NCBI GenBank assembly: GCA_905250025.1
Contig: CAJNOJ010000321.1
Span: 1 to 64,000, forward strand
DNA from: Adineta ricciae
Lineage: Eukaryota > Rotifera > Eurotatoria > Adinetida > Adinetidae
Length of the DNA: 64,000 nucleotides
Direction: 5' to 3'
Made by a program: the position numbers and the translations under genes. Positions 1 through 64,000 of this stretch are shown here, in pieces. Each line of letters starts with the position of its first letter. Within the stretch, counting starts at the first letter, position 1. Below the pieces are notes generated by a model. The model was not told the DNA's origin, did no database searches, and worked only from the letters and a program-made list of their open reading frames with translations.

Positions 1-172
1 AATTTTAATCAACAGATTTCAAATTTCATGTTAAAATGTCGATCCGTTCAGGACTTATGACGTTTTGAATCTCTGTGGGAGTTTTTACCTACAGCTTAAA
101 AAGTGCAAAACGACATAAGTCCTGAACGGATCGACATTTTAACATGAAATTTGAAATCTGTTGATTAAAATT
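1..172. repeat. Long near-perfect inverted repeat (MITE-like hairpin)
   Basis: Bases 1-66 are the reverse complement of 107-172 with one mismatch (position 60), around a 40-base loop (67-106). No coding potential is visible in the arms. This is the shape of a foldback or MITE-type non-autonomous element, but the left arm starts at the window edge, so the true outer end and any target-site duplication cannot be seen. It lies just upstream of a 5'-truncated NHL gene. It could also be two head-to-head copies of one terminal repeat. Confidence 0.75.
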
Positions 173-399
173 TTTGAAGCTTGCTGTGGCATTCTCAAAA
201 ATGAGACGCTATTAACAGTATTGAATATTTCCTGGGTGGGCTCAGAAAAATGCTAATTGTTTTTGCAAATTTCGATCACAAAAATGAGTTGATAGGAACT
301 CATCATTTGAGGTCAATGTTATCCACCATAAGTTTTAACTGGGACCCATGCTCAGAAGCTGAGATCCAGCATCCGAAAAAATCCTGGTTCTGCCACTAG

Positions 400-1229
400 G
401 TCGACTCGATCTACCTTACGGAATGGATATTGATGATGATGGATCGGTTTATATTTGTGATCAAGACAATCATCGTGTTGTTAAATGGATTTCAGATGCA
501 AACTATGGTGCAACTGTTGCAGGTGGGAACGGTCCTGGAGATAGAATAGATCAGTTATTTTTTCCAACAGATGTGGTGATTGATAAAGAGACTAATTCAC
601 TCATCATTTGCGATTCAGATAATAGTCGAATTATGAAATGGTTTCTTCAAAATTCGAAAACCCCAGAAATAATCGTATCGGAAATTTTCTGCGACGGGTT
701 GGCTTTAGATAATAATGGAGATCTTTATTTCACTGATCCGATGAATAATACAGTAATACAATGGAAACAAGGAGCAAAAGATGGAATAGTTGTAGCTGGT
801 GGAAATGGAGAAGGAAATGATTTCAATCAACTTTTTGCTCCTGGTACTCTCTGGGTCGATAAAGATTATTCAGTTTATGTATCGGATGCCAGAAATCATC
901 GTGTGATGAAATGGTTAAAAGGCGCAAAAGAAGGAATTGTCGTTGCTGGTGGGCATGGCAGAGGTAATAATCTCAATCAATTAGATCTTCCCCGAGGATT
1001 GATTGTCGATCATTTGAGTAATGTTTATGTGGGTGACACTGGCACTTATCGAGTGATGCGTTGGCCAAATGGATCTCGAGAAGGTAGTATTATTGTTGGT
1101 CCACATAGCTGTGTAGAAAACTCAAATAGGTTTTGCACTATCAACGATATATGTTTCGATCGACAAGGAAATCTATATATCGCGGATCGTTTCAATGGTA
1201 TAGTGCAAAAGTTTTATATTGATGACTGA
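400..1229 (+). CDS. NHL-repeat (beta-propeller) protein, 5' end missing
   Basis: An open frame encodes about five NHL-type blades; each has a 'YVSD..NHRVMKW' core followed by 'GIVVAGGNG.GN...QL..P'. The frame ends with a TGA at 1227-1229 and an AATAAA signal follows near 1307. Homologous sequence is readable from about 402 ('GRLDLPYG'), upstream of the first ATG (423), while an in-frame stop sits at 360-362. An AG at 398-399 could be a splice acceptor, so the start shown is an inferred exon edge. Family members usually carry more blades and an N-terminal leader; neither is found between the inverted repeat at 1-172 and this exon. It is probably the last exon of a longer gene or a truncated copy. 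NHL propellers bind proteins or RNA; no specific role can be assigned. Confidence 0.7.
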
Positions 1230-1651
1230 AATTGGTCTTATACCAAAATGATTTATGAATAATATTTGTCGGTTGTGAAAGATTTTATTTTGTCAATTGA
1301 AAATTAATAAATAAAGGAATGATAATACTCAAATCATATCGTATATTTGTTTTATTTCAAAAATTTAATAAAAATTTAAAATAATGTGGACAATAATGAA
1401 TGATCTTTTCATATACGAATATACGTAGCATATATAGTTAAGATTTTTGAAAATTTAATGAGTATTTCCTATTAATTTATGATATTTCTAAAACTTTGTT
1501 CAAATTTTCTTTGACAACTGTATGTAGAGTGTGTTTTGTATAGGATCTACTAAATTGTATTTATCCTATACAGTATACATGTGAGTTATTGGGAAAGTGA
1601 AAACATGTTTATGTATATTTCTATATCCAATAATTTACAAGCTTGTGGATA
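1230..1651. other. Intergenic, AT-rich
   Basis: This holds the 3' flank of the NHL exon, including its AATAAA, and AT-rich sequence up to the decayed FG-GAP gene. No further gene is seen. Confidence 0.5.
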
Positions 1652-4137
1652 TTATCTGAAGTGATCATCTGAACATATTGTAATTAAGGTATTTGGAGAT
1701 TGAGAAGAATGATCATTTGAATATAACATTTGTTCCGTAAAAGAAAGATTTTCATATCCGAGAAAAACACCAATAGTATTCGTACCTGACTTTTGCGACA
1801 ATAATATCTAGATGTTCATCATTGTTAATATCACCAATAACCAATGTTTTTGGTGAAGAACCATTCCCAGTTTCAAGTGACATTTTCTTAACAAAAGCTT
1901 CATTGATTGAATCAAGACATATGGTCATTTAAGAAGCACCATTAACTACAAGAAGAATATCTAATCGAGTATCATTGTTTAAATCCTTAATCACAGTTGC
2001 TGTAGTATTAGAACCAGTTGAGTATATAGCTCGATCAAAGAAAGATCCGTTGCCTAAACCGAGAAAAACACTCATAACATTATCAGCAAAATTAGTAAGA
2101 ACAATATCCAATAGTTTATCTTTATTCAAATCAGCAACGCTGAAACTCGACGTAGGAGTGCCGGTAGAATGTGGTATTCCTGTGGAAAATGATCCATTTT
2201 CAAAACCAAAATGTACACTTATCGTACTGTTATCAGAATTACAAACAACAATATCTAAGTTATTGTCTTCATTAAAATCACCAACAGCTAATGATGCTGG
2301 ATTATTACCAACTGCAAACCATGTTTGATATTTAAAAGAACCATCAACTAATCCGAGAAGAACACTTACACCATTGTGATAGGAATCGGCAACAAAAATA
2401 TCTATTATGCCATTCTTATTACAATCACCAACTGATAATGAATGTAAATACCATCCACCATAATATGTAACTTCATCGGCAAATGTTCTATTACCTTGGC
2501 CAATTAGAACACTGATATAATAGGAACGTAAACTAGCAACAACAATATCCAATAGAGTATAATTGGTAAAATCGGAGAGAACGACACTAGTTGGCCAAAT
2601 ACCAGTCGCATAAGAACTTTCATTCGAAAATTATCCATTTCCAAAACCTCAAAAGATATTAGTAGTATCGTCTAAATTATTTGTAATAACGATATCTAAT
2701 GCTTTATCGTTATCTAGATCACAAACAGCTACAGAATCCGAATAGAAATGAGCGTCATATTCAGTTTGATTGGTAAAGGAACCATCAGCTCGTTCCAGAT
2801 AAATACTGAAAGTACCAGCCCAATGATTAACAACAACTGCGTCTAAATAAGTATCGTTGTTAAAATCACCAGTAGCTACATTTACTGGGAGAGCATCGGC
2901 ATCATATGTATATTTTTCAGTAAAATTTCCTGTATCATATGAGAAAAATAAATCGATGCTATCGGTTTGATCATATATGAGAGCAATTTCCGACCGTCCG
3001 TTATCATCAAAATCACCAGCCACAACCAACAATGGAGAAAGACTGAAATTATCACCGAAGATGATTTGCTCTCTAAAAGTCCCGTTATCATTTCCAAGCA
3101 TCATAGCAATATTATTACCACCTCGATTGGCGGCCGCAACATCTATTTGCCCATCATTATTAAAATCTTGAAGTGTGTCACGTCTTGCTATGCGAAAGTC
3201 AAGGAATTATATATTGTGAATATATATAATAGAAAGGTCTTTATTCTTGAATAAAGATAGAGAGAGAGAACTATCCGACACACATATATAGAAACATGAA
3301 TATATACATGTGTGTGTAACGGAAAAGTCCGAGAACGCACAAGGAAAACACATAATGACGTCATATGTGTGTGGATAATCCCATACTACGTACATCACAA
3401 AGTGCCAATGAATACGGATTAGTATTGGAGCTTACTTTATATTTAATCTGATCTTGAAAAGTACCATCGGAATTACTAAACAAAATATCAACGTCTCCAG
3501 TATTGTAATTCGCGACGATCATATCCAAATCAGCATCGTTATTCAAATCATCGACTGCAATATATTGTAGACGAGAACCACTAGCAGATGACAACACGAA
3601 ATGGTTTGATAGAGTTCCTCCGATCATAATCAAGTAGTAATTTGACGGTCGTGTTTCCATTGGTATTAGCAGTGGCAACGTCCACGTAAGTATCATTATT
3701 AATATCACATGTCGCAACTGATCGTCGACCATAATTATATTCAATTGGATTTGGACTTGTTCGAACGAAGTTTAATTCACATTTTTTCACTGAATTTTCA
3801 TAGAAAATTTGAAATTTCATGAAAATGATAGTTTTGAAAGTATATACCTGTCGGTTTTGGTGTTGTATAACAAACAATAAGTGTTCCAAGAACAATTGTT
3901 ACAATTGAGAATAAACTAAATCCAATCATTTGTCGACCAGTTGAATTTAATATATTGAACGTCGAGTTTTTCTAATTGAAATCAATGTTTCGAACGTGAA
4001 AAGAAGGAATTCTACCTCGTTGAAATTGACTCATCATCAATCTCGCTGTTCTCTTCTGCATCGTTAACCTGATTTGTAGTTGGTAATACATCAGTTATTG
4101 AGAAACGATTCTCATCTATACAATTAACATCAATCTA
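1652..4137 (-). pseudogene. Decayed FG-GAP/VCBS-repeat membrane protein gene
   Basis: The minus strand encodes many repeats of the type 'VAVGDFNNDN.LDIVVAN...VSVLLG.GNGSF', the FG-GAP/VCBS blade of integrin-like propellers. An upstream exon (about 3848-3950) encodes one hydrophobic segment ('IVTIVLGTLIVCYTT'), as in type II membrane-anchored members, and a further acidic exon lies at about 4018-4137. The frame is broken repeatedly: in-frame stops at 2649-2651 (TGA), 2631-2633 (TAA) and 1929-1931 (TAA), an extra base near 3622, and an extra A near 1791-1794; coding similarity resumes after each break. An intron or insertion with short TA/GT repeats lies at about 3190-3396. With five independent lesions I call it a pseudogene; no 5' start was found. 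Confidence 0.75.
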
Positions 4138-4750
4138 TCAACAATAAACGTTAAAAGAATTTCATTTTCATATGAATCTTAACATTACTTTAGTTGAATT
4201 CGATTTTTTTATTCATTTTATTTCAAAAACAGAAAATTTGTTTATATAAAAAAGGCAAATGTCCATAAAATATAAATGACTTCTTATCAACTATTTCAAA
4301 GCATCGATAAAAATGTATAAATAACGTTCTCTACTTCGTACGTTATTAATCATGTTTACAATTCGAAACAAAACGTTTGTTTTTCTCGTTCACCTATTTC
4401 AAAATCATTAGAAATTAGATTCTTCGTTTCGATATGTATATATTTACATATCGAGTGTAATTTGAAAAAAGAAAAAATTCTCTCTATGAACAATAACGAT
4501 TACAATATCCATTTTTCAATCATTCAAAAATATCTTTCTTACAAGTCAACTCTTTTAGACAAAGTGCGTCTTTGTAGCATTCAAATCCTTTAGGACTACT
4601 GTAAATCTTTAGAAAAGAGTTGCCTGTTAAACAAAGAAAGTGAGAAGAACGTCAAACACGGTATTATCGAAAATAAAATAGAGTACTGACAGCAATGATA
4701 TGAAATAGACTTTATTGACTATTTCAACAACAACAACTAAATTAAGAGAT
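4138..4750. other. Intergenic between FG-GAP pseudogene and GPCR
   Basis: AT-rich sequence with no coding potential. An imperfect hairpin is visible around 4545-4625, where a CAACTCTTTT stretch faces AAAAGAGTTG. No other element was recognised. Confidence 0.4.
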
Positions 4751-5734
4751 TTATTTCCGAAAGAGATTGACTAATGTTTTTCGAAAAACATGTCCTCCGG
4801 TTAAAGTATAAATGTAAAATGGCATTCCCGAAGCCACATTAATAAACAGAAGAAATAAATTGAAAATGAAACTTTCAATTGTACTTTGCAAAGATGATTT
4901 CGGTAAATATCTTGTTATTGTTGAATAGAATTTTGAGAAAGCAAATGGAAATGAAAATAAAAGAATAAGACTAATTTGAGCGAGAAGCATTGATAATAAA
5001 TGTCGATCTGTTCTTCGTTGTGAATTTGCTCGTCCATTATGAACATAGATTTGATTGATCCTTCCATTACTATTTGAAATTGTCGGATTTAAACGTCTTT
5101 GAGATCGACGAATGTTTGAAAGAATTAATAAACCAAAAATTAACATCAATGTCACCGGAATGAGAACAGTAATGAAAGCAAATGAGACATCGGAGAGAAT
5201 TGCACATTCGACTGTTTTCGAATAACATTTTAATGGAGTATTTGTTAAATTAGCTTCGTAGCAAAAGATTTGTTGAATTTCAAAAAGACTTGAAAGAATT
5301 AAAAGACAAAGAAATGCTCGTTTAACATTTTTTAATGAACTTCGATTTCGACGAGAAACATCTTGACTTGACAAAAACCACCGATCAATTGTAGCTAATG
5401 TTATTAACCAAAAAGCGATGGTTAATGAATTAAAATAAATATAAATACGAAATTTACATAAAATTCCATTGGTATTTCCTAAATCAGCATCCCATGTTGA
5501 CAGAAATCGAGGAAAAATGCCCGAACATAAACTAAGAAGATAAAAAATTGATGCCAGAAGAAAGAGATGCGAACAAGAATTTGAACGAAGTATTCGTTGT
5601 GAAAAAACAACAATATTGAGAAGATTGCCAATTATTCCAAAAAGAAAGATTACCAATGCTAAATAGCGATTCAATTGAAAAGAAATTGTACTTAATAGTG
5701 AAATAAGGTAAACATCATTTATGATTGAAGACAT
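4751..5734 (-). CDS. Rhodopsin-family orphan G-protein-coupled receptor
   Basis: A single-exon frame of 327 residues with seven hydrophobic segments. TM1 is 'LVIFLFGIIGNLLNIVVF' with the conserved GN. TM3 ends in 'LATIDRWF', a DRY-like motif in the form DRW. TM5 is near 'VLIPVTLMLIFGLLIL', TM6 follows a basic third loop ('RRTDRHLLSMLLAQ'), and TM7 is 'FINVASGMPFYIYTLTG' in place of NPxxY. Cysteines suited to the extracellular disulfide are present before TM3 and in loop 2. The tail is very short. It belongs to the large class A peptide-receptor-like set common in bdelloids; the ligand is unknown. A broken duplicate lies at 7272-7586. Confidence 0.85.
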   Translation of the reverse strand: MSSIINDVYLISLLSTISFQLNRYLALVIFLFGIIGNLLNIVVFSQRILRSNSCSHLFLLASIFYLLSLCSGIFPRFLSTWDADLGNTNGILCKFRIYIYFNSLTIAFWLITLATIDRWFLSSQDVSRRNRSSLKNVKRAFLCLLILSSLFEIQQIFCYEANLTNTPLKCYSKTVECAILSDVSFAFITVLIPVTLMLIFGLLILSNIRRSQRRLNPTISNSNGRINQIYVHNGRANSQRRTDRHLLSMLLAQISLILLFSFPFAFSKFYSTITRYLPKSSLQSTIESFIFNLFLLFINVASGMPFYIYTLTGGHVFRKTLVNLFRK

Positions 5735-7092
5735 TTCTTTTATGCAAGAAAAATTGTATCAAATGTTAACGTATAGATGAATTCAACATGTCTTATATCA
5801 TCGGGAAGAAAATCTATTTCGACGTTAATTCTCTTGAGCTTATTCATCAACTATATTGAAGTCTTCCTCTTATATTTCGGGATGAGAAGATTATCTTTTT
5901 CTTTTGCAGATTATCACCTTCACAACTGCTCCGCAAATTTAATAAAAATATTATTATGACTTCTAACCATAGTTGTTGATGACGGTGTCTCCTTTTCTCA
6001 TCTTTTTTTTTATCCCTGTTCACGATCAATGTGCCGGTGACATATTACGCCGTTGGGTACTTTGGCTATTTGTAATTATTGATGATTAAAACAGAGAAAT
6101 ATACCGAAAGTTTCATCTGTCATCACCGGAAAAAAAAGAACTTATGAGTCGCCATAATTTGCTATGATTCATATTTAAAAAAAATCGGTTTTCGTTCACT
6201 TACGAAAACGAATAGATATCATAAAAAAGGAAGACCAACCTCTAAAAACATTGAAAATTAAACTTTAGTCATTAAACCTTATTAGTGATCATTTTTAACC
6301 AGATGTAATATTGACTTTTGTAGACTCCTAATAGTTTCTAATGATTCATAAAGATTGTTAGTAACAGAAATCAATTTGTATCCTTTCAATGTATCGGATA
6401 TTTATGTGTCTAGAAATAATGAAATATTGAGCATTCCAGATCAAAGCCACTAGGACTTGATGCCACCAAATACTATGTAATAGACTTTAGTTAATTCTTA
6501 CTCGCGACAGGGTTTTTTAATGATCTTTAGACAATATTTAACCCATAATAACTGGCACATTTATGAATATGTTTGCAAGGAGTAGATTTTTATTATTTAG
6601 AAAGATGAGCTGTATGCTAAAGCGACATTTATTAACAGTTTTTCTAGATATGGTTAGTAAGTCATCCGACGATCTACGTAAAAAAATGTTCATTTCTTCG
6701 GCAGTATACAATCATTTTTACTTTCGTTTTACTCGAACTATATTTGTATATAATTTTCATGAGCAATTTTATTTTAGCCTTTTAATCTTGGAATCGAGTA
6801 TTTTATTAAAACTTTTTTTAGTTTTAAAATAATCTTATCGTTATATTATATATAAATAATTTCAATAAATGAATAATATGAAAATATAGAATTTGAAAAA
6901 GCAATGAAAACTGCGAGTATGAGAACCTATAAAACCCGCTGGATTCTGTTGGTTCCATAAAGGCTTCTGACGGAATCAACATTCCGAAATATTCGTCCGG
7001 GGATCTTTTATTAAATACAGATAATTAATAAGAAATATTCGTGTCATATTAGCTTCTCTTTAATAAATAGTAACTCAGGGGAATCAATCTGA
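5735..7092. other. Long intergenic stretch
   Basis: The first about 80 bases upstream of the receptor match the upstream sequence of its broken duplicate (7587-7680), so the duplicated unit included the promoter side. A short frame at 6563-6832 (+) has low-complexity, Phe-rich content and no recognisable domain; I did not call it. A motif near 6887-6910 resembles the receptor's third-loop/TM6 DNA (about 4926-4950) and may be a further remnant of the duplicate. Confidence 0.4.
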
Positions 7093-7093
7093 C

Positions 7094-7271
7094 TAGGGGC
7101 GTCAGCGTTCCCTAGAGTTCCATTCCGGGAAATGGAGCGGATTTTATCATTCATCCTGCAGCATTTTTTTACGCGTAGTTATACCTTTGACATACGATTG
7201 TACACAGTACTAAGTAAAAGTCGTTGTTCGTTCCCCGTTCTGGGCATGGGAACGCCAAAGTGACACCCCTA
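7094..7271. mobile_element. Possible hAT-type non-autonomous element (MITE)
   Basis: The left end starts TAGGGGCGTCAGCGTTCC, and the right end is the inverted, slightly longer form (reverse complement TAGGGGTGTCACTTTGGCG), giving imperfect terminal inverted repeats about 178 bp apart. TAGGGGTGTCA-like ends are typical of hAT-superfamily elements. The flanks (ATCTGAC on the left, ATCGGAG on the right) could be a decayed 8-bp target duplication. There is no transposase inside. The right end coincides with the edge of the broken receptor copy. Confidence 0.4.
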
Positions 7272-7586
7272 ATCGGAGAGAATTGCACATCCGACTGTTT
7301 TCAAATAACATTTTAATGGAGTATTTGTTAAATTGGCTTCATAGCAAAAGACTTGAAAGAGTTAAAAGACAAAGAAAAACTGTTTTAGCATTTTTTAATG
7401 AACACTTCGCCTTCGATGAGAAACATTTCGACTTGACGAAAACCATCGATCACATGTAGCTAAAGCTATTAAATTTATACAGAGAATTCCATTTATAGTT
7501 CCTAAGAACGAGAAAATGGCCAGTGCTAAATAACGATTCAATTGAAAAGAAATAACATATAACATCGCTTCTCCAGATGAAAACAT
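7272..7586 (-). pseudogene. Broken duplicate of the neighbouring GPCR
   Basis: Sequence from 7272 matches the intact receptor (from 5181) at high identity, including the loop-2 coding region and the start-codon region, and similarity continues upstream to about 7680. Relative to the intact gene it lacks most of TM1-TM3: the frame runs from the TM1 start into a short remnant around 'NGILC', then into the 'CDRWF' region, and stops soon after. The C-terminal half is absent, ending exactly at the possible MITE. It is a dead partial duplicate. Confidence 0.75.
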
Positions 7587-7888
7587 TCTTTTTATTTAAG
7601 GGAAATTTATGCAAATGTCAACACACAGATGAACTCGACACGACTTATATCATCTGAAAGATCTATTTTTGACATAAAACATATTGAAGTTTTCCCTAAT
7701 AGCTCGAAATATGAAAATCTCTCTCATTTCCAACCATCGATCATTTGAGCGAACAAAAACTAAAAAATACTGAGTACAATACAACAAAATGATTACGATT
7801 GATGTGAATTTTACAAGAAAAAGTGTTTGACAGTTGATTTAGACAAATAGAATTGTCTCAAAAGAATTCATTACACAAACATGATGAA

Positions 7889-8728
7889 TCAAATTGAGTT
7901 GGAAGTTATTTTTCTTCTATTTATCATATAGGTGCCAATTTGAACTTTATCGATGCATTTTTGTTGTTGATAAATCGCTCGAATTTCTATTGTTGACAAA
8001 CATCGTTTGAAGGCAACTAAATCAGCAATTCGAGCTTGGACTGGAGATTCCATTGAATAGTTAATTCGTTTACAGGTGATCGTAATTGCATTTGACTGCG
8101 AAAGTCCACTCAAATGAGAGTTAAACATTTGATGAAGATTAAATGAGTTTATGTTTTGCGCATTTATCCATTTACAATAACCCGTTTGTGATTCACTATT
8201 GGTTATAACAAGATGTATCCATTGATTATCGAAGAGAGTTTGTTTATCATCGCGAAATCCGTATTGATTGTCAGTATGATAACAGTGATGTAAGTCAAGA
8301 ACATGAGTCGTTCCAATTCTAACGTTCATTTCACATTGACGAGGTAAGAAGAGCCAAAAAGAAAATGAATAATATCCATTAAAAAATGACTCGGGATATT
8401 GTTGTTCAAAGAAATCTTTCCTCGTATTGACATAAAATGGATCAATCACTTGTAAAACATAACATTGACTTGATTGGAAATTTGTTGGTGAAACAGATCG
8501 ATCGATATTTTGTGTTAATTCTCGTTGATATTCATTCATTGCCGAATTATTCAGAGGTGATTCTCGAGAGAATTTCAATGATCGATGAAACCATTGATTA
8601 AGAAAATGTTCATCGTCTGTTATACACGATCGCCAATAGTGACAAACAAACGAGGCACGAATCAGATCTGGTAGTTGATCAATGTAGCTAAAGAGGTGCT
8701 GAAACAACGCACAAGACAATTCAGCCAT
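7889..8728 (-). CDS. F-box protein with C-terminal LamG/concanavalin-like domain
   Basis: A single-exon frame of 279 residues. Residues about 5-48 look like an F-box ('LFQHLFSYIDQLPDLIRASFVCHYWRS' region), the motif that docks Skp1 in SCF ubiquitin ligases. Residues about 110-265 look like a LamG-type jelly roll: a strand pattern with 'NQWIHLVIT' in the middle and 'ARIADLVAFKRCLSTIEI' near the end, a common close of LamG_3 domains. The LamG part would be the substrate- or glycan-recognition half. No signal peptide is seen, in line with an intracellular F-box protein. Both assignments rest on pattern recognition and the F-box is short. Start is the ATG at 8726-8728. Confidence 0.6.
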   Translation of the reverse strand: MAELSCALFQHLFSYIDQLPDLIRASFVCHYWRSCITDDEHFLNQWFHRSLKFSRESPLNNSAMNEYQRELTQNIDRSVSPTNFQSSQCYVLQVIDPFYVNTRKDFFEQQYPESFFNGYYSFSFWLFLPRQCEMNVRIGTTHVLDLHHCYHTDNQYGFRDDKQTLFDNQWIHLVITNSESQTGYCKWINAQNINSFNLHQMFNSHLSGLSQSNAITITCKRINYSMESPVQARIADLVAFKRCLSTIEIRAIYQQQKCIDKVQIGTYMINRRKITSNSI

Positions 8729-9071
8729 TTGCTTTTGTCAATCACGTGGAAATATATGACCTTCAGTCGTCCGACAACTATTTTCCAAGAAAAAGGTCAA
8801 CGCATAAGTTCAATTGTGTTCGATAGACATTGACCTCTCTTAAAAGAAAATAACATCAGATGAAATTTTTCTTATCATTGTATTTAAGTAACTCGATGTG
8901 ATGAATTAATCACAGAATATCGACCGCGTTACAAAATCGAATCACGCGAAAAGCACGCTTTGATGTGAACTCTCCATTGCCGTCGAAATATAAAAGAAAT
9001 ATGAGATGAGCTCCGAAAGTTTATTCAAAAGCGCAATTGATGGAAATATTAGTAAAAAGAAAAACTAATGA
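8729..9071. other. Intergenic
   Basis: This is upstream of the F-box/LamG gene and downstream of the kelch gene, both on the minus strand. No other feature is seen. Confidence 0.4.
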
Positions 9072-10697
9072 TCAGTATGAATAGATTTCCGCAGTACCAA
9101 CAGTTAAATATTCCACATTTGGATCACTAGTGACTAATACACTACCATCGAATAACATAGAGGTTTGAGCCAAAGTTCTACCGAGTTGCATAGGAGCAGT
9201 CCGGGACCAGCTTTCTGTCACAGGATCATACAATTCTGCACTTTCAAGACCCATAGAAGTACGATCGTCTCCACCAACAACTAATACTTTTCCATTAGTT
9301 AATAATGATGCACCATGTGCTCCTCTTCCATCATTCATGCTACCAGTGAGCGTCCAATTTCCAGTTTTTGGATCATACAGTTCAGCAGTACTTTGGTTAT
9401 ATGCGACTCCACCGGCTACTAATACTTTCCCGTTGTTCAACACAGTCGCTGTATGGAATTGTCGATTATAATTTGTCTTCCCAGTAACTGTCCACGATTC
9501 TGTCAATGGATCATATAATTCAGCAACTTGTTTGAAATCTATTGTAGTCGAGTCACCAGTAACCAAGACCTTTCCATCGTGTAATATAGATGCTTGGTGT
9601 TCAAATGCTCGTCCATTATGCATATCACCAGTAAGTGTCCACATTCCTGTTATAGGATCGTATATTTCGCATGTTTTACTAATATTACTAAAATTAAATT
9701 CGTATTTTCACCAAATATTTAGTCCAAATTCGTTCGAACAAAATTCATACGCGTCAGGTTCACGAAGGAGTTTCTTTTCTGGATTTCCACCGACTACCAA
9801 AACCTTTCCATTTTTTAGAACAGTTGCTACATGATGACATCGTGGATAGTTCAAACTACCAGTACTTGTCCAAGTATCTGTTCTTGGATCGTATAATTCA
9901 GCACTTTGAACACATCCACGTTTCCTACAGTTTAATCCACCAACAACTAATACTTTTCCATCAGCTAAAACAGAAGCCGTATGAAAAACTCGTTCAATAC
10001 TCAAAGATGCAGCCAATGTCCAGTTTCCTGTCGTATGATCGTACAATTCTGCTGTATTGAAACATTCATGTCCATATCGACCATATCCACCGACAACTAA
10101 TACTTTTCCATCGGATAAGACAGATGCTGTATTTTCGAATCGTGTGACGTTTCGATTCTTTGTAAATGACCATTCTAAGCATATTCATGAACTTCTTTGT
10201 ATTTGAAAAGTACAAATATGTTACTTGGTTCTCGAACAGGTGTACTTATTGTGGTTGCTACATTAGTCAAATTTTGAAATGTGACAAAAATCTTGAAACG
10301 ATTCTTTCTTTACTTGTGATTGATGGACATATTTGCTTATTCATCATTGACAATGGATAACAAACAGGATGATTGTGACATCGGCGATGATGGACGCAAA
10401 TTGAATCTTTTTGATCACATGTGTTATCCGAAGGACGACATGGTTCAAGTTGAGAGCATGATGTCCAAAGAAAGCCACAAATGCTACTTTCATTAGTATT
10501 GATTCGATGGAAACAGCCACAAGCACTATTTGTTGAGCATCGATCATATTGAGATGTTCCTTTACATGCTTCATAATTCATTTCAGTTGCTAGAGAAGCA
10601 CTGAAGTAGAGAGGAATATAATGAAAGCGAAAGGACTCGAAATGTACCTTATGAAAATAATTAAAACGAAACGATGCATTTTCTTCTCAATCATCAT
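9072..10697 (-). CDS. Secreted kelch-repeat protein with an internal stop
   Basis: Exons read 10648..10697, 10314..10600, 10225..10257 and 9072..10174, with introns of 47, 56 and 50 nt; all phases agree and give 490 codons plus stop. Exon 1 plus the start of exon 2 encode a signal peptide (core 'HRFVLIIFISASLA'). Exon 2 is a cysteine-rich domain of about 90 residues with many Cys pairs. The rest is about seven kelch blades of the form 'NGKVLVVGG....AELYDP.TG.WT.TGSM'. One codon inside exon 4 is TGA (9708-9710), with perfect frame and kelch similarity on both sides. A 24-nt segment bounded by GT and AG around the TGA would keep frame if removed, but it is shorter than any other intron here. 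It is either a recent nonsense mutation or a sequence error. The gene is divergent from the TPR-CHAT gene. Confidence 0.75.
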
Positions 10698-11172
10698 TGC
10701 TTGTATGTGGAGAAAACACTGACAATGCGTTTCTTTTTATTTCGAACAAGTCAATAATACCTTAAGCTGTATTCTTATTAGATTTTCTCCGCTTTAAAAT
10801 AAATGAGATGACGTCAAATGGATTAGATGTATCTCAATAACGTCTGTATTTTTCTTAGAGATCTGAATTTTTTTCTACAAGAACGGACGATACAATCGAA
10901 AAGACTCATTCTCCTTGTCTTGAAACTTTATTACATCTCGCTCTAAATAGAAGCGAATCGTAAACAAACATTGCTCGTTCTTTCGTAAGAATTGAAATAA
11001 CAGAAAAGATTGCCGATTGCTTGGCAATATTTGAGTTGTACTGACTGGTTGTCAACAGTCAATTGCTTTCAAAATCTCGTTATTCTAAACCGATAGACTG
11101 TCAGTTTCCTGTTTTGAAAGTCATTCGAACGAAGATCAATCGGCAAATCTTCTTTGTCTATTAGATTCACGA
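10698..11172. promoter_or_regulatory. Shared upstream region of two divergent genes
   Basis: A stretch of 475 bases lies between the start codons of the kelch gene (minus) and the TPR-CHAT gene (plus), so it must hold both promoters. No specific motif was recognised. Confidence 0.4.
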
Positions 11173-14100
11173 ATGACTTCAACAACACTAAACGAACGGG
11201 ACATAATTGACACAATTATCAAGTTCAAAGACAATGGAAACAAATTTGTAAAGGTAGTTATTCACTCATGCGTCAACATGGACTGAATTTTTATTTTTTT
11301 CTCGTTCAGGCTGAACAATACGACGACGCGATAGATGAATATGACAAAGCCGTTCAAAAGTTACAGTTTGTAACACATGAGGGACAATGTGCTGGTTTGA
11401 ACGCAGTTTTGTATCTCAACCTGGCGTATTGTAACTTAAAACTACAAAGATATGTCACTTGTATAAGTTTTTGTGATGACGTCCTGAAACTAACTGATGA
11501 TAAGAACATACGTGAAAAATGTTTATACCGTCGAGGCGAAGCAAATCGATGTTTGATGCATATCGACCGCGCACTTCAAGATTTTCGAGCAGTTTTGGAA
11601 ATCACATCGACAAATAGAGATGCTTTGGACGGTATTGCTCGTTGTAAAACTATTCAAGTATGTATAAATCACATGTGGCCCAAAGTTTTTCTATTCTTGG
11701 CCGTATCAATTTATACCTCCCCTAGATTATCCCGTTTGAAAATGGTACAGCAGAGTATGCGGAAGTATCAGCACACGGACTACTATCGACACTATGCTGT
11801 TATAACCGTCTTGAATATATCACTTCGAATGTGCCACCTGATCTGATGTTTCCATTCGTGTCAGAAGGTCTGTCGTTACTGATGGAGATGGTATTTGATG
11901 ACGATCTTAAAAGCGGAACATTGATAAATGTTCTGGAAGCAACGAATTTTGGAGCGTTCAGTCGAACAGAAAAGATGCTGTTGGAACACAATATTATATA
12001 TGATGAGAACATAACAAATCAACTTTGTAATGAAATGGTACTTACTGAGGTCCTATTTCATGCGATAATACTACGTCGTGTCCTAAAATATCGAAAAGCA
12101 TTGGAAATTCTGGAATCTAAGAAAGAACAGTTTTCGACTTCTTCCACAATTCCGCAACGTTTATTATTTTTATTGGAAAAATGCTTCTGTCTGAAGTTAA
12201 TTCGTCTCGAGGAAAGCACTAATGGAAAAGATAGTACAATACATTCGATCTGCATTATTGATTTGCTAAGAGAAGCAACGAAAATCTGTCAAACAGAATT
12301 GAACACATTCAAAGAGTTAGTTTTTGATATTCAAACTTTAATCATAGAAGAATACATTCAACAAAAACAGCGATCAATGGTTTATGAAGAACTTTCTCGA
12401 TTGGTATACATTGGTAATCCAATATTCCAAACTCATTTCTGGTTACAAATTGCAAAAGATCAGCTCAGCGAAAAGCGAATGCTTGAATTCATTGCATGTC
12501 TAGCTGTAGCTGGTTATGCTGTTCTTAATGACGATAATGTGCTACAAATTTGTGATTATTATTTGTTAAGCGCAAAAGCGCATCTTTACGAAGGCGATTA
12601 CGATGGATTTGTTGGATGTCGCGAAAAGGGTGATAAATTACTGACTGAAACATTGTTCAAAAACGATTATTCATCGACTGCTGCGTTTGTATTTCAATAC
12701 AAAACGATGATCGCTGCATGGTATGACGAGTATGAAGCCTTATGCATCGACTTTTCAAGACGATCAAGAAAGAAGAATTGTAATTTACAAGCGGAAAAGT
12801 TGGAACGTGAAGCTTTTCGAACAGCAGACTGGAGAATCTCGCGTGGTTATGTAACGGAAGAAATGATTTTAGCTCATTGCTTTGAACTGCAAAGCAATAC
12901 AGTAAAAATACCAGAGAACTGCGCATATTTAACATACAAAATCAATGGTTTTTATAATAAAGGTAAAATCGATTGTTTGATTTTGGCAGCTGAATTCCAC
13001 GATCTCGTCCGTACTGGCTTGGACATGGATGAAGAAAAGTTATTGGAACGACTCGCGCCTATATTAAACGATGTGAATAAAGAACATACATTTGAACAAA
13101 ACATTGACCAAATCAAAAGTAAATATCCAGCATTATACAAAGATTTCCTTTCACCTATTGAGGCGTTTCTTAACGAACATAAAATCTTCAATGTGAAAAT
13201 CGTTTCAAGTGATGACTTTTATCGAAAAGTGTTAGGTATGCAAACAAAACAATTGAGTGAAAAGGATTTGTTAATACCACCGGAACATTGTTATATTCAA
13301 TACTCATCGTGTACTTTGAAAACGAATGGAACAATTTATTGCTATGTGATCTTTGGTCGACAGAATATCAAATTTGAAATTATTGATTTAAAAGAGCACA
13401 ATCTTCGAGTAGATCAGTTTTTAGATAATATAACGTTCATGGCTGAAGGATTCAATGAAAGACAAGACGACAAATCCATTGATGAATCAGATATCGATGT
13501 GGAAAAATGGACGAGATTACGAAAAGAATTTTTCAAGATACTTTTCAAGCCAATCATGATACATCTCAAACAAATCAAATGTATTCAAATCATTGCTGAA
13601 GAAGAACTGTTGTACATACCTTTCTCTAGTCTGTTAGTCTCGGAAGATGACGAGAAGTACCTGATAGACTTATTTGAAATTTCATTTGTTTTGTCAGCTG
13701 GCTTTGATCAGATTTATCAGTTGAATTCATTTAACAAAGAATCTAATGTATCATGTCAATTAGAAGTATTTACTACAGAAACAGTTCATCCTGAATTCGA
13801 AGAAGAGTACGACTTAGACTATTCACTGGTAGAAATAATCGAAAAACTTCAACATGAGCAAATTCCATTTACACCACATTCAAGTGCAACTAAAGAAGAA
13901 GTTGAAATCTTCTTAAAAAGTAGAATTCATTCAAAACCGTCCATATTTCACTATGCTGGTCATACATTCTACGATGAGCAACAAGTACAAAGTAATTATG
14001 CATTAAGTGGTTGTATGATTTTACAATATGACAATGGCAAAGAACGTCTCGAGACAATGCTTTACTCGAATCAAATAGCCAATTATGATCTAAGAACTAC

Positions 14101-14492
14101 ACGACTTGCCGTTTTAAATTCATGCAGCACATTGAAAGGTAAATTCTTTATTTGATATTCAAATCAAAGTGTCAATGAGCAGATTTCTATGTTTGGAATT
14201 ATCTATTTCAGGTAGTTCTCTTACCAGAAGTGGACATCTGGGATTGGCACGTGGATTTATTATAGCTGGTGTTTCGACTGTTGTCGCAACGACGATTGAT
14301 TTGGAAACAAATATATCAGTTGAATTTGCAAAGAGATTTTATAAGTATCTTCAAGAAGGACTCACAATTTCATGTTCATTCACTCGAACAATTCGTGATT
14401 TAAAAGAATTGAACGATTATCGAAGCCCTGATTATTGGGGACCATTCGTACTATTTGGTTGTGGATTTAACAAATTAAACATATGTACTTAA
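11173..14492 (+). CDS. TPR-CHAT protein (caspase-like peptidase family)
   Basis: Exons 11173..11253, 11310..11657, 11726..14138 and 14212..14492 join in phase to 1040 residues. Residues about 10-145 are TPR helices ('AEQYDDAIDEYDKAV', 'VLYLNLAYCNLKLQRY', 'CLYRRGEANRCL'). A long helical middle follows. The C-terminal about 170 residues carry the CHAT signature: a His in 'FHYAGH' (about residue 889), a Cys in 'LNSCST' (about 943), then 'GHLGLARGFIIAGVSTVVAT' and a closing 'YWGPFVLFG'. CHAT domains are clan CD cysteine peptidases related to caspase and separase, and the His/Cys pair is intact, so the protein may be active. In animals the closest described relatives are TTC28-like; in bacteria, CHAT proteases are partners in defence and cell-death systems. 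Substrate unknown. Confidence 0.85.
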
Positions 14493-14867
14493 TTCTGTAT
14501 CTCCATGGAAAACAATCGTAAGCAAAAACATAGAGCATTCTTATTTGTGCTGTTTGCTGTGTCCTTAATAAATACTTATTTCTCGAGTATATAGACGTTT
14601 GATTTCATTGAAATCCATCAATGAGAGTATCTAAACTCAGCAAGACTGTAAAGATCATCGTTAAACCTTCGAAATTTTATGAAGGATAACTGATTAGAAG
14701 AAAAATGAAATAGAAACAAATAAAAAAAGTTCCTACACAATACAAAGAAATTTGAATTTGTTTTCACAAGTAATTAAACAGTCATTACAAATATGAATTA
14801 TAAATAATCTAAGCTAAAATGTTCTGTTCTATGAAACTGGTTGTGCCTAACAATATAAATTATGTTT
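14493..14867. other. Convergent 3' region
   Basis: This separates the tail-to-tail TPR-CHAT and calcium-channel genes and should hold both poly(A) regions. No gene is seen. Confidence 0.45.
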
Positions 14868-17800
14868 TCATGCAACATTGCGTTCCTCTCTTGTCAGAAG
14901 ACTTCTTTGTTCGTCTTCAATTTTCTTTGCAGAATCCTAAAGGAGAAAATTTTACAAAGAAAGCGAAACTTCTTCTAAACTTACTTCGAGTTTCTTCAAA
15001 AGAACAGCAACAACAAGGTTAACAAGTACAAATTGAGTTGAGAGAACAAAAGTAACAAAGTAAATGGGAGAGATGATCATCATTAAAGAACTTTTCTCTT
15101 CATCCGTTGACTCATCTTGTCGCATTGTATCCTAATCAAAGAATTTCAATCATATTGTTGTTATTTACAAATTGACTTACTGCCATAATCGCATTCCAGT
15201 TATCTCCTGTCGCCACTCGATATAAAGTAAGAAGCGCGACTCCAAAATTCTGAAAGTTCGTGTGTTTATTTAATCCCTCGCACGGTTGTTCGTCAGTGCA
15301 GTGAATTTTGCCAAATAATTCCACGCCCAATGCAGCGAAGATGAAGAAGATAAGGAAGAATAGAAGAGACAAATTTCCGACTTGAGGAAATGCTTCGATG
15401 ACAGTATCGATAAGTGCTTGAATTCCTTTCGCCATTTTCAATAGTCTCAAAACTGCAAAATCAAGAGAAAATTAACGAGAACTCAATTGAATTGCTTATT
15501 ACTTACTTCGTGCAATTCGGAGAAGTCGCATCACTCGAATCAATGTTGGATTGATTGGCAAAACACTTTTATGACTCATTTTATCGATGACGATTCCAAT
15601 TATTGATAGAAATACAACAAATGCGTCGAATCGATTCCAACTAAAAAGTCGAATTTGAAAATAAATTTTCAAGAAACTCTAAATCTTACTTGTCACGAAA
15701 ATACTGCGACACACCAAATGCGATAATTTTCAAGAGAAATTCCATAAAGAAGATAAATGTAAACAAATAATTACAATATTCAAGAAACTTTTCCAACCAC
15801 TAAACCGCAAAATGCTCGTCAAAAGAGACACAAAAACCGAAGTTCTTTTCTTACCATTGGCATCTGATAGAATTCCACCGACATTGTTATCACGTTCAAA
15901 ACAATAACAATGGCAATAGTTATATCAAAAGCTTTGCTTTTACATAAATCAAACAAATGCTTTCTCCATGGTGAGAAATGTTTACTTTCTTCTAATTCAC
16001 AGAGTTCAATCTGTTGACATTCGAGTTCTTTTTGACGATTAATTGCAATTTGCGCTTCTTGTTGACTTTCAAGTTCTTCTCGACACGCCTGAAAATTTTC
16101 CACAATTACACCGACGAACACATTCACCACGAAAAAGCCGACCATTAAGATAAAAGCAACGAAATAGACAAACTTTCCTTCACTATGATTTCGTTTCGGT
16201 TGCATATCAACACCGACAGCATCAATTCCATTGTACATGATCGACACCCAAGCGTCTTTCGACGACAACACGAATAATGTCAACAAAGCCTAGAGAAACA
16301 ATTGATCAGAAAACAGACATTTTATTGCAAAGAAAAATACTTGAAACAAATTATCGAAATTATATTGCTGATTGATCCATTGATGTTCAGGAAGACTTAA
16401 ACATTCTTGTTTTGTTGTAACAGTGTCTGCTTGAGGACCATCACAATGATAAAATTGTCCTTTGAAGAGCTTAAACAAAAAAAAAACGTTTCCTCAAACA
16501 TGGTTCGGAAAAGTTTTTACCTGTACACCGAGAATACCGAAGATAACAAAAAATACACAACAGATAACAATTACATTACCGATTGGTTTAATCGATGAAA
16601 GTAATGATTCGATAACAAGTCTTAATCCCGGTGCGCGATTGATAACTAAAACAAACTCAATGAGATCTATAAAAAAAACCGTATAACTTCGAAGTCTTAC
16701 GTCTTAAAGGTCTTAACGCTCTTAATATTCGAAGTACTCTTAGGATACCTAGAATACGGGACGTTGTATTTGAATTCATGGTCGTTGACAGGTTACTTCG
16801 ATTCGCAATAATTAAATCTATGATTGAAATAAGAACAAGAAACCCATCCATACGATTCCAATTGTTTCGTAGATAAGTATTTCGACCAATAACCAAACCA
16901 TCGGCGAGAATTTTAATAATCATTTCAATCGTAAATACTACCGTAAACACATAATTACCCCAAGTTAAAAATTTTCTCTCCTTCAAAAAACATATCCAAA
17001 CTTGAGAAGAAAAGAAATAGTATTCTCTTTTACCAAACTGTGCGGAGCGATCGATGGACGTTCCATGGCAAGTGTTATACAGTTGAGTCCGATACAAATG
17101 AGAACTAACGTATCAAAAGATTTCTCTTCAGTTAGTTGTCGTAAAGCTATTCGAAATCTAAATTTAAGAAAGTAGATTTGTTGTTAATCGATTGACTTGG
17201 GAGAAAATAATACCGTTTTGTAGGTGAAAAAAGATAGAGCGAATAGTTGTGTCGTCTTCGAAGACACGAAAAGAATCCCAACCGAGAATAACAACTACAA
17301 CATGATTCAGAATTCTAAACGAAAACAAGAGAATGTGATCGAAAATGTGTTTTAAATGATTTACTTTCGAATTTTGAGAGGAATCTTCATTTTGTCTTCT
17401 CTTTGGATCCGAATAACTTGATCGAAACGAAGCTTCTTCGTGTATTGGTGACAAAGCATCAATATGATTTGCGTGAGTTTTCGTGTTTTCTACTGTTGCG
17501 TAACTACTCATCGACGAACTGTCGTCCATTGAGAGTGAAATATCCGCTAGCGATGGCTGAGATGATAGAATTTCGCTGGAATTTTCTTCAGTAGCATTGC
17601 TTCCAGGAGCAGTTAAATACTCGTCCGGTGAAAGAGTCGAAGAATGTTCAGAATAAGAAGAAATTGTATACTGCAAAACATTCGACGGTGGAATAAAACC
17701 ATCTTGGGCTGAATCAACAAGGATTTCGGCAGGAATTTCGTTTTCTTTCTAGAATAAATCAGTTTATATCAAATACAAAAAACTAACTTCAAAGATTCAG

Positions 17801-20800
17801 TCTCGATAAGTCAATCATTCAATGACATACGAAGCAATTTTCCCAATTGTTCAAGCCTCATATAGATCTCATTAGTATGTTGCGATACTACGTCACATCC
17901 GCATCATCCCCTACCCCCTTCTCATACTTTTCAAATCATATTCGAGATTTTACTGATTTCGTAAAATTTCTAGCTTTACCTCGTTAACAAACCCTTCGAC
18001 AAGAATTGCAACCAGCAAATTGAGTAAAACATAATTTCCGAAGATCATCAATGCAATAAAATAAAGTGCAGACCACGAACCAGTTTTTTCCATAGCTTTA
18101 TACAAAACTTCGTTCCAATCTTCTTGCGTTAAAATCTATTTCAACACATTCATCAGCCATCGAAATTCTTGTAAAGTTTTACCTGAAATACAGTTAGTAA
18201 TGCACCGCGAAGTGTATCGAAATTTGGCCGATCGAATTCACATGTTACATCTTTCAAGTCAGTCGAATTCTTCAATGTTGTCACTTCAACGCACGTGCAA
18301 CATCGACAATTCATTGTGAACTGTTGACGTGATGTTTTATTGAATCCTTGAAGTGTACAAAACTGACCACCAAATAAATGCATTCCAAGAACACTGATGA
18401 AATGAATTATAAAAACGAAATCTTTAGTTTCATCATTCAACTTACCTGAAAATGAACACAAAAAGAAGTAAAAGTAAGAGAAACGTTGCGACATTATCCA
18501 GTGTTTTCATCATGACAAGCTAAATCAGATAATCATAAAGAATACTTCGAAAATTTCTTTCACATAGCTCACAAATTGTTTTCTTAACGTTGGTGTAAAC
18601 TGCGCAAGTTTCAGTACACGCAATAATCGAAACGTTCGCAAAACTGATAAACCACTATTCTGTGCTCCATACAACTCCACAAGACTAATTATAACGATCG
18701 TACAATCAAAAAGATTCAGCGGATTTTTAATGTAAGTCCAGCATCCATCCGCTAAGATTTTCAGGATCATTTCAATGGTAAATAACGCAACAAATACATA
18801 ATTGACATGTTCTAATATATTCGTTAACCATTGCGGTTGTCCGTGATATTCTACTGACATGGAAAGTGTGTTGATAATAATCGCACAAAATATGATCAGA
18901 TCAAAACATTTGCTGTGAACGTAACGTGCGAGAATTGTTCGACACGGTGAAGAGCAATATGATGAATGTTGACTTTCATGCTGTCTTTCCTTGTTTCGGT
19001 GGGAACCATCATGAACGATCAGTTCTGATGAAAGTTGTATTCGATCAGAAACATCATTGTTCTCATGGTTTCCTTGAGCCTGTAAAAGATGAGCAGAGAA
19101 TTGAGATTAGAAGACGATAAAGCAATACTTTTTTGTTTTTTCGCTGAAGTAAACGTTTGAAAAATCTTTCAATATGGATCATGATCACTTCCCAACACGA
19201 TTTTTGATCAATACTTGATGAAATCGAATTCGTTGATTGCAAAAATCGTTCTCGTTCCGCCGCCATCAACTCTGTCTCGCGTTTTTTCGTTATACTGAAC
19301 TGTGCGGAGATCACCGCCAAACAAATATTCATCATAAAAAACGAACCAATGATCGTCAAAGCTAAAAAATAAATCCAATTCCAAAACGAATGCGCATCTT
19401 GAATATAATACATAATTTCCACCCAATTCTCCAAACTAACGATCTGAAAGAAAAGCAAAAACGATATTCTCATCAATGAGCATGCCATATACACAAACTT
19501 GAAAGATGGCCAACCATGCTGATACGATGTTATCGAAGTTAATTGCACCGGAATAGGGATTTTCATCCGAAGTAGCACAAGTTTGATAATATTGATTCCA
19601 ATTGATACAGCCAGTTGATGTTCGATTCAGTAAAGAATTCAATCCAAGTGTACACGTGACATTTTCTTGATGATATTTTGGAATATCCGAACATCTGTTT
19701 ACTCCAAGTGCGAACGAATTCGAACAAATGAATGCGCGATCGTCCGTTGGAACGTAAAACGGATGAAAAGAGAATGATTCACTAAAAGATGACAGTCCTT
19801 CGTTTTGATTCATACTCAACAGTAGGAATACAACATACTCGATTGGATAATAGTGACTAATAACTGAACTGTTCAATTGTAAGAAACATCGATTGCGTAA
19901 AACACCTTTCCAAAGCTGAACACCGATAATACCGAATATGGCAAAGAGAAAGAAATATAACAGAAGAACATTACCAAGCATCGGTAAGGTATCTAATAAA
20001 AGCATAACAAGAATACGCATCGATGGAATGGTATTAATTGCGCGTAATGGACGAAGAACACGTACTGTACGAATCGATGATAAACTCAAATTATCACCTG
20101 GAAGTAATAATTCAATCCATCTGAAAATACGAAAATTCAATTAACAAAATAAGTAAGAAAAAGAAATTCATTACCCTGTTATAACAATAAAACAATCTAA
20201 ACGATTCCATGACTCTGCTAGATAGGAATCTTTGCCGATAAAACCCATTGCAACTATTCGGATAAACATTTCAAGTGTAAAATATGCGAAAATACATTGA
20301 TCCACAATATGAAGATAAAAACAAAGATTTGTAGAACATTTATTCGATGAATCAAGCCCAATGTTTGACGGACATGGTTGGTACATGCCAAGTGTGATAC
20401 AATTCAATAGAATAACAAATAAAGTGAACCGTTCAAACCACGGTGATGAAACAAGTTTCAAACATTGATATCGTGGAAATGTTGTTTGATTGAAACAACA
20501 AAAGACTTTTTTACGTAAACCGGGAAAAGGTAAATTATCGGAATCGATTGAAACATTCGAGATTCGATCAGTATTGAGAAAATAATCAGATTCTCTTACA
20601 CCGGGTGTTTCGTCAGAAAAATTAACTGACGTTTTCGGATGTTTTCTCTCTTTCATCGGAACGAGGTAGTTGTTTGTTTTCGGCCAAGATCTTCCTACTT
20701 TTAAACAATAGGTATCATTTGTATAAGGTAAAGATAACGAGCATCGATGATTCTCTACACAAATTGAAGAAAACTGTCAGAAGAAATGAATCGAATATCT

Positions 20801-21889
20801 TAATACGTACTAAGACGTTGAAATTCATCGAGTCGGTCTGCAATCCAAGGGGATGAACTGTACCGAGTCATACGCGGTAAATTCTGCGGTAATTCGTTTT
20901 CTCTTTCGCGTCCAATAGTATTGTACATTGAATACAGACGAGCCTGTGGAGCAAACGATGAGATTTGCGATTGATATTGTGCTTTAACAGATCCCTCTAA
21001 TGTCCACAAAATACGAACGGTTCTTAGTAAACCAGATTCGGGTTGATCATGAGATTCGAGATATTCTAGTAATGGTTCGATTGAGAACGGATCAAGGAAA
21101 AGAACAGTAATCTGTTTGTTTTGAATTGTTTTGCAAAAACGAGCAAGATTAAAACTATCTTCGGGTGGTAAAAGTACCAGTGTGCCCGAACGAATGACGA
21201 TTAATGGAATTAAAATTTCAAATAAATGAATAATCCATGAAGATTCTACTACTTGAAAAACTTTTTCACCAAATCGCGACTCCCATTGAATGATATGTTG
21301 TAGATTTGCAACAAGAGATGCGTGTGTATGAATAATTCCTATTTGTCTCTTGTTTACATCGGATGGAAACACTACGAAACTTGGATTATCATTTTTGATA
21401 CTCTCTACTGAAAGAAAACGAACAAAATCATGTCAGAGAAGATTTCTTCTCAATCAACTTACGTTTTATCACGTTCAACTTGCTATTTTCAGTTAATAGA
21501 ATGCGTTCGATATTAATCATAAAAATATTTCTTTGTGTCATTGTCGAAAATCGTCGATAAGTATTCTCATGAACGAGCACATATCGACTCGGAATCGATT
21601 CCATCAATGTACGAATATGTACAAACGAATCTGTTGGATTTAACGGACAATAAGCCCCGCCAGAGTACATAATCGCTAACAATCCGCAAACCATTTCTAA
21701 ACTTCGATCAACATATTGATAAACAATTTCGCCTTTCTTTATTCGAAGATATTGAGTAAGACGAACAACATTCGTTAACAATTCATCGTATGTCCATGTT
21801 TGTTCACTCAATTCGATCGCAATTTGATTTGGTGAAGCATGTGCAACTTCAAAAAACATGTCCAGAATGTTTTTCGAAGATGACATCAT
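14868..21889 (-). CDS. T-type (Cav3) calcium channel with an N-terminal adenylation-like domain
   Basis: Twenty-one exons join in phase to 1932 codons plus stop: 21463..21889, 20811..21407, 20175..20754, 19499..20120, 19129..19443, 18573..19079, 18446..18519, 18183..18393, 17980..18135, 17365..17748, 17214..17314, 17034..17157, 16701..16980, 16521..16645, 16341..16469, 15855..16289, 15690..15799, 15507..15640, 15181..15452, 14985..15131 and 14868..14936. The channel has four 6-TM repeats with Arg-rich S4 segments ('[15 protein letters not shown]', '[18 protein letters not shown]'). The pore loops are SLENW, QEDW, SSKDAW and TGDNW, giving the E-E-D-D filter of Cav3. IV-S6 is followed by only about 30 residues, so the tail is short, as is the I-II linker. 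The first two exons encode a degenerate AMP-binding domain (separate entry) joined by a 56-nt intron (20755..20810) in matching phase. If that junction is not used, the channel could start at the ATG at 20654-20656, giving 1558 residues. Confidence 0.8.
20811..21889 (-). other. Degenerate NRPS-type adenylation domain encoded by the channel gene's first two exons
   Basis: About 341 residues resemble the N-terminal subdomain of AMP-binding (NRPS adenylation) enzymes: '[14 protein letters not shown]', '[14 protein letters not shown]', '[12 protein letters not shown]' (A2-like) and '[13 protein letters not shown]'. Key catalytic motifs are lost. The A3 phosphate loop TSG(S/T)TGxPK is replaced by a segment reading [10 protein letters not shown]. 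The A5 motif YGxTE is replaced by YNTIG. The part after A5, including the C-terminal lid with its lysine, is missing. Adenylation therefore seems impossible. The frame is free of stops across both exons (21463..21889 and 20811..21407), which argues for retention. Related NRPS-like proteins in bdelloids are usually explained by horizontal transfer; that origin is inference here. Confidence 0.7.
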
Positions 21890-23966
21890 GAAAAAAAGTC
21901 TATTGAGAAGCTATCAAATAACATAAACAAGAATAATTTTGCTCGTGTAGTTCGAAAAAAGAAGTACGCCGTCATCGATTGATTTGAAAAAAGAAAAATT
22001 TTCTATCAAACAGTCTCGGTTAATTGATTAATCACCTTTTCTCTCCATGTGATTGAGAAAAAAAGACGAATGCAAACATTTAGATTCTTATTAACTGTCT
22101 GTAGTTCCCTAACGTCAAAATACTTCTCAAGGAAAATAGAAAAACATCCGTCTAACTTATCTCGATATAAAGAAACATATTTATACGATAAGTACATTAT
22201 AAAAATTTACATAGAAAATACGTGAATGACAATTTGATTCATGAATATGTTAACACGACTGCCTGTAGATAATAAGATACATGTGATCGATACAATAATT
22301 TACACATGATTTGCTTCAATCAAAGTCAGAATTAAGGACCGAACGAAACAAAACAGTAAATGTATATATGAATAAATAGGTATGATATGTTTAAGGTTAA
22401 TTTAAACAAACGTTATATGTCGGTCTGTTAATTCAAATTCAATGGATGACAAGGCTATTCAATATTTGAATGATTGAAGACAAAAGACGAAATTATGTAT
22501 TCGGTTTGTTTTTTCTAGGAAAAAAAAAACAACGAGCAATTAGATGTCTATTCAAAGGAAGTTGTCGAAGAAAGTCACAATCGCAATTGTTTGAAAGAGA
22601 AAAAGAATGATTGATAATAACAAAAGACATGGATTGGGTTAGACCGTTAGGTGGTGATGTTCCCTTTCGATCAAAATAAAACTGGGCAAAGGTACTTGAC
22701 GAGTTGTGTATTATTTAATTGCTTCAATTGGTTTCATCATCTCAAAAATATGTCGAATGCAGTACATCGCTTTTATTTCGAATTCACCCAGAAATCAAAG
22801 ATGTAAATATACTGATCATTGTAGTTGATGAATACATTTCTGTATCGCACTGTTTTTATTATTAATGAATCATTACGAACGAGAAATTTACATAAAAACT
22901 TTTAAAATTCATTTCATAGGAGTGATTTGATCTAAACAAATTTGATATTCTGAATCAAATTAAAATCTTCTTCAAATTCTTGATTTTACTTTACAATATC
23001 AAATAACAAATAGAAATATTTTTCAATGTCAATCGATTAGATGACATTTGAGAAGCATTTTTTAAGGGGTATGACGTAGAAAAATATCTTCAATGAAAAT
23101 GAAGAAAAATACTGTTACATGAGATAATTATACCTTCACTGCGAGTGAGAGGGAAAGAGAAAGCAAAAATAGGTAAAGAACGTACTTTCCTTATGGTGTA
23201 TAACTTCACTGCTTTTAGTTTTCGTAATCATCATGCGATATAAAAGATACGCAATATTTTTACCTCGATGGGATATATCGTTGATTAAATAAGGAGTCGG
23301 TACGGTTATTATTCAAATACATTGAGATGTACAAATTCTATTTCTTTCTTTTTCCTTACAAAAAGAATCATAAATGACCGATCTTATAAAAGTGCAGTTT
23401 TACTGATGAAACTGTCCATGTTTATATCATATAACAATAAAGTTTTTCGTAAGATCTAATGTTAATATATGCTCTCTATACTTGGAAACAGTCATGATAC
23501 CATATATTCGAGATAAAGTTCATGAGAAGGAGATGGAGCAAGAATGTACATTCGTCACTTCTCTCTTCTTATCCGACCTTACTGTCTGTGCGTACAATCG
23601 ATCATCATACATATAGTTTTGTACTCGTATGAGATGGTTTTAGGACGAATATAATCGATTCTGTGGTATTCGAATGTTTCATGGAGACAGTTTTTGTGAA
23701 TGAGCCTCGTTACCAAACTCCTTTTATCTCAGAGTTGCACATATTGACTTAACTAACGAGATTGAACGAATGGCAATTGAAATAACATACAATCTGAAGT
23801 GTTCTACTTTCGCTTGAATGAGATATAAGTTTATTATCACAGGTGATCTTTATTTTCAGAAAATTGATTCATTTTGGTAAAAAATGAGATAAAAAAAAGG
23901 TCATTCTACCACATTGTTAAGAGATTCCTTTTGAATGAAAACTGCCTAAAATTATCACAATGATTA
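21890..23966. other. Long gene-poor region upstream of the channel gene
   Basis: About 2.1 kb, AT-rich, with stops frequent in all frames. It should include the promoter and 5' UTR of the channel gene (minus) and the 3' UTR of the ELOVL gene. No RNA gene, repeat or mobile element was recognised. Confidence 0.45.
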
Positions 23967-24987
23967 TCATTTGTCTTTACGCTGTTTAACCCGTTTATCT
24001 CTTGTTTTATATTCCTGAACATAAAAATTCCGGAACAGCAATAACATTATAACCATATAACCACCGAGCATCAATTGACCCCTAAAATAAACATTCAAAC
24101 TTTCGAATTCAATCGAAAACTCTCTTTACCACAATGGATAATCGCATCCATAAATAATTCCTCCAAATGTATGAGTTAAAACAATGACAAATTGTGTCTA
24201 AATACACAAATAGTTTCAAAGAAAATCGTTCTTTTTAATCTTACAAGTTGCAACATTGTTATGTATCGTTTCCACCAAAGTTTATCGCGTAATGATGGAA
24301 AAACTGACAAACCATAATACGAATACATAAAAACATGAACGATTGAATTTAAAAAAGGTCCCATCCAAGCTTGTCCACCCTAAGCAAAGCATTTTGTATT
24401 ATTATCAAGAACAATCGGAATGAAAGATCTTACCGGTACCCATGTTAAAACAATCCACCAGAGAAAAAACATAGTTGAATGATGGAAAACATGTAGAAAT
24501 GTAATTTGATTGAAACGTTTTCGAATAATCATGAATATCGTATCCAAAAACTCGATTAATTTCGAAAAATAATAATACCAAAGAGCATTCGCAACTCGCA
24601 TTTCATTTTTATCATTCGTCACAATCATTCTCTGACAAATTACATTATATCGACTACGATAGACACCCAAAAATATCTAAAGAAACAAGAAATAACAAAA
24701 TCGATTTCATGTGTGATCTTCTTTACCTCGGTCACCATATATCCTGACAAAACAACGAGAGCCATATTGTAGAGAAAAAGTATCATAGCCGGAACACGAA
24801 CTTCTGGCCGATTTTTCATATATTTTGGACCGAAATAGACAATCAGGAGATAAATAAACGTTAGGAAAAGTGTTGGAATTGGATCAGCCCATAATAAGAA
24901 CCAATCTTTCGTTCGATAGTCAGCTTGTTTCAACGCATATCGGTAGAAACCGACATGTTCCATGAGCCAATCATTCAACCAAGTCAT
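23967..24987 (-). CDS. ELOVL-family very-long-chain fatty acid elongase
   Basis: Exons 24727..24987, 24434..24676, 24245..24379, 24130..24197 and 23967..24081 join in phase to 273 residues, normal for ELOVL. These ER membrane enzymes condense malonyl-CoA with long-chain acyl-CoA. The family signature is present: '[15 protein letters not shown]' just before the histidine box 'HVFHH', then '[15 protein letters not shown]', '[13 protein letters not shown]' and a 'TQFVIVLTH' segment. About seven hydrophobic segments are visible. The C-terminus is lysine-rich and ends RKDK, which suits ER retrieval. The motif order matches the metazoan ELOVL4/ELOVL7 type; I cannot assign the exact subtype or chain-length preference. 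Confidence 0.9.
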
Positions 24988-25062
24988 TCTCTATCTAAAA
25001 TATATAAAAAAAAACTTATTATATGAAATTTCATATAAATATTTCAAATAAAAAGATGTATT

Positions 25063-26622
25063 TTAATGAGAACAAGAATGAATATGTTGAAGTATCGAAT
25101 TGGATAATGTGAAGGCTTGATCGAGTGATATTCCGCTAAACATAGAACATAACTTAAATTCGATTTCGAATCAAAGGATAAAACTCACCTCAATTGGAGA
25201 TCATTTTCGTTCATAAATGTAACAATATCATCATACAACATTAAACAAATTTTCGGTTTTTGCGGCTTTAAAAGAGCATTATCAGTGAGATACGATTGAA
25301 TATATTCATTGGGAATGTACTAAATAATGAAAATAAAACGAACTTTGTTGTTGTTGTTGTTGAAAACTTGACTTTTCTTACGGTGAATAAATGAGAAAAT
25401 TTCGTTTGAAATTGTTTTGATTTTTGTTGATCACTATTGGCAATATTAGCACATTTACCGGGAATGATATAACTAATCACAAATTTCGTTTGATCATTGA
25501 CTGATATTGAACAAAATTCACAACGAGTTCCATCGATATCATCATGTTTTCTCCTAGGAGAAAAAAAAAGAATTTGTCTAACCTTGAAACAGGTTTTTTT
25601 TCTCATTAAAACTTGCTTGGAAACATTACTGATTGGTTTATTTGAAGAGAAAGTGCGTGTTGCATTATAATTCGTCATTGCCGATGAACTGGTTGAATAC
25701 GTTGCAAGAGTCTAAAAACAAAATATATATAAGTTGATTCAACAACGACAAGCCCGCGTGGCCTAATGGATTAAGGCATCGGACTCCTACGTTTATTTTG
25801 AACAGAGCCATCCGAAGAGTCCGGGTTCGAGTCCCGGCGCGGGTGTCCACACATTTTGTTCTTTTCTGTTCTCTTTTTCTTGTTCTACTCAGTAACTAAC
25901 GACATGAATCGAAAAAAGGACGTCCTTTACTAAAACCTCGATCGTATCAACAGTATTAATCATTTCCTATAACTAAAGCTTCATTACCTGAGAAACCATT
26001 TCACATAAACTTGTTCGAATAATCTCGTCGGATGTGTCTGAAGCATTGATTCGATCGAAATAGTTCTAATCAACATAGAGTTGTCATTGTTTTTTTTCGA
26101 TTTTCAATTCAATATTTACCGTTTTGTATTTATCAAGTAATACTTCAATTTCATTTTTCAATGATTTGGAGATAATTAAACAAATACAATCAATCCATTG
26201 TTGATCAGGTACATTTCCTGTTTGCCGTTGTCTAAACTCGTGGAACTCAAGCAAAAGAAAAATGTGTATTTTCTTTCGAAATTTACTTCAATTGATTCGA
26301 GATCTTCAAACTTTGTGACCTCCGTGAAGGCGTCACTAATAACGATGATGAAGAATCTTGTAAGCGTTGAAAAATTTGAGGACGTTGGCACGTTGGAAGA
26401 GTCTATAACACATTGCAATACTCAGGAGAAAAAAGCCTCGAGAAAGTGAATTACATATGACATCGGCTGATGCGAACACGGAGAAGATGAGCAAGAGTAA
26501 TCGTTCATTGAGGAGTTTTGTTCGGATGTATTGTGTTCATTGGGAATCGAAGGTAAATTTAAAGGTGGAGGAAATTTTCTGGATCGAACGGTTGAAGTTG
26601 ACTTGATCAATTTTTTATTGCT
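25063..26622 (-). CDS. Uncharacterised protein hosting a tRNA gene in an intron
   Basis: Seven exons (26455..26622, 26287..26402, 26120..26231, 25988..26065, 25382..25711, 25189..25319, 25063..25135) join in phase to 335 residues. The N-terminal about 90 residues are Ser/Pro/Gln-rich and probably disordered. The middle has a helical stretch ('DQQWIDCICLIISKSLKNEIEVLLDKY' region) and a short Cys pair ('CEFCSI'); the C-terminal third ends in 'HSCSH'. I recognise no family. Introns are 52-62 nt except intron 4 (25712..25987, 276 nt), which is long because it contains a tRNA gene on the other strand. A GT..AG segment of 29 nt in exon 5 (about 25551-25580) must be read through, since removing it breaks the frame. 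The gene is divergent from the PssA-like gene (287 bases between starts). Confidence 0.6.
25750..25843 (+). tRNA. tRNA-Arg (anticodon CCT) with a 20-nt intron
   Basis: The cloverleaf folds fully. The acceptor stem GCCCGCG pairs with CGCGGGT (one G-U pair). The D stem is GCCT/AGGC, the anticodon stem TCGGA/TCCGA, and the T stem CCGGG/CCCGG with loop TTCGAGT; the discriminator is G. The loop reads C-T-CCT-A, so the anticodon CCT decodes AGG (Arg). After base 37 there is a 20-nt intron (25788..25807), the canonical position for eukaryotic tRNA introns. A-box (TGGCCTAATGG) and B-box (GGTTCGAGTCC) are present, and a short T-run for Pol III termination follows near 25854. CCA is not encoded. Confidence 0.93.
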
Positions 26623-26909
26623 CATTTCCGTTGACTACGGTGAATGAAAAAAAAGAACAAGAAAGAAAAAAAAAGACTCGAACTAATAGGTTTCATGAGT
26701 CATCATACTTCTCTTGCTGTTATAGATGTCAGTAGAAAGATTTTTCGAAAATTTACAACCGAATTCGAATAATGAATGTTTTCCCGATCGATTTTTTCGA
26801 ATTTTCTTCAAAAATATTCGGAATTTATTAGTGAAAACGTCCGACCAATAGAAGTTCGCGTGTGAACAACGGATCACATTTGATAACAAACAGCAAAAAG
26901 CCAGTCACA
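26623..26909. promoter_or_regulatory. Divergent promoter region
   Basis: A stretch of 287 bases lies between the ATGs of the uncharacterised gene (minus) and the PssA-like gene (plus). It must serve both; no specific element was recognised. Confidence 0.4.
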
Positions 26910-27486
26910 ATGGATAACTACGTGAAAATTGCCAATGAATATCAGCGAAAATTCTTCGGAAATATTCCACATCGGCTGATATTCGCGAATTTGATATGTG
27001 GATTGGTATCTTTATTGATGTCAATCAGTGGTTTTTATCGATTTTCTTCATTATTTATTCTTCTTGCTGGTGTTTGTTCTTATCTCAACAGAAAATCATA
27101 TCGACAACAACATCCGAAACCGGAAACGACAAATCAATTCGAATCTTTCGCTGACATGACTTCATTCGCAGTTGCACCGGTCATTCTCGTTCATTCATTG
27201 AAGAACTGGTCATTTCTACTGATCGTTGCTTTTATCAGCTTTCCGTAATGATAAAAATGAATTTGTTTAGACAAAAGTCAAGATGTCTCTTGTTTTTAGA
27301 TTTGCTGGTGCATACAGAATAGTCAAACTCAATCCGAAATCAACGAACGACTATGTTCTCGGACTTCCATTGCCAGCTGCTGGTATTGTTGTTGCGCTAC
27401 TCGCATTTTTTTCGTTAGTTTCACCGATCATTATGATCATTCTTTCACTGCTCATGAGCGCTTCATTAGAAATTCCTAAACCGTGA
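26910..27486 (+). CDS. PssA-like CDP-alcohol phosphatidyltransferase homologue, probably inactive
   Basis: Exons 26910..27244 and 27300..27486 join in phase to 173 residues; the ATG has good context (CACAATGG). Five to six hydrophobic segments are present. The layout matches bacterial-type phosphatidylserine synthase: 'PHRLIFANLICGLVSLL' at the start, 'FESFADMTSFAVAP' in the middle, then 'FAGAYRIVKLN' and 'YVLGLPLPAAGIVVA', which align with the PssA landmarks D-S-L-A-D..SFGVAP, GA.R..RFN and F.GLPIPAA. The catalytic signature DG(x)2AR(x)8-9G(x)3D(x)3D is not intact: the DG..AR part is missing and the first of the last two aspartates is Glu. Animal PS synthases (PTDSS1/2) are unrelated, so a bacterial-type homologue suggests horizontal transfer followed by loss of activity. 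Its role is unknown. Confidence 0.7.
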
Positions 27487-27728
27487 TACATAATTTCTTC
27501 AGTTTTTTGTCTTTCAACGCAAAATAAATCACGAGTTGTTTAGTTATTTTCATATTTTATACGCAAATTTTTTTTTCAACTAAAAAATTGTGTCTATATA
27601 ATGCGTAACGAAGAAAAAGAAGAATTAAAATAGATATATAGATATATACATATATAGAAAACAAAGAACGAGAACAAATTGTTTAAAAAAATTTTTTAAT
27701 GTCTAACTATCTGTTTGAGTTTAGTTCG

Positions 27729-28855
27729 TTAAATGTAGCATATACCACGTCGACATGCTTCACAGAATTGACTCTGATGCTGTTTCATCATTTTTCCTTT
27801 TCGTTGCATCGGGTCATGACGACGTTGATAAACTTGCTTTGCGTCGATTTGCGCGGGTTTTTGAGGTTCGGCTTCGAGCTGATAGAGCATATCAGGGAAG
27901 AACAACTCAAATATACATTGCGCTAAGTTTTTCATCACTCGGCAGACCTCGTCTAAACAACAAAAGTGATTATTTTCCCAAATAATTCATTAAAACGAGA
28001 ACACTTACCGACATACCAAACAGCTTCGACATATGTTCCACATCGTTCACAATCTTGTCCGAAGATTTCCAAGACAACAAAACCGGGATTCGACGCATAG
28101 ATTGTAAATAAGATTCTTGCGCGCATCGATGTCCAAGCATGTTGACATCGACGTTCTGTACATTTGAATTGTGCCTTTGCATTGTCAAGTTTGCCGTAAA
28201 CTTTAGCTGGATTATTCGAGAAGTATTCGTTAGGAAGTTCACTTTTGGCAAAGAGATAATATCGAACTTTGTGTTTGAGAGACAATGGAATTGAAATACG
28301 ACGAGCGAACTCGGCATGAAATGCTTGAGTTGTATCTTGACAGAAATCTTTTTTGATTTCATCAGGAATTGTTTTAACCAGATTAACTAGAAAAGAAAGG
28401 AAAAACAAATGTTATAGTGAAACGTTGTTGTTCGTTTTGCTGATGTCATCATGAGTCAGCAAAAAAGAAATATTGCTCAACTTACGATCATTTTTTATGT
28501 CCAGAATTTTTGATTTTTCGTCGCTTTCATTTTCTGAATATCCTTCGTCCGCATTGCAGGTGGTTACGACTTGGGATGGTTCATCTTCATCAGTGTTTAT
28601 TGCTGAGAAACACGTTTGTTCCAACTGTTGTTCAATTTCATCGGTACCAGAATCGTAATCAGTTGTTCGACGTTCACGTTGAGGGAAGAAAACATCCTTT
28701 TGATCATGCAAGTCCAATATAACTTCCAATAGACCTCGATGATCATCCACTGACGAACTTCGACGAGGTTTTTCATGTTTCTGGGCTTTTTCCATGTTTG
28801 AATTCGTTGCCGTTTCGCTATGTTGACGACTTAGTTGTGGTATAGAGCCAGTCAT
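27729..28855 (-). CDS. 3CxxC-type zinc-finger protein (RTP/ZAR1-like domain), paralogue A
   Basis: Exons 28486..28855, 28009..28386 and 27729..27952 join in phase to 323 residues, starting from the ATG at 28853-28855. The N-terminal about 120 residues are acidic and low complexity. The rest matches the zf-3CxxC domain: 'KAQFKCTERRCQHAWTSM', 'FVVLEIFGQDCERCG', a Trp-Tyr before 'DEVCRVMKNL', and a final 'FCEACRRGICYI' with the last CxxC-type pair. In vertebrates this domain occurs in receptor-transporting proteins and in ZAR1 oocyte RNA-binding proteins. No transmembrane anchor is present, unlike RTPs. A second member lies upstream at 29824-30582. Confidence 0.85.
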
Positions 28856-29823
28856 ATTGATTTCAGATGGCAATAATACGCGAATGAAAGTGTGTATGTG
28901 TGTGTTTAGTTGAAATCTAAAAATGAGCAGCAACGATTAGAACGCGTTCGCTTTTATGTAGAGAAAAAGAATGATGAGTAATTCCTTCTGCTGGGTATTA
29001 TAGCTATGTGGAGAAATTACAATAAGAAAAGGGAAAAAAGAGAAGAGACAGAAGGAAAAAACCAAGTATAGAACGAGATATTCACGTGAGTCCGCAACGT
29101 GGACGATTCGTTTCTTTCAAATAGAAATGTTAGTGGACAAAATCAACAGCGGACCTTTCAGACAATGTTTACAATGAATATTTTCAATTTGAGAGGAGGT
29201 TAATTATGTAATCAAATGATATTCTTCTTATAAAGGAGTCATTAATTTCACTTTGGTGTTGTAATTTTCTCAATGACGTGGACGAATGGTGTAATAACAT
29301 CGACTAGTCGCATAACTTTCTCTTTCTTTAGTTTTCATCAGATTATGAAATAAATGTCTGAGTTTCACATCGTATTTATATCTCGAGGAAGAAGAGAAAG
29401 AGCGAGATATATGATAAATCATACTGTTTTTTTTTCTTTCGTGTTCTGCACTGTGGAAAACCTTTTATAATCATTCAGTGAGTCATTTGGACGTTTCCAG
29501 AATGATGTAATAACACGCTGTGTATTGCTCTTTGGTTTTTTCCTCAATGTTTCAATTTGGTTGAGTCGTGTACTTTCGTCATTCATAGAAAATCTCGATA
29601 AAATTACGAAATATAACCGAGAACTTGCGGTTGAATTATGTTTTTTTTCTGTTCTTTCGCAGAAAGCACGAGCGTCTTGTTGTTTCATGGCCACGTCGCA
29701 TCATAACAGCTGATGATTCCTTCGATGAGTCATTGCGGAAAAAAGCCAACACGAGAAAATATTCGTTTATTTACAACAAAATTCGTCTAAATGACAAGAA
29801 AAAAACAATTATTTGACTGAAAA
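28856..29823. other. Spacer between the two 3CxxC genes
   Basis: About 970 bases holding the upstream region of paralogue A and the 3' end of paralogue B. A small open frame at about 29419-29583 (minus, 54 codons, basic) is possible but unsupported, so it is not called as a gene. Confidence 0.4.
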
Positions 29824-30582
29824 CTATCTTCTGCACTTATGTTCCCAATTCGATGCAAAACATGATCCAGCTAAACATGCTGAACATAAATTTCTCTCGT
29901 GAAAATTTGTCATACGACTTGCACGTTGTTCGCCTAACGTTAATTCTACGTCTTCGTCCGACGAAGAATCTTGCGATGAAAATTGTCGATTGGAATAAAA
30001 ATTGTCTTTCAATATTCGACAGATATTTCGCATAACACGTGTTGTTTCATCAAGATACCAACATGGCTGAATCTCTTGAAGACATTCTCGACATTTTTGT
30101 GTAAATAAATACGTGAATAAGACATTAACCTTGTTCCTTATTGGTCTCTCTGCGTGAAAAACTGCTCGTCCTCGTGCTGTTGTCCATTCGTGAGAACAAT
30201 CTCGACAACAATATTTGATCTTGGCATTGTGCACGATTTTCAGTATATCATCTGGAAACCAAAATAATTTAAATGGTTCGTTTGTGTTGAGATCTACGTC
30301 ACGAAAAAACATTGGCGGAAGTAAATCATAATCAACGAAGCCAAGTGACCATCGTTCACGCGATGATTGAGAGAAATACTGATTGAGATTAATTTCTAAT
30401 TCTGCATGAAACACATAATAAAAATTTGGACAAAAAAAACTTTTATCTATCGATCGAACTCGACGAGCATTGATGATACATTTCTGATACTCTACAATAG
30501 AAAAAACAAATATGGTTTTTTTCCTCGTTATTAGATAGAAAGTTCATTTACCAGTGTCATTGATAATTGGATTGATGTTCAT
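29824..30582 (-). CDS. 3CxxC-type zinc-finger protein, paralogue B
   Basis: Exons 30552..30582 and 29824..30491 join in phase to 232 residues starting with 'MNINPIIND'. The domain order equals paralogue A: 'FHAELEINLNQYF' (A has 'FHAEFARRI'), then 'KIKYCCRDCSHEWTTARGRA', 'QKCRECLQEIQPCWYLDE', 'VMRNICRIL' and the final Cys motif 'CSACLAGSC'. The insert between motifs 2 and 3 is acidic. It lacks the long N-terminal extension of A. Zinc binding by the Cys pairs is expected from the family; a nucleic-acid or protein partner is not known. Tandem placement on one strand suggests an old local duplication, now divergent. Confidence 0.85.
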
Positions 30583-31243
30583 TGGAAATCAATGATAAGA
30601 GAAGATCTGATTCGGAATGAAATAAATTTGACGAAACAATAAGAAGTAAATATATTATGTCGGGAATAACCCATAAATAGTTGTCTATTATGTTTCTTCT
30701 CTTTTTTGCGTAACGCAATGACGTAAAATTATAGGAAAGAGAAAGGTGGGTGCAAAGACAAAGCAGGTTTATTCCAAATGTATTAACTTCAGTATGAGTG
30801 TGCATTTTACGTAAAATAGTTGTTGTTCGCAATGGACCGTGATAAATAACAATTATTCGACTCATTCAATGTTTTTTCGAACCGAAAAAGGAAGTGCACA
30901 TAAAAAATCATGAAAATCGATGTTCTATTTTGATTATTTCGTCTTCACATGCATGAAAATAGCGATATTTACACGACAGAATATTACAAGGTCAAATCTT
31001 GACTTTTATCACTCAAATAGCTCATTACATTAAAATTTATTATAAGAAGTTCACTGAATACGACCGTGGTGATAAATATGAATTTTATCGATGAGTCAAC
31101 CATCATGTTTGTTCTGAGACATGAAATAAACGTTGAGATATACAAAACAAGTAAACGAAATTAAATTCCCAAAAATGTACTGCAAGATATTCGAAAGACT
31201 TTGAAACACGATGATTTTCTTGTACATTTCATTTGCGTGCAAT
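30583..31243. other. Intergenic
   Basis: About 660 bases with the 5' region of zinc-finger paralogue B and the 3' flank of the TMEM272-like gene. Nothing further is recognised. Confidence 0.4.
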
Positions 31244-32593
31244 TTATTGATTTGATGCTCGTTTAGTGATCGTATATCGAGTAAAAAATACGAGAAATAA
31301 AACAATAGTTAGAAAAATCATGACTAGAAAATAAGTGATCACGATCGATACAAATGAACAATAAACAACTGTTTTATGACACCAAATATCTGGATTATGT
31401 AAAGCTTGTTCGAAATGTGGAGGATATCCAAGTGTGATGAGCCAATATTGTCCACAAAAGAACCAAATGATTAGAAAAGATGTCATCAAAACATCGATAA
31501 AAACTTGTCCGTCATTTGGATCGGATGATGATTCTTCTTCTTCTTCGGTTAAACTTTTCTGTTGTAATCGGTACTTATGCCAGATATTCTGAAGAAGTTT
31601 TGTGATCCAAACAGCTCCGGCAACGAAGAGATAGATGGGTAATTTACTTTGACGTGGACAATCGCTTAGATGACTGACACCTACAAGAAAATCAATGGAT
31701 TTGAAAAGAAAAATTGAAGAATTCTACCGGTTCCGAGCATAATTATTGGTAGAATGAGAAAAAGACAAAGAAAAATTGTTGCTTCTTCTGAAAGAAGATT
31801 AATCGAATGTTGAAAAAAAATCTTTCAAAGAATTTCTCACTTGTTTTCATCAATACTAAAACAGTTTTCTTAGTAAATTCAATTAGAGACTCCGATTCCG
31901 CATATTCTTCCATTAAACGTGATCGTAAACTCCAATAAAGTGGAGTTTCTTTCTGATAATCCAAACTCCATCGTCTTTCATTCTTCAACAAAGAAAATTT
32001 TCAATCTTGATTACAATTCGCCTCTTTTACCTTTTTACTCGATGACGATGTCCTATTCGAATCCCAATAAAACATGGAAAACAGCGATTGTCTATCTGCA
32101 GCACTCTCCACTCTCGCTGAATTCGTCGACGATGTTCGACTATATTTACTTCCATTCGAAAAGTGTAAACCTATGTCCGATGGCATCGATGATAATGTTC
32201 GCGTACTCGAATACGATGATTGATATGAATTTGGTGCCAATAATGACGTTCGATTTGATAATGGATATAAAGACGATGGTCGACATAATGTATTTCGTCG
32301 ATGTGAGAACGATGTTGCTCGTCGTTGTAATTCCATTTGAGAACAAACGATACTTTCGAATGTGATCGAATTTTTGCTGTGATGTGCTGACATTGTTCTC
32401 AAATGTTGTGAATGTGGCATTGTACCACGACGGGCCGCCTGTGGAAAAAAGAAAATGTTGAATAAAATATAAAAATATGATCTTGTCTTTCAAGTAGATT
32501 CTTGTATTTCATGAAGAAAGTAACAAATAACTCATGAACGCTTTATATTTCAATTATAACTTGTTTTTTCTTTCTTCTTACCACTGTAAACAT
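31244..32593 (-). CDS. TMEM272-like four-pass membrane protein
   Basis: Exons 32582..32593, 32031..32438, 31841..31982, 31728..31787 and 31244..31680 join in phase to 352 residues. Residues about 1-190 are a Ser/Arg-rich, probably cytosolic region. The rest has four hydrophobic segments: 'ATIFLCLFLILPIIMLGTG', then 'CPRQSKLPIYLFVAGAVW', 'VLMTSFLIIWFFCGQYWL' and 'FVSIVITYFLVMIFLTIVLF'. The 'DCP.Q..IPIYL.V.G' and 'F..WF.CG..W' signatures resemble the poorly studied TMEM272 family. An acidic Glu/Ser loop lies between TM2 and TM3. The long N-terminal extension is more than I would expect for that family. Exon 1 encodes only four residues, so the exact start is the weakest point. Confidence 0.65.
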
Positions 32594-32971
32594 TTCCTCG
32601 ATGTTGTTGAAGAAGATCTTTGTAGTAAACTCAGGAGAAAATCATGTCTGAAGTGAAAAATCAATGATGAGATGGCGAAGTAGTCGTTGTCGTTCTCTTT
32701 TGGCTCAGATCAATTCCATTTTCTTCATTTGACATTTGATCGTACCATTATCTTAAGATTTTCTATGAAGAAAAAAAAGTGTCATCGAAGTTATTTATAT
32801 TGATGCGTGATGCCGATGGAAATTCGATTGTCTTTCAAGCATGTTTTGTTGAATTTCCATTGTTTAGATTTGGCCTTGTAAGGTGAGAAGAGGAAATCTC
32901 TTATCAGTTGATTTATAATCTCCGAACTTTTTCTCTTTAGCCATTGTTTGAAAAAGAAAAACAAGAAATTG
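32594..32971. promoter_or_regulatory. Divergent upstream region
   Basis: A stretch of 378 bases lies between the starts of the TMEM272-like gene (minus) and the type I membrane protein gene (plus). No motif was recognised. Confidence 0.35.
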
Positions 32972-33619
32972 ATGCATCTCTCATGGCCAACGAATCTATT
33001 CATATGTTTTCTACTAAGTGAGTGAAGAATATTTTCTCATGAGATCTCCAAAAAGATAATTTCAGGTCTTTTCATCGCAATCAACGCGGATTTGGAGTAT
33101 CCGGAAGATTATATTGATAAGACGACACGTAAAATTGACCAATCTAAAACACGAAAAATGTTGCATCATGATGTTCCGGGTTATGATCACGGTCCTGAAA
33201 TCTACAGTGATGAATCAAATGAGGATAGTGAAGGCTTGCCGCAGACAGCTATTTCAACTAGTACAACAACAAAAACCACTACAACTGAATATGAAATAAC
33301 AGAAGCTTATGGAACATTATCAACAACAGATTTTGCAGAACTGATACCTGACCTGTCAATAGTAACGGGAGATTCTGTAGAGATTGACGCGTATCTCCGA
33401 AGAACAAGTAAATATTCTCTGTTCTAATTGTAACATATGTTTTAATCTTTTTTGTTTCATAAAGATAGAGAACGATTGATGCTGAAAATCTTTGCGATTG
33501 TGATGATAACCGCAATGATCAGTTTAACCATCATTTTACTAACACTTTTTTGTATTCGAAAGAAACGTCGTTATGATGGTTACAATCTTCCACAAAATCA
33601 ACCTTCATCAAAAGCATAA
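32972..33619 (+). CDS. Small type I membrane protein, uncharacterised
   Basis: Exons 32972..33017, 33066..33407 and 33465..33619 join in phase to 180 residues. An N-terminal signal peptide ('NLFICFLLSLFIAINA') is split by intron 1. The extracellular part is about 100 residues, acidic and Thr-rich ('TSTTTKTTTTEYEIT'), suited to O-glycosylation, and has no cysteines. One transmembrane segment ('IFAIVMITAMISLTIILLTL') is followed by a basic stop-transfer 'CIRKKRRYDGY' and a short tail. No family is recognised. Only the splice model gives both a signal peptide and a TM segment, which supports it. Confidence 0.65.
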
Positions 33620-33845
33620 ATGATTTTTACTCACATGATTTTCGATCAATTTCCATAAAATATCATTTCCCCTGTTTGAAAAAGGAATAAACGAGATCAC
33701 ATTTCACAGAATGAAGAATATTCTCATTAGTAATTAAATTCTATTATCAAACGGAAACTAAACCGGATATTAATTCTCTTCGCTCAAAAGACGCGCGTTT
33801 TTGTTTATTCTTTTACTGTGAGAGAGAAAGTCAACATCTATTTTG

Positions 33846-36800
33846 ATGAATCCCGAACCAGGAGAATATCGAGACTTTCCTGAACCAAATATCGTTGTTA
33901 ACGATGAACTCGCACATCCATTTGATTCACCGAACCATGCGGAAACTATCAATCGACCGTTGAACGATCTTCCAGGAATCGAAGATTCAAGATTTTATTC
34001 AGATATTCCGATCGATAATTCAATTCCAGTTGAAAATCAGTCCGACAATCTCACCGCGGTGAAAAGCTCCAAACTGAACGAACAGTTCGATGATTTTCAA
34101 GAGATTTCATCCGATCAGGAAGATCAGTTCTTAGCGAAGACAAAACAAATGAATTTCGATGAGAAATTTCAATATTTACAGAACGAATTTGAAAACGCTC
34201 AAAAGATTACGACTCTATTCCAAAAGTAGATATTCAATGAGGTGATAAGGGGTATTTTCTCATTTCGCTTTAGTCAATTAATTTATGTGAAAAATCTCAG
34301 AGACAAATTGAGTTTCTTCTGCTCGGAATGTCGATCGGAGATCATCTCGACATTGAATATTCAACAAAATACCGAGAATTTAACCGAATCACAGTTCGAA
34401 ATGTTGACTTCGTATGCTCCGGAATCGAAGTTCGTTTCATCGACCGTAGCAAAAAGATTACTCAATCAAAAATCGGATTCAAACCTTGCGAATGAATATC
34501 AAATTCGGGTGAATCATGCTCGATCGATAATGAAGATCTACAGAGCAACGAAAAAGTTACAGATTCGATTATCAACATTGAATGATCTTCTAGTCAAATC
34601 AGTTCTTTCGAAAAATGAACGTTTTCATGAAATTGAACAATTTGCTCTTCTTCCGAAAAAGTTCTTTGAAAGTGTTGATGATGTTTATCAATATGAAACG
34701 ACGAAAGGAAAAGTTTTTATCCGTTGTATTGACAAACAGATCAAAGAAAACGAAGTGGAGATATTTTGTATTGATCATTGGAAACATCCGTTGGCACAAA
34801 TCAGTTATAATTTAGCTGAAAAGTATTCGTTTATATTCGATATTCATTTTAAACGAGTTATTACGTCTTATGATCAATTAACTATCGCCATTCCGTGTTT
34901 TTTACTATCTTCAACTTCAAACCATCGACAAATGTTTATTCGCTTGAGTAAGACGAAGCACTTTCAATCGAAAAGAAAACTTTCTTCACTTTCAGAACGT
35001 TCTATGGATCCATTGATTCACATTCCCGCAAGAGTCGAACTCTATAATGAAATTCATTATGCAGTCTTTCGTCTGACGCATTCCCTAAGTGACATTTCAG
35101 TCGAAGCGATTTTCTTTTATCCATTCGAAATCTTAAAAGAATCTCAAAATGGTAAGAAAAATTCCAACTTTCATTCCTTTGCTCACCGACTGAAAATAAC
35201 GATTGTGATTTTGCATTTGCCGAAGAGAAAGAACATATCCATGTTGCCTTACCTGTCTCACTATTTCGATCTGCGTGATCATCGATCGGAAAACTCTGAA
35301 TGTTGATGAAATTCTTTTAGGTTCGAATTGCAATTATACCTGTGATCATTCATCTGCATTTCGAATTGAAACACCGAAAAACTATTTCATTCGTTCGCCA
35401 CGCGTCCGTTTTGTCCCATTGAATCATGATCTTATCCAATGTATTCACAGTAAACGAATGTTGTCTTTCGTTTCCAAAGAGATTTGTTCAGTTTGAAAAG
35501 GTTTGAAAAACGAGGATCAATTATTATCGTCATCAGATCTGATCGAAATCCAATGGTTTAAAGAAAACAAAATCGAAGGTTTTGTCAGCATAACTCTTCA
35601 GTTGACTCGACATTTCAATCGAGTTAACCAGGCCAATGAAGATTTGCGTAAACGACGTCGAAAAGGTCAAAGTAATACAAAATCTTCAACTAGACTTCTC
35701 ATCATTTGTACTTTCTTAGGAAAGATCCTTTTTCAACGTCAAAAGTTCGAACAAGATAAATACGACGAAACCGGCAGTTCTTTGAGTATAACACCAACAC
35801 CAACGAACATTTCGACTCCATTGAACGGCATCTCACATTTACCAACATTATCTTTCATTCTCGAACGAACACAGAATGATCAATCTGAAGAGATCACACG
35901 AAAAAAACTGAATTTCAACCGGGAAAATAACTCACAAACGATATTCAAGTGGAAGCTGGATAGTTTTCAAAATCAAAATGCTCCTATCATTTTACTTGGA
36001 TATAAAAACCGAAAATGGAAAAATTGTAATCATTTAGTGAAGATTTCGACAACTGATGACAAAGATACGTTCGTGATCCATTCCGTAGGAATTTCTCCAC
36101 TCTTTTCCAAGAGAACAAATGTCGTTTTTAGACAATTTTAGTCGATCGGATGATTCTCATTCGTTGTTGGCCGGAATCGACCAACGAAGGAAGATTCGAC
36201 AAATTAGCGGAGAATCTTTGGTCCATGTCATCAATGAAATTGTTTTCTTGTGTTCTCGCACGAGATCCAACAAGTTTAACACGTTACGGACTTGTTATCA
36301 TACCAATTGAAAAACAACATCTCGCCGAAGATCTTCTTCGACAACGAAACTATACGGAATGGATATTTAATGAACAATCTATCGAAGAAAACATCAGTCA
36401 GACAAGAATTCATCAATATCAATCGCAGCACACTTTATCATTCAATGAATCGGTGAAGAATATTTCGAAATATGTACAATTTTGTCTGCAGGAAGGAACT
36501 TATGTAACGATTTTTCCAACCGGGAATATTGATTTGCACGAAAAAGGTTGAACACTTCCCATTAAACTTTAACGTTTCACTTTCATGTCTTCACAGTTGA
36601 ACTTAATCTTCGATTACACGCTCAATATCCAATTTTCCTCGAATTCGACATTTATCCAATTGATATTTATCGTCAAAAGACCGACGAAGACTTCATTGGC
36701 ACCTTAGATATCTACGAAATCAATGAACATGCGACGACATTGAAATCAAGCAGTAGTACATTAGTAATTCTCAGAGAAAAATCTTCGAAAATAAGTGATT

Positions 36801-37470
36801 TTTTTTCAGGCTGCTGCTGCCGCTGTTTCGTCTCGAACATCGTCTGGTTTTGAAATCAGTGAAAATTTGCTAGAGAATACATCGCCTCGTCCATCGACAA
36901 GCGGACGTGAGACAATAAGTGATAATCGATCTGTGACTTTCGAACGGTTGACACTACGCGATCTGAAAGAAACCAATCTGATCTGTAAAATTTCAATTCG
37001 TCTTCCCAAATACGCTTTTCGTTCACCATCAGCACAACTGAATACAATTCCAATAGAAATTCCACAATTTTTTCACGTAAATCAAAGCAAATCGCCTCGA
37101 TTCTCCGTTCGAACCCTCCTTTTATCTTCAGGAAGTCATTCAATCCTTAACCGAAGGTAAACGAGAGTTTGCTCAAGCATTGAACATCCATCCATCGTTA
37201 ATCAACTCTCTTCTAACAACATCAATACCTTCTGAGCAACGAACTCAATCGAGTACATCTCTTCACGGCCAATCACGAACGAATTTATTCCTCGAATCTT
37301 TACCAAAGAGTAAAATCGAAAGTGAAACGTTAGTTAAATGGTTCAAACGACAAAATGTCTTTCAACTGACTGAAATTCTCGAGAAGATCATTTCTGCTTT
37401 GATTCAAATCGGTCGAATTGATTTAGCTTACACGTTTAAGATTACAAATCTAAAAAATAAATGCTCGTAA
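33846..37470 (+). CDS. Large protein with a C-terminal death domain
   Basis: Eight exons (33846..34225, 34274..35274, 35321..35449, 35501..36084, 36132..36546, 36597..36763, 36810..37076, 37132..37470) join in phase to 1093 residues. The C-terminal about 100 residues fit a death domain: 'EVIQSLTEGKREFAQALNI', 'TLVKWFKRQNV', 'ILEKIISALIQIGRIDLAYT'. The middle (about residues 690-850) has 'LWSMSSMKLFSCVLARDP' and 'FCLQEGTYVTIFPTGNI', which recall the ZU5/UPA region found before death domains in UNC5, PIDD1 and DTHD1; this is tentative. The N-terminal third is acidic and helical. Death domains recruit partners in apoptosis or NF-kB-type signalling. Exon 2 could instead end at 35151 with a 169-nt intron (35152..35320), also in phase. 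DTHD1-like is my best guess. Confidence 0.65.
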
Positions 37471-37625
37471 AACACGTCAAACATACATTGACATAGATGT
37501 CTCTTTCTCTCGATGAATTTTTCTTTTTTCTTTCATATGGATTCAAATAACTAAGCAACGGCAAGTAGAGAACATGAAATAAATGACGTGACATTCATTG
37601 CAAATCAATTCAGAGAGAAAAAGCA

Positions 37626-40316
37626 ATGTCGAATCTACCACCGTGGCTTATTGAAAGTCGTGAAAATGTTTTGAAAACAAAGGTGAAGTTCGTTTCATAT
37701 TTTTCGAATATACAAAATGAACTTTTGCTCTTTCAATAGGAATGGGACGCATTAACACATAATATCTACGATGCAGTTGATCAACATTTAGCACAAAGTC
37801 ATGTTCAATACTTTACAGATCTATCTGATGCAGAAAAAAGCCTCGTTCTCGAACGCGCGGCACGAAGTTTAAAAGCAACTACAAACGGAGGACGTAAGTT
37901 TTTCTTCCTCTAATTCACATCGACTATTTATTGGTTATTTAGCAACTCCGTACGATAATTTAAATAAACGTGTATCAGATTGTCTGGACAAAGGTGTTAA
38001 TAACGATGTTTCTCGTTCGTTAATAAAGGACGATCCAACGGAGACGAAAAGTGACCTGATTTTGGATAAAGTTTGCGATGGAATTGTTGGTTTGTTACGA
38101 AAATGGCCTGATCAAAAATATAAACTACACGCATTTCTAAATCAATCGTTACCTCAACCGATACGTTTTGTTGGCTGGCATCTTTATTTGAACAATCCCA
38201 CTTGTAAAATTCCACATCTGGAAAGTTTTCTGTTTTTCATATTTCGTTCTTTTCAGATCGACAAAGATTCACCAATGATTTGACAAACAATTCGCGAAGT
38301 GTTTTATCACCAGTAGATGCGGATATTCAACGTAATTGTGACAGTCTTGTTCCAACATTACCATCAGCAAATGATATGGTCGATTCAAAAGGTACAAGCT
38401 TTCCAAATTTCACGAAGATTTTTTCGTTTTTCTTTAGGAAACATGAGTGCAATGAAAGCAATACTATCGTATCATCATTCGATGCTTTCCAGTAACCGAG
38501 ATTTAAGCGATTCGGAATATTATTATGCTGTTCCGATCGTTCTCTCGCATAATCCACCTCTATCTCGGTAAAAAGTTCTTTTAGAAAAAGCAACTTGAGT
38601 GATGTGTCTTTTTTTTTGTCGTTGATTAGAACGGAGAAACCTTATGAAAAATCTCTTGGGGTTTTAATTGAAATGTATCGAACATTTCTGGATACGATGC
38701 CACCTACTCTCCGTGATGTTTATTTGAATGTAATCAAATTGATTTATGCAAATTGAGAAACGAACTTTTTTCTTATTAGAATTCGACCCAAGAACTTGAT
38801 CCTTGGTTCGTCAAAGTTGAGTATTATTTGAAAGAGATCGATCGACCACTGTACAATCATATTCGAAGTACTGTCAATTCATCAGGTTCGATTCTTTTCA
38901 GTTTCAACGTTATGAATTCTTTGGAATTTTTCAAGATGCACATACCTCTGCATCGGTTGATCAATATGTTCTATCTTTTATTCGAAAATGTTGCTATCCT
39001 TGGTTCAAATATATGTTTGTCGGTAAGTTTCGTTCAATTCGGAAAAATCATTGACGAATTTGCTATTCTCAGGATGTCTTTCGACGGATCCGTTGATGTA
39101 TGTATGGGATCAATACTTAATCACAAGTGACGTCCCGAAATTTCATGATGAATTGATTCCTGCAATAGCATCAGCAATGATCGTGACACTGCGGGACTTT
39201 TTATTGAAATGTCGATCGGTTTGTTTGGTTTGAATACGATTGAAGTATTGTTGTAAGATGATTTGTTTCAGCCATCGGATATGGAAGCAGTTTTGCAAAG
39301 ACGAACGAATATAATTATAACACGACAATTACAATCGGTCGTGGTGAGATTTTTCTTGACGGATTTTAAGAATCGCATTGCGAAATCACATTTTGGACCA
39401 GTGATTGATCCAACGGAAGGTTAGAATGGAGATGACAGGAGGGATTTTGAGATTGATTGGTATGTTTTCTAGGACGTCAATGGACAGGTTTCAATCGTGA
39501 TCATGTTCCACAAGTGGCCAATCGACCTGAACAAAGATTCAACGATCGAGAGAGAAATGAACAGTAAAAGATTGGTTGTCAATTTTGAATTGTTCATTTT
39601 TTTTTCATTGTAGAACGCTTCAACTGGAAAAACGATTACGAGAAGTACGAAGAAGTTCAGCTAGGCGTTTGCGAATTCTTTATTTTAAATAGGAAATGGC
39701 TAAGCGCGAAGAAAACGAACGCTTGTTGCAAGCAAAAATCGAGCAACTGCAACGTGATATGGAGCGTATGAGACAAAATCCAGTAACGATAACAACGGCT
39801 CAACCCATCATTACCACAATACCTCCTCGAGCACAAACTCCTGTCGAACGTTACGTTGTTACCGAAACTCGACCGAAAGTAATGAATTTCATATTGCTTC
39901 ATCTAAAAATCTTTTCATTTAGCCTGTTACACCTCCACCGCCACTAAAAGACACTTCTCGCCGGGCACCAATGAACAGTCCCGTTCATGATTTACTTCGT
40001 CGAATCGCTCAAACATGCAATCGAGGTATGTATTTTTCTTTGGGAAAGAAAATTTCTTTGAGATGAATATAATTTCTCATTAGTGGCACATGGTGAAGGA
40101 AGAAACAGTCAGGTTTTGAATGAACAGACTAAAAATGATATTCGCGTTCATAAGCTTGATTTGAAAATGGCCGAACGACAAGTTATTGGTCGAACATTAC
40201 AAGTCGACGAATGGGATCATCTTCCCGCTACACAAAAAGAAGTCTACAGTCAACAAATGCTCGAAGCTGTCAAAGCGCGAATACAAAAACGATATACCGC
40301 AGGACGAAAAGGTTAA
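37626..40316 (+). CDS. TBC-like domain and coiled-coil protein
   Basis: Fifteen exons (37626..37682, 37740..37893, 37943..38203, 38257..38391, 38438..38567, 38630..38729, 38780..38872, 38902..39022, 39073..39218, 39272..39419, 39473..39563, 39614..39644, 39693..39878, 39923..40025, 40084..40316) total 662 residues in phase. Residues about 280-420 look like the second half of a Rab-GAP TBC fold: 'VLSFIRKCCYPWFKYMFVG', 'DPLMYVWDQYLITSD', 'ELIPAIASAMIVTLRDFLL'. The Arg and Gln fingers of active TBC domains are not identifiable. A coiled coil follows ('MAKREENERLLQAKIEQLQ'), then a Pro-rich linker and a conserved-looking helical C-terminus. The join 38872/38902 needs a 29-nt intron, far below the 44-62 nt norm, so a one-base error or lesion there is possible. 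Confidence 0.55.
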
Positions 40317-40461
40317 TTCTCTCTCTTCAGACTTTCATATAATAAATCATTTGATACGCTTTGAAATTTTATTTGAATAACGAAGATTTATGATGAAGAA
40401 CAAAACAAAATAAATGTACAATATACCTCAGAGAAAAAGTTCACAAGAAGAAAACTCGCGT

Positions 40462-43400
40462 TTAACTACCGCTATCATAACCGGTGACGATAATTGATGG
40501 AGAACCAAAAGCTAATCCATTTTCTCGTCGAAGAAAATTACTTGTTCGAGAAGAGATCGGTTGATCTTCACATTTGTACTTCTCTTGATCAGTCAAATGT
40601 GTCGAAGGATATTCAGAATGAAAATCCGATTGAATAAAACTATGTGGACGTTGTTTGATAAACGTTGTTCGAGTTTGTTGTTTCGTCCGTTGATGATTCG
40701 TTTCGTCGAATGTTTGTTGTCGAATAGGCGCACGTTGATGATTATCTTGTTTAAGAAATTCGTTGATAATTCGATCAGTTTTCTCATCGATTGCATTATC
40801 ATTGAACAGTAACATGGAATTGTTTGACGAAGTTGAACCTAAACTGGAAGTTGTGGGGTCGCGAACTAAGCTAAATTTTAAACGGGGTTTTGTTCCACTG
40901 GTAGTTGTGACAATCGGGGCGACTGACGAAGATGGTGAGGGAGAGTTTATTGGAACTGTTGGATAGTCGAATGATATTGAACCACGTTTCGAACGAAACG
41001 ATTCTGTAGGAGAACTTACGCTAACAGATGGAGATTTTTGGAACAGATGACGTGGATTCGGCGTGATATTTGTTCGTGTAGGAATAGAATTGGATGAAAC
41101 GTTTGTATCCAATGAATTGATTGAATATTCCAAAATTTCGGCTTCATTGGATTTTGATCGACGAAGATCAGCGGAACGAACTTGTAACGTTTGATTTGAA
41201 TTCTGTTCATGTTCATCGGGCGTTTTCATCGAGGGCAAAATTACATTGGATGATGCATGCCGTTTATCTTTACTAAATTCTCGTCGTTTTTTACTCGCCG
41301 TTCGATGAATTGATGCTGATAATGGAATTGACTTATTCGGTGATAAATATTGATTTTGTGATAAATTGCGTTGAGTTTCATTCAAATCTTCTTCGAGGTC
41401 TTTAATATCGACACTTCGTTGCTTTAGAGATGATTGAGGAATGAATATCACACTCTCACCACCATCTGTCGACATCCAATCTAAGCTTAACGTTTGATTT
41501 TGACTTTCAAAGGACTTATAAGCACTGTCATCTTGTTGAGTAGTTGGTTGAATTTTTAAATGTTGAGAATTCGTTTCGGATATATTGTATTCATTTCCTG
41601 ATGATTCAATGGATGTGAAATGATCATTTTGACCTCGACTACTTGTATCCGATTGCATATCAAAATCGGTTTCCAGACTTCGATCAAAGCTGGAATTTTC
41701 ACTTCTACAAGTTAAATTCGTTAATAATTTGGAGAAGTCTGACGTTGGTTTATTATTTAATTGTTCTTCTCGTTTGGCATTGGATTGATTGATGCAATTT
41801 CGACGTTTTTCAAATGTTCGTCGTAACGCTTGACGGCGAACTTCCGGAGGTGGTAAAAGAAGATTCGATGAACTCTTACGACGATGTTCATAGTTGGGAT
41901 TTTCATCATTTGGATTTTCGTTTTTCATTTTCTTTGGTGAATGAATTCCGCCGCTCGAATCAATAGATGTTGAGGTAAATAAATCATCCGGTGAGGTTTG
42001 TTCAACTTGATCTCGTCGATCTTCGATGTCATGGGAACGATGAAAACGCCAGAAATCTTTTCGCTTCTTATGTTCCTAAAAGTGAAAAAGTAGACTTTCA
42101 TAAAAGGAAAAGAAAAGTTTTTCTGTACTAATTGAGCTGCTTGGACAAGTTGACTCATGTCTGGAATTTTGATAATGATCGGTGGCGGTGCGATAGGTGA
42201 TGATGAATGATGTTCCTCAGCACACTCATAGGATTTCGTTCGACGATTTACAACTGCTTCAGAACGTTGGTTGACTGGTCGGAGAAGATTCGCAGCATCG
42301 AAACTACGAGATTGTTTATCAACTGAAGAAGAACTTGCTGTTGTTGGATGTTCCAGAGAACGACAATGTTCGTGTTCACGTTGAACAACAGATGAACGTG
42401 TCGAAGTTAATGTTTGAGTGAAATTTTGATTATTCGAAGTCTTGCTTGAAGAATTTAACTGAACAGTTAAGTCTTTCTTTTCTATTGGAGTTGGTTTTTT
42501 ACTGATTATTGCTACTGGTGGTAGTAAATGTTGAGAACCCTGTGGTGTACTTGTTGGCGAATTTCCATGGACAGATAAACTTGAGCCACGTGGTGTAAAA
42601 AACATTTCTTGTGGTGTTGAAATGATAGATGAAGGAGTTGATGGTTGTTGTGTTGGTGTGTGATACGCTAAAGTAACATCGAAACTACTTTGACGATAAG
42701 GTGATAGAGATGAGGATGTTCCTGATGGTCGAGTATCAATATTGATCGAATGGCCTTTCTCGAGACGCGGAGTTTCGGATCGTTTTTGTAGAATAACCGA
42801 ACTGGTAGAATTTTGTCGAACGTAACACCGAGGATCGACTTGGAGGTAATTTTCAGCGGGTTTCTCATCATTTGACACATTTTCATAAAGTGTTCTGAGA
42901 TAAAAACACATGTTTTTATGTGGTTTGACTCAATGTTTTAGCTTACGGATTATGTTGTGTATTACCTAAAGAGAAAAGAGTTTATAAATACTTTGAAGAA
43001 ATGTTTTCATTTACCATTTTGTTCATGATTTTCATGATAATCCAACGATGATGGTTTAGAACTTGGAATTTGCCATTGATTTCTACAGAATAATCAGGAA
43101 ATTAACTATTTGTCTCGCAGAAAAGAATTCACATGGAAAAAAATCGTCCATTTTTTATTTCCTTATGCATCAGCATTTCAGTAATTTGTCAAAAGGAGTA
43201 GAGATAGCTCACTGTAAATGATTTTTCGGATCGACAAGTACGTAACCTTTCGAACTAGAAAAACTTCTCTCTTTTATATTACTGTGGTAATTGATATCGA
43301 TCAAGTGGATTAGATCGTCTTGGTTCAAGTGGAGGTATAAAATCCATTCCATGTCGATATATCCGATTAGAATCCAAAATCATAGCAGGATGTAATGTTT

Positions 43401-43586
43401 CATATAAAAGCTTCATTTGTGCGGCTTCTCTGAAAGATTTCCAGAGTAAAAGTTTTCTTTAATGAAACAACAACGAATTACCTCAAATTTTTTCGATTTA
43501 CACAATATTTGTATAAAAATAAAATCGAAAAAACAATGAGAAGACCACCAACAATACCCGTGATAAGTACAATGAATGCCAGACTT
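40462..43586 (-). CDS. Single-pass membrane protein with a long disordered cytoplasmic region, 5' end unresolved
   Basis: Exons 43482..~43586, 43283..43429, 43015..43082, 42947..42965, 42129..42894 and 40462..42075 join in phase to about 900 residues. The first identified exon encodes one transmembrane helix ('FIVLITGIVGGLLIVFSILF') followed by 'YKYCVNRKNLR', a basic stop-transfer. Everything after it is hydrophilic: Ser/Thr/Gln/Pro-rich, with Arg-Arg-x-Ser-type phosphorylation contexts and no globular domain I can name. The C-terminus 'IIVTGYDSGS' could be a short binding motif. The ectodomain exon(s) upstream of 43586 were not found; a candidate ATG near 43740 leads into a Phe-rich run and a stop. 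It may be a receptor or adhesion protein tail. Confidence 0.6.
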
Positions 43587-46500
43587 CTTCAATTAAAAGA
43601 TTTCCTTATACTAAAAGAAGAAGAAGAAAAAAAATCGAAATGAACAGATCTTCTCCATTCTTCTTCGGTACGATCCAATCAGAAAAACGTTATCATCTTC
43701 CTTTCTCTTCGACTTCACATTAATTGTTTTCATGATCATACGAGCAAAAAAAACCTAATTACGACAAGTAGTTGATTACAAACATCATGTTCTTTCCTCT
43801 TCTATTCTTGTCACTGAAATCTGTCGGATTATTCGATGGACAAACAAATCATTTCGCATTGTCGTTCGTATTTGTACGACAAACGAATTTGAAATTTTCT
43901 TTGAAAAAAAAAATAAATAAATAAGCGATTGTGTAAGACTAAAATCGGTTGATTTCAAGAGAGATTTTCATGCAAAATCAACGGTATCTTAATTATCTCT
44001 TATTGAATTCCTTTTCAATGACTTTGGTGTAAAAGAACAGAAGGAAAAAAAGAATATTTTTCCTGTTTTCTCCGTCATTTCTTTCGATCTTCTTTTTCTA
44101 TTGTATTCACAGAGGAATCTTAAATGTAATGAATTTTCTTTCATATGTCACAACGTTTAATGGGAGAAAAGTAGTAAGAATGATGACATGAATATTAACG
44201 AGTAAAAAGAAAATTCTGCGTACGTTTTCTTGAATGAAGGAAAACATTGATCGAATGCATCGTGCTTTTCAATCTAATTGAAAATTTTCAAAGCGAAAGA
44301 TCGAAGAAAAATTCTTCAGGGATTTACATTTCATCTCTTCATACAAAAAGACGAGAGAATGGAAAAAATATTTATTTAATAAAACAAAATTCAATCGGCA
44401 TAATTGAACTTTCTTATTTAATGAACGCGACTCAACTATTTATACCGAAATCAATGTTTAAAAATAAACAGAAAAACTTTATACTTATGATTTATTCAAT
44501 ACTAATAGACTGAGTAGACAAGTGTTTGTTTGATGTGATGGAAAATGAACGAATATCTAACGAACTACGTCTTTTCATCGACAATGCCATTACTAATGAC
44601 GTCGTCGATTGTTTTTTATGTACGATGAGCACAAGAATAAACACGCTTCTGCTAAATATATCTAAGACTCATATGTAGACTTGGAACAAGAGCAAAAAGA
44701 GAGAGGAGAGAGAAGAGAAAAAGGAATCATTTTCATTTTGTTTTCCTTCTTTGATTAGAAAAATGCATCATCCATATTTGATGATCTCATATGCGTGACT
44801 TCTAATCAATAGAAATCTTATCCAACTTAATAGAAAACGTTTTCCTATTCAAAGATTTACTTCGTCAAGAAAATTTCGATAATAAATTTTCTGTTTAGAA
44901 TCTCCTGTTGATTACACACACAACTAAGAAATAAGAAGAAAAAAAAGAGGAGGAGGAGAAGTTCAACGTTTCATGAAAAAACGCACATGCTCACACGCAC
45001 AAAAACTTAACGTAGAATGTTATGCAAACTCTTCTACCTTTCTTTTTTTATCCATTATTTGATTCTTAAATGACAGGAAATTGTTTCGTATAGAATATTT
45101 TCAAATCTAGTCGATTGACATCGAATGTCAATAGAAGATAATGAAAAAGTCTCTTTAGTTCCTTTTTTCTTCTCTTTTCTCAACCAAAGGACGGTATTTT
45201 CAAAGATGAAATATTAATGATATACTCGAGAGAATAAACGAAGGTGTCAACTACGATGAAATCACCCTCAGGAGATTTGCATATTAACAAATATTAAATA
45301 ACGTGTGTATGTACCACTACGAAACTGTTCAAGAATGAAAAAAAATGCGAATTTGGCTTTGAATATCCGATTAACGAAGAAGAATTGTTGACATCGATGA
45401 ATATTTTATATGAGAAAAACAAACAGGAAAGAATTACTTGGATCTGTTTTTCAAATAAAATCATTAAGCAAAATTTGTCTTCTTAACTAGACAAACGGTT
45501 ATTTTTCCTAAAAGATACGTAACTTTTCCGAAATACTAAACTAGAAAAAAGAGAATCGGGCGGGTTTTTTTTTTTCTTCTCCTAAATGTATTTTTGTTTA
45601 TACGTTTATCTTTTGTCATCGTCGTTAAAATACGTCTTTCTTTGCTCTATATACTCATTTTGTCAAATGCATTCCAAGTCGAGTTTTTCTTTCTTTTCTG
45701 TTTACTACGTAAGAAGAGAAGTAAAAATTCTTATTTTCACAATTACCTCGCGTGTCAACGATTGTTTCAATCGAATTTACAAGAAAACGAAAGACTATAA
45801 CAATGATTTCATCTTCAAAAGAGAAGAAAATGATCCTATTACGTCGTTTATTGACAATCATATCGGATGACATTTGAATAGAACATCAAAGGAAAATAAA
45901 CGACCATTCAACTAAAGATATTTTCGACGAGATCAATTTCAGTACAAAATCTCGAAGTTAAGCAAACGAGATACAATTTCATTTTCTGTTTCTTAAATTA
46001 GAAAACCTTTCAAATGATGATTTGCCTATAGAGACGCGCTCATGACCTCGAAAAAAAACACACATTTATTTTATCAAATCATCTAGACATTTTAGGTCAC
46101 AGAAATATCTCAATGTTAATCATTTCCAAACTCATGAACAAACATGGAAATTCCATCATTGAAAACTTCCTGGATTCATTCTATGAATATTCTATGTGAG
46201 AATCGACAGAAATATCGTCTGTGTCATCAGGTTTTACTTGTCAATTTCAGATCAATTCAAGTACTTGAAAAATATCTCTTATATCAAGTGTTAAAAAGAG
46301 TAATCATGTCCTCATATACCATATGTGCATTTGATTGATTGTAGTTCGTTTCTTTTTTATTGAAAATTCTTGACATATTTACTATTCTGAGAATTATTCT
46401 TGATCGTAGGTCTTTCTGAAAAAAAAATGAATATTTACCAAGAAGAAATCTAATGATTATATAAGAATGTCATTGTATTACAGATGAATGAGGATAAGAA

Positions 46501-46692
46501 CATGTGCAAATAACTGATGAACAAATAAATGAATACAGAAGTCGCGATGGATATCATTCTGTTTCTAACCTTGGAATATTCTCGCTGATAATACATCTCT
46601 CGATCGGTTTGATAAATACGACATATAACATTTTTAGCTGTTCTATCTCTATGACAATAGTTGAGTATATCCTCCGATCATGTATTTCAACG
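43587..46692. other. Gene-poor, AT-rich region of about 3.1 kb
   Basis: The longest stretch in the window without a called gene. All frames are interrupted often, and short A/T runs and simple AG-rich tracts are common. Missing 5' exon(s) of the minus-strand membrane protein probably lie near 43590-43800. No RNA gene, repeat array or mobile element was recognised. Confidence 0.45.
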
Positions 46693-46868
46693 ATGGTCAT
46701 GCTGCGCCGACTCACAGCTTGTCTATCATCAACAGCTTCTGATAACGATCTAAATCAACGACAACAACAACAAGACGATAATCACTATTCAACGGCAAAT
46801 ATCTTCACTCAAATAATTCTTATTCCAGATTTCACATCAATGAATATAAATGCAGATAATGAAGAGTA
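46693..46868 (+). CDS. Possible alternative first exon of the TRIM gene
   Basis: From the ATG at 46693 an open frame runs 58 codons and stops being open exactly at a strong donor (GA|GTAAGT at 46867-46870) in phase 2. The main TRIM first exon (47083..47213) ends in the same phase with the same GA|GTAAGT junction, so both can splice to the exon at 47597. It encodes a hydrophilic Gln/Asn-rich leader. Transcript evidence is needed to decide. Confidence 0.35.
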
Positions 46869-47082
46869 AGTGGTGTGAACTTCCCGAAATAAATCTGCGA
46901 GGTATATGATGACAAATTCTCTCATCTAAATTACACGTTGGTGGATACATTGATGTATCTATCTAGATGAAGAAAGGGTTAAGGAAAACACGTCGTATAT
47001 ATTACGTATATGATATCTACTCGTTTATAATCATATATATATATATCAAGTAGAAAAGAAAATACGAGAAAAACTTTTTCTC

Positions 47083-50072
47083 ATGGCAAATGCGAAAGGA
47101 AGACGAGATCGATGGTCATCACTTGATCAGCCAACCAAGTTTGATCATTCAGATGAGATTTCAATGAATTTAGAAATGAATTCAACTGTTGAGAGACAAT
47201 CTGAAGAGATAGAGTAAGTACATTTCCTTCTCGAGGAGAAATATCGATTATACACGAACGTTGATCAGATAGAATTAGATATCGGAGGTTGGTCTCACCC
47301 AATGATGATTAACGATTTACAATAACAACAGAAATGTACAGTCATCTCATCATATGTCAAATAAATAAGAGCAACAGCATCAATATAGACATCATAGAAG
47401 CAAGAAAACACGATAGATCTCAAGCTCAGTGATGAGGAGAATCGAAGAAGAAGAAGAAGAAGAACGATAAGATGATTAAATGATGGAAGGCGAGAGAAAC
47501 ACGGGAAAAGAAATGGATAAAGACTATGTCTTTTCTTCCTACGAGCCAAAAATACAGATGATTATTAGAATAAGCATGTGTTTCCGATCTATTTAGTACT
47601 TTGACTAGAAAAAGTGACGACAATCCTAACCTACAGTTGTCTGTAAATACCACATCTATACGACGAACACCAACACCCGTACAAGTTATGACACAACAAG
47701 CGCTTCGACTTGCCGAAAAAATTAATGATCAATATTTAACTTGTAAAATATGTTTGGTAGGATCGAATGAATTGTATAAGAAGCAAAATATTGCATTTCG
47801 ATGTTCTCTTTTTCAGGAACCATTCAAAGATCCGAAATGCTTAACATGTCTTCACACATTCTGCGAAGAATGTATTGAAAATCATGTTTCTGCTCAGAGG
47901 TAAACTATATTTCATTCATCTTCGACAATTTCTTTGCTAAAAATAGTCGTCATTCTTCTTCGAACACCTCCTCAGTCCTTCAGAAGACAATGTGCGCGCA
48001 TGTGTCAATAAGTAGATACACTCTTCGTCACATCATATCTCATTCTCTATGCTTCATTACTTTATAACATATTGTTATCTTCCTTTGCATTTGTTTTCTT
48101 GTGCGTTGTACAATACGATATACACATTACTTCTTTTCTTCTCACAGAATCGAGAAAGAAAAGATTCCTTCAAATGAAAGACACTCATTAGAAGTAAATA
48201 CAACTTATGCGTTATGGGTAAATTCTCTTTAGGTCATTGACAAAAGGTTTCTAATGACAGCTGTATCGATGCTGTTGGCGAGTTTTTCACTCTTTCGAAG
48301 AAAAGATGCCTCAAGTGTCTTTGTCCTGCTCTTTTGCGTTTCTTCGATCAAATCTTCTCGTTTAGATCGTACAAATACACAGATTACCGTGAATTTGCTT
48401 GTCCTATATGTCGAAAGAAGACGTCGATTCCAACAGGTGGCGTTCACAAGTTGCCAGACAACTTTCTCGTCGCCGGTTTATCCGAAATGATTACTCAGAA
48501 GAGCGTTGGACCGAACAGTGCTGTTCGAGTTTTAGCCAATTGCGAAATCTGCAAAGCTGTTCACGATCGCGAACGTGAAGCTACATCGCGCTGTCTCGAA
48601 TGTCAAAAATTTCTCTGTCGTCATTGCGTTCAGGCACATCAAACCATCACCGTCACACGCGACCATTCGATATACGAATTAGAAATCGAAAAAGACATTC
48701 TTTGCAAAGTAATGTATCTTTCATTCTTAGTTCCACTTCTAAATTGTTTTCTTCCAGCATCATCCAACCGAATTCGTTCGTTATTATTGTGAACAATGTG
48801 AAGTCTGCATTTGTATTGCCTGTACATATGTCGATCATCGTGATCATCAATTAACGGACTTTCGAACGGCTGCTATGAATCATAAAGCTTATATAATGGA
48901 TTGTCTCGAAAATTGTAAAACACGTATGGGAGAATTAGAAGCTTATATGAATGTCATACGACAATGTGATGTTAACATCGCTCAAATTGAAGCGAGTATT
49001 CATGCGTTAGCAGCGACTTTTGAAAAATCGTTACGTGTCAAAGAACAAGAACTGGTTGAACAGATCACAAAGTTGTATGGAGATGAAACTGACGAATTCA
49101 TTAAACGTCGAGAGGAATTAGATGAATTCTACGAGCAAATCAAGAATACTTGTTCGTTGACAGAATTAGTTATTCACGGTAAAGATATCGAATTGTTATT
49201 GGTAAAAAAGCAATTGTTAGAAAAATTTCATGAGTTACAATCGGTTGAACTCGAACCATTGCCTGACAATCTCAATATGCACATCAAATTCGAACCCGGA
49301 CAACTAAATTTAGGAAGATTAACCGTTTCGGAGATGACACCGACGGACGATGATGAATGCGAAGGAGAATTAGAAGACGAAGAATATTCAAATAATAATA
49401 ATAATGTATCGACCAATTCTCACACTTCATCTTTGACACAAAACAAAACTTTTTCTTCGATTTCAACTCAAACAGACGATATCACAACTACAACACAAGC
49501 AATTCAGGTTTCATTTCCCATCGCTGCTACTTTATTTTTCATTTTGTCCTATTTAGACAATCGATGATTCTCTTTCAAATGGTGATCTACTCGAGAATGG
49601 AAATGTTTCATCGACAACTTCATTACCAATTGATGAGAATGGTAGTCTATCACCAGCTCCATCATCATCAACCTCAACAGAAAACACGACAAATATCTAT
49701 GAGCAAAGTAACAAGTTATCACGTCGTGTTCGTCGTCTTCTCAAACCGACATGTAGTGTCGCTGTTTTACCCAACACTGATGTTATTATTCTCGATTGTG
49801 AACAAAATCTCGCATCAATTCTTGACAAAAAAGGCAAATTCAAATATTGTTTCACCAGTGATATTCCAACTGCCGAACAGAAAGGATTCGCTGTTGCTAA
49901 TTTTTCATCAACAGCAAATGTTAGTAGCGCACCGGCTGGTGCCAGTCGAACTGTTCGTATCCCGACTCAGCAGGGTTTATTATGTATTAAACTGAAAAAC
50001 GAACGAGTTGGTGAATTACCATTTGGTTTTACCGTTCATGCATTTAATTCAATTTCGGAAAGTGACAATTGA
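47083..50072 (+). CDS. TRIM-type RING / B-box / coiled-coil E3 ligase
   Basis: Exons 47083..47213, 47597..47756, 47817..47899, 48366..48708, 48758..49507 and 49557..50072 join in phase to 660 residues. The RING finger reads 'CKICLEPFKDPKCLTCLHTF', 'CEECIENH', then 'CPICRKK'. B-box1 is 'CEICKAVHDREREATSRCLE', B-box2 runs from 'YYCEQCEVCICIACTYVDH', and a coiled coil of about 120 residues follows. Spacing and the 'GGVHKLPDNFL' stretch after the RING resemble TRIM2/TRIM3/Brat-type proteins, which normally end in filamin and NHL domains. Here an acidic, Asn/Ser/Thr-rich linker leads to a C-terminal about 110-residue segment ('VLPNTDVIILDCEQNL', 'IPTQQGLLCIKLKN') that could be at most one beta-propeller-like blade. 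So it looks like a TRIM-NHL relative without the propeller. Introns 1 (383 nt) and 3 (466 nt) are longer than usual here. Confidence 0.8.
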
Positions 50073-51211
50073 ATTTGGGATCTTAGAAGTTCAAAGACAT
50101 ACAGCGTTTGACGTAACTCCCATTGACATTTCATAGAAAAATATATATCGGTTTATACTTTTTTAATATTCGTAAAAATAAAAATCAATTGAGTTATGCA
50201 GTATATGATTTTGACTCATGTTTTATCTCATCGCGGAGAGAATGATTAAGATAAGATTTTAGGAAGTGTTGATGAATTGAAACGAATAAAACTTGCGAGG
50301 TGTTTATTTTAAAAAAGTCAAATTCTCATTTCAACGGTCGAACATTGAGTTAATTGAAGATTTTCATGTATTTGTTGGTAAACAAACTTCAATTGAAAAG
50401 AAACTCGGAATTCGATCGGGAAATGTAGCAGTGATTATCTCATATCGAGATAACTCAATAGATAAACTGTGATTTCTTACAAGAGGGAAATATTATCAAC
50501 GAATTCTATTTCATTTTACATTCAAAACACGTTTGACTAATCTGCGGTTCTTTTCAAATTATGATTTCATTTTCTTGATGAAAATCTGCATCGTACTTTT
50601 TTTTTACATCAATTCATTTTTATCAAACAATTTCCATCTGTCAGCAACATCATCATTGGTAGAAAGAATATGTCACCAAAGTAAACTTCTATTTCTCAAT
50701 AACACAGAACCAACTTGTTCAGACAGACATTAGAAAGATTAACTTGAAGGATTTTTGTAAAATCTTGTGTAGGATAGGAAAAAGCAATTGTTTATAGAAG
50801 CTTTACGTGACAAGTTGCTTATCTCTGATTTTGATTGAATAAACTCCATTGTCAGAGTGAATCTGCAAATCTATCTCAAACGTTAGCGTGAAATTTAAGT
50901 ACATTTTTCCTTATTAACTAACCTTGTCATGTCAGTCAAGTGTATTTGTTTATGTGTAGCATTTCATTTTTCGATAACAGTCATGTTGTCAGTGATGTTC
51001 ATGCTACTTTTCGATAAGTTCTTCCGTTTTCAAAAAACAGATTACTTGGATGTTAATTGGTTTTATCTTTTAATTAATTATAAGAAAGATAATGCTTGAT
51101 ATTTTTCAAAAAGTTACTGTTTAGCATTAAAAGAACATGATTGTAGATTATGTTCCTTGTGTCAACCCTTGATTACCGAGAAAAATACTAATCGACACAT
51201 TCATTCGTAAC
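50073..51211. other. Intergenic
   Basis: About 1.1 kb between the TRIM gene and the second GPCR, AT-rich, with a poly(A)-like AATAAA context just after the TRIM stop. No gene is seen. Confidence 0.4.
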
Positions 51212-53148
51212 ATGTCTGCATTAGACAGTAGTATCGCGGAAGCTGCTGCTATCACATTTAGCAAAGTAGTCTTTACAAGAATTTGGACATTTTCAATGAT
51301 AGGTCTTGGTGTAATTGGTCATATATTGAATGTTTATGTATTTACCCGACGCTCACTTTGGTCGAACGAATGTACATGGTATTTTTTTGCGGCTACAATA
51401 AGTGGAATAGTAGTTATAATTGCAAATGCTCCATTACGTCTTTTGCAAATAGGATTTAGTATTGATCCATTTGGCTATTCGATTGTCACGTGTAAATTTT
51501 TCAGTTATCTGCTGTTTGGAGTAAGGTGTGTATCAGATTAAATAACTAGCATTAATATCTAATAGATTCGATCATTGATACTTTCTTCTAGGCCACTTTC
51601 ATCTTGGTTTATCGCTTTTGCTTCGATCGATCGGTAAGTGATGGTAATTTGAAATTCTTTATACAATACGGTAGAATACATCGGAAAATTTCATATAATG
51701 ATGATATTTATTGTACAAATAACATATCTTCGACTTCTGCCGTTAAAAATAGCATGAGAACAAAAATAATCCTCAGTTCTTTCTAGAAATATTCATTTGT
51801 TAGTTCCACTGAGTGCTGGTTAATAGGCCATTTCTTAAGGCATTGTTCGAATAGCACATGCGAGAGAGCAGATAGTTGTGTACAACCACCAAAAATAAAG
51901 CTGTTTTTAAATATGTATGGAAAAATTTATTTTAACGATTGTTAAGAATTATTTACTTCGCTTAATACACGAGAAATCTGTTGGTTAAAACGATTTTTTT
52001 ATAACAATTCTTACGTAGAAGTGTTATCACCGAGTTCAGTCTACATGATATATTATAGAGTGTACTCAGACTGATTCATTAAATATTTCTCTTTCCAAGT
52101 GTAGTTTTTATAATCAGTTAAAAAGACTTTTTTTTTTTATTTCAAAATTCTCATTGTACCAAATACTCACTACATTCATATATGAGCTAGGGTTTGGAGT
52201 CTAACCAAAAGATGCTGCAATCAGTCATGTTGGTGTATCTATTTAAGAAAACAGTAATTGGAATTTTATGGAAAGAATTCGAGAAAGTTTCGTTCATTTG
52301 ACTTTGTTTTTATAATTTGATCCACAATTGTATTTCTCCACAAGCTCACGAAAGATTAGTTCATATGTAGTGCTTGCATAACAACTTTGAACATCATGAA
52401 GAAACTAAATTAAATTCAATGTCTTGAAAAACCATTTTATTCGGATGTATCATTGTCTATTTACATTTATTCTTTTAGCTTTTTGTGCAGTTCACGATCT
52501 CCTACTCTACGCTCATGGAGTTCTGTTCGAGTTGCTACATGGACTATTCTACTTATCACAATCATTATTCTCCTTATCTTTATGTATATTCCTATTACTT
52601 ATGAAATTCTCCCAGGGCGTATCAGATGTCCTGCATCGCAAAGTCGTACTGCAGGTTTCAATGGTATTTGGACTTTGATTGTATTCAGCTTAGGTCCACC
52701 GATAGTTATGCTCTGCTTCGGATCACTAACTATTCGTCATATTCGACAGCAATTGAAGAAAGTTAACATTACAAACAATGAAAATATTGTTCAAACTCAG
52801 TTGCCACAAATACGACGTCAAAAGAGAACAGATCGACAATTAATCCAAATGATGCTTGTTCAATGTCTTTATTTTAGTATCACATCAATTCTTGTTTCAA
52901 TTAATTGGTTTTATTTTACAGTAAGATCTCCAGTAGTAATAGATGTTGTTCAAGGCGCTAAGGACGATGCATTTACTCAAATAAGTGGTTTGATCTCACT
53001 TGCAGGTGCTTGTACAAGTTTCTATTTATTTACATTGTCAGGTAAAGTATTTCGTGATGAACTCAAACATTTATTCAAATGTCAATGGCGTGTATCAGAT
53101 GAAACAACTAACACGAATGTACAATCTCTTCGAAGACTTCGTTATTGA
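51212..53148 (+). CDS. Rhodopsin-family orphan GPCR with a large second intron
   Basis: Exons 51212..51525, 51592..51633 and 52491..53148 join in phase to 337 residues. TM1 is 'WTFSMIGLGVIGHILNVYVF'. The short exon 2 gives TM3 'LSSWFIAFASIDR', the DRY-motif site in the form DRS. TM4-TM5 are 'TWTILLITIIILLIF' and 'WTLIVFSLGPPIVMLCFG'. The third loop is basic ('RRQKRTDRQLIQMMLVQC'), and TM7 is 'AGACTSFYLFTLSGKVF'. The ligand is unknown. It is a different subfamily from the receptor at 4751-5734, although both end in 'FYxxTLxG'. Intron 2 is 857 nt, much longer than the typical intron here. Confidence 0.8.
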
Positions 53149-53872
53149 ACAAATGAATTTCAGATGAATCTTATACAGTTCATAGAAAAGAAGAAAAATC
53201 CGACATTTAGTTTCAATGTTGTGTTATTCGTAATATATTATAATGCTTTTGTTTGTGAGATACAATATACTTATCGATATACTGAAAAGCACTTTCGTAT
53301 TAGACTTTTTTACACTTTTGTGTGTTTGAGAATAATGTAAATGAAGAAAGTTTTGTGAAATAATATCATTGCACAAAGGACTGATATAGTTGAGGATCTT
53401 GACGACGAAAACAAGAAAAAGACAGGAGTCTTTCTGTTAATTATTGTCGATATGGTTGCTGGAATAGTCTGAAATACTTTCGAAATCATTAATTTGCTCA
53501 TGTGCTAATATAAAACGTTTTCTAAAGATTAACTTGAACAAAATCACGTCATTTGATATAATTTGTTGAAATTGCTTCAGCTATTCACATTGTGAGTATA
53601 TGAAAGTTTGCAAATTATATCAGAATTATTTCGATCAGTAGAAATTTTCAACTTCTACACCAATGATTTCATTTCATAGCAAGACATTTCCAATTGATAC
53701 CATGACATTTGATCAAACACTTCACACTCGTCTATAGTTCTGTCGAATAGATTTTAAATCTCGAAATCATCATCATCCTCGATCCTGATTGCCTCTAGAT
53801 TTGTACCTTATTTTTTAAAAGAGAGACAAGATAGTTTCATTATTAAAAAAAAACTAGTAGAAAAATATTTAT
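53149..53872. other. Convergent 3' region of GPCR and DAGL genes
   Basis: About 720 bases between two genes that end toward each other. AT-rich, nothing further recognised. Confidence 0.4.
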
Positions 53873-55955
53873 TCATATTGGCGAAGAATTTTCTGAATTT
53901 TCAATGACATCAGCGAATGCTGTACTATAAGATGCTGGAAAATGATCAAACCACATTCGTGGATGAACGATCAAATGATTGAAATTGTTATAATGACTAA
54001 GACAAGCACGATATGACGCTTTTCTTGTAAATAATCCCACACGATCAGTCGAATATAGATGAATAATTGTTCCCGGTAAAAGTAAATCCACTCTTTCACC
54101 TGACTGATCAGTTGAAACGAGTTGCGAGATGGTTGAATTCGTATTTAATGATAAATTAGTTCGATCAGAAACATTACTAATCGAATGGAATACTTGCCGA
54201 CGTTTTGTCAATGTTTCAACAAGTGTTGTTGTTAAAACACGAAATTTATTTCGATCACATTTATTCAAAGCAATCAATATTCGATCTCGTAATTGTTCCA
54301 ATGAACGAAGTGATGCACGCGCAATCATATCCACATCCACAACATACGAGTAAATAAAATCACGCGTTGATAAAATCAAATTTTCCGATAGAACCGAACC
54401 GGGCATAGCAATACCATAACATTTCAAATGTGGATAAGAAGATTTCAACAAAATCGAAAGAATACAAGCGACTCCTGCGCCAAGTGAATATCCACATAAA
54501 ATCAATGAATAATCTGGGTACTTAGCAAATATGTCGATTAAGCGTTGACATATTTCATCACGAATATATTTCGCAGCTGAATGCATACCTAAACAGAATT
54601 TGCTTTTCATCTGATGAAATTCCTATCGCACTAAACATTCTTACCACTGTGACAGTATCCTCTTCCAAATAATTCCGTTTCGAGAATATCTTCTGCCGCA
54701 TTAATATCCGTCAGAACATCAGTCGCACTTAATGTTCCACGAATCGAAATGATAATCGTCTTTTTCTCCTTATCAGCGGCGATATAAAACGGAGCTAAAG
54801 AAAAATCGTTCAAAACAAAAATTTGATTCGCAAAGTTTGACGTTACCGCGACCGAAAGCACCGAAAAAGTTTGCGTACAGAATAATCGGTTTTTGTTTTC
54901 GTAATAAATATTGTAATGTTCGATATTGACCGCCACAAGGATCGTAGTAACTATCTTCATTTTGACAACAAGCTAGTCCACAACAACAGGAACAACAAAA
55001 CCCAATCGTTCGAAATCGCATAGCAAAACAAATTCGCGGAAGAAATGTCATTCGGTATTGATATGCTAATGAAAACCTACAGACAAACAAAAACCTTGTC
55101 TAATGGACTTGATGGAATCTGTGTTTTACCATCCAAATGCTGATTGTGCGTAGGAGTTGTAATAAAGACCATCTTTGATCAATTGTAAAGGAACACTTTC
55201 GTAAATATCGATCGAACGTTCTTCATACAAGTCTTCTTGTTGTAAAAGAACAAGACCAGCGGCGAAATCACTGGCAACTAGATCAAATCTTTCGTCGTCG
55301 AACAGATATTGTAGAGTCTTGATGATATTTTCGATATTTGACGATTGTCCACCTAGAAGACGAGATTCGATGAATAAAAATGACAGTTTTTCGTTTTTTT
55401 TTTACCATAGCCTCGTCCACAGCAGAATAGAAATTTGATGCGCATTTCCCATTTTTTCTCTGCACTCATCATCCCGGTCAAATCCAGAAGGAAAACCAAC
55501 ATGATTAACAATGATATCGACAAGATACAACTGTAACCAATCGAAACAATGATTATTCCACGTGAGAGATTGTCACATTTGTGAAATTCTCGTATAAACA
55601 TAATCAAACCGAACATATTCATCACAATATCCATCAAAACCAGAACTAAACGAATGTAAATCAACAAAGGCACATGCCGACGTGGATATGTGTAGTTCAC
55701 AGGTGTTCCTTGTAAACTCAAAATGAAAATACTCGACGCAATGATCATGATTAAACAATAAATAATCAACAGTGGATAAAAATAAACCAGAGAAAAAAAT
55801 GTTAAACATGACCAATCGAAAAATTGACTTTTCAGATGAAAAATTAGTAATAGAACTATCAGAGGAAATCGAAGAGTGATGTCAATTAACGATGGGATTG
55901 TTAAATCATCAGATGAGAAGTTGAATCGACGATTAAACAAACGAATCGCAGGCAT
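53873..55955 (-). CDS. sn-1-specific diacylglycerol lipase (DAGL) with a one-base frame excess
   Basis: Five exons: 55406..55955, 55130..55353, 54847..55076, 54645..54794, 53873..54588. The start 'MPAIRLFNRRFNFSSDDLTIP' is typical of DAGL, followed by four transmembrane helices. The alpha/beta-hydrolase part has 'APFYIAADKEKKTIIISIRG', the nucleophile elbow 'GYSLGAG' (catalytic Ser), a candidate Asp in 'VDVDMIARAS' and a His in 'FDHFPASY'. DAGL hydrolyses diacylglycerol to 2-arachidonoylglycerol at membranes. Canonical splicing gives 1870 nt, which is one base too many. The excess is best placed in the AAA at 55319-55321: before it the frame reads 'GGQSSNIENIIK', after it 'TLQYLFDDERFDLVASD'. 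It could be a sequence error, a young frameshift or unusual splicing. Without the extra base the protein would be about 622 residues. Confidence 0.85.
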
Positions 55956-56278
55956 TCGTTTTTGATCACAACACAAAGTATTTTTCGTTGTTCTTTCGAC
56001 GATGAAAAGGGCATAGAATCGTCTAGCAAGCTGCTGCAGTTAATATAATAACAAAAAAATCAACTTGCAAATGACAATGTATTTTTCGCGTCATTTAGAG
56101 TGATATTCAGTATATTTCTCTCATCAGACATACAAAACACGAGTCATATTCGTTTACAAGAGCTTTCGATCAATCCCAGAATGAAAATTATTGTCGTATT
56201 CTATTGCTTATGCTAAATAATGAATGAAACGGTGAATTTCGAATCATGAGATTCCAATTTCTGTATATCACACAACTA
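55956..56278. other. Short spacer between two minus-strand genes
   Basis: 323 bases upstream of the DAGL start and downstream of the lipid-enzyme fusion gene. No feature is seen. Confidence 0.4.
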
Positions 56279-58266
56279 TCAATTAATTTTTTCTAAATAT
56301 TCTAAGTCATCTGATTGAATATGCGAAAACAACTCTTGTCGTAGTTTGGTGCTGGAAACACCGTTTGTATAAGGAAGAAATTTCACTGGCATTAACTCTT
56401 CGACGACATGTCGCGATGGAAAATCAGCCATATCATCACCGCGTACATAAAGTGCAGTTTCATTTTCCCGTAAATGAACGATACACGTGACAAAGGATGA
56501 TGGATCTGTTCCGGCCACACAGTAAACTTGATCAGCGTAACGTTTAACATTAATCATACGTGTTTCTGTTCCGTCGACTGGTACTCGGGATTTAAGTTTA
56601 TGGATACTTCGACTATCGTGTACACCGACAATTACTTCTCGACCGAATTGTCGCATACGTTGGAGGAGAAGACGATGACCTTCGTGAAATAGATCAAAAC
56701 AACCGATTGTGAAAACTTTATCAGCACGACCGTCAATCCAAATAGCTGGTAATGATGTACTTCGTTGAAGAGTACGAGGTGGTTCTTCAGTTTCGTGACC
56801 ATTTGATGAGACTGTGCTGCTTCGTTCTTCTTTGTCATCAGAATGTTCAGCAAATGGACTTAAGAAAGCTTTGGTAGTTGTAGGTGAAACACGACCACTG
56901 GTAACATTGGAAATACTTCCTGATGGAGATAATGATGGACTGGGAGTATTGGTTAGACGGTTTCGTTTTTCGTTCTAAATATTTTGTTAAAAAAGAAAAT
57001 AATATTCGTCAACTTTGATGAGAAAATTCGTACTTCTCGTGTTATGGAATCAACTGTCATTGCTCGATGACGTGATTGGGCATCATCGAAATTGAATGCG
57101 TTAAGAACTCCGATGGTTTTCTGCACTGGTGATGGAATTGCTGGTGGTGCTGGAGCACTGTCTGGTGTAACTTTGATTGTCACTGTTTTCTTTCTTTCAC
57201 TCTTTTCTCTTGCGTCTAATTTTTTCTTCAATGATGCATATGCCAATCGAATTGTTAAAGTAAAACAAATAATACCAGATATTCCAGCTGAAAGAAAGAT
57301 CATTGAGACATGAAAAGAGGGAGTTTCATACTTACACCAATGAGAAAATGGTTTTAAATGTCCTGTTGATAAACATAAGAATGCCAGACCCGTCGATTCG
57401 AGTTTTTCTTTTAATTTTCCTTCCATTGCAGCTGCTGTTGAACCTTGTGACGAAACTCTACATCAAATAGAAAATAAACGAGAACATTCTTCAACAAATT
57501 CTCACTTGTTTTTCTTTAATGTGGCATAAAAATAATCTTGTACTCGAACAACACCAATAGCCGTCTCTAATCCGATAATAGTGTAACAAAGGAGAACAAA
57601 TAATATTGAAAGAAGCGACGATGTTTCTTCAAAATATGTTTCTTGTAAAATTGTCCATAAACAAAAAACATTGACAATTTTATCACAGAATGCATCCATA
57701 AAACCACCTAATAATGGATCATCAATATTATCTCCATAGATACGTTTTTGTACTTTAGCCACGATTCCATCAACATGATCGAGAAAGTCATGAAAAAGAA
57801 CGAGAATACTCGCACAAACCGGATAATTATATCTAGAGAAATCTTTTATGTCCAAACAAATTCATTTCATTCTTCTTCTTACTTCAAACACCAAGCAATA
57901 GGAATAATCAATAACGTTCGAGAATATGTAACGATATTTGCATTGAATACTGTGATGGTTCTACCAGAGATTTGAATGAAACGTGGAATACGAGCCATAT
58001 ATGGTGATAGATGAATTTGAAGTGGTGTGTACATATACAAATCATACCATTGAACCTATATGTTGCAAAAATGAGGTTATACTTCATCGTTTCATCAAGT
58101 TTTTACCATACGAAACATGACAGATTCAATGCCATGACTTGCGATTGTTAATAAACTAAGAAGACATTTAGCTATGACCAATAGCCATTTGAAATCTAAG
58201 AAAAATCAGCTGAGGAAACTGGTTTTTATCATGATAAAACTCCATACTAGATTGAGGTTTAGTCAT
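56279..58266 (-). CDS. Fusion of CDP-alcohol phosphatidyltransferase and cytidylyltransferase
   Basis: Seven exons (58248..58266, 58107..58195, 57883..58055, 57506..57832, 57336..57457, 57034..57287, 56279..56974) join in phase to 559 residues with introns of 48-59 nt. The N-terminal half is a multi-pass CDP-alcohol phosphotransferase; its catalytic signature D(x)2DG...G(x)3D(x)3D is intact in 'DHVDGIVAKVQKR' and 'GGFMDAFCDKIVN' (about residues 112-145). A Pro/Ser-rich linker follows (about 290-410). The C-terminal about 150 residues are a nucleotidyltransferase with 'GCFDLFHEGH' (HxGH motif, from about 419), 'IVGVHDS' and 'YTNGVSSTKLR', equivalent to the RTxGISTT motif of CTP:phosphocholine, phosphoethanolamine and glycerol-3-phosphate cytidylyltransferases. 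One protein could thus make a CDP-alcohol and use it at the membrane. The substrate alcohol cannot be told. I know of no standard animal enzyme with this arrangement. Confidence 0.85.
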
Positions 58267-59432
58267 AGATTTGAATATTTGATTGAGAATTATCGATTAG
58301 AGGTAGACAGGTCAAAAGACTCTTTATATACTTTCACTATTTATTTATATCGAACGCGAAACACTCAAAATATCGATAATAGGATAAAGTACGAACAAAG
58401 TATGCTATAATGACGATAAGTTAACCTAATTTGCAGAAGAAGAAAGTAGAACAGTTCTCTTATACAATATTTTCAACAAAATAATTCATATTTTCAAAAA
58501 AAAACTTCTAATGTCAGATGTTCTAAGATAATCTATCAAAATTCATTACTTACTAGTTTGAAAATCCATACAATTGTTAACTTTTTCGATCTTTGTTAAG
58601 AACAAAGTGTGGTTGTGTCTGTAAACGTCTTTCAATGAGATTCGAACTGAAAAAGTATGAGAATATGACAGATGTTTCCCTTTTTTTTTCTCTCTTATCT
58701 TTGGAACGAAAATGCACGTTGGAAGATTATTACTGCGATGATAATACATAACACTGTGTAGACACAGGCAATAATAGCAAACAATGGATTTATATACGAT
58801 CATTATGAGAATAAAATGTGAATGATTTTGAAATTGAACAGATGCTCGTTGATGAATCATTTATGCACTGCTAATCTTAACAATGAAAATGCGATCTGGT
58901 CGAGGCATCGGAAAGTTTTCAAATTCTAATCGAAATAAACCAAATGTGTTTCAATGTTTCCTGATTAGATCATCGCTCTTATACGTTTCAATTAATACTA
59001 GATAGAAAATGATTTTACAGATAATTTAAGTGTAAATCATGTTGATGTCATTCTATACTTATCTAATAAATAGGATATAAATATAACTAATCGGTTATTG
59101 CTATGTGTAACACTTCTAAAGTTCGTGAAAAGAACAAGATTGACATCTTGGATTCAATCATATGTGTTCGGGTTTGTACATGTGATATTGTTTGATGTAA
59201 ATCATTTATCTTCGTCAATAATCATTGTGTGTCAGCTAAGTTGACTTAGCTATTTATAGTATAAAAAAGAATAGAAATAACAAGCAAGAAAAAGAAAGAT
59301 GTCAGATATTTCAGCACAGTAAATTGAATTGTAGAAAAGAGAAAGCGACTTGATAAGACTTTTCTTCCAAGTAGAGAAGTGCGTTAAGTATATATGTATA
59401 AATATATCACACATGATTAACATTATGAAGTT
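58267..59432. other. Intergenic
   Basis: About 1.2 kb between the fusion gene's start and the CLK gene's end, AT-rich. No coding potential or repeat was recognised. Confidence 0.4.
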
Positions 59433-61317
59433 TTGGAAGATGTGCCATTGGTAATTCGTTGTTCCGGTAGAATTCGTTCGAAGAATGGATGTTCAAGAGC
59501 TTCAGCTAATGTTATTCGTCGTTTTGGATCGTATTCAAGCATCTTTTCGATTAATTCAAATAATTGTTGATGATCGAGTTCATCCGTCACCATGTAACGC
59601 TAAAAGGATCGTTTTATATACAGGAGAAGAGTATTGAAGAAAAACCTACTCGTAATTGTTTGCAATTGTCGCGTACATATCGACCAGCTGAACTTCGTTC
59701 ATCCCAATCTAATCGACCATGATAAAAATACTTCGTTTTTCTGCAAAGCAAAAAGTAAGATTTTGATTTTGAAATATCAATAAGATGACTCTCCGCTTAC
59801 TTTGATTGCTTCGCCATTCGATAGGGAATGGGACCGATTATTCTTTCCATCATAGCTAAGTGTTCTTTATTGTCATGAGTCTAAATCGAAGAGTTATACG
59901 ATCAAAAAAGAAATACGAGAAAATAGAAAAATCTACTTGAAACAAAGTAAATCCAAGATAAAGTTCGAAAAGAATACATCCGATGCTCCAAACATCACAT
60001 GGTTGTGACCATCCTAATTCGAGAATAACTTCCGGTGCTCGATAATGTCGTGTGGAGACGATCGTTGAATGGTGTTCCCAATCGAATGTTGCCGAACCGA
60101 AATCAATAACTTTGATATCAGTTCGCCGTACAACACGTTCATCTCTTCGCTAAAAACACGAGAATTTCAACATTAAAATCAATCGTTCGTTCCTACCTTT
60201 CGATGATTATAAACAATATTATAATCCGAATTCAGAAAGAGAATATTTTCTGGCTAAATAAACAAATCCATTTCATTCAAATTCGAATGTACCTATCGAT
60301 CCTTACCTTCAAATCCGTGTGTGTTAATGCTATTTCATGAAGAACTAAAGCAATTCACATAGACAAAAAGTAAAACAAAATTTCAATGAATTACATTTAA
60401 CTGCCAGACATAATTGATACGAAATATGTCGAACTTGATCAATTGGATATGGAATATAATTGTTATCTTTCAAAAAATCGAAGACACTTAAACCTAACAT
60501 ATCAAAGGCAATACACATATGACCATGATAATCAAATGAATCGAGTAATGTAACACACAAACTAAAAAAGACAAGAGAAGTTTTTTTTTTACTCTCTTCA
60601 GGAAACTTTTCAACTAACTTGACTCCTTCCGGATCTTTCTCTTTGATTGATTTCAGTACATTGATTTCTAACCGGGCCGCTTCACGATATTTATCGACAT
60701 TCTTGATAATTTTCAATGCTACATGTTTTGTTACATCACTATACATCGAAAAAACATACGATTTGACGAAGAAAATACTCGTTTGTCTTACCCGCGAAGA
60801 TCACGAACTTCGACAACTTTTCCAAATGTACCTTCGCCCAATGTTCGACGAATTTCATCTAGCAAAAAAACGGATCAGTTAAGCTTTGCGAATTCGAAAT
60901 ACTCACATTGATGATGTAAGATATCACCTAGAAGGGAAATGAGACAATGTAACGTTAGATTCGAAAGTAATCTCGTTACCTGGGACGTAGATTAGATGAC
61001 CTTCATCATCATCACGAATGTTCACCCGACCTGAATTGCTCTTGTCTCGTCGATGCTGAAAAGAAAAAGGACAGTTTTATGATCGAATACAATGTAAAGA
61101 AAGTATTTGTTGATTGACGAATGGAAGAGAATTGTTCTCCTACCTCAACCGCGCGTGTCGATGGAACTTTTCGTTGCGAATATTGCTGACGAAAGGTCAA
61201 ATACGGTACGAGAAATTCATTCGAACTGTTCGATGAACTTTTCTTATGTGTAGACGAACTTTGTCGAGCATCTTTTAATAAAATACAAAGTCCACTATTG
61301 AATTGTATCAGTCGCAT
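59433..61317 (-). CDS. CLK / LAMMER dual-specificity kinase
   Basis: A multi-exon gene; its product phosphorylates SR splicing factors in the nucleus. The kinase domain contains a glycine loop '[12 protein letters not shown]', the ATP lysine in '[13 protein letters not shown]', the catalytic loop 'HTDLKPENILF', the 'DFGSATF' magnesium motif, '[16 protein letters not shown]', and the family signature '[11 protein letters not shown]', which names LAMMER kinases. '[16 protein letters not shown]' is also diagnostic for CLK1-4/Doa. The C-terminus after '[13 protein letters not shown]' is short. The N-terminal region before '[17 protein letters not shown]' is only about 80 residues, with a few Ser/Arg but not a full RS domain. 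I place the start at the ATG at 61315-61317, in frame with the first exon; an upstream exon is not excluded. All introns seen are short. Confidence 0.85.
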
Positions 61318-62010
61318 TCGAGATAAAATAGATCTTGGTGAATGTTATATCATTATTGTAAAAAAAAATGTGTATAACCTTCGTGAAATTCAGCCGAAGG
61401 TATTAAATATTCTTATGTTTCTTCTTCTTGAAAAGAATCAATCAATAACAACAAGTTTCTTCCGCCAAGATATATTTCCAGCTGAAGGTCGTCGTCTTTC
61501 AGTTTATTTACGCGAAAATTATTAATCAAATCAAGCAAGTGAGCACTTGTTCTACATGTACATATATGCTCATAACCATTCGACACATTTTTCTCTTTTT
61601 CTTTTCTCTTTACATTTTTTTTTTCTTTTTCTCTCTTATCTTAAGCTACTTCATTGCGTTCACTCCTATTCTTTTCTCTTCTCGAATTGATCATCTGTAC
61701 CATGTTGACTTACAAGAACGTTACGACTACACCCTCCATCATCTTCCTATAATTATTCTTTTGACCAAAAACGACCAGAGACTATTACATATGAAATGAG
61801 AGGTGTCAACATGGTTTTATTGCATAAAAATGAATAGAAGAATAACGGAGTAGACTATGTATGTGAAAGAACGAACAAAAAAGACGTTTATTCGGTCAAT
61901 TCTCATATCTATGAACATTTGACACAAGTCATCAACATGCCATTAACCCCTCGTACGTGTTTCGTATGGATATTGAATAATAAATATATGAGCAAAATCA
62001 CGACTTACTT
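61318..62010. other. Region between CLK and a low-complexity gene
   Basis: About 690 bases. The 3' exon(s) of the minus-strand low-complexity gene should lie here, after its donor at about 62010, but I could not place them. Sequence at 61394-61525 is open on both strands: the plus strand reads 44 sense-looking codons to a TAA, after an AG. Pyrimidine-rich T/C tracts fill 61580-61680. Confidence 0.35.
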
Positions 62011-64000
62011 TACGAGTTGTCGGTGATGTCGAAGTTTTCGGTTGATATCGAGTACTCGTGCTGTAATTGGTATTTTTTTGTCGTTTTGCTATTGAGGTTG
62101 TACTTGTGATACTTTCTGCTCGTTCAACACCAGTTCCATTGACGATTGGTCGAGTTTCGGATGAATCTTTTTGATTATACCGTTTCCTACGATAACGTTC
62201 ATTAGATACTTGATCTGGTACGAGGTTTTATTGGAGATGCATGCAAAAAAGGGAAAACAAAGAAAAGATGCGCACCCTTCTTCTCCTGTTGAAGCCACCA
62301 TCGATCGAGATGGTGATTGTTCTTTGCCACTATGTGGAAGAAGTTCCGAAGTTGAATCAAATTGCTGTTGTTGTTGTTGTTGTTTATTGAGGGTTGCTAA
62401 TGAAGCAGTCAATGGTAAAAGAAGAGAAGAAGGATTCTTTTGGTTATTAACATTATTCAGATTCGGTGGACTTGGTGATAATTGAGCATTAGGTGTGGAA
62501 AAAACGACTGAATCGATGTTTGTATTACTTGATGAGACATGTGGTGGAGATGGTGGTGGACTCAATGTTGGAATTGGCGGTGTTGAATGAAGTGATGGAA
62601 CAACAGGTTTCGATGTCGTCGGTGGTGGCGGTGGTGGTGGTGATGATGGGGTTAATGCATGTGTATTTGCAATGATTATATTGGAGTTTTCTTCATCGGC
62701 TAACGAGATATTTTCGAAATTGCTGACGATTGGTTCTGTTTGATGTGATAGACCAGCATTCGTTGTACCTTTGGCGAGTAGATATTTTTTAATTCGTCGT
62801 TTTGATGATGATGGAGTTTGATATGTTGGATAAGAAGTCACGGCTGAATATGAAGAGTTTTTATCAATGGTTGATGAAGGTTTACTTATATAATTATGAT
62901 CATCATATGATCGAGTTAATGCTGTTGGTGTTGTCGTTGTCGTTCCACTATCCGTTGGATATGTAAATTCGGTATATGCAGGTCGAACATGTTCTTTGGA
63001 TTTTGCTCGTAAATAATCATAATTATAAGTTGGTGTAGTTGCTGTTGTTGTCGATGATGATGAATGTGTTGCAGGTAGAATAGGTCTGTTGAGATTTTCT
63101 GTCAGTGCTGGCGTGATTGGGCCGGTTGGTAAATGATAATGATAATAATGGGAATCTTTCCTTGTTGGAGTTGTCGGAGGTATGTTCGATGGTTGTTGTT
63201 GTTGATGATCCTCATCTTTGTAATTTGATATTTGGTCCAGACGTTTGAAAGAATTTGCTTTGAGTAGGTTCGTCATCGAGCGATTTTTCGAATCTGTCCG
63301 TCCAATCATTGTGTCTTTCACACGAGTATTGAAAACTAAATCTTTCAATTGATCGATTCGAGCTTTACGTTCAGTTGGAGTTGAAAACTTCTCCTCGATA
63401 GATGTTGACGGTGGTGACTGATACCGCGATGGAATATGTACTGTTAAAGCACTCCCTGTATATTTCTTTTTTGCTTTTGAATTTCCTGTAGACGTTGCTG
63501 CTGTACTCGTTGTCGATAAAGACTCAGCATTGGAATCATGTGGAGTATAATGCGATGAATATGTTGGACGATAATTACTTGATGAATCATAATGATGTGA
63601 ATTATGAAGAGTTAATGGTGTCTGTTGATTGGACTTTGAATTTTGTTGCTGCTGCTGTTGAGATTGTGATGATGATGATGATGCTTGAGATTGATTTATC
63701 GAACCGCGTCGTTCACTCGGTGCACGATCTTCATTATAGAAACCGACTAACGATTGAGCTTGATGAAAGGTCGAAGCAAATTTCTTTTTCAATTGTCGTG
63801 GTTTGGTGATATGGCACCAGATTGGTGCGATATTTGCATATTTTCGTGCTAATTGACTTGGTGATGAATAACTCCATGTCGGCGAAGCAACAACCGGTGT
63901 CGTAGATGTTGATGCGCCATAGTATGACGAATTCGAATTCGTATTCGTTGTTCCCGAATTCGTCAATGATCCGCTCAGAGTGGAACTGTTTGTTGATCCA
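62011..64000 (-). CDS. Low-complexity Ser/Thr/Pro/Gln-rich protein, incomplete at both ends
   Basis: An open frame enters from the right window edge and runs to a donor near 62276; an exon at about 62011-62215 continues the same style of sequence ('RYRRKRYNQKDSSETRP', '..TTRK' before GTAAGT). About 640 residues are visible. Composition is extreme: poly-Gln runs encoded by CAA/CAG, Ser/Thr stretches and a poly-Pro segment ('SSPPPPPPPTTS'). Near the N-terminal side is a more ordered stretch ('YANIAPIWCHITKPRQLKKK'). The two exons are out of phase by one base with the best donor/acceptor pair, so the junction is uncertain. I recognise no family; a cytoskeletal or RNA-granule scaffold is possible but unsupported. 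Confidence 0.5.

Follow-up and report, generated by a model that had tools for sequence, protein, structure and literature searches.

The window (the whole 64,000-nucleotide stretch of Adineta ricciae DNA that was analysed) carries on its minus strand a truncated NRPS adenylation (A) domain in frame with a complete Cav3 channel, with a 56-nt intron between the two. The predicted fused gene, like all features described below, is read on the minus strand, from an ATG at 21889 to a stop codon ending at 14868, and our revised hand-built model has 22 exons and encodes 1913 amino acids. A preliminary description of this DNA had given 21 exons and 1932 codons, as did our own first hand-built model, but this count missed a stop-free, in-frame intron of 57 nt (19782-19838) inside exon 4 of the 21-exon model, which the publicly annotated gene model for the other haplotype splices out, its residues being absent from the annotated protein P0001.

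Exon 1 (21463-21889) encodes the N-terminal portion of the adenylation-like domain, including motifs A1 and A2, and matches Pfam AMP-binding; its copy in the other haplotype, C123, is 90% identical (dN/dS 0.255). It is followed by intron 1 (21408-21462, 55 nt, phase 1) and by exon 2 (20811-21407, dN/dS 0.18), which holds the remaining adenylation core, again a Pfam AMP-binding match, with degenerate A3 and A5 motifs and a tail that is poorly conserved in alignment. Intron 2 (20755-20810, GTACGT..TAG, also present in C123) connects this A part to the channel, and were it left unspliced a TAA at 20800-20802 would terminate the A part. Exon 3 (20175-20754), delimited by the hand-built model and Pfam, comprises a linker, the Cav3 N-terminus and the beginning of repeat I. 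A profile search of the fused protein placed AMP-binding at residues 12-304 (E 5.8e-24) and then Ion_trans, and the PF00501 score of the A part (85 bits, against a curated cut-off of 29.9) makes it a match to the AMP-binding superfamily. The adenylation-like exons, the GT..AG intron and the phase-matched channel exon are all where the preliminary description had placed them, and the in-frame structure of the two parts is confirmed.

The closest PDB matches of the channel (14868-20656) are T-type, with scores of 1441.8 bits for alpha-1H, 1407.1 for 1I and 1397.1 and 1393.4 for 1G, the next being Cav1.2 at 577. The selectivity filter motifs SLENW, TQEDW, SSKDAW and ATGDNW follow in order (starting at residues 721, 1090, 1530 and 1828) and give E/E/D/D, the mark of Cav3 T-type channels. 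By sequence, in its nearest solved relatives and its filter motifs, the channel part is a Cav3 T-type channel, a class marked by low-voltage-activated transient currents.

Origin of the adenylation part and the fate of its motifs

In a tree of A domains with six bacterial rows as the outgroup, the fused A parts and Silwood-2 P0236 formed one clade (support 100/99), which lay within the NRPS family resident in bdelloids and grouped with two NRPS genes from the A. ricciae genome (98/98). The A part also shares intron 1 with the NRPS genes on C181 and C768, in which its place and phase are the same in a by-eye sequence comparison, and from the nesting and the shared intron what the channel captured was a duplicate of a gene already resident. 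On the same two grounds, a new horizontal transfer straight into the channel gene is ruled out. The proposal in the preliminary description, that a horizontally acquired enzyme domain was captured as a regulatory N-terminus of the channel, is partly supported: the fusion is in frame, it has annotated counterparts in four bdelloid species and its A part is under purifying selection (see below). The capture, however, was from a resident NRPS duplicate and not by a new transfer, and a regulatory role is putative.

An active adenylation domain has an A3 phosphate-binding loop of the form T-S-G-S/T-T-G-x-P-K, an A5 motif reading YGPTE and a C-terminal subdomain that carries A7, A8 and the A10 lysine. 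Neither A3 nor A5 is intact in the Adineta proteins: A3 is degenerate in the window and reads FSSDVNKRSIG in C123/P0001 and VTSSIMKRPAA in A. vaga, and A5 reads MYNT in the window, MYKT in P0001 and MYDT in A. vaga. The A1 and A2 motifs and the A4 region are retained, residues 293-341 are poorly conserved and A6-A10 are absent in Adineta, the Pfam match ending at profile position 319 of 384 in both the window and A. vaga. The R. socialis A part has the C-terminal subdomain, but with R changed to C in A8 and K to Q in A10; the AMP-binding_C scores of R. socialis (20.7 bits) and P0236 (24.2 bits) are both under the cut-off of 24.5. Judged by these motifs the A part in Adineta is a pseudoenzyme without catalysis, and with A3, A5 and A6-A10 gone it would not bring to the channel protein the enzyme activity that defines a chanzyme.

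The structure predicted for the fused Silwood-1 protein P0003 (29 rows) had a mean pLDDT of 44.9, with residues 293-468 below 50, which at most fits a flexible linker. For Silwood-2 P0236 (10 rows) the mean pLDDT was 59.3 and the best fold match was 1amu (E 1.3e-28, TM 0.49), which adds little beyond the sequence.

Selection between haplotypes and relatives in other bdelloids

The C123 haplotype is 91.7% identical to the window over 9 kb and has the same fused structure, with the frame kept, exons 1-3 equal in length and no indels. It is represented in the public annotation by a single fused protein, P0001, which equals C123 exactly at 1899 of 1905 residues, the six mismatches being single residues at piece joins. 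Between the window and C123 the A part, which has neither indels nor stops, shows purifying selection (dN/dS 0.20 over 341 codons, Fisher p 1.1e-8); dN/dS of the channel part is 0.19, and for the linker a comparison of 33 codons, which has little power, detected no protein constraint (dN/dS 0.92). A chance open frame is ruled out by the haplotype comparison, the selection and the homologues, and a pseudogene by the absence of stops and indels from exons 1-3 and the low dN/dS. The loss of the catalytic motifs and of the C-terminal subdomain, together with the poorly conserved residues 293-341, might suggest a decaying passenger that is fused and translated but functionless, but selection of this strength over an A part free of indels and stops, and identity to A. 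vaga at 198 of 340 aligned residues, make this very improbable.

The preliminary description had suggested looking for the same fusion in other bdelloids, and fused versions are indeed annotated in four species of two genera (A. ricciae, A. vaga, Rotaria socialis and Rotaria sp. Silwood-1). Besides P0001, four clusters are fused: P0002 of A. vaga, which aligns with the 560-aa query along 100% of its length at 59% identity, P0004 of R. socialis, and both P0003 and P0005 of Rotaria sp. Silwood-1. All 6 fused channels fall in one 15-row channel clade (support 100/99), 9 rows of which are annotated without an A part, including three from R. sordida. R. magnacalcarata P0020, annotated as unfused, is the 100/100 sister of the fused R. 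socialis P0004, and on the channel tree the label “fused” requires three changes, of which at least two are forced by supported branches. For Silwood-2 P0236 the annotation shows just an A domain. In the eLife 2021 gene set the genes of A. ricciae and R. socialis were predicted with RNA-seq, by implication from the same species, and RNA-seq existed for both R. magnacalcarata and R. sordida (PMC7943196); P0001 and P0004 presumably derive from this gene set.

The nine unfused channels and P0236 would suit two separate genes, closely spaced head to tail or forming an operon, which gene finders would sometimes fuse. We consider this unlikely, as the fused form is annotated in four species and the frame is open, with matching phase, in both haplotypes.

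The joining intron, the linker and the ancestral channel start

Were there two genes, a truncated A-domain protein would end at 20800 and the channel mRNA would begin near 20754, by a spliced leader or its own promoter, which we doubt; equally doubtful is that channel translation would then start from the ATG at 20656, or from the ancestral ATG in C123. Spliced-leader use occurs in bdelloids. The preliminary description had argued that the gap between the end of the unspliced A frame at 20800 and the ATG at 20656 leaves little room for the terminator and promoter that two genes would need. Both positions are correct, but the spacing carries less weight than it seems to, since so short a gap would also fit an operon whose channel gene has a trans-splice acceptor. 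None of 11 poly(A) hexamer variants was found between 20900 and 20560, which speaks against two genes but is a soft control, uninformative as a test, because the channel's own 3' end has just CATAAA and AATGAA.

The splice sites of intron 2 score low, which would favour two genes. Among 20 introns (a set that excludes the later-found 57-nt intron at 19838-19782) it has the lowest acceptor and second-lowest donor when matrices are built from the other 19, and by the leave-one-out sum, a fairer score, its 7.11 is second or third lowest of the 20 (against -0.4, 7.1, 8.1 and up). Dinucleotide shuffles of the stretch from donor to ATG gave a frame-joining GT..AG intron of 45-60 nt in 344 of 3000 cases at any score, but one scoring at least as well as the real intron in just 18 of 3000, which argues against a frame joined by accident between two genes. 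Adenylation homology continuing over intron 2 into exon 3 was considered and dropped, as this stretch is by eye closer to the channels' own 5' region.

The preliminary description took the ATG at 20654-20656 (Met375) as the channel start, and within the channel part no in-frame ATG does come before it, but the start codon of unfused Cav3 paralogues aligns instead, in three alignment modes, with GTA (Val361, 20698-20696), 14 codons earlier. This alignment rules out both that the ATG at 20656 is the ancestral start and that its Met is kept in all fused proteins, and because the ancestral start is at Val361 a comparison of stop codons upstream of 20656 sets unlike stretches side by side. The ancestral start codon is ATG in C123 and Val in the window and A. 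vaga; the ancestral Met is retained in 4 of the 6 fused rows (P0001/C123, P0003, P0004 and P0005), and every fused protein examined has a Met at the ancestral start or just after it. Two genes could make use of the retained Met, or in the window of the Met 14 codons later, but the ancestral start is gone from the window haplotype and A. vaga. The same Mets, and the purifying selection on the A part, would also be expected if a long fused mRNA were made alongside a channel-only mRNA from an internal promoter, the A part being optional. This overlaps with a single fused gene and is possible, if on balance improbable; a channel-only start at the ancestral Met where it is retained, and otherwise at Met375, is similarly tentative, the ancestral start itself being gone in the window haplotype and A. 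vaga.

The linker upstream of the ancestral start (20699-20754) was delimited by comparison with the unfused paralogues and comprises residues 342-360, with one base from exon 2. It resembles the A. vaga linker, a likeness equalled in 0 of 5000 shuffles, and the R. socialis linker is similar to an in-frame reading of the 5'UTR of the unfused paralogue C32 (2 of 5000); likeness between the A. ricciae and R. socialis linkers is not significant (494 of 5000). Among four unfused loci, the two that form the C5 haplotype pair have a stop within the 19 codons before the ancestral start, and C32 and C159 have none there. From these comparisons the linker is probably former 5'UTR of the channel. Counted by eye, an AG lies 69 (C32) and 89 (C5) bases upstream of the ATG in unfused paralogues, and these could be trans-splice or 5'UTR acceptors, which with the linker dN/dS of 0.92 would be compatible with two genes.

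Proposed history and known systems

We favour, with a probability of about 0.7, one fused gene of A part and Cav3 channel, in which the A domain has been kept by selection as a non-catalytic module, and we infer a single mRNA spanning both parts. Before the Adineta/Rotaria split, the first adenylation domain of a bdelloid NRPS, an enzyme presumed to be of non-animal origin, would have been duplicated and the duplicate would have landed just upstream of one Cav3 copy. Its splice donor would have joined an acceptor in the channel 5' region, turning about 19 former 5'UTR codons into the linker. The channel would thereby have gained a cytosolic N-terminal domain of roughly 340 to 540 residues. Catalysis may have been lost stepwise, the subdomain persisting with altered A8 and A10 in R. 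socialis and being lost with A3 and A5 in Adineta, and the ancestral start would have changed to Val in A. vaga and the window haplotype. The A part most likely binds a ligand or partner protein and may so set channel location or gating, and alongside it there may be a shorter form that begins at another start and comprises the channel alone. More speculatively, and we think improbably, a pseudo-adenylation domain of microbial ancestry would control channel gating or placement as a TRPM2-like sensor that arose separately in bdelloids; it might detect an acyl or amino-acid ligand tied to the NRPS chemistry of these animals, and a channel-only isoform would be made as well. How much of the catalytic apparatus survives varies among the fused and related A parts (Silwood-2, R. 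socialis, A. vaga and A. ricciae), and so the passage from enzyme to non-catalytic module is open to testing one species at a time.

Adineta and Rotaria belong to different bdelloid families. If the fused mRNA is real, two bdelloid genera share a core animal excitability gene that was remade with a domain whose gene family is presumed to have been acquired horizontally. Compared with Cav3 alpha-1G, 1H and 1I, to which it is nearest by sequence (1393-1442 bits, the next class reaching 577) and whose E/E/D/D it shares, the bdelloid channel differs in having a 341-residue adenylation-like segment and a new linker ahead of the usual start. We know of no N-terminal enzyme domain in this voltage-gated calcium channel class, and a literature search of titles and abstract openings found none reported. 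The A part is like the first adenylation domains of bdelloid NRPSs (C768, C181, C278 and C548; P0121-P0124) in family, in A1, A2 and the A4 region and, for C768 and C181, in intron 1, but its A3 and A5 are broken and the A6-A10 subdomain is missing, and unlike the NRPSs the fused gene has neither carrier nor condensation domain ahead of the channel.

The enzyme domain of TRPM2 sits C-terminal, whereas here the domain is N-terminal. Accounts of TRPM2 NUDT9-H and other chanzymes describe an enzyme domain fused to a cation channel, with catalysis later lost in human TRPM2, whose domain is inactive (PMC6461439, PMC11479946); the bdelloid fusion is alike in this but differs in channel family and enzyme. 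The bdelloid N4CMT methyltransferase-chromodomain protein likewise joins a horizontally acquired domain to an animal domain and is retained in bdelloids, but there the enzyme is active and the animal domain was joined onto the bacterial one (PMC8885841). HGT-chimeras of arthropods, as described by Kapoor et al. 2026 (PMC13389597), combine non-metazoan with metazoan intervals within a single open reading frame under purifying selection. The locus here is like them in its purifying selection and, with an A part of presumed non-animal ancestry in one predicted spliced frame, may be like them in make-up; it differs in being from a rotifer and known from genomic sequence, in having a voltage-gated channel as its metazoan half and in its capture from a resident duplicated gene. 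If its mRNA is real, the fusion would bring together two known kinds, HGT-chimeras and channel-enzyme fusions.

Gene model, neighbours and haplotypes

On the minus strand, positions 21889 to 14868 of the window read as a single spliced frame. Exons 1 and 2 (21889-21463 and 21407-20811, minus strand) encode an adenylation (A) domain-like segment of the NRPS family (residues 1-341, the A part), with a Pfam AMP-binding match spanning residues 12-304 of the fused protein (E 5.8e-24), and after a 56-nt intron (20810-20755) exon 3 carries the same frame on into a Cav3 channel, which terminates at 14868. The 21 exons and 1932 codons of the preliminary description were reproduced by our hand-built model, but a 57-base piece (19838-19782, minus strand), in frame and stop-free, is spliced out in the public protein of the other haplotype, so a model of 22 exons and 1913 residues is better. 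The closest solved relatives of the channel by sequence were alpha-1H, alpha-1I and alpha-1G (1393 to 1442 bits; next class 577) and its four filter motifs are present in order (E, E, D, D).

Directly downstream of the channel, on the opposite strand, lies an open frame of 809 aa whose C-terminal part matches a CHAT domain (11726-14155, plus strand; Pfam E 3.2e-11), its boundaries being those of an unrefined stop-to-stop frame. Upstream of the fused gene are exons matching an ELO-type fatty-acid elongase (24380-25002, minus strand). Its haplotype copy is on contig C123; further copies at 49-59% lie on C135 and C195, perhaps the homoeologous pair, which are not the contigs of the Cav3 paralogues. 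Frames at 363-1229, 1929-2630, 4751-5758, 7889-8737 and 48743-49567 gave matches to NHL repeats, FG-GAP repeats, a rhodopsin-type GPCR, F-box-like and B-box zinc finger domains.

The genome searched was that of A. ricciae (130.5 Mb), with the window as contig C321. Because the window and C123 are collinear across 9 kb (91.7% identity) and have the same elongase neighbour, C123 was taken as the homologous haplotype; the public protein P0001, which its source assigns to Adineta ricciae, is identical to the C123 copy at 1899 of 1905 residues; the six exceptions are isolated residues where pieces join. The two haplotypes agree in the lengths of exons 1 to 3, with no gaps. Over the 341 codons of the A part there were 24 nonsynonymous and 31 synonymous differences (dN/dS 0.20, Fisher p 1.1e-8), and dN/dS of the channel was 0.19: the A part is real coding sequence, under selection about as strong as that on the channel. 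The 33 codons from the A part to the ATG at 20656 gave a dN/dS of 0.92 and the following 41 codons 0.69, neither distinguishable from 1, so this stretch is either coding with little constraint or partly noncoding, and here the case for the fusion is weakest.

The join and the old channel start

We place the probability that the A part and channel are fused at roughly 0.7. In its favour, the joining intron is phase-matched in both haplotypes; of 3000 shuffles, 18 gave a frame-joining intron of equal or better score, though 344 gave one regardless of score. Against the join, this intron ranked second or third from the bottom among 20 in leave-one-out scoring, and its acceptor was the lowest. None of 11 poly(A) hexamers looked for was found in 20900-20560, but this is a soft control, since CATAAA and AATGAA are the only ones at the 3' end of the channel itself.

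Residues 1-560 as a protein query returned at least 25 bdelloid-named proteins, at least five of them fused clusters, among the matches listed (120 of 1106). Beyond A. ricciae, the fusion is annotated in proteins of A. vaga, R. socialis and Rotaria sp. Silwood-1 (two clusters). Gene prediction in the eLife 2021 set is described as using published RNA-seq for A. ricciae, R. magnacalcarata, R. socialis and R. sordida, and a relative's RNA-seq for Silwood-1, Silwood-2 and A. steineri (PMC7943196); the 2018 A. ricciae set is likewise described as predicted with RNA-seq (PMC5916493).

In a channel tree of 30 rows (the window, 25 bdelloid proteins, the C32 paralogue and 3 outgroup rows; C159 and both C5 copies excluded) all 6 fused rows fell within one 15-row clade (100/99). 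The other nine are annotated without an A part, which counts against the join, though proteins cannot tell an omitted upstream A part from an absent one. R. magnacalcarata P0020, annotated as unfused, is sister (100/100) to P0004 of R. socialis, a fused row; on this tree the label 'fused' needs three changes, at least two forced by supported branches. One Silwood-2 protein, P0236, is annotated as an A domain by itself. Two Adineta steineri proteins of the clade with no A part annotated (P0007, P0010) group with R. magnacalcarata P0025 (99/98), apart from other Adineta, a possible second ancient copy.

The ATG at 20656 (Met375), previously taken as the channel start, gave way to an older position: in three alignment modes the start Met of unfused Cav3 (C32 with C159; two on C5; other bdelloids' proteins) aligns with Val361 (GTA, 20698-20696, minus strand), after which Met375 is the next in-frame Met. 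A. vaga also has Val in this column, and Met is found there in P0003 of Silwood-1, in R. socialis and in the C123 haplotype; six of the nine unfused clade rows start there (two unsure, with gaps) and three further on. Since Val aligns with the unfused start Met, the channel's own start was lost in A. vaga and one A. ricciae haplotype, a loss more easily borne by a fused than by an independent channel gene. With GTA in the window and ATG in the C123 locus (L009), a channel-only product, if any, would start differently per haplotype.

The likeness of the R. socialis linker to the in-frame reading of the 5' region of C32 was matched by 2 of 5000 shuffles, that of the A. ricciae and A. vaga linkers by none and that of A. 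vaga and R. socialis by 91; A. ricciae against R. socialis was not significant (494). An in-frame stop lies within 19 codons 5' of the old start in two of four unfused loci (the C5 pair), and in neither haplotype of the fused gene. The pre-start stretch resembles the 5'UTR of paralogues; most simply, an upstream donor would have been spliced to a channel acceptor, the former 5'UTR becoming coding linker. The main rival is that a channel mRNA still begins in the linker region by trans-splicing, which the 5'UTR likeness and old-start facts partly suit; fusion remains our preferred reading. One C5 paralogue (L026, C5:291000-300900) contains two copies of its IISLESWV exon, one of them partly masked, and a piece of its first exon is doubled, either an assembly artefact or tandem duplication.

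Origin of the A part and loss of catalytic motifs

In an A-domain tree of 23 rows, including 6 bacterial outgroup rows (two long-branched) and excluding Silwood-1 P0005, the window, P0001 to P0004 and P0236 formed one clade (100/99), nested in a wider clade (98/98) with the A-domain row P0237 and same-genome NRPS genes on C768 and C181, which adjoins other bdelloid first-module A domains. The place and phase of intron 1, compared by eye, are common to the window, C181 and C768. Because of this nesting and intron, the captured piece was a duplicate of an NRPS gene resident in this genome, and fresh horizontal transfer into the channel gene is rejected. None of the 67 A-part matches in this genome (best 100 candidates scored) lies on C32, C159 or C5, which carry its other Cav3 genes. 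NRPSs are reported as abundant in bdelloids and as not found in Brachionus calyciflorus (PMC10531068). Among the matches listed, the bacterial row most nearly identical to the A part of R. socialis was P0125, named Streptomyces sp. Wh19 (36%, 30% of query covered); it may represent a contaminant or a lineage resembling the donor.

For motifs A3, A5, A8 and A10 we assume the usual names and roles. The two Adineta species, A. vaga and A. ricciae, have Pfam matches that end at the same profile position (319/384), and their A3 and A5 are gone, so that adenylate synthesis by the Adineta A part would not be expected. R. socialis keeps the C-terminal subdomain (AMP-binding_C 20.7 bits, below the 24.5 cut-off) but has cysteine for the A8 arginine and glutamine for the A10 lysine; both original residues are retained in P0236. 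Silwood-1 proteins are without this subdomain, perhaps owing to the gene model. Our reading is that catalysis would have been lost stepwise after a single fusion.

Possible role and known parallels

Residues 61-90 and 203-232 are well conserved among fused lineages (80% and 70% identity with A. vaga; 60-77% when compared with R. socialis and Silwood-1). For residues 1-30 the identity is 73% with A. vaga and only 40-53% with the other two. Because catalysis is not expected, yet the A part is under selection with conserved stretches, we propose that it may form a folded module without catalysis at the channel's cytosolic N-terminus, binding a ligand or partner; a part in channel gating or trafficking is a tentative suggestion.

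By title or start of abstract, no report of a bdelloid or rotifer calcium channel with an adenylation domain was found in the open-licence literature, and among the matches listed there no title concerned a voltage-gated calcium channel chanzyme fusion of this kind or a rotifer horizontally acquired gene fusion on this gene. HGT-chimeras, as a class, are already described in arthropods (PMC13389597), with N4CMT an existing bdelloid case (PMC8885841). The nearest working model for a channel bearing such a part is TRPM2, described as an ADP-ribose-activated channel with a NUDT9-H domain that is catalytically inactive in humans (PMC6461439).
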